This document shows, in pieces, positions 1-55,910 of a stretch of DNA of 55,910 nucleotides. The stretch comes from an uncultured Bacteroidales bacterium (GTDB lineage: Bacteria; Bacteroidota; Bacteroidia; Bacteroidales; UBA932). Numbering within the stretch: position 1 is the stretch's first letter; each line of letters begins with the position of its first letter. Below the pieces are notes generated by a model. That model searched no databases. It was given only the letters and a program-made list of their open reading frames with translations, and was not told the DNA's origin. The stretch lies in NCBI GenBank assembly GCA_900318565.1, contig ONLD01000007.1:1-55910 (forward strand), read 5' to 3'. Made by a program: the position numbers and the translations under genes.

Positions 1-630
1 ATACTTCAATGTACCGATAGGGCCCCAGGCATAGTCCCAAACATCTTTATAAGGGCCGACATAGTAATGCTCTCTTGGCACGCCGGTTGTCTTATCATCA
101 GTTGAATACCACTCCCCGGGGCAAGAAATCACCTCCAAATTGGGCATATACTCTATGCCGGAAAGAGACTGCAGGTTGTATTCATTTGTAGGGTCCATTC
201 TGATCTCCTTTATTGCCTCGGCCTCTTCAATGCTTATTTCTCCATTACCGTCCGAGTCATAGTGCTGAATCAGGTAATCCATAAATGCCGGGTCCTCAAC
301 CGGGATGGGGTCAGTGTCGGCGGTAAGCCGAAACACACCCTGCTCCGACCTCAGTTCAGTGCCGCCGGCAGAATAATAGGCACACCAGGAATAAACCACA
401 CCCTGAACCAGTCCTGTAAGCCTGGCATCAAACGACTTTTCCTCCAGCGTGCACTCTACCCTATGCTCAGCTCCTTCTGCGCTGTAAATGAAGCCGCAGG
501 ACTCCACCCGGGCGTCCGACAGGCAGCAGCGAAGCATGACCGCCTCCCGTCCCTCGTTTTCAGATGTCAGCGACACCACCGACGGCGGAGCAAACTGTCC
601 ACTCTCTCGCGGAAGGCAGGAAAATGCCAT
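1..630 (-). CDS. Partial EF-hand-containing surface lipoprotein (3' end outside window)
   Basis: The minus strand is open from about 712 to the window edge. The first ATG is at 630, but it lies only four codons before a lipobox-like Cys (MAFSC), so the real start is probably a non-ATG codon further upstream; TTG at 666 would give MLSCSALVATVF before MAFSC, a plausible lipoprotein signal. The mature part starts with a domain that may be fibronectin-like (residues about 15-95), followed by an EF-hand-like loop (DSDGNGEIS) and then text resembling the start of leucine-rich repeats (MPNLEVISC). The window cuts the protein off here. It lies downstream of the sulfatase on the same strand, separated by a long hairpin. 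Function unknown; probably an outer-surface protein. Confidence 0.6.
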   Translation of the reverse strand, partial: MAFSCLPRESGQFAPPSVVSLTSENEGREAVMLRCCLSDARVESCGFIYSAEGAEHRVECTLEEKSFDARLTGLVQGVVYSWCAYYSAGGTELRSEQGVFRLTADTDPIPVEDPAFMDYLIQHYDSDGNGEISIEEAEAIKEIRMDPTNEYNLQSLSGIEYMPNLEVISCPGEWYSTDDKTTGVPREHYYVGPYKDVWDYAWGPIGTLKY

Positions 631-666
631 AAAAACGGTGGCGACCAAAGCGCTACAAGACAGCAA

Positions 667-714
667 ATTACGACTTTTGCTTGCACGTAAAACAATGCAA
701 GCAAAAGTCGTAAT
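667..714. repeat. Perfect 19-bp inverted repeat (hairpin) between sulfatase and lipoprotein genes
   Basis: Bases 667-685 are an exact reverse complement of 696-714, with a 10-nt loop at 686-695. On the minus strand it falls 36 nt after the sulfatase stop and directly over the presumed start region of the next lipoprotein gene. No T tract follows on either strand, so it is not a textbook intrinsic terminator. It could be an mRNA 3'-end stabiliser, a processing site or a translation-occluding structure. Confidence 0.75.
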
Positions 715-749
715 GTACTGACGCGCAATATGTTGCCAGCCACCCACGG

Positions 750-2384
750 TTAAATCTCGTCAGGCAGCGGGGCGGTCTTGCCGGTTGAGACGACGACGGG
801 CATAACGCCTCCCCACTCGCGCATCTTGTCCGAGAACACCTTGGCAAGGCGCTCCACGACGTCGGGGTGTTGGGAGGCAACATTATGCTCCTCGCCTAAA
901 TCCTCGCGAAGATTATACAGTTCAAGAGCCTTTTCGCGGGCAGTGTTGCGGGTGTCGGGATAGAGCTTTTCGTTGCCTGCTACAGCACCCTCTTTGATGC
1001 GGTACACCAGTTTCCAGTCACCAACCCGCACGGCGCTCAGAAAGTCGATGTCTTCCAGGTCGTAGGGCTTCCATTTATGGGGATAGTGGAAAATCAGCGG
1101 GCGCTCGGGCGAGGGGCCTTCGCCCTCCCCGGTCACCAGCGGCAGAATGCTCTGGCCGTCAACGTCCTGCTCGGCCTTCCAATCACGTATCCCGGCCATA
1201 TCCAGAATCGTGGGGAACATATCCTCGCAGATCACAGGCACATTGCACTTACCGACCTGAGTCTTGCCGGGATAGCAAATCATCAACGGCACGCGGATGC
1301 CGCCTTCATAGCACGATCCTTTACCCTCGCGGAGAGGCTTGTTCTGGGTGTGCGGGATGCCTCCCTTCTGGGTGTTTTCGGAATTGCCGCCGTTGTCGGT
1401 CATAAAAATGATGATGGTATTGTCGGCTATCCCCTTCTCGTCGAGGAAATCGAGAAGCCTTCCGAGGCTGGCGTCTACGCCCTCGACCAAAGACGCATAG
1501 GCAGCCTGGCCCTCGTCCATACCGGCGTCGCGGTACTTCTGCGCGAAGCGCTCGTCAGGCTGGATGGGAGTATGGGTAGCGTAACTGGCCATATAGAGGT
1601 AGAACGGCTGACCGTGCTTTATAGGATAGTCCAGAGCTTTGAAGGCCTCGCTCGTCAGCGCATCGGTCAGGTGCGTGTCGGTGCCGTAGTACTCAACCAG
1701 ATTCTGCACTGCGAAATCGTTCCAGCGCTCCTTGGTATTGCCGTAGTTCTGCAAGCCGCTGTAGTCACGCGGCATTCCGGCCATCGTGCCGGCGATGTTG
1801 ACGCAGAAACCGTGATTATAGGGGTTTACACCAGGCGTGCCGGCAGATGCCCAGTGAGCCTTGCCGACGTGGACCGTATAATAGCCGGCATCTTTGAGGT
1901 ACTGCACCAATGAGTTGGCGTACTGCGTATAAGGCACGCCGGGCACGGGACTGATACCGTTGAGATTCCAGTCGGGGCGCGAGAGCACGTCCCCCTCGGC
2001 GGCATCGCCGCTGCCCTTGTGGTCCGCCATCCAGAAACCGCCTCCCGTCGCATCGGAAGGAGTGTCACGCACTGCGGAGGTCCAGTTGGTGATGCGCGTG
2101 TGGGCTGCGTTCATACCGGTCATAATGCTGGTGCGTGTGGGCGTGGAGACGGCGCAGGCGTAGGCGTTGCCGAACACGGTGCTGCGTTCGCTCAGGCGCT
2201 GCATATTCGGGGTATTGTACCGCAAATTATAGGGATACACTTCGTCGCCGTACTGTACGCTGCTGTCCACCCAGCCGAAGTCATCGACCAAAAAGAACAC
2301 GATGTTTGGCTGCTGAGCAGCTTTTTGCGAACAAGCCGCCAGCGGAAGAAGCGCCGCGGCACCTGCCAAATGCTTAATTTTCAT
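750..2384 (-). CDS. S-type (serine) sulfatase lipoprotein, S1 family
   Basis: Hydrolyses sulfate esters, probably on host or plant glycans, in the periplasm or at the cell surface. The lipoprotein signal ends in LAAC (Cys18). The alkaline-phosphatase-fold sulfatase domain begins at PNIVFFLVDDFGW (metal-binding DD). The signature STPTR at residues 80-84 puts Ser80 at the site converted to formylglycine, so an anaerobic maturase (anSME), not encoded in this window, is required. TDNGG near residue 330 supplies further metal ligands. At 544 residues the length is typical. The start codon overlaps the stop of the upstream NusG-like gene (ATGA), so the two are probably translationally coupled. The substrate cannot be told from the sequence. 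Confidence 0.93.
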   Translation of the reverse strand: MKIKHLAGAAALLPLAACSQKAAQQPNIVFFLVDDFGWVDSSVQYGDEVYPYNLRYNTPNMQRLSERSTVFGNAYACAVSTPTRTSIMTGMNAAHTRITNWTSAVRDTPSDATGGGFWMADHKGSGDAAEGDVLSRPDWNLNGISPVPGVPYTQYANSLVQYLKDAGYYTVHVGKAHWASAGTPGVNPYNHGFCVNIAGTMAGMPRDYSGLQNYGNTKERWNDFAVQNLVEYYGTDTHLTDALTSEAFKALDYPIKHGQPFYLYMASYATHTPIQPDERFAQKYRDAGMDEGQAAYASLVEGVDASLGRLLDFLDEKGIADNTIIIFMTDNGGNSENTQKGGIPHTQNKPLREGKGSCYEGGIRVPLMICYPGKTQVGKCNVPVICEDMFPTILDMAGIRDWKAEQDVDGQSILPLVTGEGEGPSPERPLIFHYPHKWKPYDLEDIDFLSAVRVGDWKLVYRIKEGAVAGNEKLYPDTRNTAREKALELYNLREDLGEEHNVASQHPDVVERLAKVFSDKMREWGGVMPVVVSTGKTAPLPDEI

Positions 2385-2860
2385 ATCTTTTCTAGTAATT
2401 CAGGCGGAATAAAGGACGTAGCGATCGCCGCCACTCCCGAGATAGTCACCACTAACCTGCGGTCCTTGCGGATTCGCTTGATATAGCCTTCGGCACCCTT
2501 GAAGGGACCGTCAGTAACCCGTACTTTGTCGCCGGTCTGGTAGATAGACGGATCATTGCCAAGGAACTCGAATCCGTCCGTCGCAGCCGAAGTCACAATT
2601 TTGAAGACTTCCATTTCCTTGTCCGGCACCACAATGGGCTTGTAAGCCTTATCTATATAGACAAAGAACCTCCGCAACTCGTTATCACGCTCGAAGTTAC
2701 GAATCTCGGAAATCATCTTTTCCGTGGTGTGGACGAACATATAGGAAGGCAGCACTTTCTGGGCATAATACTCCACGCCGATAGAGTCGAGCCTGTCTTT
2801 GACCTGCTCGCCACGGTTCCAGAATACTCTCAGTGCATACCAATGTGGTTCCTTATCCAT
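2381..2860 (-). CDS. UpxY/NusG-like transcription antiterminator
   Basis: A specialised NusG paralogue of 159 residues. The N-terminal NGN domain starts MDKEPHWYALRVFWNRGEQV, and a KOW domain follows near residues 108-130 (TGDKVRVTDGPFKGAEGYI). This family (UpxY, RfaH-like) rides on RNA polymerase and stops premature termination in one long operon, classically capsule operons. Here it is the first gene and overlaps the sulfatase by ATGA, so it may serve the sulfatase/lipoprotein operon below it. The ATG at 2860 was chosen because the domain begins there and a -7 box ends seven bases upstream; a longer open frame upstream runs antisense through menG and is ignored. Confidence 0.88.
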   Translation of the reverse strand: MDKEPHWYALRVFWNRGEQVKDRLDSIGVEYYAQKVLPSYMFVHTTEKMISEIRNFERDNELRRFFVYIDKAYKPIVVPDKEMEVFKIVTSAATDGFEFLGNDPSIYQTGDKVRVTDGPFKGAEGYIKRIRKDRRLVVTISGVAAIATSFIPPELLEKI

Positions 2861-2867
2861 TGAGCCC

Positions 2868-2875
2868 CAAATATA
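2868..2875 (-). promoter_or_regulatory. -7 box TATATTTG for the nusG-like/sulfatase operon
   Basis: Minus-strand TATATTTG matches the Bacteroidetes -7 consensus TAnnTTTG. Only seven bases separate it from the ATG at 2860, so the transcript should be leaderless or nearly so. Confidence 0.65.
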
Positions 2876-2899
2876 ATGGTTTTTCGCAAGAAATTGTGG

Positions 2900-2907
2900 T
2901 ATCTTTG
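2900..2907 (+). promoter_or_regulatory. -7 box TATCTTTG for menG-menA
   Basis: Plus-strand TATCTTTG matches TAnnTTTG. It lies 16 nt before the menG ATG at 2924, divergent from and close to the nusG-like promoter. Confidence 0.6.
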
Positions 2908-2923
2908 CATAAAATCTCAGCAG

Positions 2924-3634
2924 ATGTACAGTCCTAAAGCAGAAAAGATTGAGGAGATGTTCGATTCGATAGCCGGTGATTACGACCGTCTGAACCACAT
3001 TCTTTCTCTCGACATAGACAAGCGCTGGCGCAGGAAGGCTTTGAAAGTGATTATCACTCCCGACTCCCCCCAAAGGATACTTGACGCAGCCTGCGGCACT
3101 GGCGATCTCAGCATAGCGATGGCGCGCGCCGCCTGCCCCGAAACGCTTATCACTGGAGTCGACCTTTCCGAAGGGATGCTTGGCGTGATGCGTGAAAAAG
3201 TGGCACGGGCGGGGCTGCAAGGGCGGATTGAGATGCAACAGGGAAACTGCGAGAGCCTGCCGTACGCGGACGGCAGCTTCGACCGCGTGACCATTGCATT
3301 CGGCATACGCAATTTCGAGCACAGGGAGGCGGCGCTGCGTGAGTTCCTCCGCGTGCTGCGCCCGGGCGGACGCCTCGTCATCCTGGAACTGTCGGTGCCG
3401 GCGAATCCCGCGGCACGCTGGGCGTACAATCTCTATTTCAAGCGCGTGCTGCCTGCTATCGGAGGCAACATATCGGGCGACAAAGCAGCCTACCGCTACC
3501 TGCCCGCTTCAGTGCTGAAATTCCCCGGCAAGGCGGAATGGATGGAGACGATGCGCAGTTGCGGCTACGGCGCCGTGACCCACAAGGCATTCACTTTCGG
3601 CATCTGCCGTATGTACACCGGGGAGAAGCTATGA
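2924..3634 (+). CDS. menG: Demethylmenaquinone methyltransferase (UbiE/MenG)
   Basis: Methylates demethylmenaquinone with S-adenosylmethionine in the last step of menaquinone synthesis. The protein has 236 residues with the family N-terminus (MFDSIAGDYDRLNHILS), SAM-binding motif I (DAACGTGDLSIAMA), and the UbiE signatures FGIRNFEHR and LRPGGRLVILEL. The C-terminal part (YLPASVLKFPG) is also typical. The start at 2924 (MYSPKAEKIEEMF) fits the family better than an upstream in-frame ATG at 2876, which lies before the promoter. Its stop overlaps the menA start (ATGA), so the two form a menaquinone operon. Confidence 0.95.
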   Translation: MYSPKAEKIEEMFDSIAGDYDRLNHILSLDIDKRWRRKALKVIITPDSPQRILDAACGTGDLSIAMARAACPETLITGVDLSEGMLGVMREKVARAGLQGRIEMQQGNCESLPYADGSFDRVTIAFGIRNFEHREAALREFLRVLRPGGRLVILELSVPANPAARWAYNLYFKRVLPAIGGNISGDKAAYRYLPASVLKFPGKAEWMETMRSCGYGAVTHKAFTFGICRMYTGEKL

Positions 3635-4575
3635 CACTGCAAGCCTGCCTGAAATCGATGCGCCTGCGCACGCTGCCCTTGTCGCTGTCCGGCACCGTCG
3701 TGGGCATTTCCAGCCTCGGGGCCAGCGGTTGCGTGCACCCGGTGCCCACAGTGATCCTGCTGATTCTGACCACCGCGCTGCTCCAGGTGCTTTCGAACCT
3801 CTCCAACGAGCTCGGAGACACGCTGCACGGCACCGACACAGCTGCCCGCCAGGGGATACACTACTCGCTGCAGGACGGCGATATGAGCATCCCGGAGATG
3901 AAACGGCTCATCGCGGGGACCGTCGCAGCCTGCTGCTTGAGCGGGCTGGGAATGATTCTATGCTCCTTCGGCACGCTGCTTTCCGTGGAGCCAGCCGCCC
4001 TGCTGCTTCTCGGCGCCGCGGCAATCTGGGCGGCGATGCATTACACACTGGGGCGCAACCCATACGGCTACCGGGGCCTCGGAGACCTGTTCGTGTTCAT
4101 CTTTTTCGGACTCGTGTCCACCTGCGGAGCGTGCTATGTCTGCTCACACCAGGCAGGTCTCGCCGCAGTGCTGGCGAATTCGTTGCTGCCCGCCTGCGCC
4201 ATCGGGTGCTTCAGCATAGGAGTGCTGAATGTCAATAACATACGCGATGCAGCTACCGACGCAGAGAACCGCGTCACAGTCGCGATACGCCTCGGCGAGA
4301 AGGGGGCGCGCATCTATCAGAGCCTGCTGCTTGCTCTCGGATGGACGCTGCTGTGGGCCCACAACGCAGGAGCCTCGGCGGCGCTTTTCGGAGCGGAAGT
4401 CTCGGCACCGGGAAGGCCCTGGCGCTATATTATCGTGCTCACCCTGCCGCTGTTTTTCCTCCACCTTCGCGGCATCTGGACCCGGGAAGGCCGCGCACTG
4501 GACCCGATGCTGCCGCTGCTGGTGATGAGCACTTTCGCCCTTTCGATTCTGTGGGGAGTCGGGAGCATATTATAG
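3631..4575 (+). CDS. menA: 1,4-dihydroxy-2-naphthoate polyprenyltransferase (MenA)
   Basis: Integral membrane UbiA-family prenyltransferase of 314 residues that attaches the isoprenoid tail to dihydroxynaphthoate, giving the demethylmenaquinone used by MenG. It has about eight to nine hydrophobic segments and starts MRLRTLPLSLSGTVVG. The first Asp-rich substrate motif reads SNLSNELGDTLHGTD, and a second Asp-containing motif (NIRDAATDAENRVTVA) lies near residue 205. It overlaps menG by four bases. Menaquinone in this organism would feed anaerobic fumarate respiration, which fits the fumarase gene in the same window. Confidence 0.93.
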   Translation: MTLQACLKSMRLRTLPLSLSGTVVGISSLGASGCVHPVPTVILLILTTALLQVLSNLSNELGDTLHGTDTAARQGIHYSLQDGDMSIPEMKRLIAGTVAACCLSGLGMILCSFGTLLSVEPAALLLLGAAAIWAAMHYTLGRNPYGYRGLGDLFVFIFFGLVSTCGACYVCSHQAGLAAVLANSLLPACAIGCFSIGVLNVNNIRDAATDAENRVTVAIRLGEKGARIYQSLLLALGWTLLWAHNAGASAALFGAEVSAPGRPWRYIIVLTLPLFFLHLRGIWTREGRALDPMLPLLVMSTFALSILWGVGSIL

Positions 4576-4583
4576 TTTTTTCG

Positions 4584-4591
4584 TATATTTG
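4584..4591 (+). promoter_or_regulatory. -7 box TATATTTG for tRNA-Leu
   Basis: TATATTTG lies 10 nt before the 5' end of tRNA-Leu, the same spacing as in front of tRNA-Pro in this window. Confidence 0.65.
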
Positions 4592-4601
4592 CACCCTGTC
4601 T

Positions 4602-4684
4602 GCGGGCGTGTTGAAATGGTAGACAAGCAAGACTTAGGATCTTGTGCCCTGTGCGTGTGGGTTCGAGTCCCACCGCCCGCACCA
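4602..4684 (+). tRNA. tRNA-Leu (anticodon UAG), CCA encoded
   Basis: Class II tRNA. The acceptor stem GCGGGCG pairs with CGCCCGC, the anticodon stem CAAGA/TCTTG holds the loop CTTAGGA (anticodon UAG, codon CUA), a variable arm is present, and the T arm is GTGGG/CCCAC with loop TTCGAGT. Discriminator A and a genomically encoded CCA follow at 4681-4684. It lies between menA and sstT. Confidence 0.95.
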
Positions 4685-4715
4685 AGCAAGGATTCCGGAT
4701 TCCGCAAATATTCTT

Positions 4716-4723
4716 TATATTTG
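4716..4723 (+). promoter_or_regulatory. -7 box TATATTTG for sstT
   Basis: TATATTTG matches the Bacteroidetes -7 consensus. Eight bases separate it from the sstT ATG at 4732, so the transcript is probably leaderless. Confidence 0.6.
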
Positions 4724-4731
4724 TGGATGTT

Positions 4732-5943
4732 ATGGCTAAAAAGTTCTCTCTTGTCAAGAAATATACGGAGGTGAGCCTTGTGCTCCGCATCCTCGTAGGT
4801 CTCGTAATTGGTCTCGCGCTGGGGCTTCTCGCCCCGAAATGGACCGGAATAGGAATACTCGGAGATGTATTCGTGGGTGCCCTCAAGGCCATCGCGCCGG
4901 TGCTGGTGGCCGTGCTGGTGATGGCTTCGATTGCCAAGGCGCAGGGCGGGCACGGCAAGCGCTTCCGCACCGTAATCATCCTATACCTCCTCGCCACGCT
5001 GGTAGCAGCCACCGTGGCTGTGGCGGGCAGTCTCCTCTTCCCCATCACCCTCAACCTCACCGACGCCGCTGCCGGTTCCGCTCCGGGCGGCCTTGCCGAC
5101 GTGTTCAAGAACTTGCTGACCAATATGGTAAGCAACCCCATACAGTCTATAGCTACGGCCAACTACATCGGAATCCTCTTCTGGTCCGCCATCCTCGGAA
5201 TAGCCCTGAAAGCCACGGGCAGCCAGGCGGCGATTAAAGTAGTTTCCGAGTTCTCCGACGTGGTCACGCTCGCCGTCAAGTGGGTCATCGAGTTCGCTCC
5301 ATTCGGCATCCTGGGCCTCGTATTCAGAGCCGTCTCGGAAAGCGGGCTGGAGATTTTCACGGTGTACGGACAGCTTATCCTGCTGCTGGTGAGCTGTATG
5401 CTCATCAGCGTGCTGGTCTTCAACCCTTTGATTTCATTCATCACCACCGGCAGGAATCCCTATCCCCTGCTGTTCCAGTGCCTGCGGGAAAGCGGAATCA
5501 ACGCCTTTTTCACCCGCTCCTCCGCCGCCAACATCCCTATAAATATGGCGTTGTGCAAGAAGCTCGGGCTGGATGAGGATTTCTATTCTGTCAGCATTCC
5601 GCTGGGGGCCACGATAAATATGAACGGAGCGGCGGTCACCATTACCGTGATGACGCTTGCCGTGGCCAATACTTTGGGCATAGAGGTCAGCTTCGCGTCA
5701 GCGCTGTTTCTCAGCGTGATAGCGACGCTCGGCGCCTGCGGAGCGTCAGGAGTGGCCGGAGGCTCGCTGCTGCTGATTCCTATGGCCTGCTCCTTCTTCG
5801 GAATCTCCAACGACGTGGCTATGCAGGCCGTCGCCATCGGCTTCATCATCGGAGTCATCCAGGATTCGATGGAGACCGCCGTAAACTCAAGCGGTGACGT
5901 GTTCTTCACCGCCACCGCCGAGTATCGTTCAAATCAAAAATAG
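4732..5943 (+). CDS. sstT: Serine/threonine:Na+ symporter SstT
   Basis: Sodium-driven uptake of serine and threonine across the inner membrane (sodium:dicarboxylate symporter family). The 403-residue protein has about eight transmembrane segments plus re-entrant loops. It shows the SstT substrate/Na+ signatures SSAANIPINMALCKKLG and SIPLGATINMNGAAVTITV. The ATG at 4732 (MAKKFSLVKKY) is preferred over an upstream in-frame start inside tRNA-Leu. Serine import may relate to serB, which faces it convergently across a hairpin-rich spacer. Confidence 0.93.
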   Translation: MAKKFSLVKKYTEVSLVLRILVGLVIGLALGLLAPKWTGIGILGDVFVGALKAIAPVLVAVLVMASIAKAQGGHGKRFRTVIILYLLATLVAATVAVAGSLLFPITLNLTDAAAGSAPGGLADVFKNLLTNMVSNPIQSIATANYIGILFWSAILGIALKATGSQAAIKVVSEFSDVVTLAVKWVIEFAPFGILGLVFRAVSESGLEIFTVYGQLILLLVSCMLISVLVFNPLISFITTGRNPYPLLFQCLRESGINAFFTRSSAANIPINMALCKKLGLDEDFYSVSIPLGATINMNGAAVTITVMTLAVANTLGIEVSFASALFLSVIATLGACGASGVAGGSLLLIPMACSFFGISNDVAMQAVAIGFIIGVIQDSMETAVNSSGDVFFTATAEYRSNQK

Positions 5944-5982
5944 AGCAGCACGCCTCTAAGCACTTCGGAGCGAAGCGACCTG

Positions 5983-6067
5983 GGGGAGTCTGAGGGGATC
6001 GCCCCTCAGTCCCCTGGGGGTGCAGGGGGATAGTAGTCGAAGATTCGTAACTGCGAATGCAGTTACG
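5983..6067. repeat. Two hairpins in the sstT/serB convergent spacer
   Basis: CTGAGGGG (5990-5997) pairs with 6002-6009 around a 4-nt loop; after a 2-nt bulge the stem continues with G-rich 5982-5987 against C-rich 6010-6015. A second perfect 9-bp stem, CGTAACTGC (6046-6054) with 6059-6067, overlaps the serB stop codon. The spacer 5944-6062 lies between convergent genes, so these may act as two-way terminators. The first also resembles in style the palindromic elements at 18892 and 35290. Confidence 0.55.
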
Positions 6068-7271
6068 GATCTATCTGGGAATCTTTTAAGCCAAGGAAGT
6101 ATAGGATTCCATCCAGGCCTATCGTAGAAAGGTTCTGGTCGGCCGTGGCCTTGACCTTGGGCTTGGCGTGGTAGGCGATGCCCAGGCCGGCGAGTCCCAG
6201 CATAGGGAGGTCATTGGCCCCGTCGCCCACAGCCACCGCCTGCTCGAGGTGGATGCCCTCGACCTGGCAGAGAAGCCGCAGCAGCTCGGCCTTCCTCGCC
6301 CCGTCCACGACCTCTCCGAGATAGCGCCCGGTAAGCTTGCCGTCCTCTATTTCAAGGTCGTTGGCATAGACATAGTCGAAGCCGAAGCGCATCTGCAGAT
6401 AGCGTCCGAAATAGGTAAATCCGCCTGAAAGGATAGCGGTCTTGTAGCCCACCATCTTGAGAATACGCATCATACGCTCCAGCCCCTCATTGAAAGGCAG
6501 ATTGCGGGCAATATCCTCCATCACCGACTCCTCAAGTCCCTTCAGCAGGGCCACCCTGCGACTGAAGCTCTCCTTGAAATCGATTTCGCCCCGCATAGCG
6601 CTGGCCGTAATCTCCCGCACCTGATCACCGACCCCGGCACGTGCCGCAAGCTCGTCGATACACTCCGTGCCTATGAGCGTGGAGTCCATATCGAAGCATA
6701 TAAGCCTGCGGGAACGGCGGTAAATGTCGTCTTTCTGAAAAGATATGTCAAGCCCCGAGCCGGAACGGGACATCAGTTCCCGCTGGAACGACAGGCGCTC
6801 GTCGGCATTGAGCTGGCCGCGGATGGACAACTCTATACAATACTTGCCGGTAGGTCCTTCCAAAGGCATACGGCCCGTGAGGCGCTTGATGGCATCGATA
6901 TTCAGCCCGTAGCGCGTAATAAGGCCGGACACCTCGGCTATCTCCGAGGCCGTCACTTCCCTGCCGAGCAAGGTCACGATGTAGCGGTTGCGCCCCTGAC
7001 GGGCCACCCAGGCATCGTACTGATCCCTCTCGATGGGGGTGAAGCGGATCTGCACTCCGAGGCGGGATGCCTCGAAGAGCAGGTCCTTCATTATGAAACC
7101 CGACTGCTCCGTAGTCGTGCGGAACAGGATGCCAAGCACCAGCGACTTATGGATATTCGACTGTCCGATGTCCAGCACGAAGGCGTCGTAGCGGGAAAGA
7201 ATTCCCATCAGCGCCGCAGTGAGGCCCGGCTTGTCGTCGCCGTAGATGTTGACCTGGATTATTTCTACCAT
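6063..7271 (-). CDS. serB: Phosphoserine phosphatase SerB with N-terminal ACT domains
   Basis: Last step of serine synthesis: phosphoserine to serine and phosphate. The 402 residues comprise a regulatory ACT-type half (about 1-175) and a HAD phosphatase half. The catalytic motif DMDST (Asp194, Asp196) is followed by ECIDELAARAG; motif II is LSGGFTYF and motif III/IV is VGDGANDLPML. The gene starts directly after the fumarase stop with no gap, so they are probably co-transcribed. Confidence 0.95.
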   Translation of the reverse strand: MVEIIQVNIYGDDKPGLTAALMGILSRYDAFVLDIGQSNIHKSLVLGILFRTTTEQSGFIMKDLLFEASRLGVQIRFTPIERDQYDAWVARQGRNRYIVTLLGREVTASEIAEVSGLITRYGLNIDAIKRLTGRMPLEGPTGKYCIELSIRGQLNADERLSFQRELMSRSGSGLDISFQKDDIYRRSRRLICFDMDSTLIGTECIDELAARAGVGDQVREITASAMRGEIDFKESFSRRVALLKGLEESVMEDIARNLPFNEGLERMMRILKMVGYKTAILSGGFTYFGRYLQMRFGFDYVYANDLEIEDGKLTGRYLGEVVDGARKAELLRLLCQVEGIHLEQAVAVGDGANDLPMLGLAGLGIAYHAKPKVKATADQNLSTIGLDGILYFLGLKDSQIDP

Positions 7272-8918
7272 CTAGAGACCGAGCTTCTTGAAGAAATCGT
7301 TACCCTTGTCGTCCACGAGGATGAAAGCGGGGAAATCTTCGACGCGAATCTTCCAAATCGCCTCCATACCAAGCTCGGGATACTCTACGCACTCGATGCT
7401 GCGGATGCAGTTCTGGGACAGCACTGCCGCCACGCCGCCGATGGTGCCGAGGTAGAAGCCGCCGTGCTTCTTGCAGGCGTCGGTCACGGCCTGGGTACGA
7501 TTGCCCTTGGCAATCATCACCAGAGAGGCGCCGTGCGCCTGGAATTCATCGACGTACGGGTCCATACGGTTGGCCGTGGTGGGGCCCATAGAGCCGCAAG
7601 GGAATCCCTCCGGCGTCTTGGCGGGACCGGCATAGAGAATAGGATGGTCCTTGAAATACTGGGGAAGATCCTCTCCGGAGTCGAGGCGGGCCTTCAATTT
7701 GGCGTGGGCGATATCCCTCGCCACGATAATGGTGCCCTTGAGGTTGACGCGGGTGCTGACAGGATACTTGGAAAGCTCGGCGCGCACGGCATCGATGCCT
7801 TTGTCGAGGTCGATATCGACGCCCTTGGGGCCTTCGCCGGGACGCCTGTACTCTTCAGGAATGAGTTCCGACGGGTTGGCGTCCATTTTTTCAATCCACA
7901 CGCCGTCGGCATTGATTTTAGACTTGATGTTGCGGTCCGCCGAACAGCTCACTCCCATACCGATCGGGCAGCTCGCGCCGTGGCGCGGGAGACGTATCAC
8001 GCGGATGTCGTGTGCAAGATACTTACCGCCGAACTGAGCTCCGAGGCCGATTTTTGCGGATTCTTCAAGGAGCTTGCGCTCAAGGTCTATGTCGCGGAAG
8101 GCGCGGCCGGTCTCGTCGCCTGTGGTCGGCAGGCTGTCGTAGTATTTGATACTGGCGAGCTTGACGGTGAGGAGGTTCTTCTCCGCACTGGTGCCGCCGA
8201 TTACAAAGGCGATGTGGTAGGGAGGGCAGGCCGCAGTGCCGAGGCTCTTCATCTTCTCCACAAGGAAAGGAAGGAGGGTGCCCTCATTCTGTATCGTCGC
8301 CTTGGTCATCGGGTAGAAATAGGTCTTGTTGGCGCTGCCGCCGCCTTTTGCCACCATAACGAAACGGTACTCATCTCCCATTGTGGCCTCGATATCGATC
8401 TGGGCGGGGAGGTTGCACCGGGTGTTGACTTCGTTGTACATATCAAGGGGGGCGTTCTGGCTGTAGCGCAGGTTCTCCTGGGTGTAGGTATTGAACACGC
8501 CGCGGCTCAGGGCCTCTTCATCTTCGAAATCAGTCCAGACCCTCTGGCCTTTCTCTCCGTGGATGATGGCTGTGCCGGTATCCTGGCAGAAAGGCAGGAC
8601 TCCCTTGACGGAGGTCTCCGCATTGCGCAGGAACTGCAGGGCCACATATTTGTCGTTTTCGGAGGCTTCAGGGTCCTTGAGAATGGCCGCAACCTGCTCG
8701 TTGTGGGCGCGGCGGAGCATAAACTGGCAGTCGTGGAAGGACTGCTGGGCCACGAGCGTGAGGGCTTCGGGGCTCACCTCCAGGACAGTCTTGCCTCCGC
8801 AGCCGCAGTGGCCGCCGAACTTGGTGGTTTTCACCAGTTTTTCGGAACCTGGAATCTTGTAATACTCTGTTGTGTCGGGGCCGAGTTGGAACATCGGCGC
8901 GTATTTGAATTCTGCCAT
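7272..8918 (-). CDS. Fumarate hydratase, class I (iron-sulfur)
   Basis: Interconverts fumarate and malate; oxygen-sensitive 4Fe-4S enzyme of the FumA/FumB type, 548 residues. N-terminal catalytic domain: [30 protein letters not shown] and [17 protein letters not shown] carry the likely cluster cysteines. The C-terminal domain has the swivelling part ([24 protein letters not shown]). In an anaerobe with menaquinone it would supply fumarate for respiration and succinate/propionate formation. A full promoter with both boxes lies upstream. serB follows immediately. Confidence 0.95.
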
Positions 8919-8949
8919 TTTTTGATGTATTTCTGTTTTCTATGACTTA

Positions 8950-8981
8950 CAAAATTAACCAATCCCTCCGACCTGCGCAAA
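8950..8981 (-). promoter_or_regulatory. Fumarase promoter (-33 TTTG, -7 TAATTTTG)
   Basis: On the minus strand TTTG (8978-8981) and TAATTTTG (8950-8957) are separated by 20 nt, the standard Bacteroidetes arrangement. The ATG is 31 nt further on. The rest of the 8919-9056 spacer shows no gene. Confidence 0.7.
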
Positions 8982-9056
8982 TCTTTTTTGGCCGGGCTGG
9001 ATTTTGGCCGGGCGCCTTGTCATAGTCCGGAAGGACTGTTTTAGCACGGGCGGATG

Positions 9057-11855
9057 TCATTTGTTCCTGGTATGTGAATTCACCAGATAGACGATGGACA
9101 TATATGGCACGCCGCTGTTGGTCTCAAGCCCGATTTCGCAGGTGCGGCTGTTGGAGTAACCGGCAGGAATTCCCTCCGCCTGTGCGCGCAGCTTGCGCAG
9201 GCTCCAGGCGTTGAGCTCCGGGTGCGTCATACCTTTGTCACCGGCAAAGCCGCAGCATTCGACACCTTCCGGAACACGAACGTCGCTCGAACACATCCGG
9301 GCCAGCCGGAGCAGGTCCTTCTCCACTCCCATAAGCCGGGAAGAACAAGTAAGGTGCACAAGCACAGGCACATCGTCGGGAGTGAACTCAAGCCTGGGCA
9401 CCAGGAACCTGGATATAAAGCCGGCGGGCTCATAAAGATCCAGACCCTTGAGTCTCTTCTTCATCCGGTGCAGGCAGGGACTCTGGTCGCACAGGACCGG
9501 GAGCTTTCCCCCTTCGGAAGCCTCCAGCAGCGCTATTTCCAGCTCGTGCAATTTTTTGTCGGCCACATCATTCTGGCCCTTGCTCTCCCATATCATTCCG
9601 CAGCACAGGCTGTCCATATCTTTCGGGAAGACCGCCTCGTAGCCTGCCTTCTGAAGCAAGGAGACGGTTTCTTCCACCAGCGGACGCTTTGCGGGGGCAG
9701 CTGACTGAAGCCCCATCATACGGTTAAGGCAGCTGGGAAAATACACTACCTTGTCGGGGGCGGAAACCTGTCCTATGGGTCTCATCCTGTAGGGCTTCGG
9801 GACGGACGGAGTCCAGAGCGGCAGGCCCAGGACTGTGTGCAGCCCCTTCCCCACTGCTCCCATTGCGGCAGGGCCTATTAACGCCCTGCCCGCATCGGCC
9901 AAGGCGAGAACTGCGCGGACACCCTTCGCAGCTCCGCTGAAATGGTCGGCCACGAATCCCCCCACCTTCCGGGCGGCAGGCGTGGCAGCTTCCTCGCGGA
10001 TCAGGTGGGTAAGGTCGGCCACATTGATGCCCATAGGACAGGACAGGGAGCAGAGTCCGTCGGCGGCGCAGGTCTCGTCCCCGTAGTACTTGTACTGCTT
10101 CTGGAGCATCGCGAGCATTTCCGGGTCGGAACCGTCGGAACGCAGGCGGGCCATTTCGCGGCGCACGGCGATGCGGGTCCGGGAGCTGAGGGTGAAACCG
10201 CAGGAGGTGCAGTTCACCTCACAGAATCCGCATTCTATACATTTGTCGATGGTCTTGTACGCATCAGGCCCGTCCGGGGCGAGAGGCGGCAGGGCCTTGA
10301 TATTCTTTACGAAACACTCCGGATCGTCGTTAAAGATGACTCCGGGATTCAGGATTCCGCGAGGGTCGAGCAGAGCCTTGATTTCCTTCATAATGCCGAA
10401 GGCGGCGCTTCCCCATTCATACTCCACGAACGGCGCCATATTGCGGCCTGTGCCGTGTTCAGCCTTAAGGGATCCGTGATACTTGCCCACGACCAATTCC
10501 GCCACGTCGCGTATCATTGCCGCATAACGGTCGGTCTCGGCCTTGCTTCCGAACGACTGGTTGATAATGAAATGGAAGTTTCCGGCCAGGGCGTGACCGT
10601 AGATGCAGCTGTCCGTATAGCCATAAGAGTCCAGCAGGGCGGAGAGATCTTCAGTTGCGGACGGCAGGTCTTCGAGATGGAAAGCAACGTCTTCAATCAG
10701 GCAGGTGGTACCTTCTTTGCGCATCGCCCCCACAGTGGGGAAAATGCCGGAGCGAATAGACCAGTAGCCTCCGCAGACGGCAGGGTCTTCGGAAAACTCG
10801 ACCTTCACTCCGAAAGGCCCGAGGGCCTTGCTGACGGCAGCCGCCCTGGCGTGCAGCTCGTCAGGGTCGCTCCCCTGGACCTCGGCAAGCACGGCCGTGG
10901 TGTCGGCGCCTGTCGCCATCGGGTCGTTTACGGAAAGCAGCGAGCGGCGGTCCAGCAGTTCGGCAGCGGAAACGACTCCCTCCGGAATGGCCACGACCGC
11001 TTCGGCGGCGGAGCGTATCGAGGGGAAGTATAACATCGCCGAAGCCTTGTAAGGAGCCAGCGGCAGGGTTTTCATCCGTACGAGCGACAGGAAGCCTAGC
11101 GTGCCTTCGGAGCCTACCATCAGGTGCGCGAGGATGTCGAAAGGGTCGGAATATGTGACGAGCGGCAGCAGGTTGAGTCCGGTGACGTTCTTGATTGAGT
11201 ACTTGTATTCAATCAGCCGCTTCAGGGCAGGGTCGGACAGCACTCTCTCCCGCAGCTCCGTCAGCCCCTTCAATATCTCCGGATGGGATGCGGCAAAAGC
11301 CTCCCTGCTCTCTTGCGAGAGCGTATCCACTATCGTTCCGTCCGCCAGTATGATACGGGCGCCGGTCAGCATTCGGTCACTGTTGTACAGCACTCCGCAA
11401 CTCATTCCGGATGCATTGTTGGCCACAATGCCGCCCACCATACAGCTTCCGATGCTTGCGGGGTCGGGGCCGAAATGGCGCCCGAAGCGGGATAGGAAGC
11501 GGTTGACCTCCGCCCCGACGACGCCGGGCTGAAGGGTCACGGTCTTGTCAGCTTCGTCATAAGACATCCCCTCCCAGTTCTTGCCGGCGACAAGCAGCAC
11601 GCTGTCGGAGACTGCCTGTCCCGAAAGTGAAGTGCCGGCGGCCCGGAAGGTAACAGGGGTGCCTGAGAGCGAAGCCGCCCGCAGTACGCGGGACACCTCC
11701 TGCTCGGAAGAAGAGCGCACGACAGCCCTGGGAATCAGGCGGTAAAAGCTGCCGTCGGTGCCCCAGGCCAGGCGCCTCAAAACGTCCGTATAAAGTTGCT
11801 TCCCCGGCAGGATACGGCGCAACTCATTGATGAAATCTGCTACTGTATCTGTCAT
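9057..11855 (-). CDS. FAD-linked oxidase fused to Fe-S/CCG reductase (D-lactate/2-hydroxyacid dehydrogenase type)
   Basis: A 932-residue fusion of a GlcD-like and a GlcF-like half. The FAD-binding-4 domain covers about residues 35-175 (RAAGTSLSGQAV, GSCMVGGIVANNASG), followed by the FAD oxidase C-terminal domain (to about 510; YGHALAGNFHF, KAEHGTGRNMAPF). Two 4Fe-4S motifs follow (CIECGFCEVNC, CSLSCPMGINV). The C-terminal part carries CCG cysteine motifs (DSLCCGMIWES, VECCGFAGDKGMTHPE). The family oxidises D-lactate, glycolate or D-2-hydroxyglutarate and passes electrons to quinones. The exact substrate is open. It follows prfB by about 19 nt and may share its transcript. Confidence 0.88.
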   Translation of the reverse strand: MTDTVADFINELRRILPGKQLYTDVLRRLAWGTDGSFYRLIPRAVVRSSSEQEVSRVLRAASLSGTPVTFRAAGTSLSGQAVSDSVLLVAGKNWEGMSYDEADKTVTLQPGVVGAEVNRFLSRFGRHFGPDPASIGSCMVGGIVANNASGMSCGVLYNSDRMLTGARIILADGTIVDTLSQESREAFAASHPEILKGLTELRERVLSDPALKRLIEYKYSIKNVTGLNLLPLVTYSDPFDILAHLMVGSEGTLGFLSLVRMKTLPLAPYKASAMLYFPSIRSAAEAVVAIPEGVVSAAELLDRRSLLSVNDPMATGADTTAVLAEVQGSDPDELHARAAAVSKALGPFGVKVEFSEDPAVCGGYWSIRSGIFPTVGAMRKEGTTCLIEDVAFHLEDLPSATEDLSALLDSYGYTDSCIYGHALAGNFHFIINQSFGSKAETDRYAAMIRDVAELVVGKYHGSLKAEHGTGRNMAPFVEYEWGSAAFGIMKEIKALLDPRGILNPGVIFNDDPECFVKNIKALPPLAPDGPDAYKTIDKCIECGFCEVNCTSCGFTLSSRTRIAVRREMARLRSDGSDPEMLAMLQKQYKYYGDETCAADGLCSLSCPMGINVADLTHLIREEAATPAARKVGGFVADHFSGAAKGVRAVLALADAGRALIGPAAMGAVGKGLHTVLGLPLWTPSVPKPYRMRPIGQVSAPDKVVYFPSCLNRMMGLQSAAPAKRPLVEETVSLLQKAGYEAVFPKDMDSLCCGMIWESKGQNDVADKKLHELEIALLEASEGGKLPVLCDQSPCLHRMKKRLKGLDLYEPAGFISRFLVPRLEFTPDDVPVLVHLTCSSRLMGVEKDLLRLARMCSSDVRVPEGVECCGFAGDKGMTHPELNAWSLRKLRAQAEGIPAGYSNSRTCEIGLETNSGVPYMSIVYLVNSHTRNK

Positions 11856-11874
11856 AATGCAAGCTATCCCGTCC

Positions 11875-12942
11875 CTACTGGCTCATCAGGAATTCTTTCA
11901 TAAAAGCATTGAGGTCCCCGTCCAGGACGCCCTGCGTGTCGGCGGTCTCATAACCGGTGCGGAGATCCTTCACCATACGGTAGGGATGCAGCACGTAGGA
12001 GCGTATCTGACTTCCCCACTCGATTTTTTTCTTCTGTCCTTCGAGCTCCGCCTGCTTCTCCTGGCGCTTTTTCAGCTCGATGTCGTACAGGCGGGACTTG
12101 AGAATCAGCAGCGCCCGCTGGCGGTTGTCCTGCTGGCTGCGGGTCTCGGTATTCTCTACGGTAATGCCGGTAGGAATGTGCCGCACGCGCACTCCGGTCT
12201 CGACTTTGTTGACGTTCTGTCCGCCGTGGCCGCCGCTGCGGAAAGTATCCCATTCGATATCGGAAGGGTTGATTTCAATGTTGATGCTGTCGTCCACCAG
12301 AGGATACACGAACACGCTGCTGAAGGTCGTCTGGCGCTTGCCCTGGGCGTTGAAAGGGGAAATGCGCACGAGACGGTGGACTCCCGATTCGGCCTTGAGG
12401 TAGCCGTAGGCGAATTCTCCTTCGAACTGGATCGTGCAGGACTTGATGCCGGCTTCGTCGCCTTCGATGAATTCTGTGGTGGTCATCTTGTAGCCTTCCC
12501 TCTCGCCCCAGCGCATATACATACGCATAAGCATCGCGCTCCAGTCGTTGGCTTCCGTGCCGCCGGCTCCGGAGTTGATGGTCAGCACGGCGCCGAGGTT
12601 GTCGCCTTCCGCGCCGAGCATATTCTTGAATTCCAAGTCTTCGACAGCCTTGAGGGCATCGGCATAAGCGGCATCGGAATCTTCCCCTTCAGGGTCGAGC
12701 TCGAGCAGCACGCCAAGGTCTTCCACCTGCGAATGGAGGCGGTCATAGGCTGTAACCCAGGACTTTACGGAATTAAGGCACTTGAGAAAGACTTCCGCAG
12801 CCTTCGGGTCATCCCAGAAACCGGGAGCCTGGCTCAAGGATTCTTTCTCCGAAACTTCAGCGCGTTTTTCGTCTATTTTCAAATACTTGCGCAGGTTTTC
12901 CACACGATTTTCGAGATCCTTGACCTGTTCCTGGTTTATCAT
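11875..12942 (-). CDS. prfB: Peptide chain release factor 2
   Basis: Recognises UGA and UAA stop codons and releases the peptide. 355 residues with the class I release factor core: the SPF stop-recognition tripeptide (VRISPFNAQGK) and the GGQ catalytic motif (GGHGGQNVNKVETGVR). The reading frame is continuous through the N-terminus (NLRKYLKIDEKR), at the place where many prfB genes carry a CTTTGA programmed frameshift; that site is absent here. The gene has its own -7 box and lies downstream of the Cmk-like kinase. Confidence 0.96.
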   Translation of the reverse strand: MINQEQVKDLENRVENLRKYLKIDEKRAEVSEKESLSQAPGFWDDPKAAEVFLKCLNSVKSWVTAYDRLHSQVEDLGVLLELDPEGEDSDAAYADALKAVEDLEFKNMLGAEGDNLGAVLTINSGAGGTEANDWSAMLMRMYMRWGEREGYKMTTTEFIEGDEAGIKSCTIQFEGEFAYGYLKAESGVHRLVRISPFNAQGKRQTTFSSVFVYPLVDDSINIEINPSDIEWDTFRSGGHGGQNVNKVETGVRVRHIPTGITVENTETRSQQDNRQRALLILKSRLYDIELKKRQEKQAELEGQKKKIEWGSQIRSYVLHPYRMVKDLRTGYETADTQGVLDGDLNAFMKEFLMSQ

Positions 12943-12962
12943 ATTCCTTTACTTTTACCTTA

Positions 12963-12970
12963 CAAAGATA
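12963..12970 (-). promoter_or_regulatory. -7 box TATCTTTG for prfB
   Basis: Minus-strand TATCTTTG lies 20 nt before the prfB ATG, in the short gap after the kinase gene. Confidence 0.55.
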
Positions 12971-12978
12971 GTGAAAAA

Positions 12979-13593
12979 TCAAATAAGTCCCCCCTGGCGG
13001 CCGAAGCTTATGATATAGTCCGCGGCGGCTTCATAGCCGATTATCGACGAATCCAGGCAGAGGTCGTAATTGGAAGCCACTCCCCAGTTGTCGCCCAGGG
13101 TGAACAGATTGTAGTAATCCCGGCGGGTCTTGTCCTGCTTCAAGACGAGTTCCGCGGCCTCTTCTTCGGAAATCCCCTTTCGGGCGGCAACTGTACGGGC
13201 CCGTACCTGGCGAGGGGCGAAGATGAAGATGTCGAAAGTCTTCATATCCCTGAGCACGTAATCGGACGCGCGTCCCACGAAGATGGCGTCCCCCGAAGCG
13301 GCAAGGTCCCTTATCGTCTCGCTCTGGATACGGAACAACTCGCCGTCATTCAGCATATTGCGTCCGAAATCCCCGAAGCGTAAAGACCCCAGGATATTGC
13401 CCAGGCCAAGGAAGCTGCGCTTCTCGTCAGATTCCCTGAAGACGGTGGCGGAGAGCCCGCTTTTCTCGGCGGCCTTGGTAATCAGCTCGTTGTCATAGAC
13501 TGGAATTCCGAGGCGCTCGCCCAGCAAGGAGGCTATGCTCTTGCCGCCGCTGCCGAACTCCCGTCCGATCGTGATGATGATGTGTTTGTCCAT
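12979..13593 (-). CDS. Cytidylate kinase-like P-loop protein
   Basis: 204 residues. The start MDKHIIITIGREFGSGGKSIASLLGE carries a P-loop variant (GREFGSGGKSI) typical of the cytidylate kinase-like family seen in Bacteroidales and Firmicutes; DAIFVGRASDYVL is the second conserved stretch. It is not the canonical Cmk, so nucleotide specificity is uncertain. The gene begins two bases after the MATE transporter stop and is probably in one operon with it. Confidence 0.82.
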   Translation of the reverse strand: MDKHIIITIGREFGSGGKSIASLLGERLGIPVYDNELITKAAEKSGLSATVFRESDEKRSFLGLGNILGSLRFGDFGRNMLNDGELFRIQSETIRDLAASGDAIFVGRASDYVLRDMKTFDIFIFAPRQVRARTVAARKGISEEEAAELVLKQDKTRRDYYNLFTLGDNWGVASNYDLCLDSSIIGYEAAADYIISFGRQGGLI

Positions 13594-13595
13594 AT

Positions 13596-14993
13596 TTATA
13601 AAGCTCCGCCCAGCTCGGAGGAGTCGTCTCCATCCTGCAGGCGGTTGAATTTACGGAAAAGGCCGACAATCATTATAGCCGACACAATGACATTGAGGGT
13701 GTCGGAAATAGGGAAACTGATCCACACGCCCTTCTCCTGCAGCCACAGCGGAAGCGTGTAGATCAATGGCAGCAGGAACAGCAGCTGGCGCGAAAGCGAG
13801 AGGAAAATGGATTTCTTGACCATCCCGAGACACTGGAACAGGTTCGAGGACACCATTCCGAAGCCCACCAGCGCGAAGCCGCTGTTCATCACCCGCAGGC
13901 CGCGCGACGAAAGCGCCACGAGTTCGGGGTCGTTGGTAAACATACGCACGGCGACTTCAGGGATGAGCACGGCAATGAGGAAGCACACAGAAGTCACCAG
14001 CACTTCCCACTTGGCGGTGAGCACGAAGACTTCGCGCACCCTGTGATACTGCCTCGCGCCGTAATTGTAGCCGGCAATGGGCTGCAGGCCCTGGTTGAAG
14101 CCCATACAGATCATCGCAAAGAGCATAGTGAAGCGGTTCACGATGCCGTACGCGCCAATTGCCAGGTCCCCGCCGTACTTGCGCAGCTGCTGGTTCACGA
14201 AGAGAGCTACGAGGCTGGCGGCACAGTTCATAAGGAACGGCCCCACGCCGATTGCGAGCGAGCGCCGCGCCACCGGGCCGTCAAGCCTGAAGACGGGCTT
14301 GCTGAAATGCAGGAAGCGACGCTTGTCGGCAAGGAAATAGAGCGTGTAGCCCAGGGCCAGCATCTGGCAGAGGACCGTGGCAAGGGCGGCGCCCCGTATG
14401 CCCATACCGAGGCCGAAAATGAACACCGGGTCCAGTATCGCATTGGATATCACCGTAAACAGGGTAAGTCCCATCGCCGTCCTGGGATGCCCCGAGCAGC
14501 GGATGATACCGTTGAAGCCGTGCATCAGATGGGCGAAAGTATTGCCCAGGATGATGATGGTCATATAGTCCCGAGCAAAGGGAATCGTGTTCTCGCTGGC
14601 CCCGAAGAAATACAGGATGGGATCAAGGAAAGCCAGGGCGAAGACGGTAAACACTATGCCGATGATAGTATTGAGCGTCAGGGTGTTGGAAAGCACCTTG
14701 CCGGCCGCCTCGTAATTCTTCTGCCCCAGCAGTATGGAAATCAGCGTCATTGCGCCCACCCCGACCAGGGTTCCGAGGGCGATGCTGATGTTCATCAGAG
14801 GGAAAGTGACGGCGAGTCCGGAAATGGCGTAAGAGCCCACATCGGGGATATGCCCGATGTAGATGCTGTCCACCATATTGTAAAGTGAAGCCGCCGTCTG
14901 GGCGATTATGCCCGGGACGGCGTACTTTCGGAGTAGCGTACCTATCTTCTCGGTACCCAGCTCAAGCGGAGCGGCGCCTGCTGACTCCATCAT
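13596..14993 (-). CDS. MATE family efflux transporter
   Basis: 465 residues with about twelve transmembrane segments in two six-helix halves; the N-terminal IIAQTAASLYNMVDSIYIGHI is typical of MATE proteins of the NorM/DinF group. Such proteins export cationic drugs or metabolites using Na+ or H+ gradients. Its ATG overlaps the stop of the FKBP lipoprotein gene by four bases. Confidence 0.92.
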   Translation of the reverse strand: MMESAGAAPLELGTEKIGTLLRKYAVPGIIAQTAASLYNMVDSIYIGHIPDVGSYAISGLAVTFPLMNISIALGTLVGVGAMTLISILLGQKNYEAAGKVLSNTLTLNTIIGIVFTVFALAFLDPILYFFGASENTIPFARDYMTIIILGNTFAHLMHGFNGIIRCSGHPRTAMGLTLFTVISNAILDPVFIFGLGMGIRGAALATVLCQMLALGYTLYFLADKRRFLHFSKPVFRLDGPVARRSLAIGVGPFLMNCAASLVALFVNQQLRKYGGDLAIGAYGIVNRFTMLFAMICMGFNQGLQPIAGYNYGARQYHRVREVFVLTAKWEVLVTSVCFLIAVLIPEVAVRMFTNDPELVALSSRGLRVMNSGFALVGFGMVSSNLFQCLGMVKKSIFLSLSRQLLFLLPLIYTLPLWLQEKGVWISFPISDTLNVIVSAIMIVGLFRKFNRLQDGDDSSELGGAL

Positions 14994-16045
14994 TTCTTGG
15001 GTTCATCAACTATTTCCACATCGAAGCGCAGAGGCGAATAGGGAGGTATCTTGCCGCCGGAGCCGTTGTACGTATAGCCCAGCGGAGAATAGAATATTCC
15101 TGTACCTCTCTCGTACGCCTTCATCACGGACAGAGTCCTTGCAAAGCCCTTGATCACGTCCCCGGAGTCGCTGCCCATAGTGATGTCGGACCACACAGAA
15201 CCGTAATTGATGGCCACGGGGCCGTAGGTCCTGGACGCGCTGAAAATTCCGTGAAACATAGCCGTGTCGCGAATGTTGGTATCGAAGACGGAGCCATTGA
15301 GCAGGCGGCCTATGTAGTTGATATACACTGTCGTATCCCTGAACGTCACGGTATCGGAGGGCGCCAGGTCACGGATGTAGTAGAAGCCGTGCGCGCCGGC
15401 CGAATCGCCGCGGGCCTTGGCTGCGTCGGTGCCATAATGCCTTGCATAATTGCGCACCAGATAACGGCTTATGGAGTCAAGCTCCCACTCGTTGACATAG
15501 CGGAAATAATCCACCAGTTCGATGTCGCAGATGAAGTTCGAGCCCACCTTGTCGGACGCCAGGGCAAGATACTCTTCCGGAGTCGCGCAGCGCTCGGAGG
15601 TCTGCAGCCAGCCGGGTATCGCCACCTTGCGGCGGCCGCCCCTCTTCATTCCCTTGAGAAGGTCCTCCAGACCGGCGTAGATGCTGTTCGCATACCAGAT
15701 TTCGGGCCCGTAGTAATAGGTCTCGTTGTAGTCTCCGAGCTGCTGGGAGACTTTTTCGGAAGTGGTGGCGCTGATCGTGCCGTCAAAGTCATAATAAGTG
15801 TAGTTCACCCGCAGATACAGGGAATCGTCGAATTCGCCCAGGGCTTCCCCAGTCCCTTCTTTGTCTTCAAGTATCCAGGCGCCCAGGCTGGTCTGCTTCC
15901 AGACGTATTCCGGATGCTTCTGCTTCTGTATGCTCACCCAGGAATCAAAGTAGAGCTTGTTGATTTCGTTGGTGGTGCTTTCGACTGTTTTTCCGCATCC
16001 CCAAAGGAGGACGGCGGCAAAAACGAATATGATAATTCTTCTCAT
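14990..16045 (-). CDS. Lipoprotein with tandem FKBP-type prolyl isomerase domains
   Basis: 351 residues; the signal peptide ends VLLWGCG (lipobox Cys). Two FKBP-like domains are visible. The first is diverged (about 70-175, with GLEDLLKGMKRGGRRKVAIPG), and the second lies in the C-terminal third (TTVYINYIGRLLNGSVFDTN, then VIKGFARTLSVMKAYERG and a GYTYNGSGGKIPPYSPLRF end). Probably an envelope protein-folding factor. It lies two bases after nrnA and overlaps the MATE gene. Confidence 0.82.
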   Translation of the reverse strand: MRRIIIFVFAAVLLWGCGKTVESTTNEINKLYFDSWVSIQKQKHPEYVWKQTSLGAWILEDKEGTGEALGEFDDSLYLRVNYTYYDFDGTISATTSEKVSQQLGDYNETYYYGPEIWYANSIYAGLEDLLKGMKRGGRRKVAIPGWLQTSERCATPEEYLALASDKVGSNFICDIELVDYFRYVNEWELDSISRYLVRNYARHYGTDAAKARGDSAGAHGFYYIRDLAPSDTVTFRDTTVYINYIGRLLNGSVFDTNIRDTAMFHGIFSASRTYGPVAINYGSVWSDITMGSDSGDVIKGFARTLSVMKAYERGTGIFYSPLGYTYNGSGGKIPPYSPLRFDVEIVDEPKK

Positions 16046-16047
16046 TT

Positions 16048-17097
16048 TTATTGTTGTTCGACGGAGCCTTGTTCTTGCAGGAACCGTGCCGTAATATGTT
16101 CTATATAGGGTCTGATTTCGTCCGCGGAAGCTACATCCTGCGGTATCAGGATGCGGCCGCCGGAGGCCTGTTCGTGGCCGCCGCCGTGGAAATAAGTCTT
16201 CGCCAGAAGCCTTGCGGAGGTACCGCGTTTGGAACGTATCGACACGCGGAAAAGGTCGCCGTCCGCACGCGCAAACACCGAGAGGCGTACGTTCTCTATG
16301 GCAAGCGGCATATTGACGAAGCCTTCGGTCTCCCCTTCCCGCAGGTCGTGGCGGCTGAGGAAGTCCGAGTCCAGCACTATGCAGGCGCCCCCCTCGGGAA
16401 GCAGGTGCAGGTGCTTGCTGAGCATTTCACCCTGCGCAGCGAGCCTCTGGGGCCGCTCGCAGAAGTACAGCCGGTCGATGATTGCGTCCCTGTCAACTCC
16501 GGCGGCAAGCAGCTCGGAAGCCATCTTGAGAGTGCCGGGGTGGACGGAGTTGGCGAAGTTGTTGGTGTCCGTGGTCATACCGGTCATCAGGGCTTCCGCC
16601 GTAAGGGGCGGCAGCGCCGAGGCCGGAGCGCCCGACATTTCGAGCAGGACTGAGTACAGCAGCTCGCAGGTCGATGAGACGCCGGCGTCGCTGAAACACA
16701 GGTCGAATTCTTCAGTGCGGGGGTCTTCGTGGTGGTCGATGAGCACCTTGCGGCCCTTGTATTGCCGGAGCAGGCCTTCCAGCCCTTCGGTGCGGGATAA
16801 GTTGTTGAAATCCAGGCACACCAGAAGGTCGGTGCGGGCGAGGCGCTCCTCCGCCAGGGAGGTATCGGGCCAGCCGGGCACCAGCTTGGTGCGTCCCGTC
16901 AGGAAGCTGAGATTGGAGGGCAGGGCGTCGGGAAATATGGAAGCGGCATCCTTCGAAAGGCTCTGCTCCAGATACGCGGCCATAGCCACGCTGCTGCCGG
17001 CCGCATCCCCGTCGGGACGGGCGTGGCAGACGGTTGTAACGACCTTTGATTCTTTTATCCAGTTGCTCAGCAACAGGGCTTTTTCACTAAAGTTCAC
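16048..17097 (-). CDS. nrnA: DHH/DHHA1 phosphoesterase (NrnA-type oligoribonuclease/PAP phosphatase)
   Basis: 349 residues. The DHH domain shows CHARPDGDAAGSSVAM, DLLVCLDFNN and LIDHHEDP; the DHHA1 domain ends with GGGHEQASGG. The family degrades nanoRNAs and pAp. The start codon is GTG at 17097, only four bases after a -7 box, so the message should be leaderless. First gene of the nrnA-FKBP-MATE-kinase run. Confidence 0.9.
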   Translation of the reverse strand: MNFSEKALLLSNWIKESKVVTTVCHARPDGDAAGSSVAMAAYLEQSLSKDAASIFPDALPSNLSFLTGRTKLVPGWPDTSLAEERLARTDLLVCLDFNNLSRTEGLEGLLRQYKGRKVLIDHHEDPRTEEFDLCFSDAGVSSTCELLYSVLLEMSGAPASALPPLTAEALMTGMTTDTNNFANSVHPGTLKMASELLAAGVDRDAIIDRLYFCERPQRLAAQGEMLSKHLHLLPEGGACIVLDSDFLSRHDLREGETEGFVNMPLAIENVRLSVFARADGDLFRVSIRSKRGTSARLLAKTYFHGGGHEQASGGRILIPQDVASADEIRPYIEHITARFLQEQGSVEQQ

Positions 17098-17101
17098 GAT
17101 G

Positions 17102-17109
17102 CAAATTTA
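17102..17109 (-). promoter_or_regulatory. -7 box TAAATTTG for nrnA
   Basis: Minus-strand TAAATTTG ends four bases before the GTG start of nrnA. Confidence 0.6.
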
Positions 17110-17118
17110 AGAATAATA

Positions 17119-17149
17119 TTGCATTTCATAAATCATTTTTATAACTTTG
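17119..17149 (+). promoter_or_regulatory. Promoter (-33 TTG, -7 TAACTTTG) of the 17182-18871 operon
   Basis: TTG at 17119-17121 and TAACTTTG at 17142-17149 are 20 nt apart. The first ATG follows after 32 nt. Confidence 0.6.
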
Positions 17150-17181
17150 TCCGACTTTGGAAACAAATAAGAAAATATAAA

Positions 17182-17874
17182 ATGAACAAAGCATTAAAGA
17201 TCGTTCTGGAGGTTATCCTCTTCATCGGAATCGTCGGCCTGGTGTATGCAATCTACAGCAGCATTATGAAGCCTGTCAACTTCAACAAGCAGAAAGAGAA
17301 ACGTGAAGCGGTGGCTATCCAGCGCCTCAAAGACATCAGGACCCTTCAGGTCGCCTACAAGAGCGTGAACGGCAAGTTCGTTTCCACAATCGACTCCCTG
17401 AAGAATTTCTACGAGAACGGCAAAATGGCCGTGGTGATGCAGATCGGTTCCGCCGATGACTCCATCGCCTGGGCCCACACCGAAAAAGTCAAGAAAGCCA
17501 ACCGCAAGATCACTCCCGAGAAGCTCCTCGAGATGTATGAGGCCGGCGACAAGAACCTTGTCTTCTCGGTAACAACGCAAATCCCCGTGAAGGACACCCT
17601 CTTCCTCGGAAGGGACAACTTCTGCATCGATTCCCTCGCCACCATCCCCTTCTCCGGCGGCGCTCCCGTGATTATGGATGCCGAGGCCCGTATGGTGTCC
17701 GGCGTGCCCGTGCCCCTCTTCGAGGCCAAGATGCCCTACAAGCTCCTCCTCAAGGGTATGGACAACCAGCTCAGGATCAACCTCGATGCCGACCGTAGGG
17801 ACCAGAACAAGTACGAAGGTCTGCAGGTGGGCAGCTTGACCGCACCTAACAACAACGCCGGTAACTGGGAGTAG
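17182..17874 (+). CDS. Membrane-anchored Bacteroidales protein of unknown function
   Basis: 230 residues. One N-terminal hydrophobic helix (about 5-26, ALKIVLEVILFIGIVGLVYA) anchors a periplasmic domain. The stretch RLKDIRTLQVAYKSVNGKF after the helix resembles the spine of pilin-like proteins, but no prepilin cleavage motif is visible. The ATG at 17182 follows the promoter; an earlier in-frame ATG at 17119 overlaps the -33 region and was rejected. First gene of an operon with DUF3822 and rsmD. I cannot assign a function. Confidence 0.8.
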   Translation: MNKALKIVLEVILFIGIVGLVYAIYSSIMKPVNFNKQKEKREAVAIQRLKDIRTLQVAYKSVNGKFVSTIDSLKNFYENGKMAVVMQIGSADDSIAWAHTEKVKKANRKITPEKLLEMYEAGDKNLVFSVTTQIPVKDTLFLGRDNFCIDSLATIPFSGGAPVIMDAEARMVSGVPVPLFEAKMPYKLLLKGMDNQLRINLDADRRDQNKYEGLQVGSLTAPNNNAGNWE

Positions 17875-17879
17875 TCCGG

Positions 17880-18335
17880 GTGTTTACTCTTGTACCTGAA
17901 GGCTTCTTCGATCCGGCAGCCGCACGGCAGGCACTGGCCGAGGTTGCTCCCGTGGCAGAATCCGATCAGGTATTCACCAAGAAAGTCCCCCAGTTCGGGG
18001 CAGTACTGATATATAATGTCTCCGGCGGGGCGGATGTCCCACCGGAGATTTTCAGTATCCTGCAGGAGCTGCCCACCTGCAAGGAATACAACAAATTGCT
18101 GTGCAGCTGGAAGGACGGGGAGCTGAGCCTCGCCGTCGGGCAGGGCAGGAGCCTTCTCATGGCCAATTCTTATCCGGCGCCGGATTTTACCACGGCGGAG
18201 TATTTTATCTTCCTGGCGCTGAAATCTCTGCAGCTGAATCCCGAGGTGACGACAATCTGCTTCAGGCACTCTCTTCCCCAAGAAGCGCAAATGTCTCTCT
18301 ACCGCTATTTCAAGTCGGTGGAATGTAAGTTATGA
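17880..18335 (+). CDS. Short DUF3822-family protein (GTG start)
   Basis: 151 residues starting at GTG (MFTLVPEGFFDPAAARQAL). The sequence resembles the middle and C-terminal part of DUF3822 proteins, which as I recall are about 250-280 residues and often precede rsmD in Bacteroidales. The N-terminal part seems missing: only five bases separate the GTG from the stop of the previous gene. Its own stop overlaps the rsmD start (ATGA). Function unknown; the family fold is said to be actin-like. Confidence 0.7.
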   Translation: MFTLVPEGFFDPAAARQALAEVAPVAESDQVFTKKVPQFGAVLIYNVSGGADVPPEIFSILQELPTCKEYNKLLCSWKDGELSLAVGQGRSLLMANSYPAPDFTTAEYFIFLALKSLQLNPEVTTICFRHSLPQEAQMSLYRYFKSVECKL

Positions 18336-18871
18336 GAATTATCGGAGGCAAGCTCAAGGGCAAGACCATTTTCCCGCCGATGGGTTACAAGGCCCGTCCC
18401 ACGACCGATTTTGCCCGCGAGGGGCTGTTCAACATCCTGGACAATGAATATGAATTCGAGGACCTGAAGGTGCTGGACCTTTTCGGAGGCACCGGCGCCG
18501 TGGCTTTCGAGTTCGCGTCCCGCGGCGCCGGGCACGTATGGAGCATAGAAATGGCCCGCGAGAATGCGGCATTCATCAAGCGGGAGGCTGCGCGGCTGGG
18601 ACTTGGAAATGTCACTGCGGTCCACAGCAACGTCTTCGATTTCCTGCCGATATGCAAGGAGAAGTTCGACATTGTCTTCGCGGATCCGCCCTATGCTCTC
18701 GAGGGGCTGGACAGTATCCCGGACAAGGTGCTGTCACGGGACCTGTTGCACCCCGGCTGCTATTTTATCCTTGAGCACGGAGGCGAATACTCCTTCAAGG
18801 ACCACCCGTGCTTCGTCAAGGAGCGCAACTACGGCCGCGTACATTTCTCCTTCTTCACTCCCGCCGAATAA
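18332..18871 (+). CDS. rsmD: 16S rRNA (guanine-966-N2) methyltransferase RsmD
   Basis: 179 residues. N-terminus MRIIGGKLKGKTIFPP and ARPTTDFAREGLFNIL are RsmD hallmarks; motif I is VLDLFGGTGAVAFEFASRG and the catalytic motif is FADPPYAL. It methylates G966 of 16S rRNA in 30S assembly. Coupled to the DUF3822 gene through ATGA; last gene of its operon. Confidence 0.94.
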   Translation: MRIIGGKLKGKTIFPPMGYKARPTTDFAREGLFNILDNEYEFEDLKVLDLFGGTGAVAFEFASRGAGHVWSIEMARENAAFIKREAARLGLGNVTAVHSNVFDFLPICKEKFDIVFADPPYALEGLDSIPDKVLSRDLLHPGCYFILEHGGEYSFKDHPCFVKERNYGRVHFSFFTPAE

Positions 18872-18891
18872 GGATTATCCGATACTTTTTT

Positions 18892-19017
18892 TTTGCCGGC
18901 AGGGTGTACTCTGCGGACCGTCTGCGCCCACGCAGTCGTGAGTGGGAGGGGCCCGTCGCTTGCGATGGGAGGGATAGGCCGTAGGCCGTAGTCCGCAGGG
19001 TACACCCTGCCGGCAAA
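18892..19017. repeat. Palindromic intergenic element with 27-bp inverted ends
   Basis: The arms 18892-18918 and 18991-19017 are inverted copies with one mismatch. The inside holds smaller stems (CCCGTCGC/GCGATGGG and others), giving a cloverleaf-like fold. It lies between the convergent rsmD and mazG genes. Its core, GGGAGGGGCCCG then CTTGCG then GGGAGGG, recurs at 35417-35441 inside the lytic transglycosylase gene. The element has no coding capacity; it may be a non-autonomous mobile element and may also act as a two-way terminator. Confidence 0.75.
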
Positions 19018-19026
19018 GAGATAGTG

Positions 19027-19818
19027 CTAAAGTCCTTTAGCTTTGGCTTCGTCCCAGATGGCGTCCATCTCGGAGAGCGTCATATCCGAGAACTTGCGGC
19101 CTTTCTTCAGCGTCTGTTCCTCTAGATAAGTAAAGCGCCTGCGGAACTTGGTGCAAGTCCCGTTCAAGGCCGCTTCAGGATCGACCCCATAAAGCCTGGA
19201 AGCGTTCAGCACCGCGAAAAGCAGGTCACCGAACTCCTCCTGCATATGCTCCGGAGAGCCCTCGGAACAAGCTTCGCGGACCTCGCCCATTTCCTCCGCA
19301 ACCTTATCCCACACATCCTCCCGCTGCTCCCAGTCAAAGCCGCACCCGCGGGCCTTTTCCTGCATCGCGAGAGCCTTCAGAAGAGCAGGCATAGCTTCGG
19401 GAATTCCTTCCAGAACGGTCTTGTTGCCGCCTTTCTCTTTCGCTTTCACCAGTTCCCAGGTATCGGCAATCTCCTTGGCGCTCACAGGCTTCCCAGCTGA
19501 ATCTCCGAACACGTGCGGATGGCGGAAAATCATTTTCTCGCACACCTTGTCGATGCAGTCCGCAATATCGAACTCGCCCTCTTCCTGCCCTATCCTGGCA
19601 TAGAATACCATATGATACATCAGGTCCCCTATTTCCTTGGAGATGGAGGAAGGCTCCCCTTTCTGGATTGCGTCGCTGAGTTCATACACTTCTTCCTCCG
19701 TAAGGCGGCGGATGCTACACATCGTCTGCTCGGCATTCCAGGGGCACTTCTCGCGCAGGGCGTCCATTATATCAAGAAGCCGCCCGAAGGCGGCTAACTT
19801 TTCTTCTCTATTGTGCAT
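19027..19818 (-). CDS. mazG: Nucleoside triphosphate pyrophosphohydrolase MazG
   Basis: 263 residues with two MazG repeats: the first has CPWNAEQT, LTEEEVYELSDAI and KEIGDLMYHMVFYA (acidic metal-binding residues), the second DKVAEEMGEVREA and EEFGDLLFAVLNASR. It hydrolyses non-canonical or excess NTPs to NMP and pyrophosphate. It begins about ten bases after ptb and is probably the third gene of the ackA operon. Confidence 0.94.
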   Translation of the reverse strand: MHNREEKLAAFGRLLDIMDALREKCPWNAEQTMCSIRRLTEEEVYELSDAIQKGEPSSISKEIGDLMYHMVFYARIGQEEGEFDIADCIDKVCEKMIFRHPHVFGDSAGKPVSAKEIADTWELVKAKEKGGNKTVLEGIPEAMPALLKALAMQEKARGCGFDWEQREDVWDKVAEEMGEVREACSEGSPEHMQEEFGDLLFAVLNASRLYGVDPEAALNGTCTKFRRRFTYLEEQTLKKGRKFSDMTLSEMDAIWDEAKAKGL

Positions 19819-19828
19819 AAAAGCCGGA

Positions 19829-20740
19829 TTACTTGCTCACGAACATCACGGCCTCGGCGATGGAATTGAGCTTGGTATCCACGCTGTCGGCACGGCTGGC
19901 AAGGATACAGGGAGCGGTGGTGCCCACGAGCATACCTGCCTGGCGTACGCCTTTGCACAGCTTGCTGTTGGTCTTCCAGAACACGTTGGCGGATTCGATG
20001 TTGGGGAACAGGAGGCAGTCGGCGTCGCCGGCGACTTCGCTGCGAAGCTTCTTGATTTCCACCGACTCCTTGTCGATGCACACGTCGAGCGCCAGGGGGC
20101 CGTCGCCGATGCAACCGGGAATCTGTCCGCGGTCACACATCTTGGCAAGCATAGCGCCCTCGATGCAGGCGGGCATAGAATCCAGCATCTGCTCGGAAGC
20201 GGCCACGAAGGCAATCTTGGGCACCTGGATGCCGAATGACTTGGCGACGCCCAGCAGGAAGCCGGAAATCTTCACCTTCTGGCGGAAGTCGGGCTGAGGC
20301 ACCACTGCCATATCGCTGAAGAAGATAAGCTTGTGATAGTTGGGGTTCTCAACCACGCTTACGTGGCTCAGCAAGCCCTTGGGAGGCAGAAGGCCGGTCT
20401 CTTTGTTGAGAATGGCGCGGAGGAACTTGTCGGTGGAGCAAAGGCCCTTCATCAGCACGTCGGCCTCGCCGTCGTGGACCATCTGCACTGCCTGCGCGAC
20501 AGCCTTGAGCTCCACGGGGTTGTCAACTACGGTGAATTTGGCGATATCCAGGCCGCGGGCTGAGCAGACCTCTTCAATCTTCGATTTGTCGCCCACGAGA
20601 GTGACGCTGACGAATCCTTTCTCCACAGCCTTGTATGCGGCTTCGATGGAGTGCTCGTCCACACCCCAGGCCACTACCATACGCTTGCAGATGCCTTTGG
20701 CTTTCAGTGTCTCAAATACGTCGTTAAAATTCTTGATCAT
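19829..20740 (-). CDS. ptb: Phosphate butyryl/acyltransferase (Ptb family)
   Basis: 303 residues. Family signatures: VLMKGLCSTDKFLRAIL, SHVSVVENP, FFSDMAVVPQP and GPLALDVCIDKES. It transfers an acyl group from CoA to phosphate. It follows the acetate kinase gene by five bases, so the product acyl phosphate can be used to make ATP. The family is usually linked to butyryl or branched-chain acyl CoA rather than to acetyl CoA, so the pairing with AckA leaves the true substrate open. Confidence 0.88.
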   Translation of the reverse strand: MIKNFNDVFETLKAKGICKRMVVAWGVDEHSIEAAYKAVEKGFVSVTLVGDKSKIEEVCSARGLDIAKFTVVDNPVELKAVAQAVQMVHDGEADVLMKGLCSTDKFLRAILNKETGLLPPKGLLSHVSVVENPNYHKLIFFSDMAVVPQPDFRQKVKISGFLLGVAKSFGIQVPKIAFVAASEQMLDSMPACIEGAMLAKMCDRGQIPGCIGDGPLALDVCIDKESVEIKKLRSEVAGDADCLLFPNIESANVFWKTNSKLCKGVRQAGMLVGTTAPCILASRADSVDTKLNSIAEAVMFVSK

Positions 20741-20745
20741 AAAAC

Positions 20746-21960
20746 TTATTCTTCAATTGTTGATACTATTCTCATTGTGTCGCGGGCAATCACGAGCTCC
20801 TCGTCGGTAGGAATCAGGGCCACCTTCACGCTCGAGTCCGGAGCGGAGATGATGGTCTCGGAAGAGGCCTTCTCGTTGGCTTCCGCATCGATTTTGACGC
20901 CCATATAGCCGAGCTGCTCGCACACGCGGCGGCGCAGCCTGGGATTGTGCTCTCCGATGCCGGCGGTGAAGATGATAAGGTCCACGCCGTTCATCTCGGC
21001 AATGTAACCGCCGACGAGCTTTACGATGTCGAAGGTGAGCTTCTTGAGCACGATCTTGGCCTTGCGGTCCCCCTGCAGGGCGAGCGCGTTCATATCGCGG
21101 GCGTCGGAGCTGACGCCGCTCAGGCCGAGGAAGCCGCTCTTCTTGTTCATTATCTCCGTCATCTGGTCGGGAGTCAGGTTCTCCTTCTTCATAATGTACG
21201 GGATGATATTGGCATCGATGATACCGCAGCGGGTACCCATAATCATACCTTCAAGGGGCGTGAAACCCATAGAGGTGTCGACGCACTTGCCGTCACGGAT
21301 GGCAGTCACGGAACTGCCGTTGCCGATATGGCAGGTAATGATCTTGGAGTGCCCGAGGTCGAGTCCGGCAAGCTTTGCGCCCCTCTGCGAGACATACTGA
21401 TGGCTCGTGCCGTGGGCGCCGTAGCGACGCACGTGATACTTTTCGTAGTATTCCCAAGGAAGAGCATACATATAAGCGTAAGGCTCCATCGTCTGGTGGA
21501 AGGCGGTGTCGAAAGTAACCACCTGGGGCACGTCGGGGAGCACGGCGCTGACGGCGTGGATGCCAAGAAGGTGGGCCGGATTGTGCAGCGGGGCGAAATC
21601 GCAGCAGATTTCGATTTTCTTGAGCACGTCATCGTCCACAAGGGCGCTGCCGTTGAAGAAATCCGCACCCTGCACTATGCGGTGGCCTACAGCCTCGATA
21701 TCATCGAAAGACTTCAGCACGCCGAACTTGGGATCCACGAGGGCGTCGAGCACCAACTTCATTCCGACTTTGTGGTCGGGGATGGGAAGATTGCGCACGA
21801 AGCCTTCTTTTCCGGTGGGACGGTGGGTAATGGTGCCTTCGGGAAGACCGATTTTTTCCACGAGGCCTTTGGCCAGGATGTCATATACATCATCGCTCTT
21901 CATATCCAGAAGCTGATACTTCACTGAAGAGCTGCCACAATTAATTACAAGTATAATCAT
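20746..21960 (-). CDS. ackA: Acetate kinase
   Basis: 404 residues. Signatures: NCGSSSVKYQLLDM at the N-terminus, VGHRIVQGADFF, FDTAFHQTMEPYAYMYALP, RRYGAHGTSHQYV, HIGNGSSVTAI and FTAGIGEHNPRLR. It makes ATP from acetyl phosphate in fermentation. The gene leads the ackA-ptb-mazG operon and has a -7 box only seven bases before its ATG. Confidence 0.95.
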   Translation of the reverse strand: MIILVINCGSSSVKYQLLDMKSDDVYDILAKGLVEKIGLPEGTITHRPTGKEGFVRNLPIPDHKVGMKLVLDALVDPKFGVLKSFDDIEAVGHRIVQGADFFNGSALVDDDVLKKIEICCDFAPLHNPAHLLGIHAVSAVLPDVPQVVTFDTAFHQTMEPYAYMYALPWEYYEKYHVRRYGAHGTSHQYVSQRGAKLAGLDLGHSKIITCHIGNGSSVTAIRDGKCVDTSMGFTPLEGMIMGTRCGIIDANIIPYIMKKENLTPDQMTEIMNKKSGFLGLSGVSSDARDMNALALQGDRKAKIVLKKLTFDIVKLVGGYIAEMNGVDLIIFTAGIGEHNPRLRRRVCEQLGYMGVKIDAEANEKASSETIISAPDSSVKVALIPTDEELVIARDTMRIVSTIEE

Positions 21961-21967
21961 AATGCTG

Positions 21968-21975
21968 CAAATTTA
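21968..21975 (-). promoter_or_regulatory. -7 box TAAATTTG for ackA-ptb-mazG
   Basis: Minus-strand TAAATTTG ends seven bases before the ackA ATG, suggesting a leaderless message. Confidence 0.6.
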
Positions 21976-22014
21976 GTAAATAATGTCTAAATTGCAGCGC
22001 TTAAACTATAAACT

Positions 22015-23064
22015 ATGAAGAACATTAGCGGAATTGTCTTCCTTTCCTTCCCTTTTGCCGCCGGCACCGCAGCCGCCGTCCTCATCGCGGAGCCTTTTGC
22101 CGGCGCTCTGGGCAGCAGCCTCGGGGCGGTCGCGCTGCTATGCTTCTGCGCCGTTTCCGGAAAGCGCGACAAAGGCCTGCTTATGGCGGCATTCTTCTTT
22201 CTGGGATGTCTGTGCTGGAACTCGCACGCCCTGATGCCGCCCCCGCCGCGGCCGGAAAAATCGCACGCCGTGCTGGAACTCGCACGCTTGATCGACCGCA
22301 CACCGTTTACCGGCGAGAACAGCCGCGCCATCATCAAGGCGCTCCTTACCGGCATCAGGGACGAACTGCCACGGGACACGGTCAGGGTCTTCCGGGAAAG
22401 CGGAGCTTCGCACATCCTCGCCCTCTCGGGGCTGCATCTCGGCATCATCTACCTGTGTCTCAAGCGTTTGCTCCTGCCGCTCGGAAATTCCGTACCAGCC
22501 CGCACCGCCGGTTCCGCTGCGGTAATCATCCTTTGCGGACTCTATGCCCTGGGCACTGGCGCGTCGCCCTCCATAGTGCGGGCCTTCCTGTTCATTCTCA
22601 TAGGCGAGACCGGGCGGGCGCTGAGCGGCAGGCGGCACTCCCCTGCCGGCACCCTGTGCACTGCCCTGACCCTGCAGCTGTGTTTCAGCCCGCTGCTCAT
22701 AAGCTCCCCCGGCTTCCAGCTGTCCTACCTTGCGATGCTCGGAATCACGCTGCTATATCCGCGTCTCGAAGCGTGGTACCCCGAAGGTGGCGGACCTCTG
22801 CGGCGCGTATGGAAAGCGGCGGCGCTTACCATTTCGTGCCAACTGTTCACGGCGCCGGCGGCGTGGTACCACTTCCGCAGCCTGCCGCTTTACTTCCTGA
22901 TTACCAATCTGCTGTCCCTGCCGCTGGCTGAGCTGGTTATAGTCAGCGCAATAGCGTCACTGGTCCTTGAGGCCGCCGGAGCGCAGCCTCAATTGCTGCC
23001 CCGGGCCTGCGGGACGCTGGTCCGTGTGCTGGAATTCTGTCTGGAGACGATTTCTTCTATCTGA
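22015..23064 (+). CDS. Short ComEC/Rec2-family membrane protein
   Basis: 349 residues, mostly hydrophobic (about nine segments). The competence domain is recognisable by ALLTGIRDELP, ASHILALSGLHLGIIY, ALGTGASPSIVRAF and SPGFQLSYLAMLG. Full ComEC DNA-uptake channels have 650-800 residues, with an N-terminal OB-like domain and often a C-terminal metallo-beta-lactamase domain; both seem missing here. Its 3' end overlaps the RSH gene on the other strand by eight bases. Role in DNA uptake is possible but not shown. Confidence 0.82.
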   Translation: MKNISGIVFLSFPFAAGTAAAVLIAEPFAGALGSSLGAVALLCFCAVSGKRDKGLLMAAFFFLGCLCWNSHALMPPPPRPEKSHAVLELARLIDRTPFTGENSRAIIKALLTGIRDELPRDTVRVFRESGASHILALSGLHLGIIYLCLKRLLLPLGNSVPARTAGSAAVIILCGLYALGTGASPSIVRAFLFILIGETGRALSGRRHSPAGTLCTALTLQLCFSPLLISSPGFQLSYLAMLGITLLYPRLEAWYPEGGGPLRRVWKAAALTISCQLFTAPAAWYHFRSLPLYFLITNLLSLPLAELVIVSAIASLVLEAAGAQPQLLPRACGTLVRVLEFCLETISSI

Positions 23065-24925
23065 CGCGCTGCACCTCGTCCACCCCGGGGATTGTAGAAA
23101 TGCTCTCCATCGTCAGATGCAACTCATCTACGGAGTGTACCGGGAAATCTATGATGCACTCGACGATTTCATCTTCCGTGTGGGTCTGGAGACGGTTCAT
23201 AGAAAGGTGCTGGCGCTCCACGAAGCAGTCGATGATGTCGCGCAGCAGGTGGTAGCGGTCTATAGCCACGATGCGTATGCACACGGGATACAGCCGGCTT
23301 TCCTCGGGCTTGAAATCCACCGACACCAGGCCGTTGCCTTTCTCGGAGGCAAGCTTGATGACCTCGGGGCAGTGGCGGCTGTGCACGGTAACCACGCCCT
23401 CGGCATCCTGAAAGCCTATGACTTCCTCGCCAGGCAGAGGGGTGCAGATATCGCAAATCTTGAACTGGCGTCCGTCGGCGCCGTGCCGCAGCAGGTCGTG
23501 CAGGCGCTTGCGGGCCTTGTAGGTCTTGGCGTATCCCAGCCACTCGGGCTTTGGCACCACGTCTTCGGAGGTGCCGATTTCGACGCAGTCGCCTCTGTGC
23601 AGCTCGGTCTTGATAGGGCTCAAGGCGCCGTTGATGCGGGCGAACTTGGCGTGGTCGCCGATTTCGGTGTGGACCTCGTATGCGAAGTCCAGGGCAGTGG
23701 CGCCCTTGGGAAGGATAATGCCCTTGCCGCCCGGAGTGAACGCGAGGATGTCTTCGTTGTAGAGGGAAGACGAGACGCCCTCCATAAAGTTGAAGCCGTC
23801 GCCGCTCTCGGCGATGTTCTGCAGCACGGTCTTGAAGCGTTCAAGCCAGCTCTCGCCACGTTCCACTATGCATCCCAGGCGCGCATTGCGGTGCATACGC
23901 TCGGAAGCGATGTGCAGCTCCTCCCAGGAGCCCGCGCGGTTGAGCATCTGCACGTGGAAGCTCTGGTAGCCGTTGTCCTTGGGGTTGTCGATATAGTTGA
24001 CCACGCTCCCCGGACGCTCCCGGAAATGGCTCGACAAGCAGGAATAAATGAAGAGGCTGGTATCTTTTTCGTTGGATATGGAGCGTTCCCAGCTGGTCAG
24101 AGGCTCATAGATAATGCGGACGAAATGCTTGAAATCAACCCTGGAGAAATCGCATCCGGTCTCGCGCATCGTGCGCCAGATGCTATATGGCTTACGGTAG
24201 CGGACCTGAGTGCGGGCCGGGATGCCTGCCGAGGACATTATATCGTTGATTTCGGAAGTGAACTCGCTCAGGGCGGGAAGCGTGCGGTCGCGGTCCAGTT
24301 CGAGCTGACGCTCGATCATTTCGTACTCTTTGGGACAGCGGAAGCGGAAAGAAAGGTTCTCAAGTTCGGTCTTGACGTGGTAGAGTCCCAGGCGGCCGGC
24401 AAGCGGGGCGTAGAAGAAGTCGGTCTCGCCGGCGATTTTCATCTGCTTGTCCGGACGCATACTGTCCAGGGTGCGCATATTGTGGAGACGGTCGCTCAGT
24501 TTCACGAGCAGTGCGCGCACATCGTAATGGACGGACTCCAGGATTTGGCGGTAATTGTCCACCTGCTTGGTGTACTCGTAGTTATGCTTCTTGCGCTTGG
24601 TCACCACATCCACGAGGAAGGCCACGTCGTCGCCGAAGCGGGCCCGGATGTCTTCCACGGTGTACTCCGTGTCTTCCGCGACGTCGTGAAGAAAAGCGGC
24701 GATGACGGTATTGGCGTCAAGTTCCAGCTCTTCGGCCGCGATGGTCGCCACGGCAATGGGGTGAATTATGTAAGGCTCGCCGGTATTTCGCTTCTGGCCG
24801 CTGTGGGCCACAGATGCGAGTTCATAGGCATCCTTGATGCGCTGCAGGTCTTCCGGGCTCACCCGCGTGCTCATCACCTCGAACACGTGGTCTGCTGCCT
24901 GCTTAATCCTATCAGAAACGTCCAT
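23057..24925 (-). CDS. RelA/SpoT homologue (ppGpp hydrolase intact, synthetase diverged)
   Basis: 622 residues from ATG 24925. The HD hydrolase domain keeps all key residues: H55, H80-D81 and E84-D85 (FLHDVAEDT), D145 and N149 (KLSDRLHNMRTL). The synthetase region (about 235-360) keeps KPYSIW and NGYQSFHV. The usual RFKDYI reads SVVNYI (307-312), and the usual E-I/V-Q-I-R-T reads EELHIA (335-340). TGS (about 385-450) and a C-terminal ACT domain (about 540-622) follow. Best guess: a long RSH acting mainly as (p)ppGpp hydrolase. It lies ten bases after the FISUMP lipoprotein gene. Confidence 0.9.
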   Translation of the reverse strand: MDVSDRIKQAADHVFEVMSTRVSPEDLQRIKDAYELASVAHSGQKRNTGEPYIIHPIAVATIAAEELELDANTVIAAFLHDVAEDTEYTVEDIRARFGDDVAFLVDVVTKRKKHNYEYTKQVDNYRQILESVHYDVRALLVKLSDRLHNMRTLDSMRPDKQMKIAGETDFFYAPLAGRLGLYHVKTELENLSFRFRCPKEYEMIERQLELDRDRTLPALSEFTSEINDIMSSAGIPARTQVRYRKPYSIWRTMRETGCDFSRVDFKHFVRIIYEPLTSWERSISNEKDTSLFIYSCLSSHFRERPGSVVNYIDNPKDNGYQSFHVQMLNRAGSWEELHIASERMHRNARLGCIVERGESWLERFKTVLQNIAESGDGFNFMEGVSSSLYNEDILAFTPGGKGIILPKGATALDFAYEVHTEIGDHAKFARINGALSPIKTELHRGDCVEIGTSEDVVPKPEWLGYAKTYKARKRLHDLLRHGADGRQFKICDICTPLPGEEVIGFQDAEGVVTVHSRHCPEVIKLASEKGNGLVSVDFKPEESRLYPVCIRIVAIDRYHLLRDIIDCFVERQHLSMNRLQTHTEDEIVECIIDFPVHSVDELHLTMESISTIPGVDEVQRVR

Positions 24926-24935
24926 ATTCCTTAAA

Positions 24936-25958
24936 TCAGCGCACGCAACGTACGTTCGCAGCAAATGAATTCTTGTCTGCGGTGCCTACGAACACCTCGT
25001 CGCTTTCCTTATAAATGTAGCGGTACACGCCTTTGCCTTCGTACTGGTCGGAGGTCCAGAAAGCGGCGTACTCACTGTAGCCTACAAAATCATATCCGGC
25101 GGAAGTAATCATAGCGAATCCAAACGGCAAGGCGCTGATGTTCAAGTCCTTGACATTGACTCCGCGATAATACTCCCACAGAGTCTCGCCGTTGAAGGCT
25201 CCGAACCCCATCAGATTGCCGGCCCCGCTCGGGGAAGACTGCATCGGAGCGAGGGTATCGGGAGCTCCGGAGCTCTTGAGGAGGTTCACCCAATCCTTTT
25301 CGGAAGGCAGACGCCATCCCGCGGGGCAGGCTTTCTGCGCCTCTTCCCAGGTATAGTATCCGCCGAAGATATTCTGCATAGCAGGGCTGTCCGCATACGC
25401 ATTGCCGAACACGTGCTTGCCGGCAGAGTCATAGTCCACGCGGCAGAGATTGGTGCGGATCCACTGCAATCCGCCGGCATCGACCACATAATAATCCCTG
25501 CCGTAGATTTTTTCGACGGCCTCGTCGGGACGTATCTCCCAGCCGGTCAATGAGCCCTCGTCGGTGCCCGGCTTGTCGGACACGATTACGAAATACCGGG
25601 ACTCAGCCGAGACATAATACTTGTCGGAGGACTGTACGGGGAAAGCCGTGCAGGTTATGGAGAAGGTGCCGAGGGTGTCGGGAACCGTGAACTCGACAGT
25701 AGCGGGGGCCGTATATACGGTGTCGCGCTTGTTATTGGCGGAGTTGCTGAAGCAATATGCAACGGCGGTCCCGTCGGGAGCAGTGATGCCGGAGCCGGAC
25801 AGGGCGTACTTCTGTCCGCTCATCACGTAATATGGAATATCGTTGGTGAATGCAAGGGTGCCGGCCATATAAGTCTTTTCGGTCTCTTTCTTCTTGCAAG
25901 AAGAGAGGCACAGCAAGATTGCGGCAACTGCCAGTATGAAAAGGTTACGGAATTTCAT
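24936..25958 (-). CDS. FISUMP-domain lipoprotein
   Basis: 340 residues; signal peptide ending LCLSSCKKK (lipobox). The N-terminal half (about 30-150) looks like a beta-sandwich domain. The C-terminal part has the Fibrobacter succinogenes major paralogous domain (TIGR02145-like): GLQWIRTNL, YYTWEEAQKACPAGWRLPSEKDWVNLL, and AAFWTSDQY with an ANVRCVR end. The family is surface-exposed and of unknown function. It precedes the RSH gene and is divergent from apbE. Confidence 0.88.
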   Translation of the reverse strand: MKFRNLFILAVAAILLCLSSCKKKETEKTYMAGTLAFTNDIPYYVMSGQKYALSGSGITAPDGTAVAYCFSNSANNKRDTVYTAPATVEFTVPDTLGTFSITCTAFPVQSSDKYYVSAESRYFVIVSDKPGTDEGSLTGWEIRPDEAVEKIYGRDYYVVDAGGLQWIRTNLCRVDYDSAGKHVFGNAYADSPAMQNIFGGYYTWEEAQKACPAGWRLPSEKDWVNLLKSSGAPDTLAPMQSSPSGAGNLMGFGAFNGETLWEYYRGVNVKDLNISALPFGFAMITSAGYDFVGYSEYAAFWTSDQYEGKGVYRYIYKESDEVFVGTADKNSFAANVRCVR

Positions 25959-26009
25959 CTTTTATTCGTTACAATTTGCAAATATGGTCAATTTTACGCG
26001 AATTTCCGC

Positions 26010-26017
26010 TAACTTTG
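26010..26017 (+). promoter_or_regulatory. -7 box TAACTTTG for apbE
   Basis: TAACTTTG lies 15 nt before the GTG start of apbE at 26033. Confidence 0.55.
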
Positions 26018-26032
26018 TGCAAATACTTTGCC

Positions 26033-26968
26033 GTGAAGACCAGAATAACCATCATTTTTTGCATCCTTCTTGCCTGCAACGGGTGCGCCCCGCGCTATGA
26101 AACCATCGGAGGATACGCACAGGGAGGGACCTATACCGTCAGATACAACGCCGCCGGGGTGACAGTCCCGCGCGAGCAGGTCGGGGCCGCCATCGAGGAC
26201 ATACTATGCGCCATAGACACCACCCTGTCGGGCTACAACCGCAAGTCGCTGCTGAGCAGGCGCAACGCTGGCGAGAGCGTGCCCCTCAACGATATGTTCC
26301 GGGACATCGAGGCCATTTCCGAGCGCTACCGCGAGCTGACAGGAGGCGCGTTCGATGCGGCCGCGGGCCCGCTGTTCGACATCTGGGGATTCGGATTCAC
26401 GGCGGACAGTCTCCCTTCGGAGGCGGCGATCCGGCAGGCAATGGAGCGCTGCCGCAGGCGGGAAGTGCTCAACTTCAATGCAATAGCCCAGGGCTACAGC
26501 TGCGATGTGGTGGCCCGCTATCTCCATTCCATAGGCGTCAAGGATATGCTTGTGGACATAGGCGAAATCTACTGCGAAGGGTGCAATCCGTCCGGGCAGG
26601 GATGGAGCATCGGCATCGACACGCCCGAAGACGGCAACAACACCCCGGGGGCACGGCTCTCCGGCATCTGGCACTCCGACGGAGGAGCGCACGGAATCGT
26701 GACCTCGGGCAACTACCGTAAATACTACATCAAGGACGGGCACAAGTACGCGCACACGATAGACCCGCGCACGGGACGCCCCGTGGAGCACGACCTGCTC
26801 AGCGCTACCGTAGTGGCTCCCACGGCCACCGACGCCGACGCCCTTGCCACCTACTTTATGGTCATCGGAGCCGGGCCGGCGAAGGAATGGGTCAGCTCGC
26901 ACGAAGGCATCGAAGCCTGCCTGATTACATCAGGAGGCATCTGGAAATCCGAAGGGTTCGGGGACTAA
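26033..26968 (+). CDS. apbE: FAD:protein FMN transferase (ApbE) lipoprotein
   Basis: 311 residues from GTG 26033; signal peptide with lipobox ACNGC. ApbE covalently attaches FMN to threonines of membrane proteins such as NqrB/C and RnfG/D. Signatures: GGTYTVRY, GAFDAAAGPLFDIWGF, LNFNAIAQGYSCDVVARYL, and HTIDPRTGRPVEHDLLSATV followed by TDADALATYFMV. The glycine pair of the usual DIGGE motif is a single Gly here (VDIGEI). GTG was chosen since the open frame above it has no signal peptide and overlaps the promoter. It converges on the ABC gene with a 4-bp overlap. Confidence 0.9.
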   Translation: MKTRITIIFCILLACNGCAPRYETIGGYAQGGTYTVRYNAAGVTVPREQVGAAIEDILCAIDTTLSGYNRKSLLSRRNAGESVPLNDMFRDIEAISERYRELTGGAFDAAAGPLFDIWGFGFTADSLPSEAAIRQAMERCRRREVLNFNAIAQGYSCDVVARYLHSIGVKDMLVDIGEIYCEGCNPSGQGWSIGIDTPEDGNNTPGARLSGIWHSDGGAHGIVTSGNYRKYYIKDGHKYAHTIDPRTGRPVEHDLLSATVVAPTATDADALATYFMVIGAGPAKEWVSSHEGIEACLITSGGIWKSEGFGD

Positions 26969-28599
26969 AGCTTCAGCACGTTGTCCGCGTAGCTCGTGGC
27001 GGCGGGACGGTGCGTGATGCAGAGAATGGTCTTGGTGCCGCGGTAACGCCGTCCGAGCCTCTCGAGAAGCTCGAGCTCGGTGTCGGCATCCAGAGCGGAA
27101 GTAGCCTCGTCCAGCACCAGAATTCCTCCGGGACGAAGAAGGGCACGGGCGATGGCGATGCGCTGGGCCTGCCCCTCGCTGAGGCCGGCGCCAATCTCGG
27201 CGCACACAGTATCCAGCCCGTCCTGCAGATCATACACGAAATCGGCTGCCGCAAGATGCAGCACTTCCCGGATTTCATCCTCTGCGGCATCCGGACGGGC
27301 AAGCAGGAGATTCTCACGTATCGTACCGCTCATCAGCGAGTTACCTTGCGGCACATACATAAAATTGCAGCGCGTGCGCACGCCTGAAGGCAGCTCCCGG
27401 CCGCCATCCTCATACAGCGTCACACGGCCCCCGTCAGGAGGCAGCAGCGACATAATAACGCGCACCAGAGTGGACTTGCCGGCGCCTGTGGAGCCCACGA
27501 TTGCAGTCATAGTGCCGGGCTTGAAATCGTAGTTCAGCCCCCTCACCACTGGCTCACGCACACCCTCGTATGCAAAAGTAAGATTTTCCACCCGCACACC
27601 GGGCGCCCCGGACAGCACGATATCGTCCCCTTCCTCCTCCTGCGGCGCATCGTCGAGGTCGATCAGGCGGTCCTGCGAAGACAGGGCACGGATGAATGCG
27701 GGCACCTGGAAAGCTATGCCGGCGACGGGGCGCTGCACCTGGCCGACCAGTTGCAAAAAGGCCACCATCGTACCATAGCCGAGCGTGCCGTCTCTAAGGC
27801 CGTACACGCCCCAGAGGAATACCAGGGCGTAGCCGGCAGCAAACCCCAGCTGCATAAATCCACGCGAGACGGCATTGTAGCCCAGTCGCGTCATCGTCTT
27901 GCCGTACACATATTCCTGCAGTCCCCCGAGGCTCTCCAGCGCGCGGCCGGTGGCTCCCAGCATACGCACGATTACGCGCCGCTGTATATTCTCCTGGATG
28001 TGTCCCTGCACTCGGGCGTCGCCGGCTCGTATCTCTCCCGTCAGGGCCCGCAACTTTCTGAAAAACAGTCTGCTGCACAGCACTGCGGCAGGCATTATCA
28101 GCAGCAGGATCCACGCCAGTTTCGGAGAGAGTTTGAAAAACAGCAGCGAAGCCGCAAGCAGTTGGGCTATAGTGCTGAAAATGTCGGGGAGACTGACGCA
28201 AAGGAAGTCCACCACCACCCTTATGTCCTCTTCGAGCCGGCTCACTGTGTCGCCGCTGTGGAGCTTGTCACGGCCGCTCCAGGTGCTCATCATCACCTTG
28301 CGGAACTCTTTTGCGCGAAGCTCGTTCTGGGCCCGGACCACGATATAGCCCTCCCAATAGCGGCCGCCCACGCGGCAGATTACCTGGAAAAGCATAACCC
28401 CGACCAGCATCCAGACGGCCTGTGAAAGGCTGCCGGAAGCCGCCCCGGTGGCGATATCGACTGTCCGTTTGCTGAGCCACACAAAACTAAGGGAGGCCGC
28501 CACGCCCGCCAGGCCTATCAAGGCGCTGAAGAGCACGCGGCCGCGATGCGGGCGGAAAGTCCGCATCAAAGCCCTGTAGCAAGTGCGGAACGGCCGCAT
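26965..28599 (-). CDS. ABC exporter (fused membrane and ATPase domains)
   Basis: 544 residues. The type 1 exporter membrane domain has six helices (to about residue 310), then an ATPase with Walker A GSTGAGKST, Q loop YVPQGNSLMSG, signature LSEGQAQRIAIARALL and Walker B ILVLDEATSALD. There is no N-terminal C39 peptidase domain. Its ATG overlaps the stop of the pqqD-like gene by one base. As the last gene of the kinase/peptidase/PqqD cassette it probably exports the product. Confidence 0.9.
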   Translation of the reverse strand: MRPFRTCYRALMRTFRPHRGRVLFSALIGLAGVAASLSFVWLSKRTVDIATGAASGSLSQAVWMLVGVMLFQVICRVGGRYWEGYIVVRAQNELRAKEFRKVMMSTWSGRDKLHSGDTVSRLEEDIRVVVDFLCVSLPDIFSTIAQLLAASLLFFKLSPKLAWILLLIMPAAVLCSRLFFRKLRALTGEIRAGDARVQGHIQENIQRRVIVRMLGATGRALESLGGLQEYVYGKTMTRLGYNAVSRGFMQLGFAAGYALVFLWGVYGLRDGTLGYGTMVAFLQLVGQVQRPVAGIAFQVPAFIRALSSQDRLIDLDDAPQEEEGDDIVLSGAPGVRVENLTFAYEGVREPVVRGLNYDFKPGTMTAIVGSTGAGKSTLVRVIMSLLPPDGGRVTLYEDGGRELPSGVRTRCNFMYVPQGNSLMSGTIRENLLLARPDAAEDEIREVLHLAAADFVYDLQDGLDTVCAEIGAGLSEGQAQRIAIARALLRPGGILVLDEATSALDADTELELLERLGRRYRGTKTILCITHRPAATSYADNVLKL

Positions 28600-28868
28600 C
28601 AGGGAGTCACGATACCGGCCTCAACCCACTTGGCGGCTATGGCCTCGGAATCTTTGAGTGCGGTCTCGCGGTCGATTTCATATCTCTCGACCAGCAGGTC
28701 AGCAAGGTCTTCGGGGCCGAAGTCCTTGCCGTCAACCGATTTCCAAAGATAGGCGGCGGATTCGTTGAGCGAAATCATCTTGTTGAAATTGATCTGCTTC
28801 ACGCTCTCTGCCGTGATGATGAATTCCTTGCCCAGGGGGCGAAGGGTAAATCCGGGAACTGTTTTCAT
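28599..28868 (-). CDS. PqqD-like protein (RiPP recognition element fold)
   Basis: 89 residues: MKTVPGFTLRPLGKEFIIT, then NFNKMISLNESAAYLWKS and an acidic helical C-terminus (LADLLVERYEIDRETALKD). PqqD-like proteins bind leader peptides of ribosomally made natural products and hand them to modifying enzymes. The start overlaps the peptidase gene stop (ATGA) and the stop overlaps the ABC start. No modifying radical SAM, transglutaminase-like or cyclase gene is next to it. Confidence 0.85.
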   Translation of the reverse strand: MKTVPGFTLRPLGKEFIITAESVKQINFNKMISLNESAAYLWKSVDGKDFGPEDLADLLVERYEIDRETALKDSEAIAAKWVEAGIVTP

Positions 28869-29323
28869 AATATCTTAATCCTTCTGTATATTCCTAAAGC
28901 ATAGCGCCTTACAATCCGCGGGGCCGACACCCAGCGGCGGCTTCTGCGCTTGAAGCGCTCCGTGCGGCAGTCGATCCTCCGGCCGCCGGGGCGAAGTATG
29001 GCTACGGCCGTGCCGCACACGTCCCCGAGGGTACAGCGCTCGGTGGCGTCCAGGTTGCCGTCGCCCTTGAGCAGCACCTTGTCGTCCTTGATGGCGCGCA
29101 CGCGGTGCAGCACATAGTGGCCGGGGCTGAGCTGGCAGAGCACTATGTCGCCCACCTCAACCTGCGGCAGCTTGAGGAGCTCCACGCTGTCGCGCTCCCC
29201 GCGGATGAAGGGAGACATACTCGAGCCCTTGGTCATAATGACCACGGAGTGCCCTTCGTCAAGCATTCGGGACACTTCGCCGAGCATCACGGCATTGGGG
29301 AGCACTACCTTGGTCGTCTTCAT
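28865..29323 (-). CDS. S24/S26-family (signal peptidase I-like) peptidase
   Basis: 152 residues from ATG 29323, chosen because it overlaps the preceding stop as ATGA; a start 21 bases upstream is also open. The nucleophile motif is GSSMSPF (Ser35). The second catalytic site is a His (VLHRV, His73), followed by LKGDGN (86-90), as in Ser-His signal peptidases of the SipW/Sec11 kind. No transmembrane helix is seen at the N-terminus, unlike usual signal peptidases. Possibly the leader protease of the cassette. Confidence 0.82.
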   Translation of the reverse strand: MKTTKVVLPNAVMLGEVSRMLDEGHSVVIMTKGSSMSPFIRGERDSVELLKLPQVEVGDIVLCQLSPGHYVLHRVRAIKDDKVLLKGDGNLDATERCTLGDVCGTAVAILRPGGRRIDCRTERFKRRSRRWVSAPRIVRRYALGIYRRIKIL

Positions 29324-30210
29324 TTCAGCACCTCCGCGGCACATACCCTGGCAGCTTCCTCGTCCGGCCGGCAGTCAAGAACGTAGCAGGGGGTGGTGGT
29401 CACAATCTGTTCGAGGGTGGCGTGCAGCCCGTCCGCGATGGTCTTGTCGGCCTTGAATCCTGAACTGGACGAATACAGCAGGGCATAGGACTCCAGCAGG
29501 CCCAGGGGCGTAATCTTGTTTACGGAGCAGCGGCGGATGCGCACGAAAGCGCCGACCGGAGCCTCCACATTGCGGTAGCAGGGCGTCTTGCCGCTCCAGG
29601 GTGAACCGTAGGCAATCACCCGCCCGTCAGGCCAGGCCCGCACTACGGGGTTGTCGTCGTTCATAAGCTCCGAGCCGGGTATATGCTTGAGCCACAGGCT
29701 GCTGTGCGTGCTCTTGCCGGTACCGCTCTTGGCGAGGAACAAATAGGCCTTGCCGGCGTTGGAAGTCATAGAGGCGTGCATTTCCAAAGTGCCGAGCGGG
29801 GCGCTCCGGAACGCATACAGCAGCATCATAGAATTGTTGATGCCGAACATTGCGTCGCCGACGCGGCGGTTGTCGAGATAGAGCCTGGCCTGCGAAAAAT
29901 TCTCGCTGGTGCGAAGATGGCAGCGGCACTCGATGCTCTTGTCCGGGGACATATCGAAAGACCATCCGCCGCCCGCCTCGCGGAAGAGCCGTATCACGGT
30001 CTGGCCGTCTTCGGTGGGGGCGTCATACACCAGACTCCTCTCTACCGACGTGTCGAAAGGCTCCGTCATAAGCGTCATCCCGAAAAGCAGGGCGCGCCCG
30101 GAATCTGCGACCTCGAAGGGGTCATACTGGCTGAGCCTGGGCCACAACGAACAGTTGTCCGTCATCGTAAGAGAGAAAATATGTTCGGCAACCTTGAAGT
30201 ATTTGGTCAT
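29320..30210 (-). CDS. HPr kinase-like P-loop protein
   Basis: 296 residues. The Walker A loop AKSGTGKSTHSSLW lies at about 160-172 and the acidic NDDNPVVRAW about 20 residues on, both as in the C-terminal domain of HPr kinase/phosphorylase. The N-terminal 140 residues are family specific and contain no HPr kinase N-domain. Relatives occur beside lasso-peptide and other RiPP genes and are thought to phosphorylate the peptide. First gene of the cassette; promoter 20 nt upstream. Confidence 0.78.
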   Translation of the reverse strand: MTKYFKVAEHIFSLTMTDNCSLWPRLSQYDPFEVADSGRALLFGMTLMTEPFDTSVERSLVYDAPTEDGQTVIRLFREAGGGWSFDMSPDKSIECRCHLRTSENFSQARLYLDNRRVGDAMFGINNSMMLLYAFRSAPLGTLEMHASMTSNAGKAYLFLAKSGTGKSTHSSLWLKHIPGSELMNDDNPVVRAWPDGRVIAYGSPWSGKTPCYRNVEAPVGAFVRIRRCSVNKITPLGLLESYALLYSSSSGFKADKTIADGLHATLEQIVTTTPCYVLDCRPDEEAARVCAAEVLK

Positions 30211-30230
30211 ATTCGAATGTTTTGAGTTTA

Positions 30231-30238
30231 CAAAGATA
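30231..30238 (-). promoter_or_regulatory. -7 box TATCTTTG for the kinase/peptidase/PqqD/ABC cassette
   Basis: Minus-strand TATCTTTG lies 20 nt before the ATG at 30210, back-to-back with the DUF4290 promoter. Confidence 0.6.
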
Positions 30239-30249
30239 ATAAAAATAGT

Positions 30250-30257
30250 TATATTTG
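30250..30257 (+). promoter_or_regulatory. -7 box TATATTTG for the DUF4290-ftsK operon
   Basis: TATATTTG lies 24 nt before the ATG at 30282. Confidence 0.6.
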
Positions 30258-30281
30258 CTTTTTGAGATTATTAGATAAGAT

Positions 30282-30950
30282 ATGCAAGAGACGACAAACA
30301 ACATCGGGCTTGATTACAACACCGAGAGAGAGAAGCTTCAGATGCCGGAATACGGACGCAATGTCCTTAAGATGGTAGAAAAGATGAAGGAGATTCCGGA
30401 CCGCGAGAAGCGAAGCGCGCAGGCCCGCTCGATAATCAAAGTGATGGAGCTGCTTAACCCCCAGGTTCGGCAGCTGGACAATTTCGACCACAAGCTGTGG
30501 GACCACCTCTATATCATAGCCGGCTTCGACCTGGACGTTGACGCCCCCTACCCCGCCCCGAGCGAGGAGGAGCTCCACACCCGCCCCGTCCCCATCCCTA
30601 TGAAGGACGAGAAAATCAAAGCCTCGCATTACGGCCGCAACATCGAAAAGATTATCGGCCTGCTGATAGACGAACCGGATTCGGAGGTAAAGACCGAGAT
30701 GATACGCTGCCTGGCGATTTATATGCGCCAGCAGTACCTTATTTGGAACAAGGACAGCGTCTCGGACGAGACGATTTTCAAGGACATAGAGAAACTTTCC
30801 GACTACAGGCTCAAGGTGCCCGAGGGCATCAAGCTCCAGCAAATCGGAGGCGAGGTCAATTTCTCCCGCCCCGGTATGAGCATCAATGTGGGCGGCTCTT
30901 CCAAGGGAGGACGCAACGGTTTCCGTAAAAACAAGAACAGACGCAAATGA
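30282..30950 (+). CDS. DUF4290 family protein
   Basis: 222 residues, soluble, mostly helical: DYNTEREKLQMPEYGRNVLKM at the start and a basic glycine-rich tail (about 200-222) ending KNKNRRK. Conserved in Bacteroidetes; function unknown. The basic tail could bind nucleic acid. Its stop overlaps the ftsK start (ATGA), so it heads a five-gene coupled operon. Confidence 0.85.
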   Translation: MQETTNNIGLDYNTEREKLQMPEYGRNVLKMVEKMKEIPDREKRSAQARSIIKVMELLNPQVRQLDNFDHKLWDHLYIIAGFDLDVDAPYPAPSEEELHTRPVPIPMKDEKIKASHYGRNIEKIIGLLIDEPDSEVKTEMIRCLAIYMRQQYLIWNKDSVSDETIFKDIEKLSDYRLKVPEGIKLQQIGGEVNFSRPGMSINVGGSSKGGRNGFRKNKNRRK

Positions 30951-33388
30951 AGTTACCCCGGATTCTGAGTAGCTGGGATGAGAACCAGCGGGCTTCGGCC
31001 GTGAAAATAGCAGGCCTGTGCGTAGCTGCGCTCGCCCTCTTCGTGCTCATAGGCTCGGTGTCATATATGCTTCACTGGCAGCAGGATATGAGTTTTGAGC
31101 CGGGCGAGAAGGTGGCCAACGCCGCCGGCACGCTTGGCTACCGCACCGGCAAATTCCTGGTGTGCGACTTCCTAGGGCTCGGCAGTTTTGCGCTGCTGGT
31201 GATACTGGTGGCCGTATCGGTGCGCCTGCTGACAGGCCGCTGGGCCGGTTCGATCCTGAAGACCGTGCTCCTGACCATTTCCGGGGCGTTTATCGCATCC
31301 CTGTTCTTCGCTTTCGCAGGCAAGATCGCCGGGCTCAGCAACGCCTTCGGCGGCGGCCTGGGCGGAGCTTGCGGCGAAGCCGTGGTGGGCTGGAGCCTGA
31401 CCGTGCTCGGTGCATTCATCACTGCGATAGTGCTCATCCTGCTCGTAGCCCTGTGGCTGTTTTTCTGCTCCAGGCGCTTCAACCGCTGGCTTTCCGGCCT
31501 CTGGACCAAAAGCGAAGGCGACGGTGAAGACGACACCGTGGAGGGAGAGCCCCGCCCCAGCAGGATACGCCGCGAGAGGATAAAGACAAAGCCCGAAGAA
31601 GAAGATGATAATCAGACGCAGCAGGCTCCCGCGCCCGTCTTTGTCAAAGATGAAATTCCTGAAGAAGAGGAGCCCAAGGTGCAGGAGATAAAGCCTGAGA
31701 GCGGCGCCAAGGGGCCCGATGCGGCTGTTCCTGAAGAGGGCAATCCCGACCTGGATCCTATCACGGTCCAGAGGGACGACACTCTCGACGCAGAGCCTAA
31801 GAAGCCCCTCCAGCCCATCAACAACCGCCTCGACCCGCCGGACGGCCTGCCGAAATTCAATTTCCCGCCGTCGCTCGACCTGCTCGACGCCCACGACAAC
31901 AACCGCCACGAAGTCTCCACTGAAGAGCTCGTGCGCAACCGCAACAAGATACGCGCCGCCCTGGCTAACTACAAGATTCAAGTCAACGACGTGACCGCCA
32001 TCGTCGGCCCCACCGTGACCCTGTACAAGGTCTATCCCGCTCCCGGAGTGAAGATTTCGGATATCAAGAAGCTGCAGGAAGACATTGCTATGTCGCTGAG
32101 GGCCAAGGGAGTGCGCGTGGTGACCCTGGAAGATTCCGTCGGCATCGAAGTGGCCAACGACTATGCTTCCATAGTGCCGCTCAAGGCGCTCATCAACGAC
32201 GACGCCTTCCGCCACAGCAAGGCGGAACTCCCCGTGGCCATAGGCTACACCATCACCCAGAAAGTCAAGGTGTTCGACCTTGCCGATGCTCCGCACCTGC
32301 TGATAGCCGGCGCCACGAAGCAGGGTAAGTCCGTGGGACTCAACGTAATCGTGAGTTCCCTCCTCTACAGCCGGCATCCGTCGGAGCTGAAGTTCGTCTT
32401 CATCGACCCGAAGATGGTGGAGTTCTCCGCCTATGCCCAGCTGCTGCACCACTACCTCGCCGTGCTGCCTACCGCCGCCAACGAAGAGGAAGAGATGAAC
32501 AACGCCATCGTCAAGAAGCCCAAGGACGCCGAAAAGATACTGCGCTCCGTGTGCATCGAGATGGACGAGCGCTACGAGCTCCTCTCAAAGGCGGGCGTCA
32601 ACAAAATCACCCTCTACAACGACAAATTTCGCAATCACCACCTCCGCTCCGACCAGGGACACAGGTTCCTGCCGTATCTGGTAGTCGTCGTCGATGAGTA
32701 TGCCGACCTCACGATGACCAGCGGCGGAGGGCCCGAGGCCAAGGCCGCCGGGCGAAGCATCACCAACTCCATCATCCGCCTGGCCCAGAAGGGCCGTGCG
32801 GCCGGCATCCACGTGATTCTCGCCACGCAGAGGCCTTCGGTGGACGTGATTTCAGGCCTCATCAAGAGCAACTTCCCTATGCGAATCGCTTTCAGGGTGG
32901 CCTCAAGGGTGGATTCTATGACCATTCTCGACGCTCCCGGCGCCGAGAAGCTTATAGGCAAGGGCGATATGCTGTTCTCCGCAGGCATCGACACGGAGCG
33001 TATCCAGTGCGGCTACGTGAGCGGCGAGGAGATAGACCGTATCAACGAGTCCATCAGCGAGCAGACCGGCTACGCGAAGAGCTACAACACACCTTACTAC
33101 CTGCCCGAGGCCGATGATGCCGAAAGCGAAGGCGGCGGAGGCAGCGGCGAGGTCGGAGACCTTGACGAACGCTTCCGCGAAGCCGCCGAGCTCGTGGTCA
33201 CGACCCAAAAAGCATCTACTTCCTACCTCCAGACCCGTCTCGGTATGGGATTTGCGAAAGCAGCCAGAGTAATGGGACAGCTGGAGAACGCCGGGGTCGT
33301 GGGCCCGCAGGACGGAGCGAAGCCCCGTCAGGTCCTGATTCCCGACCTTAACAGCCTCCAGAGCCTGTTGGATTCGTTAGTGAAATGA
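30947..33388 (+). CDS. ftsK: DNA translocase FtsK/SpoIIIE
   Basis: 813 residues. Four N-terminal membrane segments (about 20-180), an acidic proline-rich linker (about 190-310), the motor (P-loop GATKQGKSVGLN near 460; Walker B LVVVVDEYADL) and a C-terminal winged-helix gamma domain (about 740-813, KASTSYLQTRLGMGFAKAARVM). It pumps chromosome ends through the division septum. Coupled at both ends by ATGA. Confidence 0.95.
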   Translation: MKLPRILSSWDENQRASAVKIAGLCVAALALFVLIGSVSYMLHWQQDMSFEPGEKVANAAGTLGYRTGKFLVCDFLGLGSFALLVILVAVSVRLLTGRWAGSILKTVLLTISGAFIASLFFAFAGKIAGLSNAFGGGLGGACGEAVVGWSLTVLGAFITAIVLILLVALWLFFCSRRFNRWLSGLWTKSEGDGEDDTVEGEPRPSRIRRERIKTKPEEEDDNQTQQAPAPVFVKDEIPEEEEPKVQEIKPESGAKGPDAAVPEEGNPDLDPITVQRDDTLDAEPKKPLQPINNRLDPPDGLPKFNFPPSLDLLDAHDNNRHEVSTEELVRNRNKIRAALANYKIQVNDVTAIVGPTVTLYKVYPAPGVKISDIKKLQEDIAMSLRAKGVRVVTLEDSVGIEVANDYASIVPLKALINDDAFRHSKAELPVAIGYTITQKVKVFDLADAPHLLIAGATKQGKSVGLNVIVSSLLYSRHPSELKFVFIDPKMVEFSAYAQLLHHYLAVLPTAANEEEEMNNAIVKKPKDAEKILRSVCIEMDERYELLSKAGVNKITLYNDKFRNHHLRSDQGHRFLPYLVVVVDEYADLTMTSGGGPEAKAAGRSITNSIIRLAQKGRAAGIHVILATQRPSVDVISGLIKSNFPMRIAFRVASRVDSMTILDAPGAEKLIGKGDMLFSAGIDTERIQCGYVSGEEIDRINESISEQTGYAKSYNTPYYLPEADDAESEGGGGSGEVGDLDERFREAAELVVTTQKASTSYLQTRLGMGFAKAARVMGQLENAGVVGPQDGAKPRQVLIPDLNSLQSLLDSLVK

Positions 33389-33897
33389 AAAGGACAGTTT
33401 TGATTTTAGTTCTCGCCGTGCTCTGCCAGGCGGCTTTCTGCCAGAGCAGCGCCGATGCCTTCCGCAAAAAGCTGCAAGGCAAGCGGGCGACTTTTGAATA
33501 CAGCCTGACCATCACCTCCGGCACCGTGCCCGTGAAGCACAGCGGCACTGTGCTGCTTGACGGCAACTGCTACAAAATCAGCGACAACGGACTTGAGTAC
33601 AGGTGCGACGGCAAGAATCTCTGGACCATAGACCCGGCCGCCAAAGAAGTCTATATAGAAGAGTCAGCCGGGACAAAATCCTACCTCGCCGACCCTACGG
33701 GACAGCTTGACAAAGTCAAGGACCTTATCGTGGGCGAGAGCAGCGCAAGCGGGGTGTATTCCGACCCTGCGCAGGGAGTCAAGATGACTTTCGTGCTCAC
33801 CGACATCAAAACCTCCGCCCCCACCGGCGAGCGCGGGCCTTTCCGGCTCGACACCGCCTCGCTCGGCAAGGAGTGGGTAGTCACCGACCTGCGATGA
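33385..33897 (+). CDS. LolA-like outer membrane lipoprotein carrier
   Basis: 170 residues with a signal peptide (VLAVLCQAAFCQ). The beta-rich body has KATFEYSLTI-like opening strands and GLEYRCDGKNLWTIDPAAKEVYI, matching the LolA/LolB fold that carries lipoproteins across the periplasm. It lies in the ftsK-mnmA operon with ATGA overlaps on both sides. Confidence 0.85.
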   Translation: MKRTVLILVLAVLCQAAFCQSSADAFRKKLQGKRATFEYSLTITSGTVPVKHSGTVLLDGNCYKISDNGLEYRCDGKNLWTIDPAAKEVYIEESAGTKSYLADPTGQLDKVKDLIVGESSASGVYSDPAQGVKMTFVLTDIKTSAPTGERGPFRLDTASLGKEWVVTDLR

Positions 33898-35219
33898 AAG
33901 TCTGTGTAGGCCTTTCGGGGGGAGTCGATTCCAGTGTAGCGGCCTTGCTGCTGAAGCGGCAGGGCTATGACGTGTTCGCTATGTTTATGCAAAACTGGCA
34001 CGATACCGAAGGTACGCTCCACGGTGACTGCGAGTGGGAGGAAGACAAGTTCGTGGCCGAGCTGGTGGCGCGCAAGATCGGCATTCCTTTTTATTTCGTG
34101 GACCTTTCGAAGGAATACCGCCAGAGAGTCGTCGATTATATGTTCGACGAATACTCGAAGGGGCGCACTCCCAATCCGGACGTCCTCTGCAACCGGGAAA
34201 TCAAATTCGACGCTTTCCTTAAGAAGGCCCGCGCCCTCGGCGCCGATATGGTGGCCACAGGGCACTACTGTCGCAAGGAGGAGGTCACCGACCCGGACGG
34301 GGTGAAGCGATGGAAACTGCTTGAAGGCATCGATCCCGGCAAGGACCAGAGCTATTTCCTCTGCCAGCTGAACCAGGAGCAGCTCTCCCGCGCCCTCTTC
34401 CCCATCGGTGGGATGCTGAAATCCGAGGTGCGCTCTCTTGCCGCCGAGGCGGACCTGCCGTCGGCCGACAAGAAAGACTCCCAGGGCATCTGTTTCGTGG
34501 GCAAGGTGGACCTGCCGGTATTCCTGCAGCAGAAGCTAAAATCCGTGGAGGGCGACGTTGTGGAGGTGTTCGACGCCTGGTACAGGGAGTCAGAAAGGTA
34601 TGCCTCCGACTGCGCCCTGCTCGGGAAAGCCCGGGCCGAAGGCTGGAATACCCTGAGCGATGGCGAGTTGCTGCAGCTCTCGACGCCATTCGACTATAGC
34701 GGAATAAGCTTTGAGACCGAAACCTACCGGTCCGGCAAGCATCATATCAAGAAGACGCGCTACAAGGCCAATCCATACGGAATCATCGCCGGGCGCCACG
34801 AGGGGGCCCAGTTCTATACCAACGGCCAGCGTAAAGGTCTCTCCATCGGAGGTCACGCAAGGCCACTCTTCGTAATCGCAACGGACATAGCCCGGAACCG
34901 CATCTACGTCGGTGAGGGCGAAGACCACAAGGGGCTTTTCCGCAGCGTGCTGAGGATAGAGCCCGGGGAAGTGCACTGGATTCGTCCGGCACTGGAGATG
35001 AAAGCCGGAGAAAGCCGGCGCTGCAGGGCGCGTATCCGCTACCGCCAGCCGCTCCAGGATGCGCTGCTGCTGATGCGCGAGGGCGGGCTGTTCCTCTGTT
35101 TCGACGAGCCGCAGCGCAGCATCACCCCCGGGCAGTTCGCGGCTTTCCACGCCCTGCCCGATCCGTCTGACCCTTATGATGCCCCCGAACTTCTCGGCAG
35201 CGGCGTAATCTCGCTATGA
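33894..35219 (+). CDS. mnmA: tRNA-specific 2-thiouridylase MnmA
   Basis: 441 residues from ATG 33894. PP-loop GLSGGVDSSVAALL; catalytic cysteines in PDVLCNREIKF and SQGICFVGK; C-terminal GQRKGLSIGG. It thiolates U34 of Lys, Glu and Gln tRNAs. Relative to the usual 360-370 residues it has an extra stretch of about 50-60 residues between the central domain and GQRKGL (roughly 225-300). An upstream in-frame ATG at 33873 was rejected in favour of the ATGA overlap. Confidence 0.93.
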   Translation: MKVCVGLSGGVDSSVAALLLKRQGYDVFAMFMQNWHDTEGTLHGDCEWEEDKFVAELVARKIGIPFYFVDLSKEYRQRVVDYMFDEYSKGRTPNPDVLCNREIKFDAFLKKARALGADMVATGHYCRKEEVTDPDGVKRWKLLEGIDPGKDQSYFLCQLNQEQLSRALFPIGGMLKSEVRSLAAEADLPSADKKDSQGICFVGKVDLPVFLQQKLKSVEGDVVEVFDAWYRESERYASDCALLGKARAEGWNTLSDGELLQLSTPFDYSGISFETETYRSGKHHIKKTRYKANPYGIIAGRHEGAQFYTNGQRKGLSIGGHARPLFVIATDIARNRIYVGEGEDHKGLFRSVLRIEPGEVHWIRPALEMKAGESRRCRARIRYRQPLQDALLLMREGGLFLCFDEPQRSITPGQFAAFHALPDPSDPYDAPELLGSGVISL

Positions 35220-36340
35220 CACTATCCGTTGCTCATATTAATTGCAGCCACTTTCAGTTCCATAAGGGAGAGGAGTCCGCTGGCGAAGGGGCGAGATGGG
35301 GTATTGGCCCCCAGAGATGTAGCCATCCTCGATGCCATAAGGGCGATGAGCCTGCTGGCGAAGGGGCGAGATGGGGTGTTGGACCCCAGAGATGTAGCCA
35401 CCCTCGGCTCCATAAGAGGGAGGGGCCCGCTTGCGGGAGGGGTCGCGAAGCGACGCTCTGGGGTCCAATACCCCATCTCGCCGCACTTCTGATAGCTATC
35501 TTGTTCCTGATACCGGCGGAAGCGCAAAGCATCTACTCCCGGCAGCGCAGCGAACTGCACCCCACGCCCCCGCCCGTACCCGCATACGCCGTCTTCGCAG
35601 GCGACACCATACGCTTCGACACCACCGAAAAATACGAACGGATGGACCGCGAACTGATGGCCTTCACCTATATGCAGACCACGACCACGCTGATGCTGAA
35701 AAGGTCAATGCGCTTCTTTGCGCAAATAGTCCCGGTCCTGAAAGCAAACGGCGTACCGGAAGACTTCAAGTACCTCTGCGTCATCGAGAGCAACCTCGAG
35801 CCGAAAGCAGTATCCGTGGCCGGAGCGGCCGGACTATGGCAATTCACCAAAGCCACGGCAAAAGACTTCGGACTGGAAGTCAGCGCCGAGGTGGACGAGC
35901 GATATCACATTGAAAAAGAGACGGAAGCAGCCTGCAAGTTCATCCTCCGCGCATACTCCCGCTTCCACGACTGGACCACGGTGGCCGCCAGCTACAACTG
36001 CGGGATGGGCGGAATGGCGCGCCGTATAGAAGAGCAGAAACGCAGCCGCTTCGAAGACCTCTGGCTTCCGGAAGAAACCACCCGCTACGTGTACCGCATC
36101 CTCGCCGCAAAAATGCTGTTCGAGAAACCGTTTTCCTTCGGCTTCGACGTACCCGAACGCTATCCCTACATTCCTCCCCTGCAAACTGTAACCACCTCCG
36201 ACAGCATCCAGAGCCTGGTAGATTTTGCAGAGCAGTACGGAGTCAGCTACGCCGAACTGAAGCGTGCCAACCTCTGGCTGCGCTCCGACCGGCTGACCAA
36301 CAAGGACCACCGCAACTATAAAATCGCAATCCCCCGCTAA
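35216..36340 (+). CDS. Lytic transglycosylase (SLT, LysM-like tail) with in-frame repeat insertion
   Basis: Cleaves peptidoglycan in the periplasm. The SLT domain (about 185-330) shows VIESNLEPKAVS, GAAGLWQFTKATA and AASYNCGMGGMARR; the C-terminal region (TTSDSIQSLVDFAEQYGVSYAEL) is LysM-like. The ATG overlaps the mnmA stop (ATGA), but residues 16-90 are three copies of a 25-residue repeat (HKG..SAGEGARWG.GPQRCSHPR). The signal-like segment HLAALLIAILFLIPAEAQ comes only after them, with no start codon just before it. Either the gene keeps a long N-terminal extension or its export is broken. It converges with the FAD oxidoreductase. Confidence 0.85.
   Translation: MTLSVAHINCSHFQFHKGEESAGEGARWGIGPQRCSHPRCHKGDEPAGEGARWGVGPQRCSHPRLHKREGPACGRGREATLWGPIPHLAALLIAILFLIPAEAQSIYSRQRSELHPTPPPVPAYAVFAGDTIRFDTTEKYERMDRELMAFTYMQTTTTLMLKRSMRFFAQIVPVLKANGVPEDFKYLCVIESNLEPKAVSVAGAAGLWQFTKATAKDFGLEVSAEVDERYHIEKETEAACKFILRAYSRFHDWTTVAASYNCGMGGMARRIEEQKRSRFEDLWLPEETTRYVYRILAAKMLFEKPFSFGFDVPERYPYIPPLQTVTTSDSIQSLVDFAEQYGVSYAELKRANLWLRSDRLTNKDHRNYKIAIPR
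35261..35482. repeat. 75-bp direct repeats with inverted end, inside the transglycosylase gene
   Basis: The CATAA markers at 35261, 35336 and 35411 are exactly 75 bp apart (25 codons). Two full units and a third, altered one are present. The segments 35290-35316 and 35365-35391 each recur inverted at 35456-35482 with one mismatch in 27, so the block can fold into a long hairpin. Small stems CCCGC/GCGGG and GTCGC/GCGAC lie inside the third unit. The block is free of stops in at least five frames. Confidence 0.85.
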
Positions 36341-37872
36341 AGCAAGCCTGAGGAAGCAGCCACAGCGCAACGGATTCCGTCTATTGCGCTCGAGACTATG
36401 CCGCCGGAATAACCTGCGCCCTCTCCGCAAGGATAAAGACCGGGCATAGAAGGCGCCTCAAGAGTCTCCGAGTCACGGACAATGCGCACGGGCGAAGACG
36501 TGCGGGATTCCACCCCGAGAAGCAATGCGGCATTGGTAAAGTAGCCCTTCATCCTGACCCGCGGGAACACTTTCTGCAGGCGTCCTGCAACCACAGGCGG
36601 CAGCAATTCGTGCAGCGGCGCGCTGATAACTCCCGGGAAATAAGAAGTAGGCGGCATCTTCTTGCTGACGCGTCCAAGGCAGAAATCCTCCATCCTCTGG
36701 GCGGGGGCCGCCATAGGGTTCTGCGCTATGTCCTTAAGGCCGCTGCAGCGCTGCTCATCGCACCAGTCGAACATACGCTTCTCAACACCGTGCTGGAAAT
36801 CCAGCAGCTTGAACGGTCCCTCACCGGGCACGTCCTCGGGTTCAATCTGCACCACCACCCCGGCGTTGGCGAACTTACCGCTGCGTCCGGAATTCGACAT
36901 TCCGTTCAGGACCACCGTACCGGGTTCGGTCGAAGAAGGCACCAATATGCCTCCGGGGCACATACAGAACGAGAACACCCCGCGGCCGTCCACCTGCTCC
37001 ACGAATGAGTACTCCGCCGCGGGAATCCCGGGCTTCCACTGGCCGTGGTACTGGTGGAAATTGATTTTCTCCTGCGGATGCTCCACCCGCACGCCGAGAG
37101 CGAATCCCTTGGCCTCCAGAAGCGCACCGTCAGCGTGCAGCATTTCATAGATGTCGCGGGCCGAATGCCCCGTGGCAAGAATAACTTTGCGGCCGGAGAA
37201 GCTGCGTCCGTCGGCGCAGGAAGCCTTCCAGCCATCAGCGGACGGCTCAAGCGAACACACCCTGGCGCCGAAATGATACTCACCGCCGTGCTCCACGACA
37301 CATTTCCGTATATTCTCCACCACAGCAGGCAGCTTGTCGGAGCCTATGTGCGGATGCGCGTCAATCAGAATGTCCTTCGAAGCGCCGAATGAGACCAATT
37401 GATGCAGCACTTCGCGGATGTCGCCCCGCTTCGAAGAACGGGTATAGAGCTTTCCGTCGGAGAAAGCCCCGGCGCCGCCTTCGCCGTAGCAATAATTGGA
37501 ATCCGGATCCACCACGCCTTCGCGGGACAGGCGCGCCATATCGAATTTGCGAGCGTGGACGTCTTTGCCCCTTTCCAGCACCACGGGCTTCAGGCCCAGC
37601 GTCAGGAGCTTGAGCGCAGCGAACATTCCGGCAGGGCCGGCTCCCACCACAAGCACGGCAGGGGCGTCACTCACATCCAGATAAGGCTCCTGTACGTATT
37701 CGGGCACCTCCTCTCCCGGCCCGTATGCCTCATATTGGTAGCGCCAGACAGGCTCCTTGCGGGCATCCACGGAGCGCTTGCGCAGCACCCATTTCAGTCC
37801 TCCGGCCTTAGCCTCAATCTCCTTCAGCCTCGGCTCCCGCGTCAGCGGGCAGGTAATCTCGAATTCTTTCAT
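36337..37872 (-). CDS. FAD-dependent oxidoreductase (NAD(P)/FAD-binding)
   Basis: 511 residues from ATG 37872. After an N-terminal ~90-residue domain, the Rossmann motif is VVGAGPAGMFAALKLL and then GKDVHARKFDM. Further signatures are NYCYGEGGAGAFSDGKLYTR, LATGHSARDIYEML and a C-terminal GEGAGYSGGIVSSAIDG. The family is common in Bacteroidetes and Firmicutes and is annotated only as FAD-dependent oxidoreductase; substrate unknown. The start was set from the promoter six bases upstream. It lies downstream of addA and may have its own transcript. Confidence 0.85.
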   Translation of the reverse strand: MKEFEITCPLTREPRLKEIEAKAGGLKWVLRKRSVDARKEPVWRYQYEAYGPGEEVPEYVQEPYLDVSDAPAVLVVGAGPAGMFAALKLLTLGLKPVVLERGKDVHARKFDMARLSREGVVDPDSNYCYGEGGAGAFSDGKLYTRSSKRGDIREVLHQLVSFGASKDILIDAHPHIGSDKLPAVVENIRKCVVEHGGEYHFGARVCSLEPSADGWKASCADGRSFSGRKVILATGHSARDIYEMLHADGALLEAKGFALGVRVEHPQEKINFHQYHGQWKPGIPAAEYSFVEQVDGRGVFSFCMCPGGILVPSSTEPGTVVLNGMSNSGRSGKFANAGVVVQIEPEDVPGEGPFKLLDFQHGVEKRMFDWCDEQRCSGLKDIAQNPMAAPAQRMEDFCLGRVSKKMPPTSYFPGVISAPLHELLPPVVAGRLQKVFPRVRMKGYFTNAALLLGVESRTSSPVRIVRDSETLEAPSMPGLYPCGEGAGYSGGIVSSAIDGIRCAVAASSGLL

Positions 37873-37878
37873 ACGCTG

Positions 37879-37886
37879 CAAAATTA
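37879..37886 (-). promoter_or_regulatory. -7 box TAATTTTG for the FAD oxidoreductase
   Basis: Minus-strand TAATTTTG ends six bases before the ATG at 37872 and overlaps the addA stop codon (37884-37886). Confidence 0.55.
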
Positions 37887-40634
37887 CGAAAAAGCTTGGA
37901 CTTCCTCTGCTTTGTCCGAAGCGACATACCACACGTAGCCACGCACGTCGGCATAGCCAAGCTCGCGGTAAAGCTGCATATAGCGGCCCACCTGACGCAG
38001 GTAGGAAGCCCTCTCGGCACCGAATTTATAATCGATAATCACGATGCCGCCCCCGGCTGTCCGGACCACGCGGTCCGGCCTGTGGAGCGAGCCGTCGGAG
38101 CCGAACACCGACACTTCGTTGCGGGAGCTTACGTCCTTCCCGAACCACTCCGGGTGCGCTTTCATCCTGTCGTAGAGCATCTGCCTGTCTTCGGGATTCA
38201 AATTGGCGGGCAGCTGCTCCGGATCGTCTGCAGCAGAGAGTATGGCGTGCAACTCTATGCCTCGCAGGCGCCCGGAGGCCTCGGAGCCGGTGTGGCCGTC
38301 TTCGCCGAAATAATCAGATGCATCCTGGGAGGCCTTGAGGCGGCCGCCCAGCGGAACGGAATTCCAGTGCGAGACAAGGGGCGTGCCTCCTTCGAGGGGC
38401 TTGCGCTCCATAGCGGAGAAATCGTAAGGCTGGCCGAAAGTCTTGTCGGAGCAGCCTCCGCACCAGGCGTAGAGCATCTCGGAGAAATTGCTCCACTCGA
38501 TGGCCTTCCCTGCCTTGAGAGCGGGAATCTTGCCCTTCGCGGGCTCCTTCGCTATGATATGAAGGCTCTTGGATGCGCGCGTCAGCGCCACGTAGAAGAT
38601 ATTGATGTTGTCCACGAGCTGCAGGCGCCTCTCCTCCTCGTATGCCGGGGCAAAGAGGGTGTTAAGAGTAGTCTTGCTTAGAGTCACGGGATAGATGCCG
38701 TCGGCATCGTGGCCGAGGTCGGTACCTCCGCCGTCGAGGCTGCACCAGCGGGTGACGCTCTTGTACAGCACCACCTTGTCGGCGTAGGGGAAAATCACGT
38801 GGGGGAATTCCAGGCCCTTGGACTTGTGGACGGTCATAATGCGCACGGCGTCGGAGTTTTCGGGGGAACCGATATAGCAGTCCGTGCGCTCGTTCCAGCT
38901 CTCAATGAATGCGCGGAGGTTATTGCCGCCGTTCTGTGTCCAGTCCTGCAGCAGGTCCATAAACGCCCCGACATACAAGGTCTCAGCCTCGAATGTGGCG
39001 GGGTCGTAACGCCGGAGCTCACGCAGCAGGCATTCGCAGAAATCCACCAGAGAGTGGTACTGGTCAGGGTACTCCACGCCTATCGAGCGCGCAAGGTAGC
39101 TGCCGACTGTATTGTCCGGATTCTCATAGAAGGTCAGCAGCGAGACCAGACGGCGCACCGTGACGGCGCTCTTGAGGTCAAGTGAGTCGTCGGAAATCAC
39201 GTCCACGCCTTCCGCAATCAGCGCCTCGGCAAGCTGTGCGCCTTCTTTCTTCCCGCGCACCAGAATCGCGATGTCGCCGGGGCGTGCGCCGCGGGAGCGC
39301 ACTTCCGCTACCGAATCCAGCACCGCCTGCACCTGGTCGGAAGTGAAGCTGACACGCACGCACCCCGGCTGAGGCTCGCTGCTGCGGGCAGTCTGGGCCA
39401 CGTTGGAATACATATCCTGCAAGCCCACCGCCGCTGCTGCAAAAGGGAAAAACTCGCTGTTGAAGCGCACCACCTCGCGGGCACTGCGCCAGTTGTCCCC
39501 GGGGTTTTCCACGCTTGCGCCGGGGAACTCCCGCTGCACCTCCCCTCCGAGCAGGCGCCAGTCAGAATCGCGCCACCGGTATATGCTCTGCTTGACGTCG
39601 CCCACGATGAGATTATCCCCCGAGGCGTCGGCGTCCCGCAGCAGCGGCAGGAAATTATCCCACTGCAGGCGAGAGGTATCCTGGAACTCGTCGAGCAGGA
39701 AATGGGCATAGCGAGTCCCCGTCTTCTCATACACGAACGGGGCGTCGGAACCGTCTATTATCTTCTTCAGCAAGCTGTTGGACTCGTCCAGCGGCATTAC
39801 GTTCTTTTCTTTCAGCAGGGCGTCGAATTCGGCTTCGAACTCCCTTGCCACGCCGAGGGCGTAAAGCTGGCCGTCCACGATGGAGGCCGTGGCATAGACC
39901 GGGTATTTCTTCTCGAAGAGTTCCGCGACCTCAGGGTCCGAGAGGGCCTTCTTGGCGGTAGGATACTTGACTCTCTGCCCCTTGGGCACGGAAAAGCCGA
40001 GAGCAGCGGCCTCCTTCTCGAAGGCAGCCATTATGCCGGTACACTTCTTCCTTATAGCGGCAAGCCTCTCCTTTGAGAAAGCCTTCTGCTCGTCCAGGCC
40101 CAGGGACTCCTTCAGAGCACGGTACTCGTCGCTCTTGAGCCGGCCGCCCATCTCCTTCAGCCCGTCGTCCAGCCGGAAGCGGCCGTCGCGTCTTATCTGC
40201 TCAAGGGCGTTGGTACGCAGCCAGCGCACCAGATCGGGCTTGTCCTCCGACACGCCGTCGAGCACCCTGTCCATAGCCTCGGCCACAAGCGAATCCTTGT
40301 CCAGCTCCACCTGGTAGGACGAGAACTGGCCAAGCTCGCGGGCAAAAGAGCGCAGGGTCTGCTGGAAAAACCTGTCTATGGTGCTCACTCCGAAGGCGCC
40401 GTAGTCGTGCAGGATGCGCACAAGATAGTGCCGGGCGCAGGGGTCCGTCCGAGCCGCCTGCCGGAGGTCCTTAAGTATCCTCTCCTTCATTTCCGCGGTT
40501 GCCTTGTTGGTAAAGGTCACGGCAAGCAGGTGCCTGTAGGCGAAAGGATCGTCCGAAGAGAGAAGGTAGTCTATGTATGTGTGCGACAGCCGGTAAGTCT
40601 TGCCCGAACCCGCACTTGCCTTGATTATTTTCAT
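37884..40634 (-). CDS. AddA-like UvrD helicase-nuclease
   Basis: 916 residues. Walker A ASAGSGKTYRLS at residues 6-17 and motif Ia VTFTNKATAEMKERIL begin the UvrD/Rep helicase; DEFQDTSRLQW is motif II and VALTRASKSLHII a late motif. The C-terminal PD-(D/E)XK nuclease has GIELHAIL, RPDRVV and IDYKFG with a following Q/Y helix, so all nuclease motifs are present. With the AddB-like partner it should process double-strand breaks for recombination. Coupled to addB by ATGA. Confidence 0.9.
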   Translation of the reverse strand: MKIIKASAGSGKTYRLSHTYIDYLLSSDDPFAYRHLLAVTFTNKATAEMKERILKDLRQAARTDPCARHYLVRILHDYGAFGVSTIDRFFQQTLRSFARELGQFSSYQVELDKDSLVAEAMDRVLDGVSEDKPDLVRWLRTNALEQIRRDGRFRLDDGLKEMGGRLKSDEYRALKESLGLDEQKAFSKERLAAIRKKCTGIMAAFEKEAAALGFSVPKGQRVKYPTAKKALSDPEVAELFEKKYPVYATASIVDGQLYALGVAREFEAEFDALLKEKNVMPLDESNSLLKKIIDGSDAPFVYEKTGTRYAHFLLDEFQDTSRLQWDNFLPLLRDADASGDNLIVGDVKQSIYRWRDSDWRLLGGEVQREFPGASVENPGDNWRSAREVVRFNSEFFPFAAAAVGLQDMYSNVAQTARSSEPQPGCVRVSFTSDQVQAVLDSVAEVRSRGARPGDIAILVRGKKEGAQLAEALIAEGVDVISDDSLDLKSAVTVRRLVSLLTFYENPDNTVGSYLARSIGVEYPDQYHSLVDFCECLLRELRRYDPATFEAETLYVGAFMDLLQDWTQNGGNNLRAFIESWNERTDCYIGSPENSDAVRIMTVHKSKGLEFPHVIFPYADKVVLYKSVTRWCSLDGGGTDLGHDADGIYPVTLSKTTLNTLFAPAYEEERRLQLVDNINIFYVALTRASKSLHIIAKEPAKGKIPALKAGKAIEWSNFSEMLYAWCGGCSDKTFGQPYDFSAMERKPLEGGTPLVSHWNSVPLGGRLKASQDASDYFGEDGHTGSEASGRLRGIELHAILSAADDPEQLPANLNPEDRQMLYDRMKAHPEWFGKDVSSRNEVSVFGSDGSLHRPDRVVRTAGGGIVIIDYKFGAERASYLRQVGRYMQLYRELGYADVRGYVWYVASDKAEEVQAFS

Positions 40635-43402
40635 CGTCCGCAGATAGCTCTGAAATCACACCACTTACAATCATCAGTATTGTCCGTCCGCACCCAGGGC
40701 ACGGACAGGTCGGAAATCTCCGAGAGCACGGCGTCCAGCTCCGCATCCATCTTGCGGCAGTACTCCTCGTCAAGCTCGTGCGCGATGACGGGATCACCTC
40801 CCATCAAGGCGGCCGGCTTGTAAATGGCGCCGGTGACGGTGCGCCCTGCCGCATAAGCGGCCACGAGGCGCTTGTACAAATACAGCTGCAGGCCTATCTG
40901 GGGCACCTTTCCGGTCTTCTCGTCGAAGTACAGGTCTTCCGGTTCCACCCGGCCGGTCTTGTAATCAACCACCCGCAGAGTCCCCTTCGAGGGGCTGTCC
41001 AGGCGGTCGATGTAACCCACGAAGCTGAAGCCGCCTATATCCATCTTCTCAAGCTTCTCCGTGCCGAGGATACGTATCGCTCCTCCTTCGCGGACCTGCT
41101 CCAGGTCGGCCTTCAGCACGGCCTCGACATAGCCGCAGATTACGTCGGCAAACACCAGGTTGCGGCCCGCCACTTCAAAGGTCTTGAGCTCCTGGCAGAT
41201 GTTCTTTTCCACGATTCCGCGGACCCGCTTCTTGTCCTTGAGGAGCCCTTCCAGCAGGGCGGTATCCAGCTCGCAACGCTCGGGATACAGTTCCTGCATA
41301 GTCTTGTGCAGTACATTTCCGAGCATACCGGCATCGAGCGACTCGCTGACTTCCTTTTCCGCCTCGAGAGCCTCCACCTTGGAATAGAAGAACTTCACGG
41401 GGCAGGTAAGGTAGGATTTCACGGAGCTGGCCGACAGCCTGCCGCCGTGCAGCGCATCCAGGTGGGCCTGCGTCTTGGGGATGGAATCCCCGTCCACGCC
41501 CTTGCCCAGGGGCGCTATGGCTTCGAAATGCTGCACCTTTACGCCGAAATGCATCTCCAGCTGGCGCAGGTAGCGGCTCGGCTCGCCCCCCTTGAGGCCT
41601 TCGGTGCGGGAATCATAAACCATCCAGACCTTCCGCGCCCTCTGGATGCTGCGGTAGAAATAATACGCCCACACGGCATCCTGATATTCATAGGTCGGAA
41701 GTCCGAATCCGCGCCGCAGCTCCGGCGGGATGAACGATGCGCTGACACTGCGGCGGGGGAACACGCCTTCGTTGAAATTAAGTATGATAAGGTTGTCGAA
41801 GTCCATAGCACGCAGCTCCAGCGGGCCCATTATCTGCAGGCCCTGCAGCGGTTCGCCCTGGAACGGCACTGTCGAGGACGAGAGTATCTGGGACAGCAGG
41901 CGGAAAAACGAGATGCTCAGCAGCGGCAGCTCGTACTCCAGCAACCGTCCGAGCGCTTCGTGGCACACTTTTGCAAAATCCAGCTCCAACTCCATCCCGG
42001 GCACGTTTTTCAGCAGAGGCGCCACTGTGGTCAACACATTCTGCAGGTAGCGGCACAAAGCGGCCACCTGCGAAGCGTCGGCCTCGGGGCGCGTGGCGAC
42101 GGGGCGGAAGATGGCCTCGAGCACCGGGTCCCCGGCAAACGCGGACTGGGGAATATAGTAGCGGCGCTCGCGGCGGATGGCGTCGAGCTGACGGGCGCCT
42201 TCTTCTGAAAGCACCGTACGCACTATGGCATTGGAGGCCACGGCCCACACCTGCCGGTGATAGAAATGCCAGTCCGACTCCCGCTCGCGAAGATGCGTCT
42301 GGAGCAGCGCGATGTCGCTGAGCAGAGCCCACATCTGCGAGCCGTCGATAGGATAGCCCATCGTGACGTTAAGCTTGTCTATATGCTCGGGGATTGTGCT
42401 CAGCACGGGCAGGAGCATCTTCTCGTCTGGCAGCACCACGGCCGTCTCAATACCGGGATGGGCGTCGCAGCGGGCAAGGATTTCGGGGAGCTGCTTTGCC
42501 TGGGCTATGCCCCCGGGCACGCTCAGCAGGTTGAACTCCGTATCGGGGAGGCCTTCGGGGTCGGGCTCGAAGACGCTCGGGAATTCCTTGGTGAAAGTCC
42601 CGAGAAACACGGACGACTTGTTGTCGGCATCCCGTATGGCGTCCGAACGGAAGTCCCAGCAGAACTCGCACATCCTGGCTTTGTGCATCTTGCGGAGCAG
42701 CACCCGCTCGCATTCGTTGAGAGCATTGAGGCCCACGAACACGAAACGCCGGACGCCCTCGTGGCGGGCGGCGAAGATGTCTGCGGCGCTCTCCCGCTCA
42801 AGCCGGTCGCAAAGATCCCTGTACATCATTCCCTCGTAGCACAGTCCTTTATCACGCAGAGCCTGACGGAAGTCGCCATAAAGAGGCAGCAGTATCCGCC
42901 AGATGCTGAGAAAGCCCTCTTTCACGGCTCCCGGGGTCAGGAAATGGCGCGTAAAGCGCTGCAGGGCTTCCCTCTGAGGCTCGGTAAGGTAAGACCAGTC
43001 ATCCTGCATCTCCTTTATGTCCGACACGTTGGCGAACAGCTGACCGGGATCCACCAGATACTTGTCGACATCGTCGAAATCCCCGAGGAGGGTGTCGCCC
43101 CAGAAGATGAAGTCGTCAAGAGGCTCCGCCTTTTGGTTCAGCTTCCTGTAGCAGGAATACAGTTCCAGCAGGAGCTGTATCCTGTCCGAAGGGGTCTCTG
43201 AAGTGGTGCGGGCGACGAAATCGTTCATCGTAAAGAGCCTGGGGCTCACTACGGGGCCCCGGCCGGAAGCGGCGACCTCTTCCCCGAGATAGTGCTCGAA
43301 GAAGCGGAGCGAACGCCGGCTGGGGAAAATGAAGCAGAGGGAACTGATGTCAGCCTCCTTGGTATAGTAATGTCTTGCGACTTGTTTCAGGAATGGAGTC
43401 AT
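40631..43402 (-). CDS. AddB-like exonuclease subunit (PD-(D/E)XK, Fe-S)
   Basis: 923 residues. The N-terminal inactivated-helicase region opens with ADISSLCFIFPSRRSLRFF. The C-terminal PD-(D/E)XK nuclease shows GYIDRLDSPSK and VVDYKTGRVEPEDL with QLYLYKRLV. Cysteines at LTCPVKFFY and in the final CKWCDFRAIC are placed as in Fe-S nucleases of the AddB/Cas4 type. Forms the DNA break processing complex with the AddA-like protein. Its -7 box lies five bases before the ATG. Confidence 0.9.
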   Translation of the reverse strand: MTPFLKQVARHYYTKEADISSLCFIFPSRRSLRFFEHYLGEEVAASGRGPVVSPRLFTMNDFVARTTSETPSDRIQLLLELYSCYRKLNQKAEPLDDFIFWGDTLLGDFDDVDKYLVDPGQLFANVSDIKEMQDDWSYLTEPQREALQRFTRHFLTPGAVKEGFLSIWRILLPLYGDFRQALRDKGLCYEGMMYRDLCDRLERESAADIFAARHEGVRRFVFVGLNALNECERVLLRKMHKARMCEFCWDFRSDAIRDADNKSSVFLGTFTKEFPSVFEPDPEGLPDTEFNLLSVPGGIAQAKQLPEILARCDAHPGIETAVVLPDEKMLLPVLSTIPEHIDKLNVTMGYPIDGSQMWALLSDIALLQTHLRERESDWHFYHRQVWAVASNAIVRTVLSEEGARQLDAIRRERRYYIPQSAFAGDPVLEAIFRPVATRPEADASQVAALCRYLQNVLTTVAPLLKNVPGMELELDFAKVCHEALGRLLEYELPLLSISFFRLLSQILSSSTVPFQGEPLQGLQIMGPLELRAMDFDNLIILNFNEGVFPRRSVSASFIPPELRRGFGLPTYEYQDAVWAYYFYRSIQRARKVWMVYDSRTEGLKGGEPSRYLRQLEMHFGVKVQHFEAIAPLGKGVDGDSIPKTQAHLDALHGGRLSASSVKSYLTCPVKFFYSKVEALEAEKEVSESLDAGMLGNVLHKTMQELYPERCELDTALLEGLLKDKKRVRGIVEKNICQELKTFEVAGRNLVFADVICGYVEAVLKADLEQVREGGAIRILGTEKLEKMDIGGFSFVGYIDRLDSPSKGTLRVVDYKTGRVEPEDLYFDEKTGKVPQIGLQLYLYKRLVAAYAAGRTVTGAIYKPAALMGGDPVIAHELDEEYCRKMDAELDAVLSEISDLSVPWVRTDNTDDCKWCDFRAICGR

Positions 43403-43407
43403 ACATA

Positions 43408-43415
43408 CAAATATA
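43408..43415 (-). promoter_or_regulatory. -7 box TATATTTG for addB-addA
   Basis: Minus-strand TATATTTG ends five bases before the ATG at 43402, suggesting a leaderless message. Confidence 0.6.
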
Positions 43416-43424
43416 CCCTAAAAA

Positions 43425-43448
43425 GCCGGATTCTTTCAAGAGTCCGGC
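43425..43448. other. Hairpin upstream of the addB promoter
   Basis: GCCGGATTCTT pairs with AAGAGTCCGGC around a 2-3 nt loop, with one G-T pair. It may assist termination of the porin transcript. The rest of the spacer 43403-43502 holds the addB -7 box and the porin terminator. Confidence 0.5.
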
Positions 43449-43463
43449 GACATTTTCAGAAAA

Positions 43464-43494
43464 AAAAATTTCCCGCCTGGCGCCAGGCGGGAAA
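43464..43494 (-). terminator. Intrinsic terminator of the DASS/porin operon
   Basis: TTTCCCGCCTGGC at 43469-43481 is exactly mirrored at 43482-43494. On the minus strand the stem is followed by an unbroken T run, eight bases after the porin stop: a classic rho-independent terminator. Confidence 0.85.
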
Positions 43495-43502
43495 AAACTG
43501 TC

Positions 43503-44546
43503 TTAGAAACGGATGTAAGTCTCGATCCAGAACTCGTTGTAACCCGGTTTCGGGAGCAACTTGTTGTCGTGGCGGCGATACTCGAGCTGGAAGTTGAGAT
43601 TCTTGTGCAGGCGGAAGTTCGCGATGCAGGAATACATATCGTGGCTCGTCTCCTTGGTGGCGGCGGCACGGAACTCATCCCATTTCAGATATACCTTGAA
43701 CCAGTCGCATACGGGCACGCCGAGGGTGGCGTAGAAAGCGTCGGCGGGGCCGCTCTGCTCCTTCTCGCCGCCGATGGCGGTAGCATACTCTCCGCGGAGA
43801 GTCCAGTTGTGGCGGTCAAACGACAGGCCGGCGCTCACCCTCTCACGCTTGAGAGAATTGCCCTTGGAATCAATCCAGTTGCCTTTCCAACCGAACACGC
43901 CCAGCTTCAGGCCGCTGATGGGCTGCACCTGAATGGTACCGATGATGTCTTTCTTGCCGTCTGCGTCGGCGAGGTTGATGCCCTGGCCGTTGTACAGACC
44001 GAGCTGGTAGTGGAAGAGGTTGTGCTTGTCCTTGCCGACGGGAAGGAAGTCGCCCTGGATCTGGATACCCTGGTCACGGCCGCCCATATTGGCTTCGCCG
44101 AGGCGGTCGCCCATACCGGCCATCTTCTGTACGAGGAAGGAGAAATCGCCTGCTCCCACGTCCCAGGGATTCATAGGATTCTCGAAAGTGAAGGCCCTCT
44201 TGAACTGTCCCACCTTGACGGAGAAGAACTTATACTTGGCCCACTCGATATAGAAATCCTTTACGTGCGGGTTCGTACCGTTGAGCTGCAACTGCACGCG
44301 GTAGTTGAACTGGTTGAAAATACTGCCGTCCACATAGGCGCGGATGAGGCGGGCGTTGAAACCGGGACCGCCGTGGGCGCCGTCAAGGTCGCTGTATTTA
44401 TATGAACCTATTATGTATGCGCCCACCTTGGGCTTGCTTGCAAAACCGGTCTCTTTGTAGCCGTAGTCAGGAGTTTCAGCTTCCTGCTGGGCGAAAGCCG
44501 CAGCAGATGCCAGCAGCGCCGCAGCAATGATGATTATTCTTTTCAT
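43503..44546 (-). CDS. OprO/P-type porin
   Basis: 347 residues; signal peptide ending ASAAAFAQ. A beta-barrel pattern with alternating strands ends in the typical aromatic C-terminus (WIETYIRF). The text ARLIRAYVDGSIFNQFNYRVQ and VKVGQFKRAFTFENP matches phosphate-selective porin O/P proteins. It follows the DASS transporter by three bases, so it may bring the same anion (dicarboxylate, phosphate or sulfate) across the outer membrane. Confidence 0.87.
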   Translation of the reverse strand: MKRIIIIAAALLASAAAFAQQEAETPDYGYKETGFASKPKVGAYIIGSYKYSDLDGAHGGPGFNARLIRAYVDGSIFNQFNYRVQLQLNGTNPHVKDFYIEWAKYKFFSVKVGQFKRAFTFENPMNPWDVGAGDFSFLVQKMAGMGDRLGEANMGGRDQGIQIQGDFLPVGKDKHNLFHYQLGLYNGQGINLADADGKKDIIGTIQVQPISGLKLGVFGWKGNWIDSKGNSLKRERVSAGLSFDRHNWTLRGEYATAIGGEKEQSGPADAFYATLGVPVCDWFKVYLKWDEFRAAATKETSHDMYSCIANFRLHKNLNFQLEYRRHDNKLLPKPGYNEFWIETYIRF

Positions 44547-44549
44547 AAA

Positions 44550-46004
44550 TTAAACCTGAGGGAAGGGGAAAATCAGAGTAAGGAGGAAGTATCCGAGCAC
44601 GAAGCCCACGACACCCACGATGATGCCGATCTTGGTCATATCGGAAGTCTTCACCAGGCCCGTCGAAGATGCGATGGCATTCGGAGGGGTGGAAATCGGG
44701 AAGAGCATAGCCAGGGACGCGCAGACCGCGATGAACGGAATCATAGCGTTCATACCGCCGAGAGCCACGAACTGGGCGTTGTTGGCGGCCGAAGGATCTG
44801 CCATAGCCGTACCGACGACCACGAGGATAGGCACGAGGAGCGCCGCGGTGGCGGAGTTGCTGATGAAGTTGGAGAGGAAGTAGCAGATGAGGCCTGCGAT
44901 GATCATCACGACGACGACGTTCATTGCGCTGAACGGGATGGCGTTGATGAGCGTTGCGGCAAGACCTGTCTTGTTGAGTCCGGTACCGAGGGCGAAGCCG
45001 CCGGCGACCAGCCAGAGCACGCTCCAGTTGATTTCCTTGATGTCATCCTTGCCGAACACGCCGGTGCAGGTATAGACTGCGAGAGGGATGAGGGCAACGA
45101 TATTGGAGTTGATGCCGGTCAGGGATTCGGTGACCCAGAGGAGGATGGTCACGAAGAAGGTGATCCAGGCCACATAGGTCTTCCAGTCTTTCTTGGTCTC
45201 CTTGACCTCTATCTTTAGCTCGATCTTGTCGGACTTGAAGGGGAAGAAAAGCTGCAGGAGCACCCAGGCGAGGAGTATCATCACAATCACGAAAGGCACC
45301 ATACGGGCCATCCAGGGGCCGAAGCCGATCTGGTAGCCGGCGTTCTCGAGGGCGCCGATGGCGATGGCGTTGGGAGGCGTACCGATGGGGGTGCCGATAC
45401 CGCCGAGGTTGGCCGCCACGGGGATGGAAAGGGCGAGGCCCACCTTGCCGGTTTCATTGTCCGGGAGTGCCTTGAGCACGGGGGCGAGGAAGGCGAGCAT
45501 CATAGCGGCAGTGGCCGTATTGCTCATAAACATCGAGAAAATTGCGATGACGATGAGGAATCCCAGCAGCACCATCTTGGGCTTCTTGCCGAAAATTCCG
45601 AGCAAGCTCTTTGCCATCACCGCGTCCATACCGTACTTGGAAGCGACGATTGCGAGCACGAAACCGCCCATAAAGAGCATCACCACAGGGTCGGCAAAAG
45701 ACGCCATAATGCTCTTGTAGTCCACGAGCGTACCGGCCTCGGGGCGGCACATAAATGCCAGACCCTTGTTGGATACCGTAAGGAGCATCACAACGATTAC
45801 GATTAGCGAAGTGGTCCAGTTGGGGATGATTTCAAACATCCACATAAGCGCGGCGAAAACGAAAATTGCGATCATACGCTGCTGAACCGGGGTAAGGTCC
45901 GCGATACCGAATGTCGAGGTAGGGAGGGCCCACAGAAGGATTGTGACTATAAGCACGATGGGCAGAAGCACACAATACTTTACAGAAAACTTGCTGTTGG
46001 ACAT
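44550..46004 (-). CDS. DASS/SLC13-family sodium:anion symporter
   Basis: 484 residues, about eleven transmembrane segments in an inverted repeat. The duplicated signature is present in both halves: SNTATAAMM with TPPNAIAIG, and SNSATAALL with TPPNAIASS. The family carries succinate, fumarate, malate, citrate or sulfate with Na+; TPPNA and SNT/SNS motifs favour dicarboxylates. Forms an operon with the porin, divergent from the NapH-like gene. Confidence 0.92.
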   Translation of the reverse strand: MSNSKFSVKYCVLLPIVLIVTILLWALPTSTFGIADLTPVQQRMIAIFVFAALMWMFEIIPNWTTSLIVIVVMLLTVSNKGLAFMCRPEAGTLVDYKSIMASFADPVVMLFMGGFVLAIVASKYGMDAVMAKSLLGIFGKKPKMVLLGFLIVIAIFSMFMSNTATAAMMLAFLAPVLKALPDNETGKVGLALSIPVAANLGGIGTPIGTPPNAIAIGALENAGYQIGFGPWMARMVPFVIVMILLAWVLLQLFFPFKSDKIELKIEVKETKKDWKTYVAWITFFVTILLWVTESLTGINSNIVALIPLAVYTCTGVFGKDDIKEINWSVLWLVAGGFALGTGLNKTGLAATLINAIPFSAMNVVVVMIIAGLICYFLSNFISNSATAALLVPILVVVGTAMADPSAANNAQFVALGGMNAMIPFIAVCASLAMLFPISTPPNAIASSTGLVKTSDMTKIGIIVGVVGFVLGYFLLTLIFPFPQV

Positions 46005-46028
46005 ATTGATTTACAAATTTTGCGGACG

Positions 46029-46036
46029 CAAATTTA
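46029..46036 (-). promoter_or_regulatory. -7 box TAAATTTG for the DASS/porin operon
   Basis: Minus-strand TAAATTTG lies 24 nt before the ATG at 46004. Confidence 0.55.
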
Positions 46037-46073
46037 GCAATTATTTGTATTTGAACAAACGATTCCTTTTTCT

Positions 46074-46081
46074 TATATTTG
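46074..46081 (+). promoter_or_regulatory. -7 box TATATTTG for the NapH-like/S1-P1/GH2 operon
   Basis: TATATTTG ends six bases before the ATG at 46088. Confidence 0.6.
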
Positions 46082-46087
46082 TCAATT

Positions 46088-48109
46088 ATGAAATCGACTA
46101 TTCGTAAAAACTGGCCAAAGTACGTCCTTCAGTGGGGCGTGTTGGGAGCGTTGATCTTCTTCCTCTCTCCCCTTGCAACTAAAGTTTTCCCTAAACTCGC
46201 GCCTTCCGACCCGGAGGCGTGGTGCCCCCTGGGAGGCCTGGAGGCCCTGACAACCTATGTGACCAGGGGCTCGCTCCCCTGCTCGATGAGTTCATCGCAA
46301 ATCTTGATGGGCATACTGCTCGCGGCGGCCGTAATCCTCTTCGGAAAGCTGTTCTGCGCATACCTGTGCCCCATCGGCACGCTTGAAGACCTGCTGACCA
46401 AAATCCGCAAGAGCCTCGGTCTCGGCGGGCTGGAATTCAAGAGCGGCTCGTTTGCCGACAAGGCCCTGCGCCTCGTCAAGTACGCCCTGCTCTTCTGGAT
46501 TTTCTATTCCACGGCCACGGCCAGCGAGCTGCTTTGCCGCAAGTTCGACCCGTACTATGCGGTAGCCACCGGTTTCAAGGGCGAAATCGTGCTCTGGATG
46601 AGCATAGTGAGCCTCGCGCTCGTGGTAGTGGGCGGATTCTTCATCAAGCGCTTCTTCTGCCGCTATATATGCCCGCTGGGCGCAGCAGCCAACAGCTTCC
46701 GTTTCTGGCTTCCGCTGCTGTGTCTCGGGCTTGTCTGGTGGGCGGTCAGCCTCCTGGGCGTAGTGCTCCCCTGGTGGATACTGCTCGCGGCTTTCTGCCT
46801 GCTTGGCTACCTGCTCGAGATTCTCTACCGCAAGCCCAAACTCCAGCTGCTGCACGTGATTTACGATGACGACAGCTGCACGCGCCGCTGCTACACCTGC
46901 CGCAAGAACTGCCCCTACAACATCGACATTCCCGGCAGCGGCGGCATCGTGACCGACGTGGACTGCACCCTCTGCGGCGAGTGTATAGCATCCTGCCCCA
47001 GCCAGGCCATCAGCTTCGGAGTAGTGACCAAGCCGGTGGGCGGTGGCATCGGGCGTCTGCTGCCGGCGTTCCTCGTGGTCGTCCTGACCGCCCTGGGCAT
47101 CATCTTCGGCGGCCGCTTCGAAGTGCCTACGATTGACGAGAAGTGGGGCATCGAAGAAGGAATGGAGCTCAAGACGCTGCGCATCGAGAATCTGACGAGC
47201 GTGCACTGCTACGGCAGTTCTATGGCTTTTAAGGGCAAGATGGAGAAGGTGCGCGGCGTGCACGGAGTCAAGACCTACGCCGGCTCGCATACCGTAGTAC
47301 TGACCTACGACCCGTCCAAGACCAACGAAGAAAAGCTCCTGGAAGACATCTACGAGCCTTCGCATTTCCGCGTCAACTCTCCCGACCCCAAGGAATACAA
47401 GGAGCTAAAAATCCAGACCATCCGCACCGAGCATATGCCCAACCGCACCGACCTCAACTACCTCGGGCTGCAGATGCGCCTGACGGGAAAGAAGGTCTAT
47501 GGCCTCGAGTCCGAGTATGACTGCCCGCTTATCGTGCACGTATATTCCGACCCCGCCGAGGAGCTCGACGAAGACTGGTTCCGCGAAGTGGTGGAGAAGA
47601 AAGTGCTCGCTATGCCGATCCACGGCGGCGGCGTGAAGGAGACCCCGGTCGATTTCACCTTCATCCGCCTCGAGAAGGGGACCGGCAAAATCGGCATCGC
47701 AGAGTATCTGGAGCGTATGTTCGACCCGTTCTCCGCAGAATTCAACGGCCGTTACCCCTCCGCCGACACGACCATAGTCCGCAAGAGGGCCGAGGTCTAT
47801 GCCGGCCAGCCCCAGTACATCTATGAAATAACCGACCAGAACTACGAGAAGCCCATAATCAAGAGGGCTCTGCCTTTCCTGAGCAACCACCTCTCCAAGG
47901 AAGAAGGCGTCATCGGAGTGTACCTCAAACTCAACAAGGACCTGCTGCCGAGCATTCAGGTGCGTTTTGCCGCCCCGATGACCGCAGAGCGCGTCTGGGA
48001 GCTGATGACCCAGCCCGTATGGACCATCACCTACGCCAAGGACGACGTCCGCGAAGTGGATGCCAAGATGAAATTCGACAAACCCGGAATCTGCTACAAC
48101 TATGAATAA
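46088..48109 (+). CDS. NapH/NosR-type membrane ferredoxin fused to an HMA-like and a large soluble domain
   Basis: 673 residues. The membrane part (1-260) has about five to six helices with CPLGG and two C-x3-CP motifs (CAYLCPIG, CRYICPLG) of the NapH/CcoG kind. Two 4Fe-4S motifs follow (CYTCRKNCPYN, CTLCGECIASCP). After another helix comes a ferredoxin-fold segment resembling a heavy-metal domain (about 363-425) whose metal motif reads HCYGSS instead of a C-x2-C pair (Cys374). The final 240 residues are unassigned. It may move electrons across the membrane. It overlaps the S1/P1 nuclease gene by eight bases. Confidence 0.8.
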   Translation: MKSTIRKNWPKYVLQWGVLGALIFFLSPLATKVFPKLAPSDPEAWCPLGGLEALTTYVTRGSLPCSMSSSQILMGILLAAAVILFGKLFCAYLCPIGTLEDLLTKIRKSLGLGGLEFKSGSFADKALRLVKYALLFWIFYSTATASELLCRKFDPYYAVATGFKGEIVLWMSIVSLALVVVGGFFIKRFFCRYICPLGAAANSFRFWLPLLCLGLVWWAVSLLGVVLPWWILLAAFCLLGYLLEILYRKPKLQLLHVIYDDDSCTRRCYTCRKNCPYNIDIPGSGGIVTDVDCTLCGECIASCPSQAISFGVVTKPVGGGIGRLLPAFLVVVLTALGIIFGGRFEVPTIDEKWGIEEGMELKTLRIENLTSVHCYGSSMAFKGKMEKVRGVHGVKTYAGSHTVVLTYDPSKTNEEKLLEDIYEPSHFRVNSPDPKEYKELKIQTIRTEHMPNRTDLNYLGLQMRLTGKKVYGLESEYDCPLIVHVYSDPAEELDEDWFREVVEKKVLAMPIHGGGVKETPVDFTFIRLEKGTGKIGIAEYLERMFDPFSAEFNGRYPSADTTIVRKRAEVYAGQPQYIYEITDQNYEKPIIKRALPFLSNHLSKEEGVIGVYLKLNKDLLPSIQVRFAAPMTAERVWELMTQPVWTITYAKDDVREVDAKMKFDKPGICYNYE

Positions 48110-48953
48110 GAAATTGCTTTTGCTCCTGTGCTGCGCACTGCTGTGCTGCGGCACCGCGGCCGGATGGGGCCGTAAAGGCCACGCCACCATCGCCCGTATC
48201 GCGGAAAACCACCTGACCAAGACGACCAAGAAAAAGATTGCCGGCATTATGCACGGCGAGCCCATAAGCGGCTATGCCTCCTACGCCGACGACCACAAAG
48301 CCAGGCTACTGGTGGATATGGGTTTCGACCCCGTCGGAGGCGAGCCGCGCATCAACACCCTGCCGCACACCTTCGAAGCGAATATGGACTTCGAGCCCTT
48401 CCGCGGCATCAATGATGGCGGCCGCTACGTCAAGAACTGCATCCATTTCATCGAGCAGTACGCCTCCGACCTCAAGGACTACAAGGCCCTGGACGACTCG
48501 ACAGCCTTCACGGAACTGGTGCTGCTGGTGCACTTCGTGGGAGATATGCACTGCCCCGAGCACATCCGCTACAACCCCGACGATATGACGATAGGCTACT
48601 ACAAAGTCAATTTCCGCAAGGAAGACATCCGCTACCACACCATTTGGGACGATATGATCATAGAGATCAAGCATCCCTGGAGCTTCAGCGACCTTGCCTA
48701 TATGTTCGACTCCTGCTCCGAGGACGAGATAGCTGAAATCGTCAAGGGCGGTCCTTATGACTGGGGACGCGACATCGCAAAGTGCTGCTGGGTCACGCAC
48801 CAGGTAAAGCCGGGCGACGTGCTCACGATAGACTGGTACTACGACCAGCTGCCCCTGATGCGCTCGCAGCTCCGCAAGGCCGGATACCGCCTTGCCAAAG
48901 AACTCAATATGATTTTCGACCCCGCTTACGCGAGGAAACATAAGAACAAATAG
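48102..48953 (+). CDS. S1/P1-type nuclease (zinc-dependent)
   Basis: 283 residues; signal peptide to about Ala20, so Trp becomes near the mature N-terminus ([15 protein letters not shown]), as needed for zinc binding. Further zinc ligands are in [16 protein letters not shown] and [11 protein letters not shown] and a later HTIWDD. The family cuts single-stranded DNA/RNA and removes 3' phosphates; in the periplasm it would scavenge nucleotides and phosphate. It lies between the NapH-like and GH2 genes. Confidence 0.88.
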
Positions 48954-48954
48954 A

Positions 48955-50802
48955 ATGAGAAAGCTGATTCTTTCGGCAGCCGCTATGCTGCTTGCCCTGG
49001 GCGCCTCCGCGTGGGCGCCGAAAGGTGATTTGATAAAGACCCGCTGGGCCGCAGACGTGGATCCGTCCGCCCCGCTGCCCGAATACCCCCGCCCGCAGAT
49101 GGCCCGCGCCGACTGGATGAACCTCAACGGCCTCTGGGACTATGCCATCACCCCGGCGGATGCAGGCTACGAAAAAAGCGAGGGGCAGATTCTGGTGCCT
49201 TTCTGCGCAGAGAGTTCGCTGTCCGGGGTACAGCGTCACGTAGGTTCGGCCAACTGCCTCTGGTATGAGCGCAGCTTCAAAGTGCCCGCAAAGTGGAGAG
49301 GGCACGACGTGCTGCTGCACTTCGGCGCTGTGGACTGGAAGGCCCGGGTGTGGGTGAACGGCACCCTCGTCGGAGAGCACACCGGCGGCTATGCTCCTTT
49401 CTGCTTCAACATCACCCCCGCGCTCAAGAAATCAGGCAAGCAGACGATACGCGTATGCGTGTGGGATGCTTCCGACGAGGGTTTCCAGCCCCGCGGCAAG
49501 CAGATTGAGCACACGCACGGCATCTGGTACACGCCCGTGACCGGCATCTGGCAGACCGTGTGGATGGAGCCCGTGTCTCCCAAGGCCCACATCAGTTCCT
49601 ACCTGCCCGTCTGGGACGCCGCCACCTCCACCCTGAAGGTCTCGGTGCAGGCCGAGGGACAGTACGACGAAGCCCGCGTGGAACTTAGCTACAGAGGCAC
49701 TCCCGTCGGAAGCGGCGAGTCCATCAAAATCGACTCCCCCCGCCTCTGGAGCCCCGACAGCCCCAACCTCTACGACCTCAAGATCACGCTGCTCGGCGGC
49801 GGCAAGGTACTTGACACCGTGGACGGCTACACCTGCCTCCGCACCGTATCCGTCATCGCAGATCCCAAGCCCGACCGCAACGTGAATTCCTACAAGCGCA
49901 TAGGCCTCAACGGCGAGCGCACTTTCTTCTTCGGTCCCCTGGACCAGGGCTGGTGGCCCGACGGCCTGTACACCGCCCCCACCGACGAAGCTCTCAAGTA
50001 CGACATCGTGAAGGTCAAGAACTGGGGCTGGAATATGATACGCAAGCACATCAAAGTGGAGCCCGCCCGTTGGTACTACTGGTGCGACGTGCTGGGCGTC
50101 AGCGTGTGGCAGGATATGCCCTGCATTGCCGACCACAGCAGCAAGACCAATGCGTACCGCAAGCCTGAAATAGCCGCTATGCAGTCCAACGAGTGGCAGC
50201 GAGACAGCTTCCTGGGCGGTACCGACTGCATCGTGCCTCAGGAGTGGAAAGACAATTATTATAAGGAATGGGGCGAAATCATCGACGCCCTGAAGGTCTT
50301 CCAGTGCATTACGGTGTGGGTGCCGTTCAACGAAGCCTGGGGCCAGTTCGATACTCCGGCAGTAGTGAAATTCACCCGCGGCAAAGACTCCACAAGGCTC
50401 GTCAACGAGGCCTCCGGCGGCAACTACGCCTTTGCCGGAGACATCATCGACACCCACCACTACGCCTGCCCGGCAATGAACAACTTCGAAGCCAAGTTCA
50501 TCAACGTGCTGGGCGAATACGGCGGTCTCGGCTACCCCGTGCCCGGCCATCTCTGGCAGCAGGACAAGAACTGGGGCTACGGCAAGGTGCTTGAGAACGG
50601 GAAGCAGGTCCAGGATCTTTACGACGGTTTTGCCGAAATGCTCAAGGTTTTCATCAGCACCGGCTGCGCCGCCGCAGTCTATACCCAGATTACCGACGTG
50701 GAAATCGAAGTCAACGGCATTATGACCTATGACCGCGAGGTGGTGAAGGTGGACGAGAAGAAGTTCAGGGAGACTAACCTCAGCGTAATCAGGGCATTAT
50801 GA
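48955..50802 (+). CDS. Glycoside hydrolase family 2 (beta-galactosidase/mannosidase clan)
   Basis: 615 residues with signal peptide ([12 protein letters not shown]). Sugar-binding domain (about 50-200, with [26 protein letters not shown] in it), an immunoglobulin-like domain, and a TIM barrel. The likely acid/base is Glu460 ([10 protein letters not shown]) and the nucleophile is Glu521 (LGEYGG). Substrate not certain. Starts one base after the S1/P1 gene and overlaps the next lipoprotein gene by ATGA. Confidence 0.9.
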
Positions 50803-51767
50803 AGAAATTGATTTTTGCCGGCGCCCTCCTTGCGCTCTTCCTCGGGTGCGAGAGCATAATCCAGCGGCCTGTGCCGTCGTACCTGTTTTCCTTCAAGGAC
50901 TTCCCCCGCAACACCCAGGGATGCGCCATCGACAAGGGCTATTTCTTCAGCCTCCAGGACGGGGGCTGGTGCAACGTGTTCGACCTCCGCATACTCAAGC
51001 CCGTGGCTCAGTTCCCTCTGGCCTCCCAGGGCAAGCAGAACCACGCCAACGTTGCCTTCTTCGGTCCTGACCGCTACGACGACTCGGACAAGTTCCCGCT
51101 GCTGTACGTATCCCAGTGCAAGAGCAAGCCCGTGACGGAGATAGGCCTTCCGCTGACCGATTCCCTGTCCCGCCTGCTGTTCGTGGAGAGGATTCTGACG
51201 GATGAAACCGGCGTGCCCTTCGGCTCGGAGCTGGTGCAGATTATCAGTTACGAGCCCTCGCAATGGAACTCCCGCCTATGGGCTGCCGATTCCGGGGACC
51301 CTTCGCACATCTGGTGCTACGGCAACACCACCGGCAACGAAGCTCCCGGCAACCACATCGTCCTGCAGAAGTTCGACCTCCCGGAGTTCACGCCCGACAA
51401 GTTCCTGGTGGAGCTCAGGGACTCGAATGTACTGGAGTCCCTGAATTTCGACGATCTGTTGCCGCGCTCTTCCCGCGGGCCCCAGAATGCCATCATTCAG
51501 GGAGCCTTCATCAATGAAGGCATCCTGTTCCTCCCCTGCGGCGTGGGTTCGGAGAAGCACCCCAACGAGTTCTTCTATGCCGGCCTGCCCGGCACCCGCT
51601 ACGAAGGCCGCTACGGGCATTTCGACTTCACGGACGTGATGGCCTGCGAGCCCGAGGACCTGGATATCTGGGAAGGACAGCTTTACTGCCCCTGCAATAC
51701 AGATACGGCAGGCTGCGTTTACAGTCTGCCGTACAGGGACTTTGTCCGCGCAATGATGCGGAAATAA
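50799..51767 (+). CDS. Lipoprotein of unknown function, possibly beta-propeller
   Basis: 322 residues; signal ending ALFLGCES. The repeated short strands with aromatic ends ([34 protein letters not shown]) suggest a propeller, but no known motif is clear. It overlaps the GH2 stop by four bases and is last in that operon, so it may bind the same glycan. Its stop directly abuts the coiled-coil gene on the other strand. Confidence 0.75.
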
Positions 51768-52355
51768 CTACTCAAAATCTTTTGAGGCCTCCGCTGCTGC
51801 CTGCTTCTGAAGCTTCTGGCTGCTCCGGAGGTTCTTTTTGCTCTCGTTCATATCGCGGCGGGCGCTGCGGGTGTCTTTGCGGAGGGCAGAAATCTCCTTG
51901 CGGGAGGCGTTGATGCTCTTCTGGTGATTCTGTATCAGCTTATTAATGCGGGAGACTTCATTCCTGTCTTTCTTGACATCGCTTTTCATCAGCTTGGCCT
52001 TTTCCTGGGCCGCCTTGATTTCGCTTTCGTCAGCGGCGTTCTTTTTAAGGGACTTGACAGTCTCGTTCTGGAGCTTAAGAGCCTCCTGGCTGCTCTTCTG
52101 GACATCCTTGGCGGCATTCAGGTCCACCTTCAGGCGGTCGATGATGCTCTGCTCGCGGTTGATGTCGGCCTGGAGCTTGTCGATTGCACGGTTATTGACG
52201 CGCTGACGGTCCTGATAGTTCTGGGTCGCGTTCTGGACCGCCTGCTTATTCTGCTGTACAAGCACGTCAAGATCCTGAGATCCACCCGTGTTCTGCGCGA
52301 AAGCGGCTATACCGCAAAGCAGCAGTGCTGCACTGATAAGAATTGTCTTTTTCAT
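51768..52355 (-). CDS. Periplasmic coiled-coil protein
   Basis: 195 residues from ATG 52355; signal peptide ending CGIAAFAQ. The mature protein is almost all charged heptad text (RLKVDLNAAKDVQKSSQEAL, SRINKLIQNHQKSINASRKE), so a long coiled coil. No enzymatic motif; function unknown. The earlier in-frame start at 52445 overlaps the rmuC promoter and lies before the -7 box. Confidence 0.82.
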   Translation of the reverse strand: MKKTILISAALLLCGIAAFAQNTGGSQDLDVLVQQNKQAVQNATQNYQDRQRVNNRAIDKLQADINREQSIIDRLKVDLNAAKDVQKSSQEALKLQNETVKSLKKNAADESEIKAAQEKAKLMKSDVKKDRNEVSRINKLIQNHQKSINASRKEISALRKDTRSARRDMNESKKNLRSSQKLQKQAAAEASKDFE

Positions 52356-52378
52356 TTTCCTTCTAATGATAATACTTG

Positions 52379-52386
52379 CAAAAGTA
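52379..52386 (-). promoter_or_regulatory. -7 box TACTTTTG for the coiled-coil protein gene
   Basis: Minus-strand TACTTTTG, 23 nt before the ATG at 52355. Confidence 0.5.
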
Positions 52387-52419
52387 CGAATAATCCAATA
52401 AAAAACGAATGAAAAATGT

Positions 52420-52427
52420 ATCTTTGC
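52420..52427 (+). promoter_or_regulatory. -7 box TATCTTTG for rmuC
   Basis: TATCTTTG, 23 nt before the rmuC ATG at 52451. It lies inside a longer open frame beginning at 52409, which shows that this earlier start is not used. Confidence 0.55.
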
Positions 52428-52450
52428 AATACAGACCAAACGCAAAGGAT

Positions 52451-53755
52451 ATGGATGATATTATATTGGTAGCAATAATAGCTTCGGCAATCATCATCGC
52501 CCTCGTCATAGCCTGGATTGTTTCAGCCGGCAAGGCCAGGGCTTCCTTCAGGGAGGCCCTGAGCGGCAAGGAAGCGGAACTCATAAGGAAGGAGGCGGAA
52601 GTACGCACGGCCGAGGCGCTGCTAGCCAGCGAGAAAGCCCGGCACGAGGAGGCCCTGGAGGAGATAAAAGAGAACAACGCCAAGGCCATAGAGGCCGCGA
52701 AGACCGCCCTCGCGCTGGAAAACGAGAAGATTCTCAAGGCCCGCGAGGAAGCCCTGAAGAAGGAGGCGGCCGAGACAATGAAGTCCATCACGGGCGGCCT
52801 GGACCAGAATATCAAAGATATGAAGGAAGCCTTCGAGGCGCAGAAAAAGTCCCACGCCGAGGAGAGTTCCTCCATCAAGACGCAATTTGCCGAGACGGTC
52901 AAGCACCTGCGCGAGCAGACTGAATCCATAGGCAACCAGGCGGAAGACCTGGCCAAAGCGCTTAAGGGACAGAACAAAATCCAGGGCAACTTCGGGGAGA
53001 CCATACTCGAAAATATGCTCAAGGACCAGGGCCTGCGGGAAGGCCACGACTACGAGTCCGAATACTGGCTCCGGGACAAGAACGGCAACCTGATGCGCAA
53101 CGAAGAGACAGGCAAGATGATGCGCCCGGACTTTGTCCTGCACTTCCCCGACGAGACGGACATCCTCATAGACTCGAAAATGTCTCTCTCCGCCCTGACC
53201 GACTACTTTGCCGCGGATACGGATGAAGGGCGCGAAGAAGCGGCCCTGCGCAATCTCGAATCGGTCCGCAACCACATCAAGGAACTCACCGGCAAAGAGT
53301 ACCAGAAGTACATAGTCGGCCGCAAGACCCTCGACTACGTGATTATGTTCATCCCCAACTACAGCGCCTGGCAGCTGGCGAAGATGAAGGATCCCGACCT
53401 CTTCTCCTGGGCGTTCGAGCGCAACGTACTCGTGACCACGGAAGAGACGCTGATTCCGTTCCTCCGCCTCATCAGAAGCGCCTGGGTGCAGAAGGAGCAG
53501 ATGGAGAACATCGCAGAAATCGTGGACGCGGCGCAGAATATGGTCGACCGGGTGGCACTTTTCTGCGAGGAAAACGCCAAGGTGGAAAGCTCCCTGGAAG
53601 CAGTGCTGAAGAACTTGAAGAAGAACTCCGCCCGCCTCGTGGAAAGTCCGCAGAGCATCGTCGGCGCCGCCTGGAAAGCCGTCAACCACGGCATCAAGCA
53701 GCCCGCTAAGCACACCCTTCCCCCCGTCGGCCCCGCACTCCCGCCCGAAGAATAA
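52451..53755 (+). CDS. rmuC: DNA recombination protein RmuC
   Basis: 434 residues from ATG 52451: one N-terminal membrane helix (about 4-24), a long coiled coil (about 30-180) and the RmuC core with GNFGETILENMLKDQGL, LHFPDETDILIDSKM and YVIMFIPNYSAW. The core resembles restriction-nuclease folds and limits inversion of short inverted repeats. Divergent from the coiled-coil gene. Confidence 0.92.
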   Translation: MDDIILVAIIASAIIIALVIAWIVSAGKARASFREALSGKEAELIRKEAEVRTAEALLASEKARHEEALEEIKENNAKAIEAAKTALALENEKILKAREEALKKEAAETMKSITGGLDQNIKDMKEAFEAQKKSHAEESSSIKTQFAETVKHLREQTESIGNQAEDLAKALKGQNKIQGNFGETILENMLKDQGLREGHDYESEYWLRDKNGNLMRNEETGKMMRPDFVLHFPDETDILIDSKMSLSALTDYFAADTDEGREEAALRNLESVRNHIKELTGKEYQKYIVGRKTLDYVIMFIPNYSAWQLAKMKDPDLFSWAFERNVLVTTEETLIPFLRLIRSAWVQKEQMENIAEIVDAAQNMVDRVALFCEENAKVESSLEAVLKNLKKNSARLVESPQSIVGAAWKAVNHGIKQPAKHTLPPVGPALPPEE

Positions 53756-53812
53756 TCCTATGTCTTTGGTGAAGATGCAAGTAATCAGCAAAACACTAAA
53801 TCAAGAAACAAT

Positions 53813-54652
53813 ATGAAACAATACGAGACAATAAACCTATCAGATTATACATACAGCGGCGAAGGAGGGCAAGGCGTTGCCTACACCCACAAAAGCGAAA
53901 AGCGTCTTGCGAAACTCTTCAATCCCGGGTTCAACGCCGATTTTGCCGTCAAGGAATTCGAGATGGCCTGCGTCGCATACGAGCTTGGCGTCCCCACTCC
54001 GAAGCCCTTCCGCCTCATAACTGACGGGCAGCGCGTAGGTACGGAATACGAGCTGATAGAGCACAAGCGCTCCTTCTGCCGCATCATCTCGGAGGAGCCT
54101 CAGAGGATGGAAGAAATCAGCCTCCGTTTTGCCGAGGCCTGCAGGGAACTGCATTCTACGAAGGCCGATACCGCCCGCATCCCCTCTATGAAGGCCCGTA
54201 TGCGGGATTTCTACGCCACGGACGGCGTAGCCCCCGCTTTTTTCGCCGAGGAAGTGCTTCGCCTTCTGGAGCAGATTCCGGATACCCCCTGCTGTCTGCA
54301 CGGAGATATGCAGATAGGCAATATCATTACGGACGGGAAGAGGACGCTGTGGATTGACATAGGCCAGTTTGCATACGGCGCTCCCGAATGGGACCTGGGC
54401 CTATGCTGGAGAATCAGCCAGATAACCGACAATAAGATGCTCGACCACCTCTTCCATTTGACCTCGGAACAGATGCAGCAGCACTGGAACCTGTTCGCCC
54501 CGGCCTACTACGGCATCGAGCCTGAAAATATCGGCGAAAAAATCAGCAAACTGCTGCCTTACTTCGCTATCAAGGCAGCATATATGCACTACCTGACCCG
54601 CCACCAGCCCATCGCCCCCGACCGTGCCGAGCAGATGCTGGAGATGCTATAA
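53813..54652 (+). CDS. Aminoglycoside phosphotransferase-fold kinase (TIGR02172-like)
   Basis: 279 residues. Kinase-like fold: GEGGQGVAYTHK near the N-terminus, catalytic loop HGDMQIGNII and metal-binding IDIGQFAYGAPEWDLG. The overall pattern resembles a small-molecule kinase group first named in Fibrobacter (TIGR02172). Substrate unknown; true antibiotic resistance is not implied. Followed by the terminator shared with tRNA-Pro. Confidence 0.8.
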   Translation: MKQYETINLSDYTYSGEGGQGVAYTHKSEKRLAKLFNPGFNADFAVKEFEMACVAYELGVPTPKPFRLITDGQRVGTEYELIEHKRSFCRIISEEPQRMEEISLRFAEACRELHSTKADTARIPSMKARMRDFYATDGVAPAFFAEEVLRLLEQIPDTPCCLHGDMQIGNIITDGKRTLWIDIGQFAYGAPEWDLGLCWRISQITDNKMLDHLFHLTSEQMQQHWNLFAPAYYGIEPENIGEKISKLLPYFAIKAAYMHYLTRHQPIAPDRAEQMLEML

Positions 54653-54659
54653 AACAAAA

Positions 54660-54689
54660 CAAGCACCTACTGATATTCGTAAGTGCTTG
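54660..54689 (-). terminator. Terminator of tRNA-Pro (possibly two-way)
   Basis: CAAGCAC (54660-54666) pairs with GTGCTTG (54683-54689), extended inward by three further pairs. On the minus strand it is followed by TTTTGTTTT, so it ends tRNA-Pro transcription; the APH-like gene ends just before it on the plus strand. Confidence 0.75.
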
Positions 54690-54702
54690 ATTTTCACCTT
54701 TG

Positions 54703-54775
54703 TCTGGATGACTGGACTTGAACCAGCGACCTCCTGGTCCCTAACCAGGTGCGCTACCAACTGCGCCACATCCAG
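54703..54775 (-). tRNA. tRNA-Pro (anticodon AGG), CCA not encoded
   Basis: 73 nt. Acceptor stem CTGGATG/CATCCAG with the C1-G72 pair typical of bacterial proline tRNAs, D stem GCGC/GCGC, anticodon stem CCTGG/CCAGG with loop TTAGGGA, T stem GCTGG/CCAGT and discriminator A. The loop gives anticodon AGG with G37, as expected for proline, but the first anticodon base is A, which is rare in bacteria. No CCA follows the discriminator. Confidence 0.92.
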
Positions 54776-54785
54776 AAGTGGACTG

Positions 54786-54817
54786 CAAAAGTAGAAATTT
54801 TTCTGATACTGTGCAAA
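54786..54817 (-). promoter_or_regulatory. Promoter of tRNA-Pro (-33 TTTG, -7 TACTTTTG)
   Basis: Minus-strand TTTG (54814-54817) and TACTTTTG (54786-54793) are 20 nt apart; the tRNA starts 10 nt further on. Confidence 0.7.
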
Positions 54818-54836
54818 TCTTTTTTCGTAAAAATTG

Positions 54837-54844
54837 TACCTTTG
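54837..54844 (+). promoter_or_regulatory. -7 box TACCTTTG for the GH3 gene
   Basis: TACCTTTG ends five bases before the ATG at 54850, suggesting a leaderless message. Confidence 0.6.
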
Positions 54845-54849
54845 AAAAA

Positions 54850-55910
54850 ATGAATACAGTATCAAAGACATTCCTGCTGTTGCTTTCGGCAGCCCTGCTC
54901 GGAGCTTGCTCGCAGTCTCCCGAGGAGCCGACAGCCGGGCAGCGCGCGGACGAACTGATTGAAAGACTGAGCCTTGAACAGAAGGCCTCGCTCCTTATGC
55001 ACGCCTCAGCGCCCATCCCCGAGCTCGGAATTCCGGCATACAACTGGTGGAATGAAGCCCTGCACGGCGTGGGACGCAACGGCAGCGCAACCGTCTTCCC
55101 TATGCCCATCGGGATGGCGGCATCATTCGACGTGCCGCTGCTGGAAGAGGTGTTCAGCGCCGTCAGCGACGAAGCCCGCATCAAGAACCGGCAGGCGCGC
55201 GAGCGGGGCGTCGTGGGCAATTACCAGGGGCTGTCGTTCTGGACCCCGAACATCAACATCTTCCGCGACCCGCGCTGGGGCCGGGGTATGGAGACCTACG
55301 GCGAGGACCCGTTCCTGACGGCGAAAATGGGGTCGGCGGTAGTGCGCGGTCTGCAGGGAGACGGCAGCGCCAAAGTGCTGAAAACCAACGCCTGCGCAAA
55401 GCATTTCGCCGTCCATTCCGGCCCGGAATGGAGCCGCCACAGCTTCGACGCCCGGGTCTCCGAGCGCGAACTGCGCGAGACCTACCTGCCGGCGTTCAAG
55501 GAGCTCGTGACGCGCGCCGGCGTGCGTGAAGTGATGATAGCCTACAACCGCTTCCGCGGCGTACCCTGCGGGGCCAGCACCTACCTCGTGGACACGATTC
55601 TGCGCAAGGAATGGGGCTTCGAGGGGCTGGTGGTCTCCGACTGCTGGGCTGTCCACGATTTCTACGTCCCGGGGCGTCACGATTACAGCCCGGATGCCGT
55701 GCACGCCGTGGCCGAGGCCCTTGAGTGCGGCGTGGATATGGAGTGCGGCGACTCCTACCGCCACATCCCCGAAGTGGTGCGGCAGGGGCTGCTGAAGGAA
55801 AGCACCGTGGACAGAAGCCTGCGCCGCGTGCTTGCCGAGCGCATACGCCTGGGCGAGCTTGACGGCATCGACCCCTGGAGCGGACTGGACACGACGCTCG
55901 TGGAAGGGCC
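54850..55910 (+). CDS. Glycoside hydrolase family 3 lipoprotein (partial; xylosidase/glucosidase type)
   Basis: At least 353 residues; the 3' end is outside the window. Lipoprotein signal LLLLSAALLGACSQ. The N-terminal GH3 barrel shows NWWNEALHGVG, PNINIFRDPRWGRGMETYGEDP, KHFAVHSG and the nucleophile Asp264 in VVSDCW. Text around the active site resembles beta-xylosidases, but glucosidase activity is equally possible. It has its own promoter. Confidence 0.93.
   Translation, partial: MNTVSKTFLLLLSAALLGACSQSPEEPTAGQRADELIERLSLEQKASLLMHASAPIPELGIPAYNWWNEALHGVGRNGSATVFPMPIGMAASFDVPLLEEVFSAVSDEARIKNRQARERGVVGNYQGLSFWTPNINIFRDPRWGRGMETYGEDPFLTAKMGSAVVRGLQGDGSAKVLKTNACAKHFAVHSGPEWSRHSFDARVSERELRETYLPAFKELVTRAGVREVMIAYNRFRGVPCGASTYLVDTILRKEWGFEGLVVSDCWAVHDFYVPGRHDYSPDAVHAVAEALECGVDMECGDSYRHIPEVVRQGLLKESTVDRSLRRVLAERIRLGELDGIDPWSGLDTTLVEG

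Follow-up and report, generated by a model that had tools for sequence, protein, structure and literature searches.

A probable maturation and export cassette of linear polyphosphorylated peptide type in a Bacteroidales bacterium, with candidate precursors scattered through the genome

The window analysed here is a 55,910-nucleotide stretch (contig ONLD01000007.1) from an uncultured Bacteroidales bacterium. Four of its genes, all on the minus strand, encode products similar to the enzymes of the linear polyphosphorylated peptides (LPPs), described in Bacillota in May 2026 from lppA-K-B-S-D-N clusters (PMC13381572). K (29320..30210, 296 aa) is assigned from its open reading frame together with structural and weak profile matches as an HprK/PEPCK-fold kinase similar to LppK. 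P (28865..29323, 152 aa) is a SipW/archaeal-type signal-peptidase-like leader peptidase similar to LppS; this length assumes the ATG start at 29323, and with the in-frame ATG further upstream, at 29344, the protein would have 159 aa. D (28599..28868, 89 aa) is a PqqD-like RiPP recognition element (RRE) similar to LppB, and T (26965..28599, 544 aa) is an MsbA-like ABC exporter lacking a C39 peptidase and similar to LppD. As read off the sequence, K and P overlap by ATGA (29320-29323), P and D by ATGA (28865-28868), and D and T by TGATG (28597-28601). The tight operon and the four protein types (HprK-like kinase, S26-type protease, PqqD-like protein, exporter without C39) that an earlier note had read from the bare sequence are both upheld, the latter by the profiles and folds described below.

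K has only sub-cut-off NCBIfam matches (ScmC, E 0.0013; HprK_rel_A, E 0.13). An HprK_rel_A system (TIGR04352), suspected early, was rejected: the two have an HprK-related kinase in common, but K lies far under the family cut-off (11.4 versus 200 bits). The AlphaFold2 model of K has a mean pLDDT of 95.4, and its best Foldseek match is PEPCK (1oen, E 3.5e-7), with HPr kinase also matched (1knx, E 2.2e-5; TM 0.3-0.5). Residues G163, G165, K166, S167, D185 and D186 are invariant in 33 relatives; the HprK-like kinase of LPP systems is thus recognizable in K by fold and P-loop rather than by a family cut-off. T matches ABC_membrane (PF00664, E 4.3e-30) and ABC_tran (PF00005, E 4.9e-24), both over the Pfam cut-off, and carries the motifs GSTGAGKS, LSEGQ and DEATSALD; no C39 peptidase is present among its 19 Pfam matches. 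Its best NCBIfam match is MsbA (E 7.6e-67, below the cut-off of that model), in keeping with the MsbA-like exporter of LPP systems.

P likewise has only sub-cut-off matches, to the archaeal-type signal peptidase I model TIGR02228 (E 4.2e-5) and to Peptidase_S24 (E 0.18), and its profile matches SEC11A in the PDB (E 9.6e-7). No strong transmembrane segment is predicted (top 19-residue hydropathy 1.02). Residues G33, S35, M36, P38, H73, R74, G87 and D88 are invariant in 34 relatives, and these include the Ser/His/Asp expected of a SipW/archaeal-type leader peptidase: S35, H73 and, as the candidate Asp, D88, a possible counterpart of LppS D93.

D is a PqqD protein over the family cut-off (PF05402, E 2.5e-15) and is the sole PF05402 match in its genome. 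Its AlphaFold2 model (mean pLDDT 87.4) comprises three strands followed by three helices, and the best Foldseek match is the TbiB1-leader complex (5v1v, E 3.6e-4, TM 0.75), so that D has an RRE-like fold in the predicted structure, which supports the leader-binding PqqD-like protein of the earlier note. Among 38 relatives, N35 is nearly invariant and Y63 and D73 are invariant; these align with N33, Y60 and D70 of LppB (9x8z). D thus has the equivalents of N33 and D70 found in the discrete RRE of LPP systems, but these residues are common to many lasso and PQQ RREs and are not LPP-specific. The profile of D scores the lasso RREs TfuB1 and TbiB1 above LppB. As to the peptide-binding groove, whose absence would have refuted the reading of the earlier note, the fold and the conserved contact residues suggest one, and the groove is read from these rather than from a modelled complex.

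The reading of the earlier note would also have failed had the four families not occurred together in related genomes, but they do. In at least 49 of 121 regions (the window and 120 loci picked by a PqqD match), the genes for K, P and T all fall within 4.5 kb of that for D; this is a lower bound, as the simple gene caller used missed D in some loci that are complete by tblastn (e.g., L093). K, P and D also occur together in 70 of the 80 named loci retrieved with K. Of the 49 K-P-D-T regions, 18 encode the NTP transferase LppN (PF14907), which by profile search is absent from the genome studied here. Genuine clusters of lasso type that include K are also known from the order. These clusters, the known presence of HprK-like kinases in lasso clusters and the lasso B1 proteins as closest fold of D would all fit a reduced lasso-peptide pathway, with the cyclase and B2 protease encoded elsewhere in the genome. 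We consider this highly improbable: the cassettes carry P, Transglut_core3 and Asn synthase sit with other PqqD copies, and this genome has a single PqqD. A lasso system, also an early suspect, is unlikely by gene content. Neither a B2 transglutaminase-like protease nor an Asn-synthase-like cyclase was seen in the ORFs that flank the cassette within the window.

The earlier note saw no precursor gene beside the cassette; none lies there, and the peptide model described here gave no matches in the window. Small ORFs near the cassettes of relatives, where that note had suggested looking, do encode similar peptides. These candidate precursors are mostly 35-55 aa long and have a leader of the form YxxP...E[GKQ]x[IF][CA]xS; of 84 peptides, 83 keep the Tyr, 82 the Pro and 70 the Ser at column 20. 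A model built from other genomes only finds four matches in the genome studied here (E 6.1e-6, 7.2e-5, 2.6e-4 and 0.023). A wider model finds eight, on eight contigs other than that of the window, although three of these eight peptides were themselves rows of the model; the four weakest have E values of 6e-4 to 0.0065, one (C87) is without the motif proline, and another (C80) has an odd short tail. The earlier suggestion of a precursor encoded far from the cassette is supported by these peptides on other contigs. Matches per genome reach a maximum of 19. For 22 peptides, no Pfam family was matched and no NCBIfam model was found (there were four scattered weak single-member matches), and the peptide profile found nothing in the PDB.

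The peptides accompany the cassette across genomes. Within the family, they are found in 71 of 94 genomes with PqqD (23 have no match) versus 8 of 105 without; excluding the 19 source genomes, the counts are 52/75 versus 8/105 (p 1e-18, by a Fisher test, which like the others on co-occurrence ignores shared ancestry). Among PqqD genomes, peptides are present in 66 of the 72 that have P and in 5 of the 16 that lack it. Order-wide, they occur in 10 of 31 genomes with P (21 have no match) versus 1 of 167 without, and in other families of the order in 8/28 versus 1/167. Phylum-wide, a single genome outside the order combines P and peptides, and there are two weak matches in genomes without P. Such co-occurrence could arise from shared ancestry if the cassette modified or exported something else, for example a YxxP-tagged protein or a polysaccharide-linked peptide; the statistics ignore phylogeny, and D-N-K sets without P do sit in polysaccharide loci in several relatives. 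This reading appears very unlikely, in that the peptides accompany P specifically and not PqqD as such, and the association recurs in other families of the order at the 8/28 versus 1/167 given above.

All eight peptide genes of this genome are followed 2-66 bp downstream by a lipoprotein gene, as judged by eye from N-termini, with which each is probably co-transcribed. Under a strict lipoprotein test, 58 of 70 genes downstream of peptides pass versus 160 of 1348 other genes. The eight partners match Lcl_C (two), BACON (two), Cthe_2159, Mfa_like_1, GLUG and FISUMP, not all over the cut-off; partners in general may be fimbrillin-like, with only 5 of 45 partner N-termini matching Pfam Mfa_like_1. 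An alignment of the first 48 of 68 partner references, less one near-duplicate and two proteins that lack a lipobox, has an invariant Cys17, in part as a consequence of this selection. A lipoprotein gene in the window itself (24936-25958, PF09603) was considered as a partner and rejected, the peptide model having given no match in the window. The short spacing is what a translational leader would show, and some P genomes have no peptide match: the cassette might be LPP-like with another, unrecognised small ORF as its true precursor, and the YxxP peptides might be translated leader peptides regulating the lipoprotein genes behind them. We regard this as unlikely. A cis-acting leader need not follow distant enzymes, yet the distribution of the peptides follows that of P and D; what is conserved in them is the YxxP motif, to which RREs bind; and in some relatives (e.g., L352, L294 and L305) similar peptides adjoin the cassette with no lipoprotein required.

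The operon and its conservation, the RRE fold of D, the peptide family, its genomic scatter and association with P and D, and the lipoprotein pairing are all read from sequence. They make it likely that an LPP-like RiPP system relies on this one cassette for maturation and export, and that its many precursors are dispersed over the genome, each with a lipoprotein partner. By analogy with the Bacillota LPP work (PMC13381572), D would bind the YxxP leader of the short precursors, K would phosphorylate the conserved serine just past the leader, P would remove the leader in the cytoplasm and T would export the acidic core peptide; the order of phosphorylation, cleavage and export rests on the same analogy. 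The precursors would be encoded outside the operon at several sites, with a lipoprotein gene directly behind each of them. More tentatively, some Bacteroidales may possess a genome-wide peptide-lipoprotein system, in which one LPP-like machine serves multicopy precursors and every phosphorylated core has a dedicated lipoprotein partner; it might, for instance, be the ligand, the cap or an assembly factor of a surface protein resembling fimbrillins or adhesins. The usual route to a RiPP pathway is a precursor beside the enzymes; here one cassette seems to serve many scattered precursors, which cluster-based mining would miss. The peptide family would be tied to cell-surface lipoproteins, and the role of phosphorylated peptides would become testable with a defined substrate set.

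Paeninodin/pseudomycoidin-type lasso peptides, which have a kinase K and a nucleotidyltransferase N (PMC8498205), resemble the present system in their HprK-like kinase and discrete PqqD-like RRE on a leader-bearing precursor. The cassette differs in that no B2 transglutaminase-like protease or Asn-synthase-like cyclase adjoins it and a serine protease would cut the leader. The "new class of peptide export" proposed as one possibility in the earlier note does not hold, as the same enzyme set is already published as the Bacillota LPP family (PMC13381572). LPPs, in which the kinase phosphorylates a single serine several times and removal of the leader requires the RRE, have been termed restricted to Bacillota, with precursors in or beside a core cluster that includes the NTP transferase LppN (PMC13381572). 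The openly licensed PubMed Central literature yielded no account of such a system in Bacteroidota, which is weak evidence of absence; LPP chemistry would here extend to Bacteroidales, and perhaps to Fibrobacter. The likeness to LPP systems (PMC13381572) covers the HprK-like kinase, discrete RRE, SipW-like leader peptidase and MsbA-like exporter, as well as the tyrosine YxxP leader motif, the serine just past the leader and the lack of an adjoining cyclase. In contrast to LPP systems, the host is a member of the Bacteroidales and its genome lacks LppN, the profile of D is no nearer LppB than lasso B1 proteins, and the precursors lie outside the cluster, scattered genome-wide and paired with lipoprotein genes. 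In place of the LPP precursor motif YxxPxVLxHQxIxFETxxS in or near the cluster, a related but different motif is found on other contigs, with the serine one position further on, as compared by eye.

As read from the sequence, the four genes of the cassette all lie on the minus strand, with the end of each overlapping the start of the next: an HprK-like kinase (K, 29320-30210), a SipW/signal-peptidase-like protease (P, 28865-29323), a PqqD-like recognition protein (D, 28599-28868), and an MsbA-like exporter (T, 26965-28599). The unit recognized in the earlier note is real. It is flanked by two plus-strand ORFs, one starting at 30282 and divergent from K and the other ending at 26968 and convergent with T. 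D exceeds the cut-off for the PqqD family, and T is an ABC exporter in which a C39 domain is absent. K and P are too divergent to reach family cut-offs, the closest model for P (below cut-off) being archaeal-type signal peptidase I. P residues Ser35, His73, and Asp88 do not vary across 34 relatives, and the P-loop and Asp-Asp pair of K are unchanged throughout 33 relatives. The predicted structure of K resembles those of PEPCK and HPr kinase; the E-values are good, the TM scores modest (0.3-0.5).

Co-occurrence of the four families, the check proposed in the earlier note, was assessed in 121 regions: the window and fetched regions of approximately 20 kb around PqqD matches, 100 from the family of the source bacterium and 20 from its order. 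K, P, and T are found within 4.5 kb of D in at least 49 of these. This count is a minimum: in 11 regions D escaped the gene caller, and tblastn shows some of those regions to be complete. An NTP transferase (PF14907) is also present in 18 of the 49, a fifth gene frequently positioned between D and T. When named genomes were scanned with K, P and D were also present at 70 of the best 80 of 592 relatives, and T at 48 of these 70; the records include Prevotella, Paraprevotella, Bacteroides sp. 51, and Paludibacteraceae. Three Fibrobacter loci contain K, P, and PF14907-like genes, with D not seen within the stretch of any of the three.

Two further arrangements occur among the fetched regions. In five (L062, L063, L074, L076, and L077), PqqD, NTP transferase, and kinase genes without P sit among sugar-transferase (PF02397) and other genes; with Wza/Wzc-like labels assigned by reading, these surroundings look like a polysaccharide locus. 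Regions from the order (L079, L162-L166, L174, L176, and L179) contain lasso-type clusters with an HprK-like kinase, to which sulfotransferase (PF00685), Transglut_core3, and Asn-synthase cluster genes are added, not all in every locus.

Small ORFs with a [Y/W]xxP motif near K-P-D loci proved similar to one another. A first profile of 22 such peptides, all from genomes other than that of the source bacterium, matched four contigs of the latter other than the window (E 6.1e-6, 7.2e-5, 2.6e-4, and 0.023), in agreement with the earlier proposal of a precursor distant from the cassette; a fifth match (E 0.27) sits within a long frame. A 48-peptide profile gave eight matches, each on a different contig (E 3.7e-17 to 0.0065); three of the eight had themselves been rows of that profile. 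One of these contigs (C80) carries a peptide with a good leader and an odd short tail (L245:531-629), explained either by degeneration of this copy or by an error in the sequence. The best-scoring loci yielded 84 distinct peptides: 83 retain Tyr and 82 Pro, column 18 is a small residue (C or A) in 72, and column 20 is Ser in 70; the leader would be cut after column 18 or 19. The stretch that follows is acidic (24% D+E, 4% K+R), with an aromatic residue near the C-terminal end in 67 of the 84. In a Bacteroides K-P-D-N-T cassette, a YxxP peptide that begins right where the exporter gene ends (L352:10442-10621) is a cluster-bound candidate precursor. In Fibrobacter, YxxP peptides with weak E-values lie immediately 5' of the PF14907-like gene and K-P (L335:4032-4290 and L344:4616-4759), hinting at a cluster-bound version of the system.

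The peptides and the machinery occur together. Across 199 genomes of the family, peptides are found in 71/94 with PqqD versus 8/105 without (52/75 versus 8/105 once the 19 peptide-source genomes are removed), and among the 88 genomes with fetched PqqD regions, in 66/72 with P versus 5/16 without. For 198 genomes of the order the counts are 10/31 with P and 1/167 without (8/28 and 1/167 excluding the family). In 296 genomes of the phylum, P is present in 15, peptides in 4, and both in two: the source genome and a single-contig genome of the same class. These tests ignore shared ancestry, and the counts indicate a strong link within the family and its close surroundings that becomes thin further out.

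Family genomes contain up to 19 peptide matches. This scatter does not result from broken contigs, as the single-contig genome has P at 732,899 and peptides at 970,818, 3,550,196, 3,556,055, and 3,642,108 (E 1e-5 to 0.006). In the source genome, all eight matches lie 2-66 bp 5' of a same-strand gene with a lipoprotein-like start by eye, six of which pass a scripted lipoprotein test; the partners have Lcl_C, BACON, FISUMP, GLUG, Cthe_2159, and fimbrillin-like domains, some below cut-off. A downstream gene is in reach for 70 of the 84 peptides (of the rest, 5 are near a locus edge and 9 have no such gene). A strict lipoprotein test is passed by 58 of these 70 genes, compared with 160 of the 1348 remaining genes of the region set. 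This pairing suggests that the exported peptide may work with surface proteins. One peptide-lipoprotein unit of the source genome (contig C25, L242:9271-14979) is divergent from genes labelled by eye as ECF sigma factor-, FecR-, and SusC-like. The window itself encodes a FISUMP-domain lipoprotein (24936-25958, minus strand; PF09603, E 1.9e-20) approximately 1 kb from the cassette, before which the peptide model found no match.

The best-supported reading of our analysis is that the cassette would be the central machine of a system like that of the linear polyphosphorylated peptides (LPP): D would present the peptide leader, K would phosphorylate the serine, P would trim the leader inside the cytoplasm (as it has no strong transmembrane segment), and T would export the peptide. 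According to PMC13381572, LPP clusters in Bacilli have the same machinery, so the "new class" entertained earlier does not stand: LppK is HprK-like, LppB an RRE, LppS a SipW-like leader peptidase, LppD an exporter, and LppN an NTP transferase. LppK phosphorylates a single serine several times, and LppB aids LppS in removing the leader. In its predicted structure (mean pLDDT 87.4), D shows the strand and helix order of an RRE, with leader-bound lasso RREs as the top structural matches. Residues N35, Y63, and D73 of D align with the leader-holding N33, Y60, and D70 of LppB, but D is only a candidate member of the LPP clade, since its sequence profile favours lasso RREs (E 2.5e-8 and 3.6e-4) over LppB (E 0.0047). 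The leader of the 84 peptides resembles the LPP leader, with the serine one position further from the proline. The source genome is without the LppN step. The LPP authors describe their system as restricted to Bacillota, its final product and role being unknown to them; as far as literature searches show, the host group, scattered precursors, and lipoprotein pairing seen here are undescribed.
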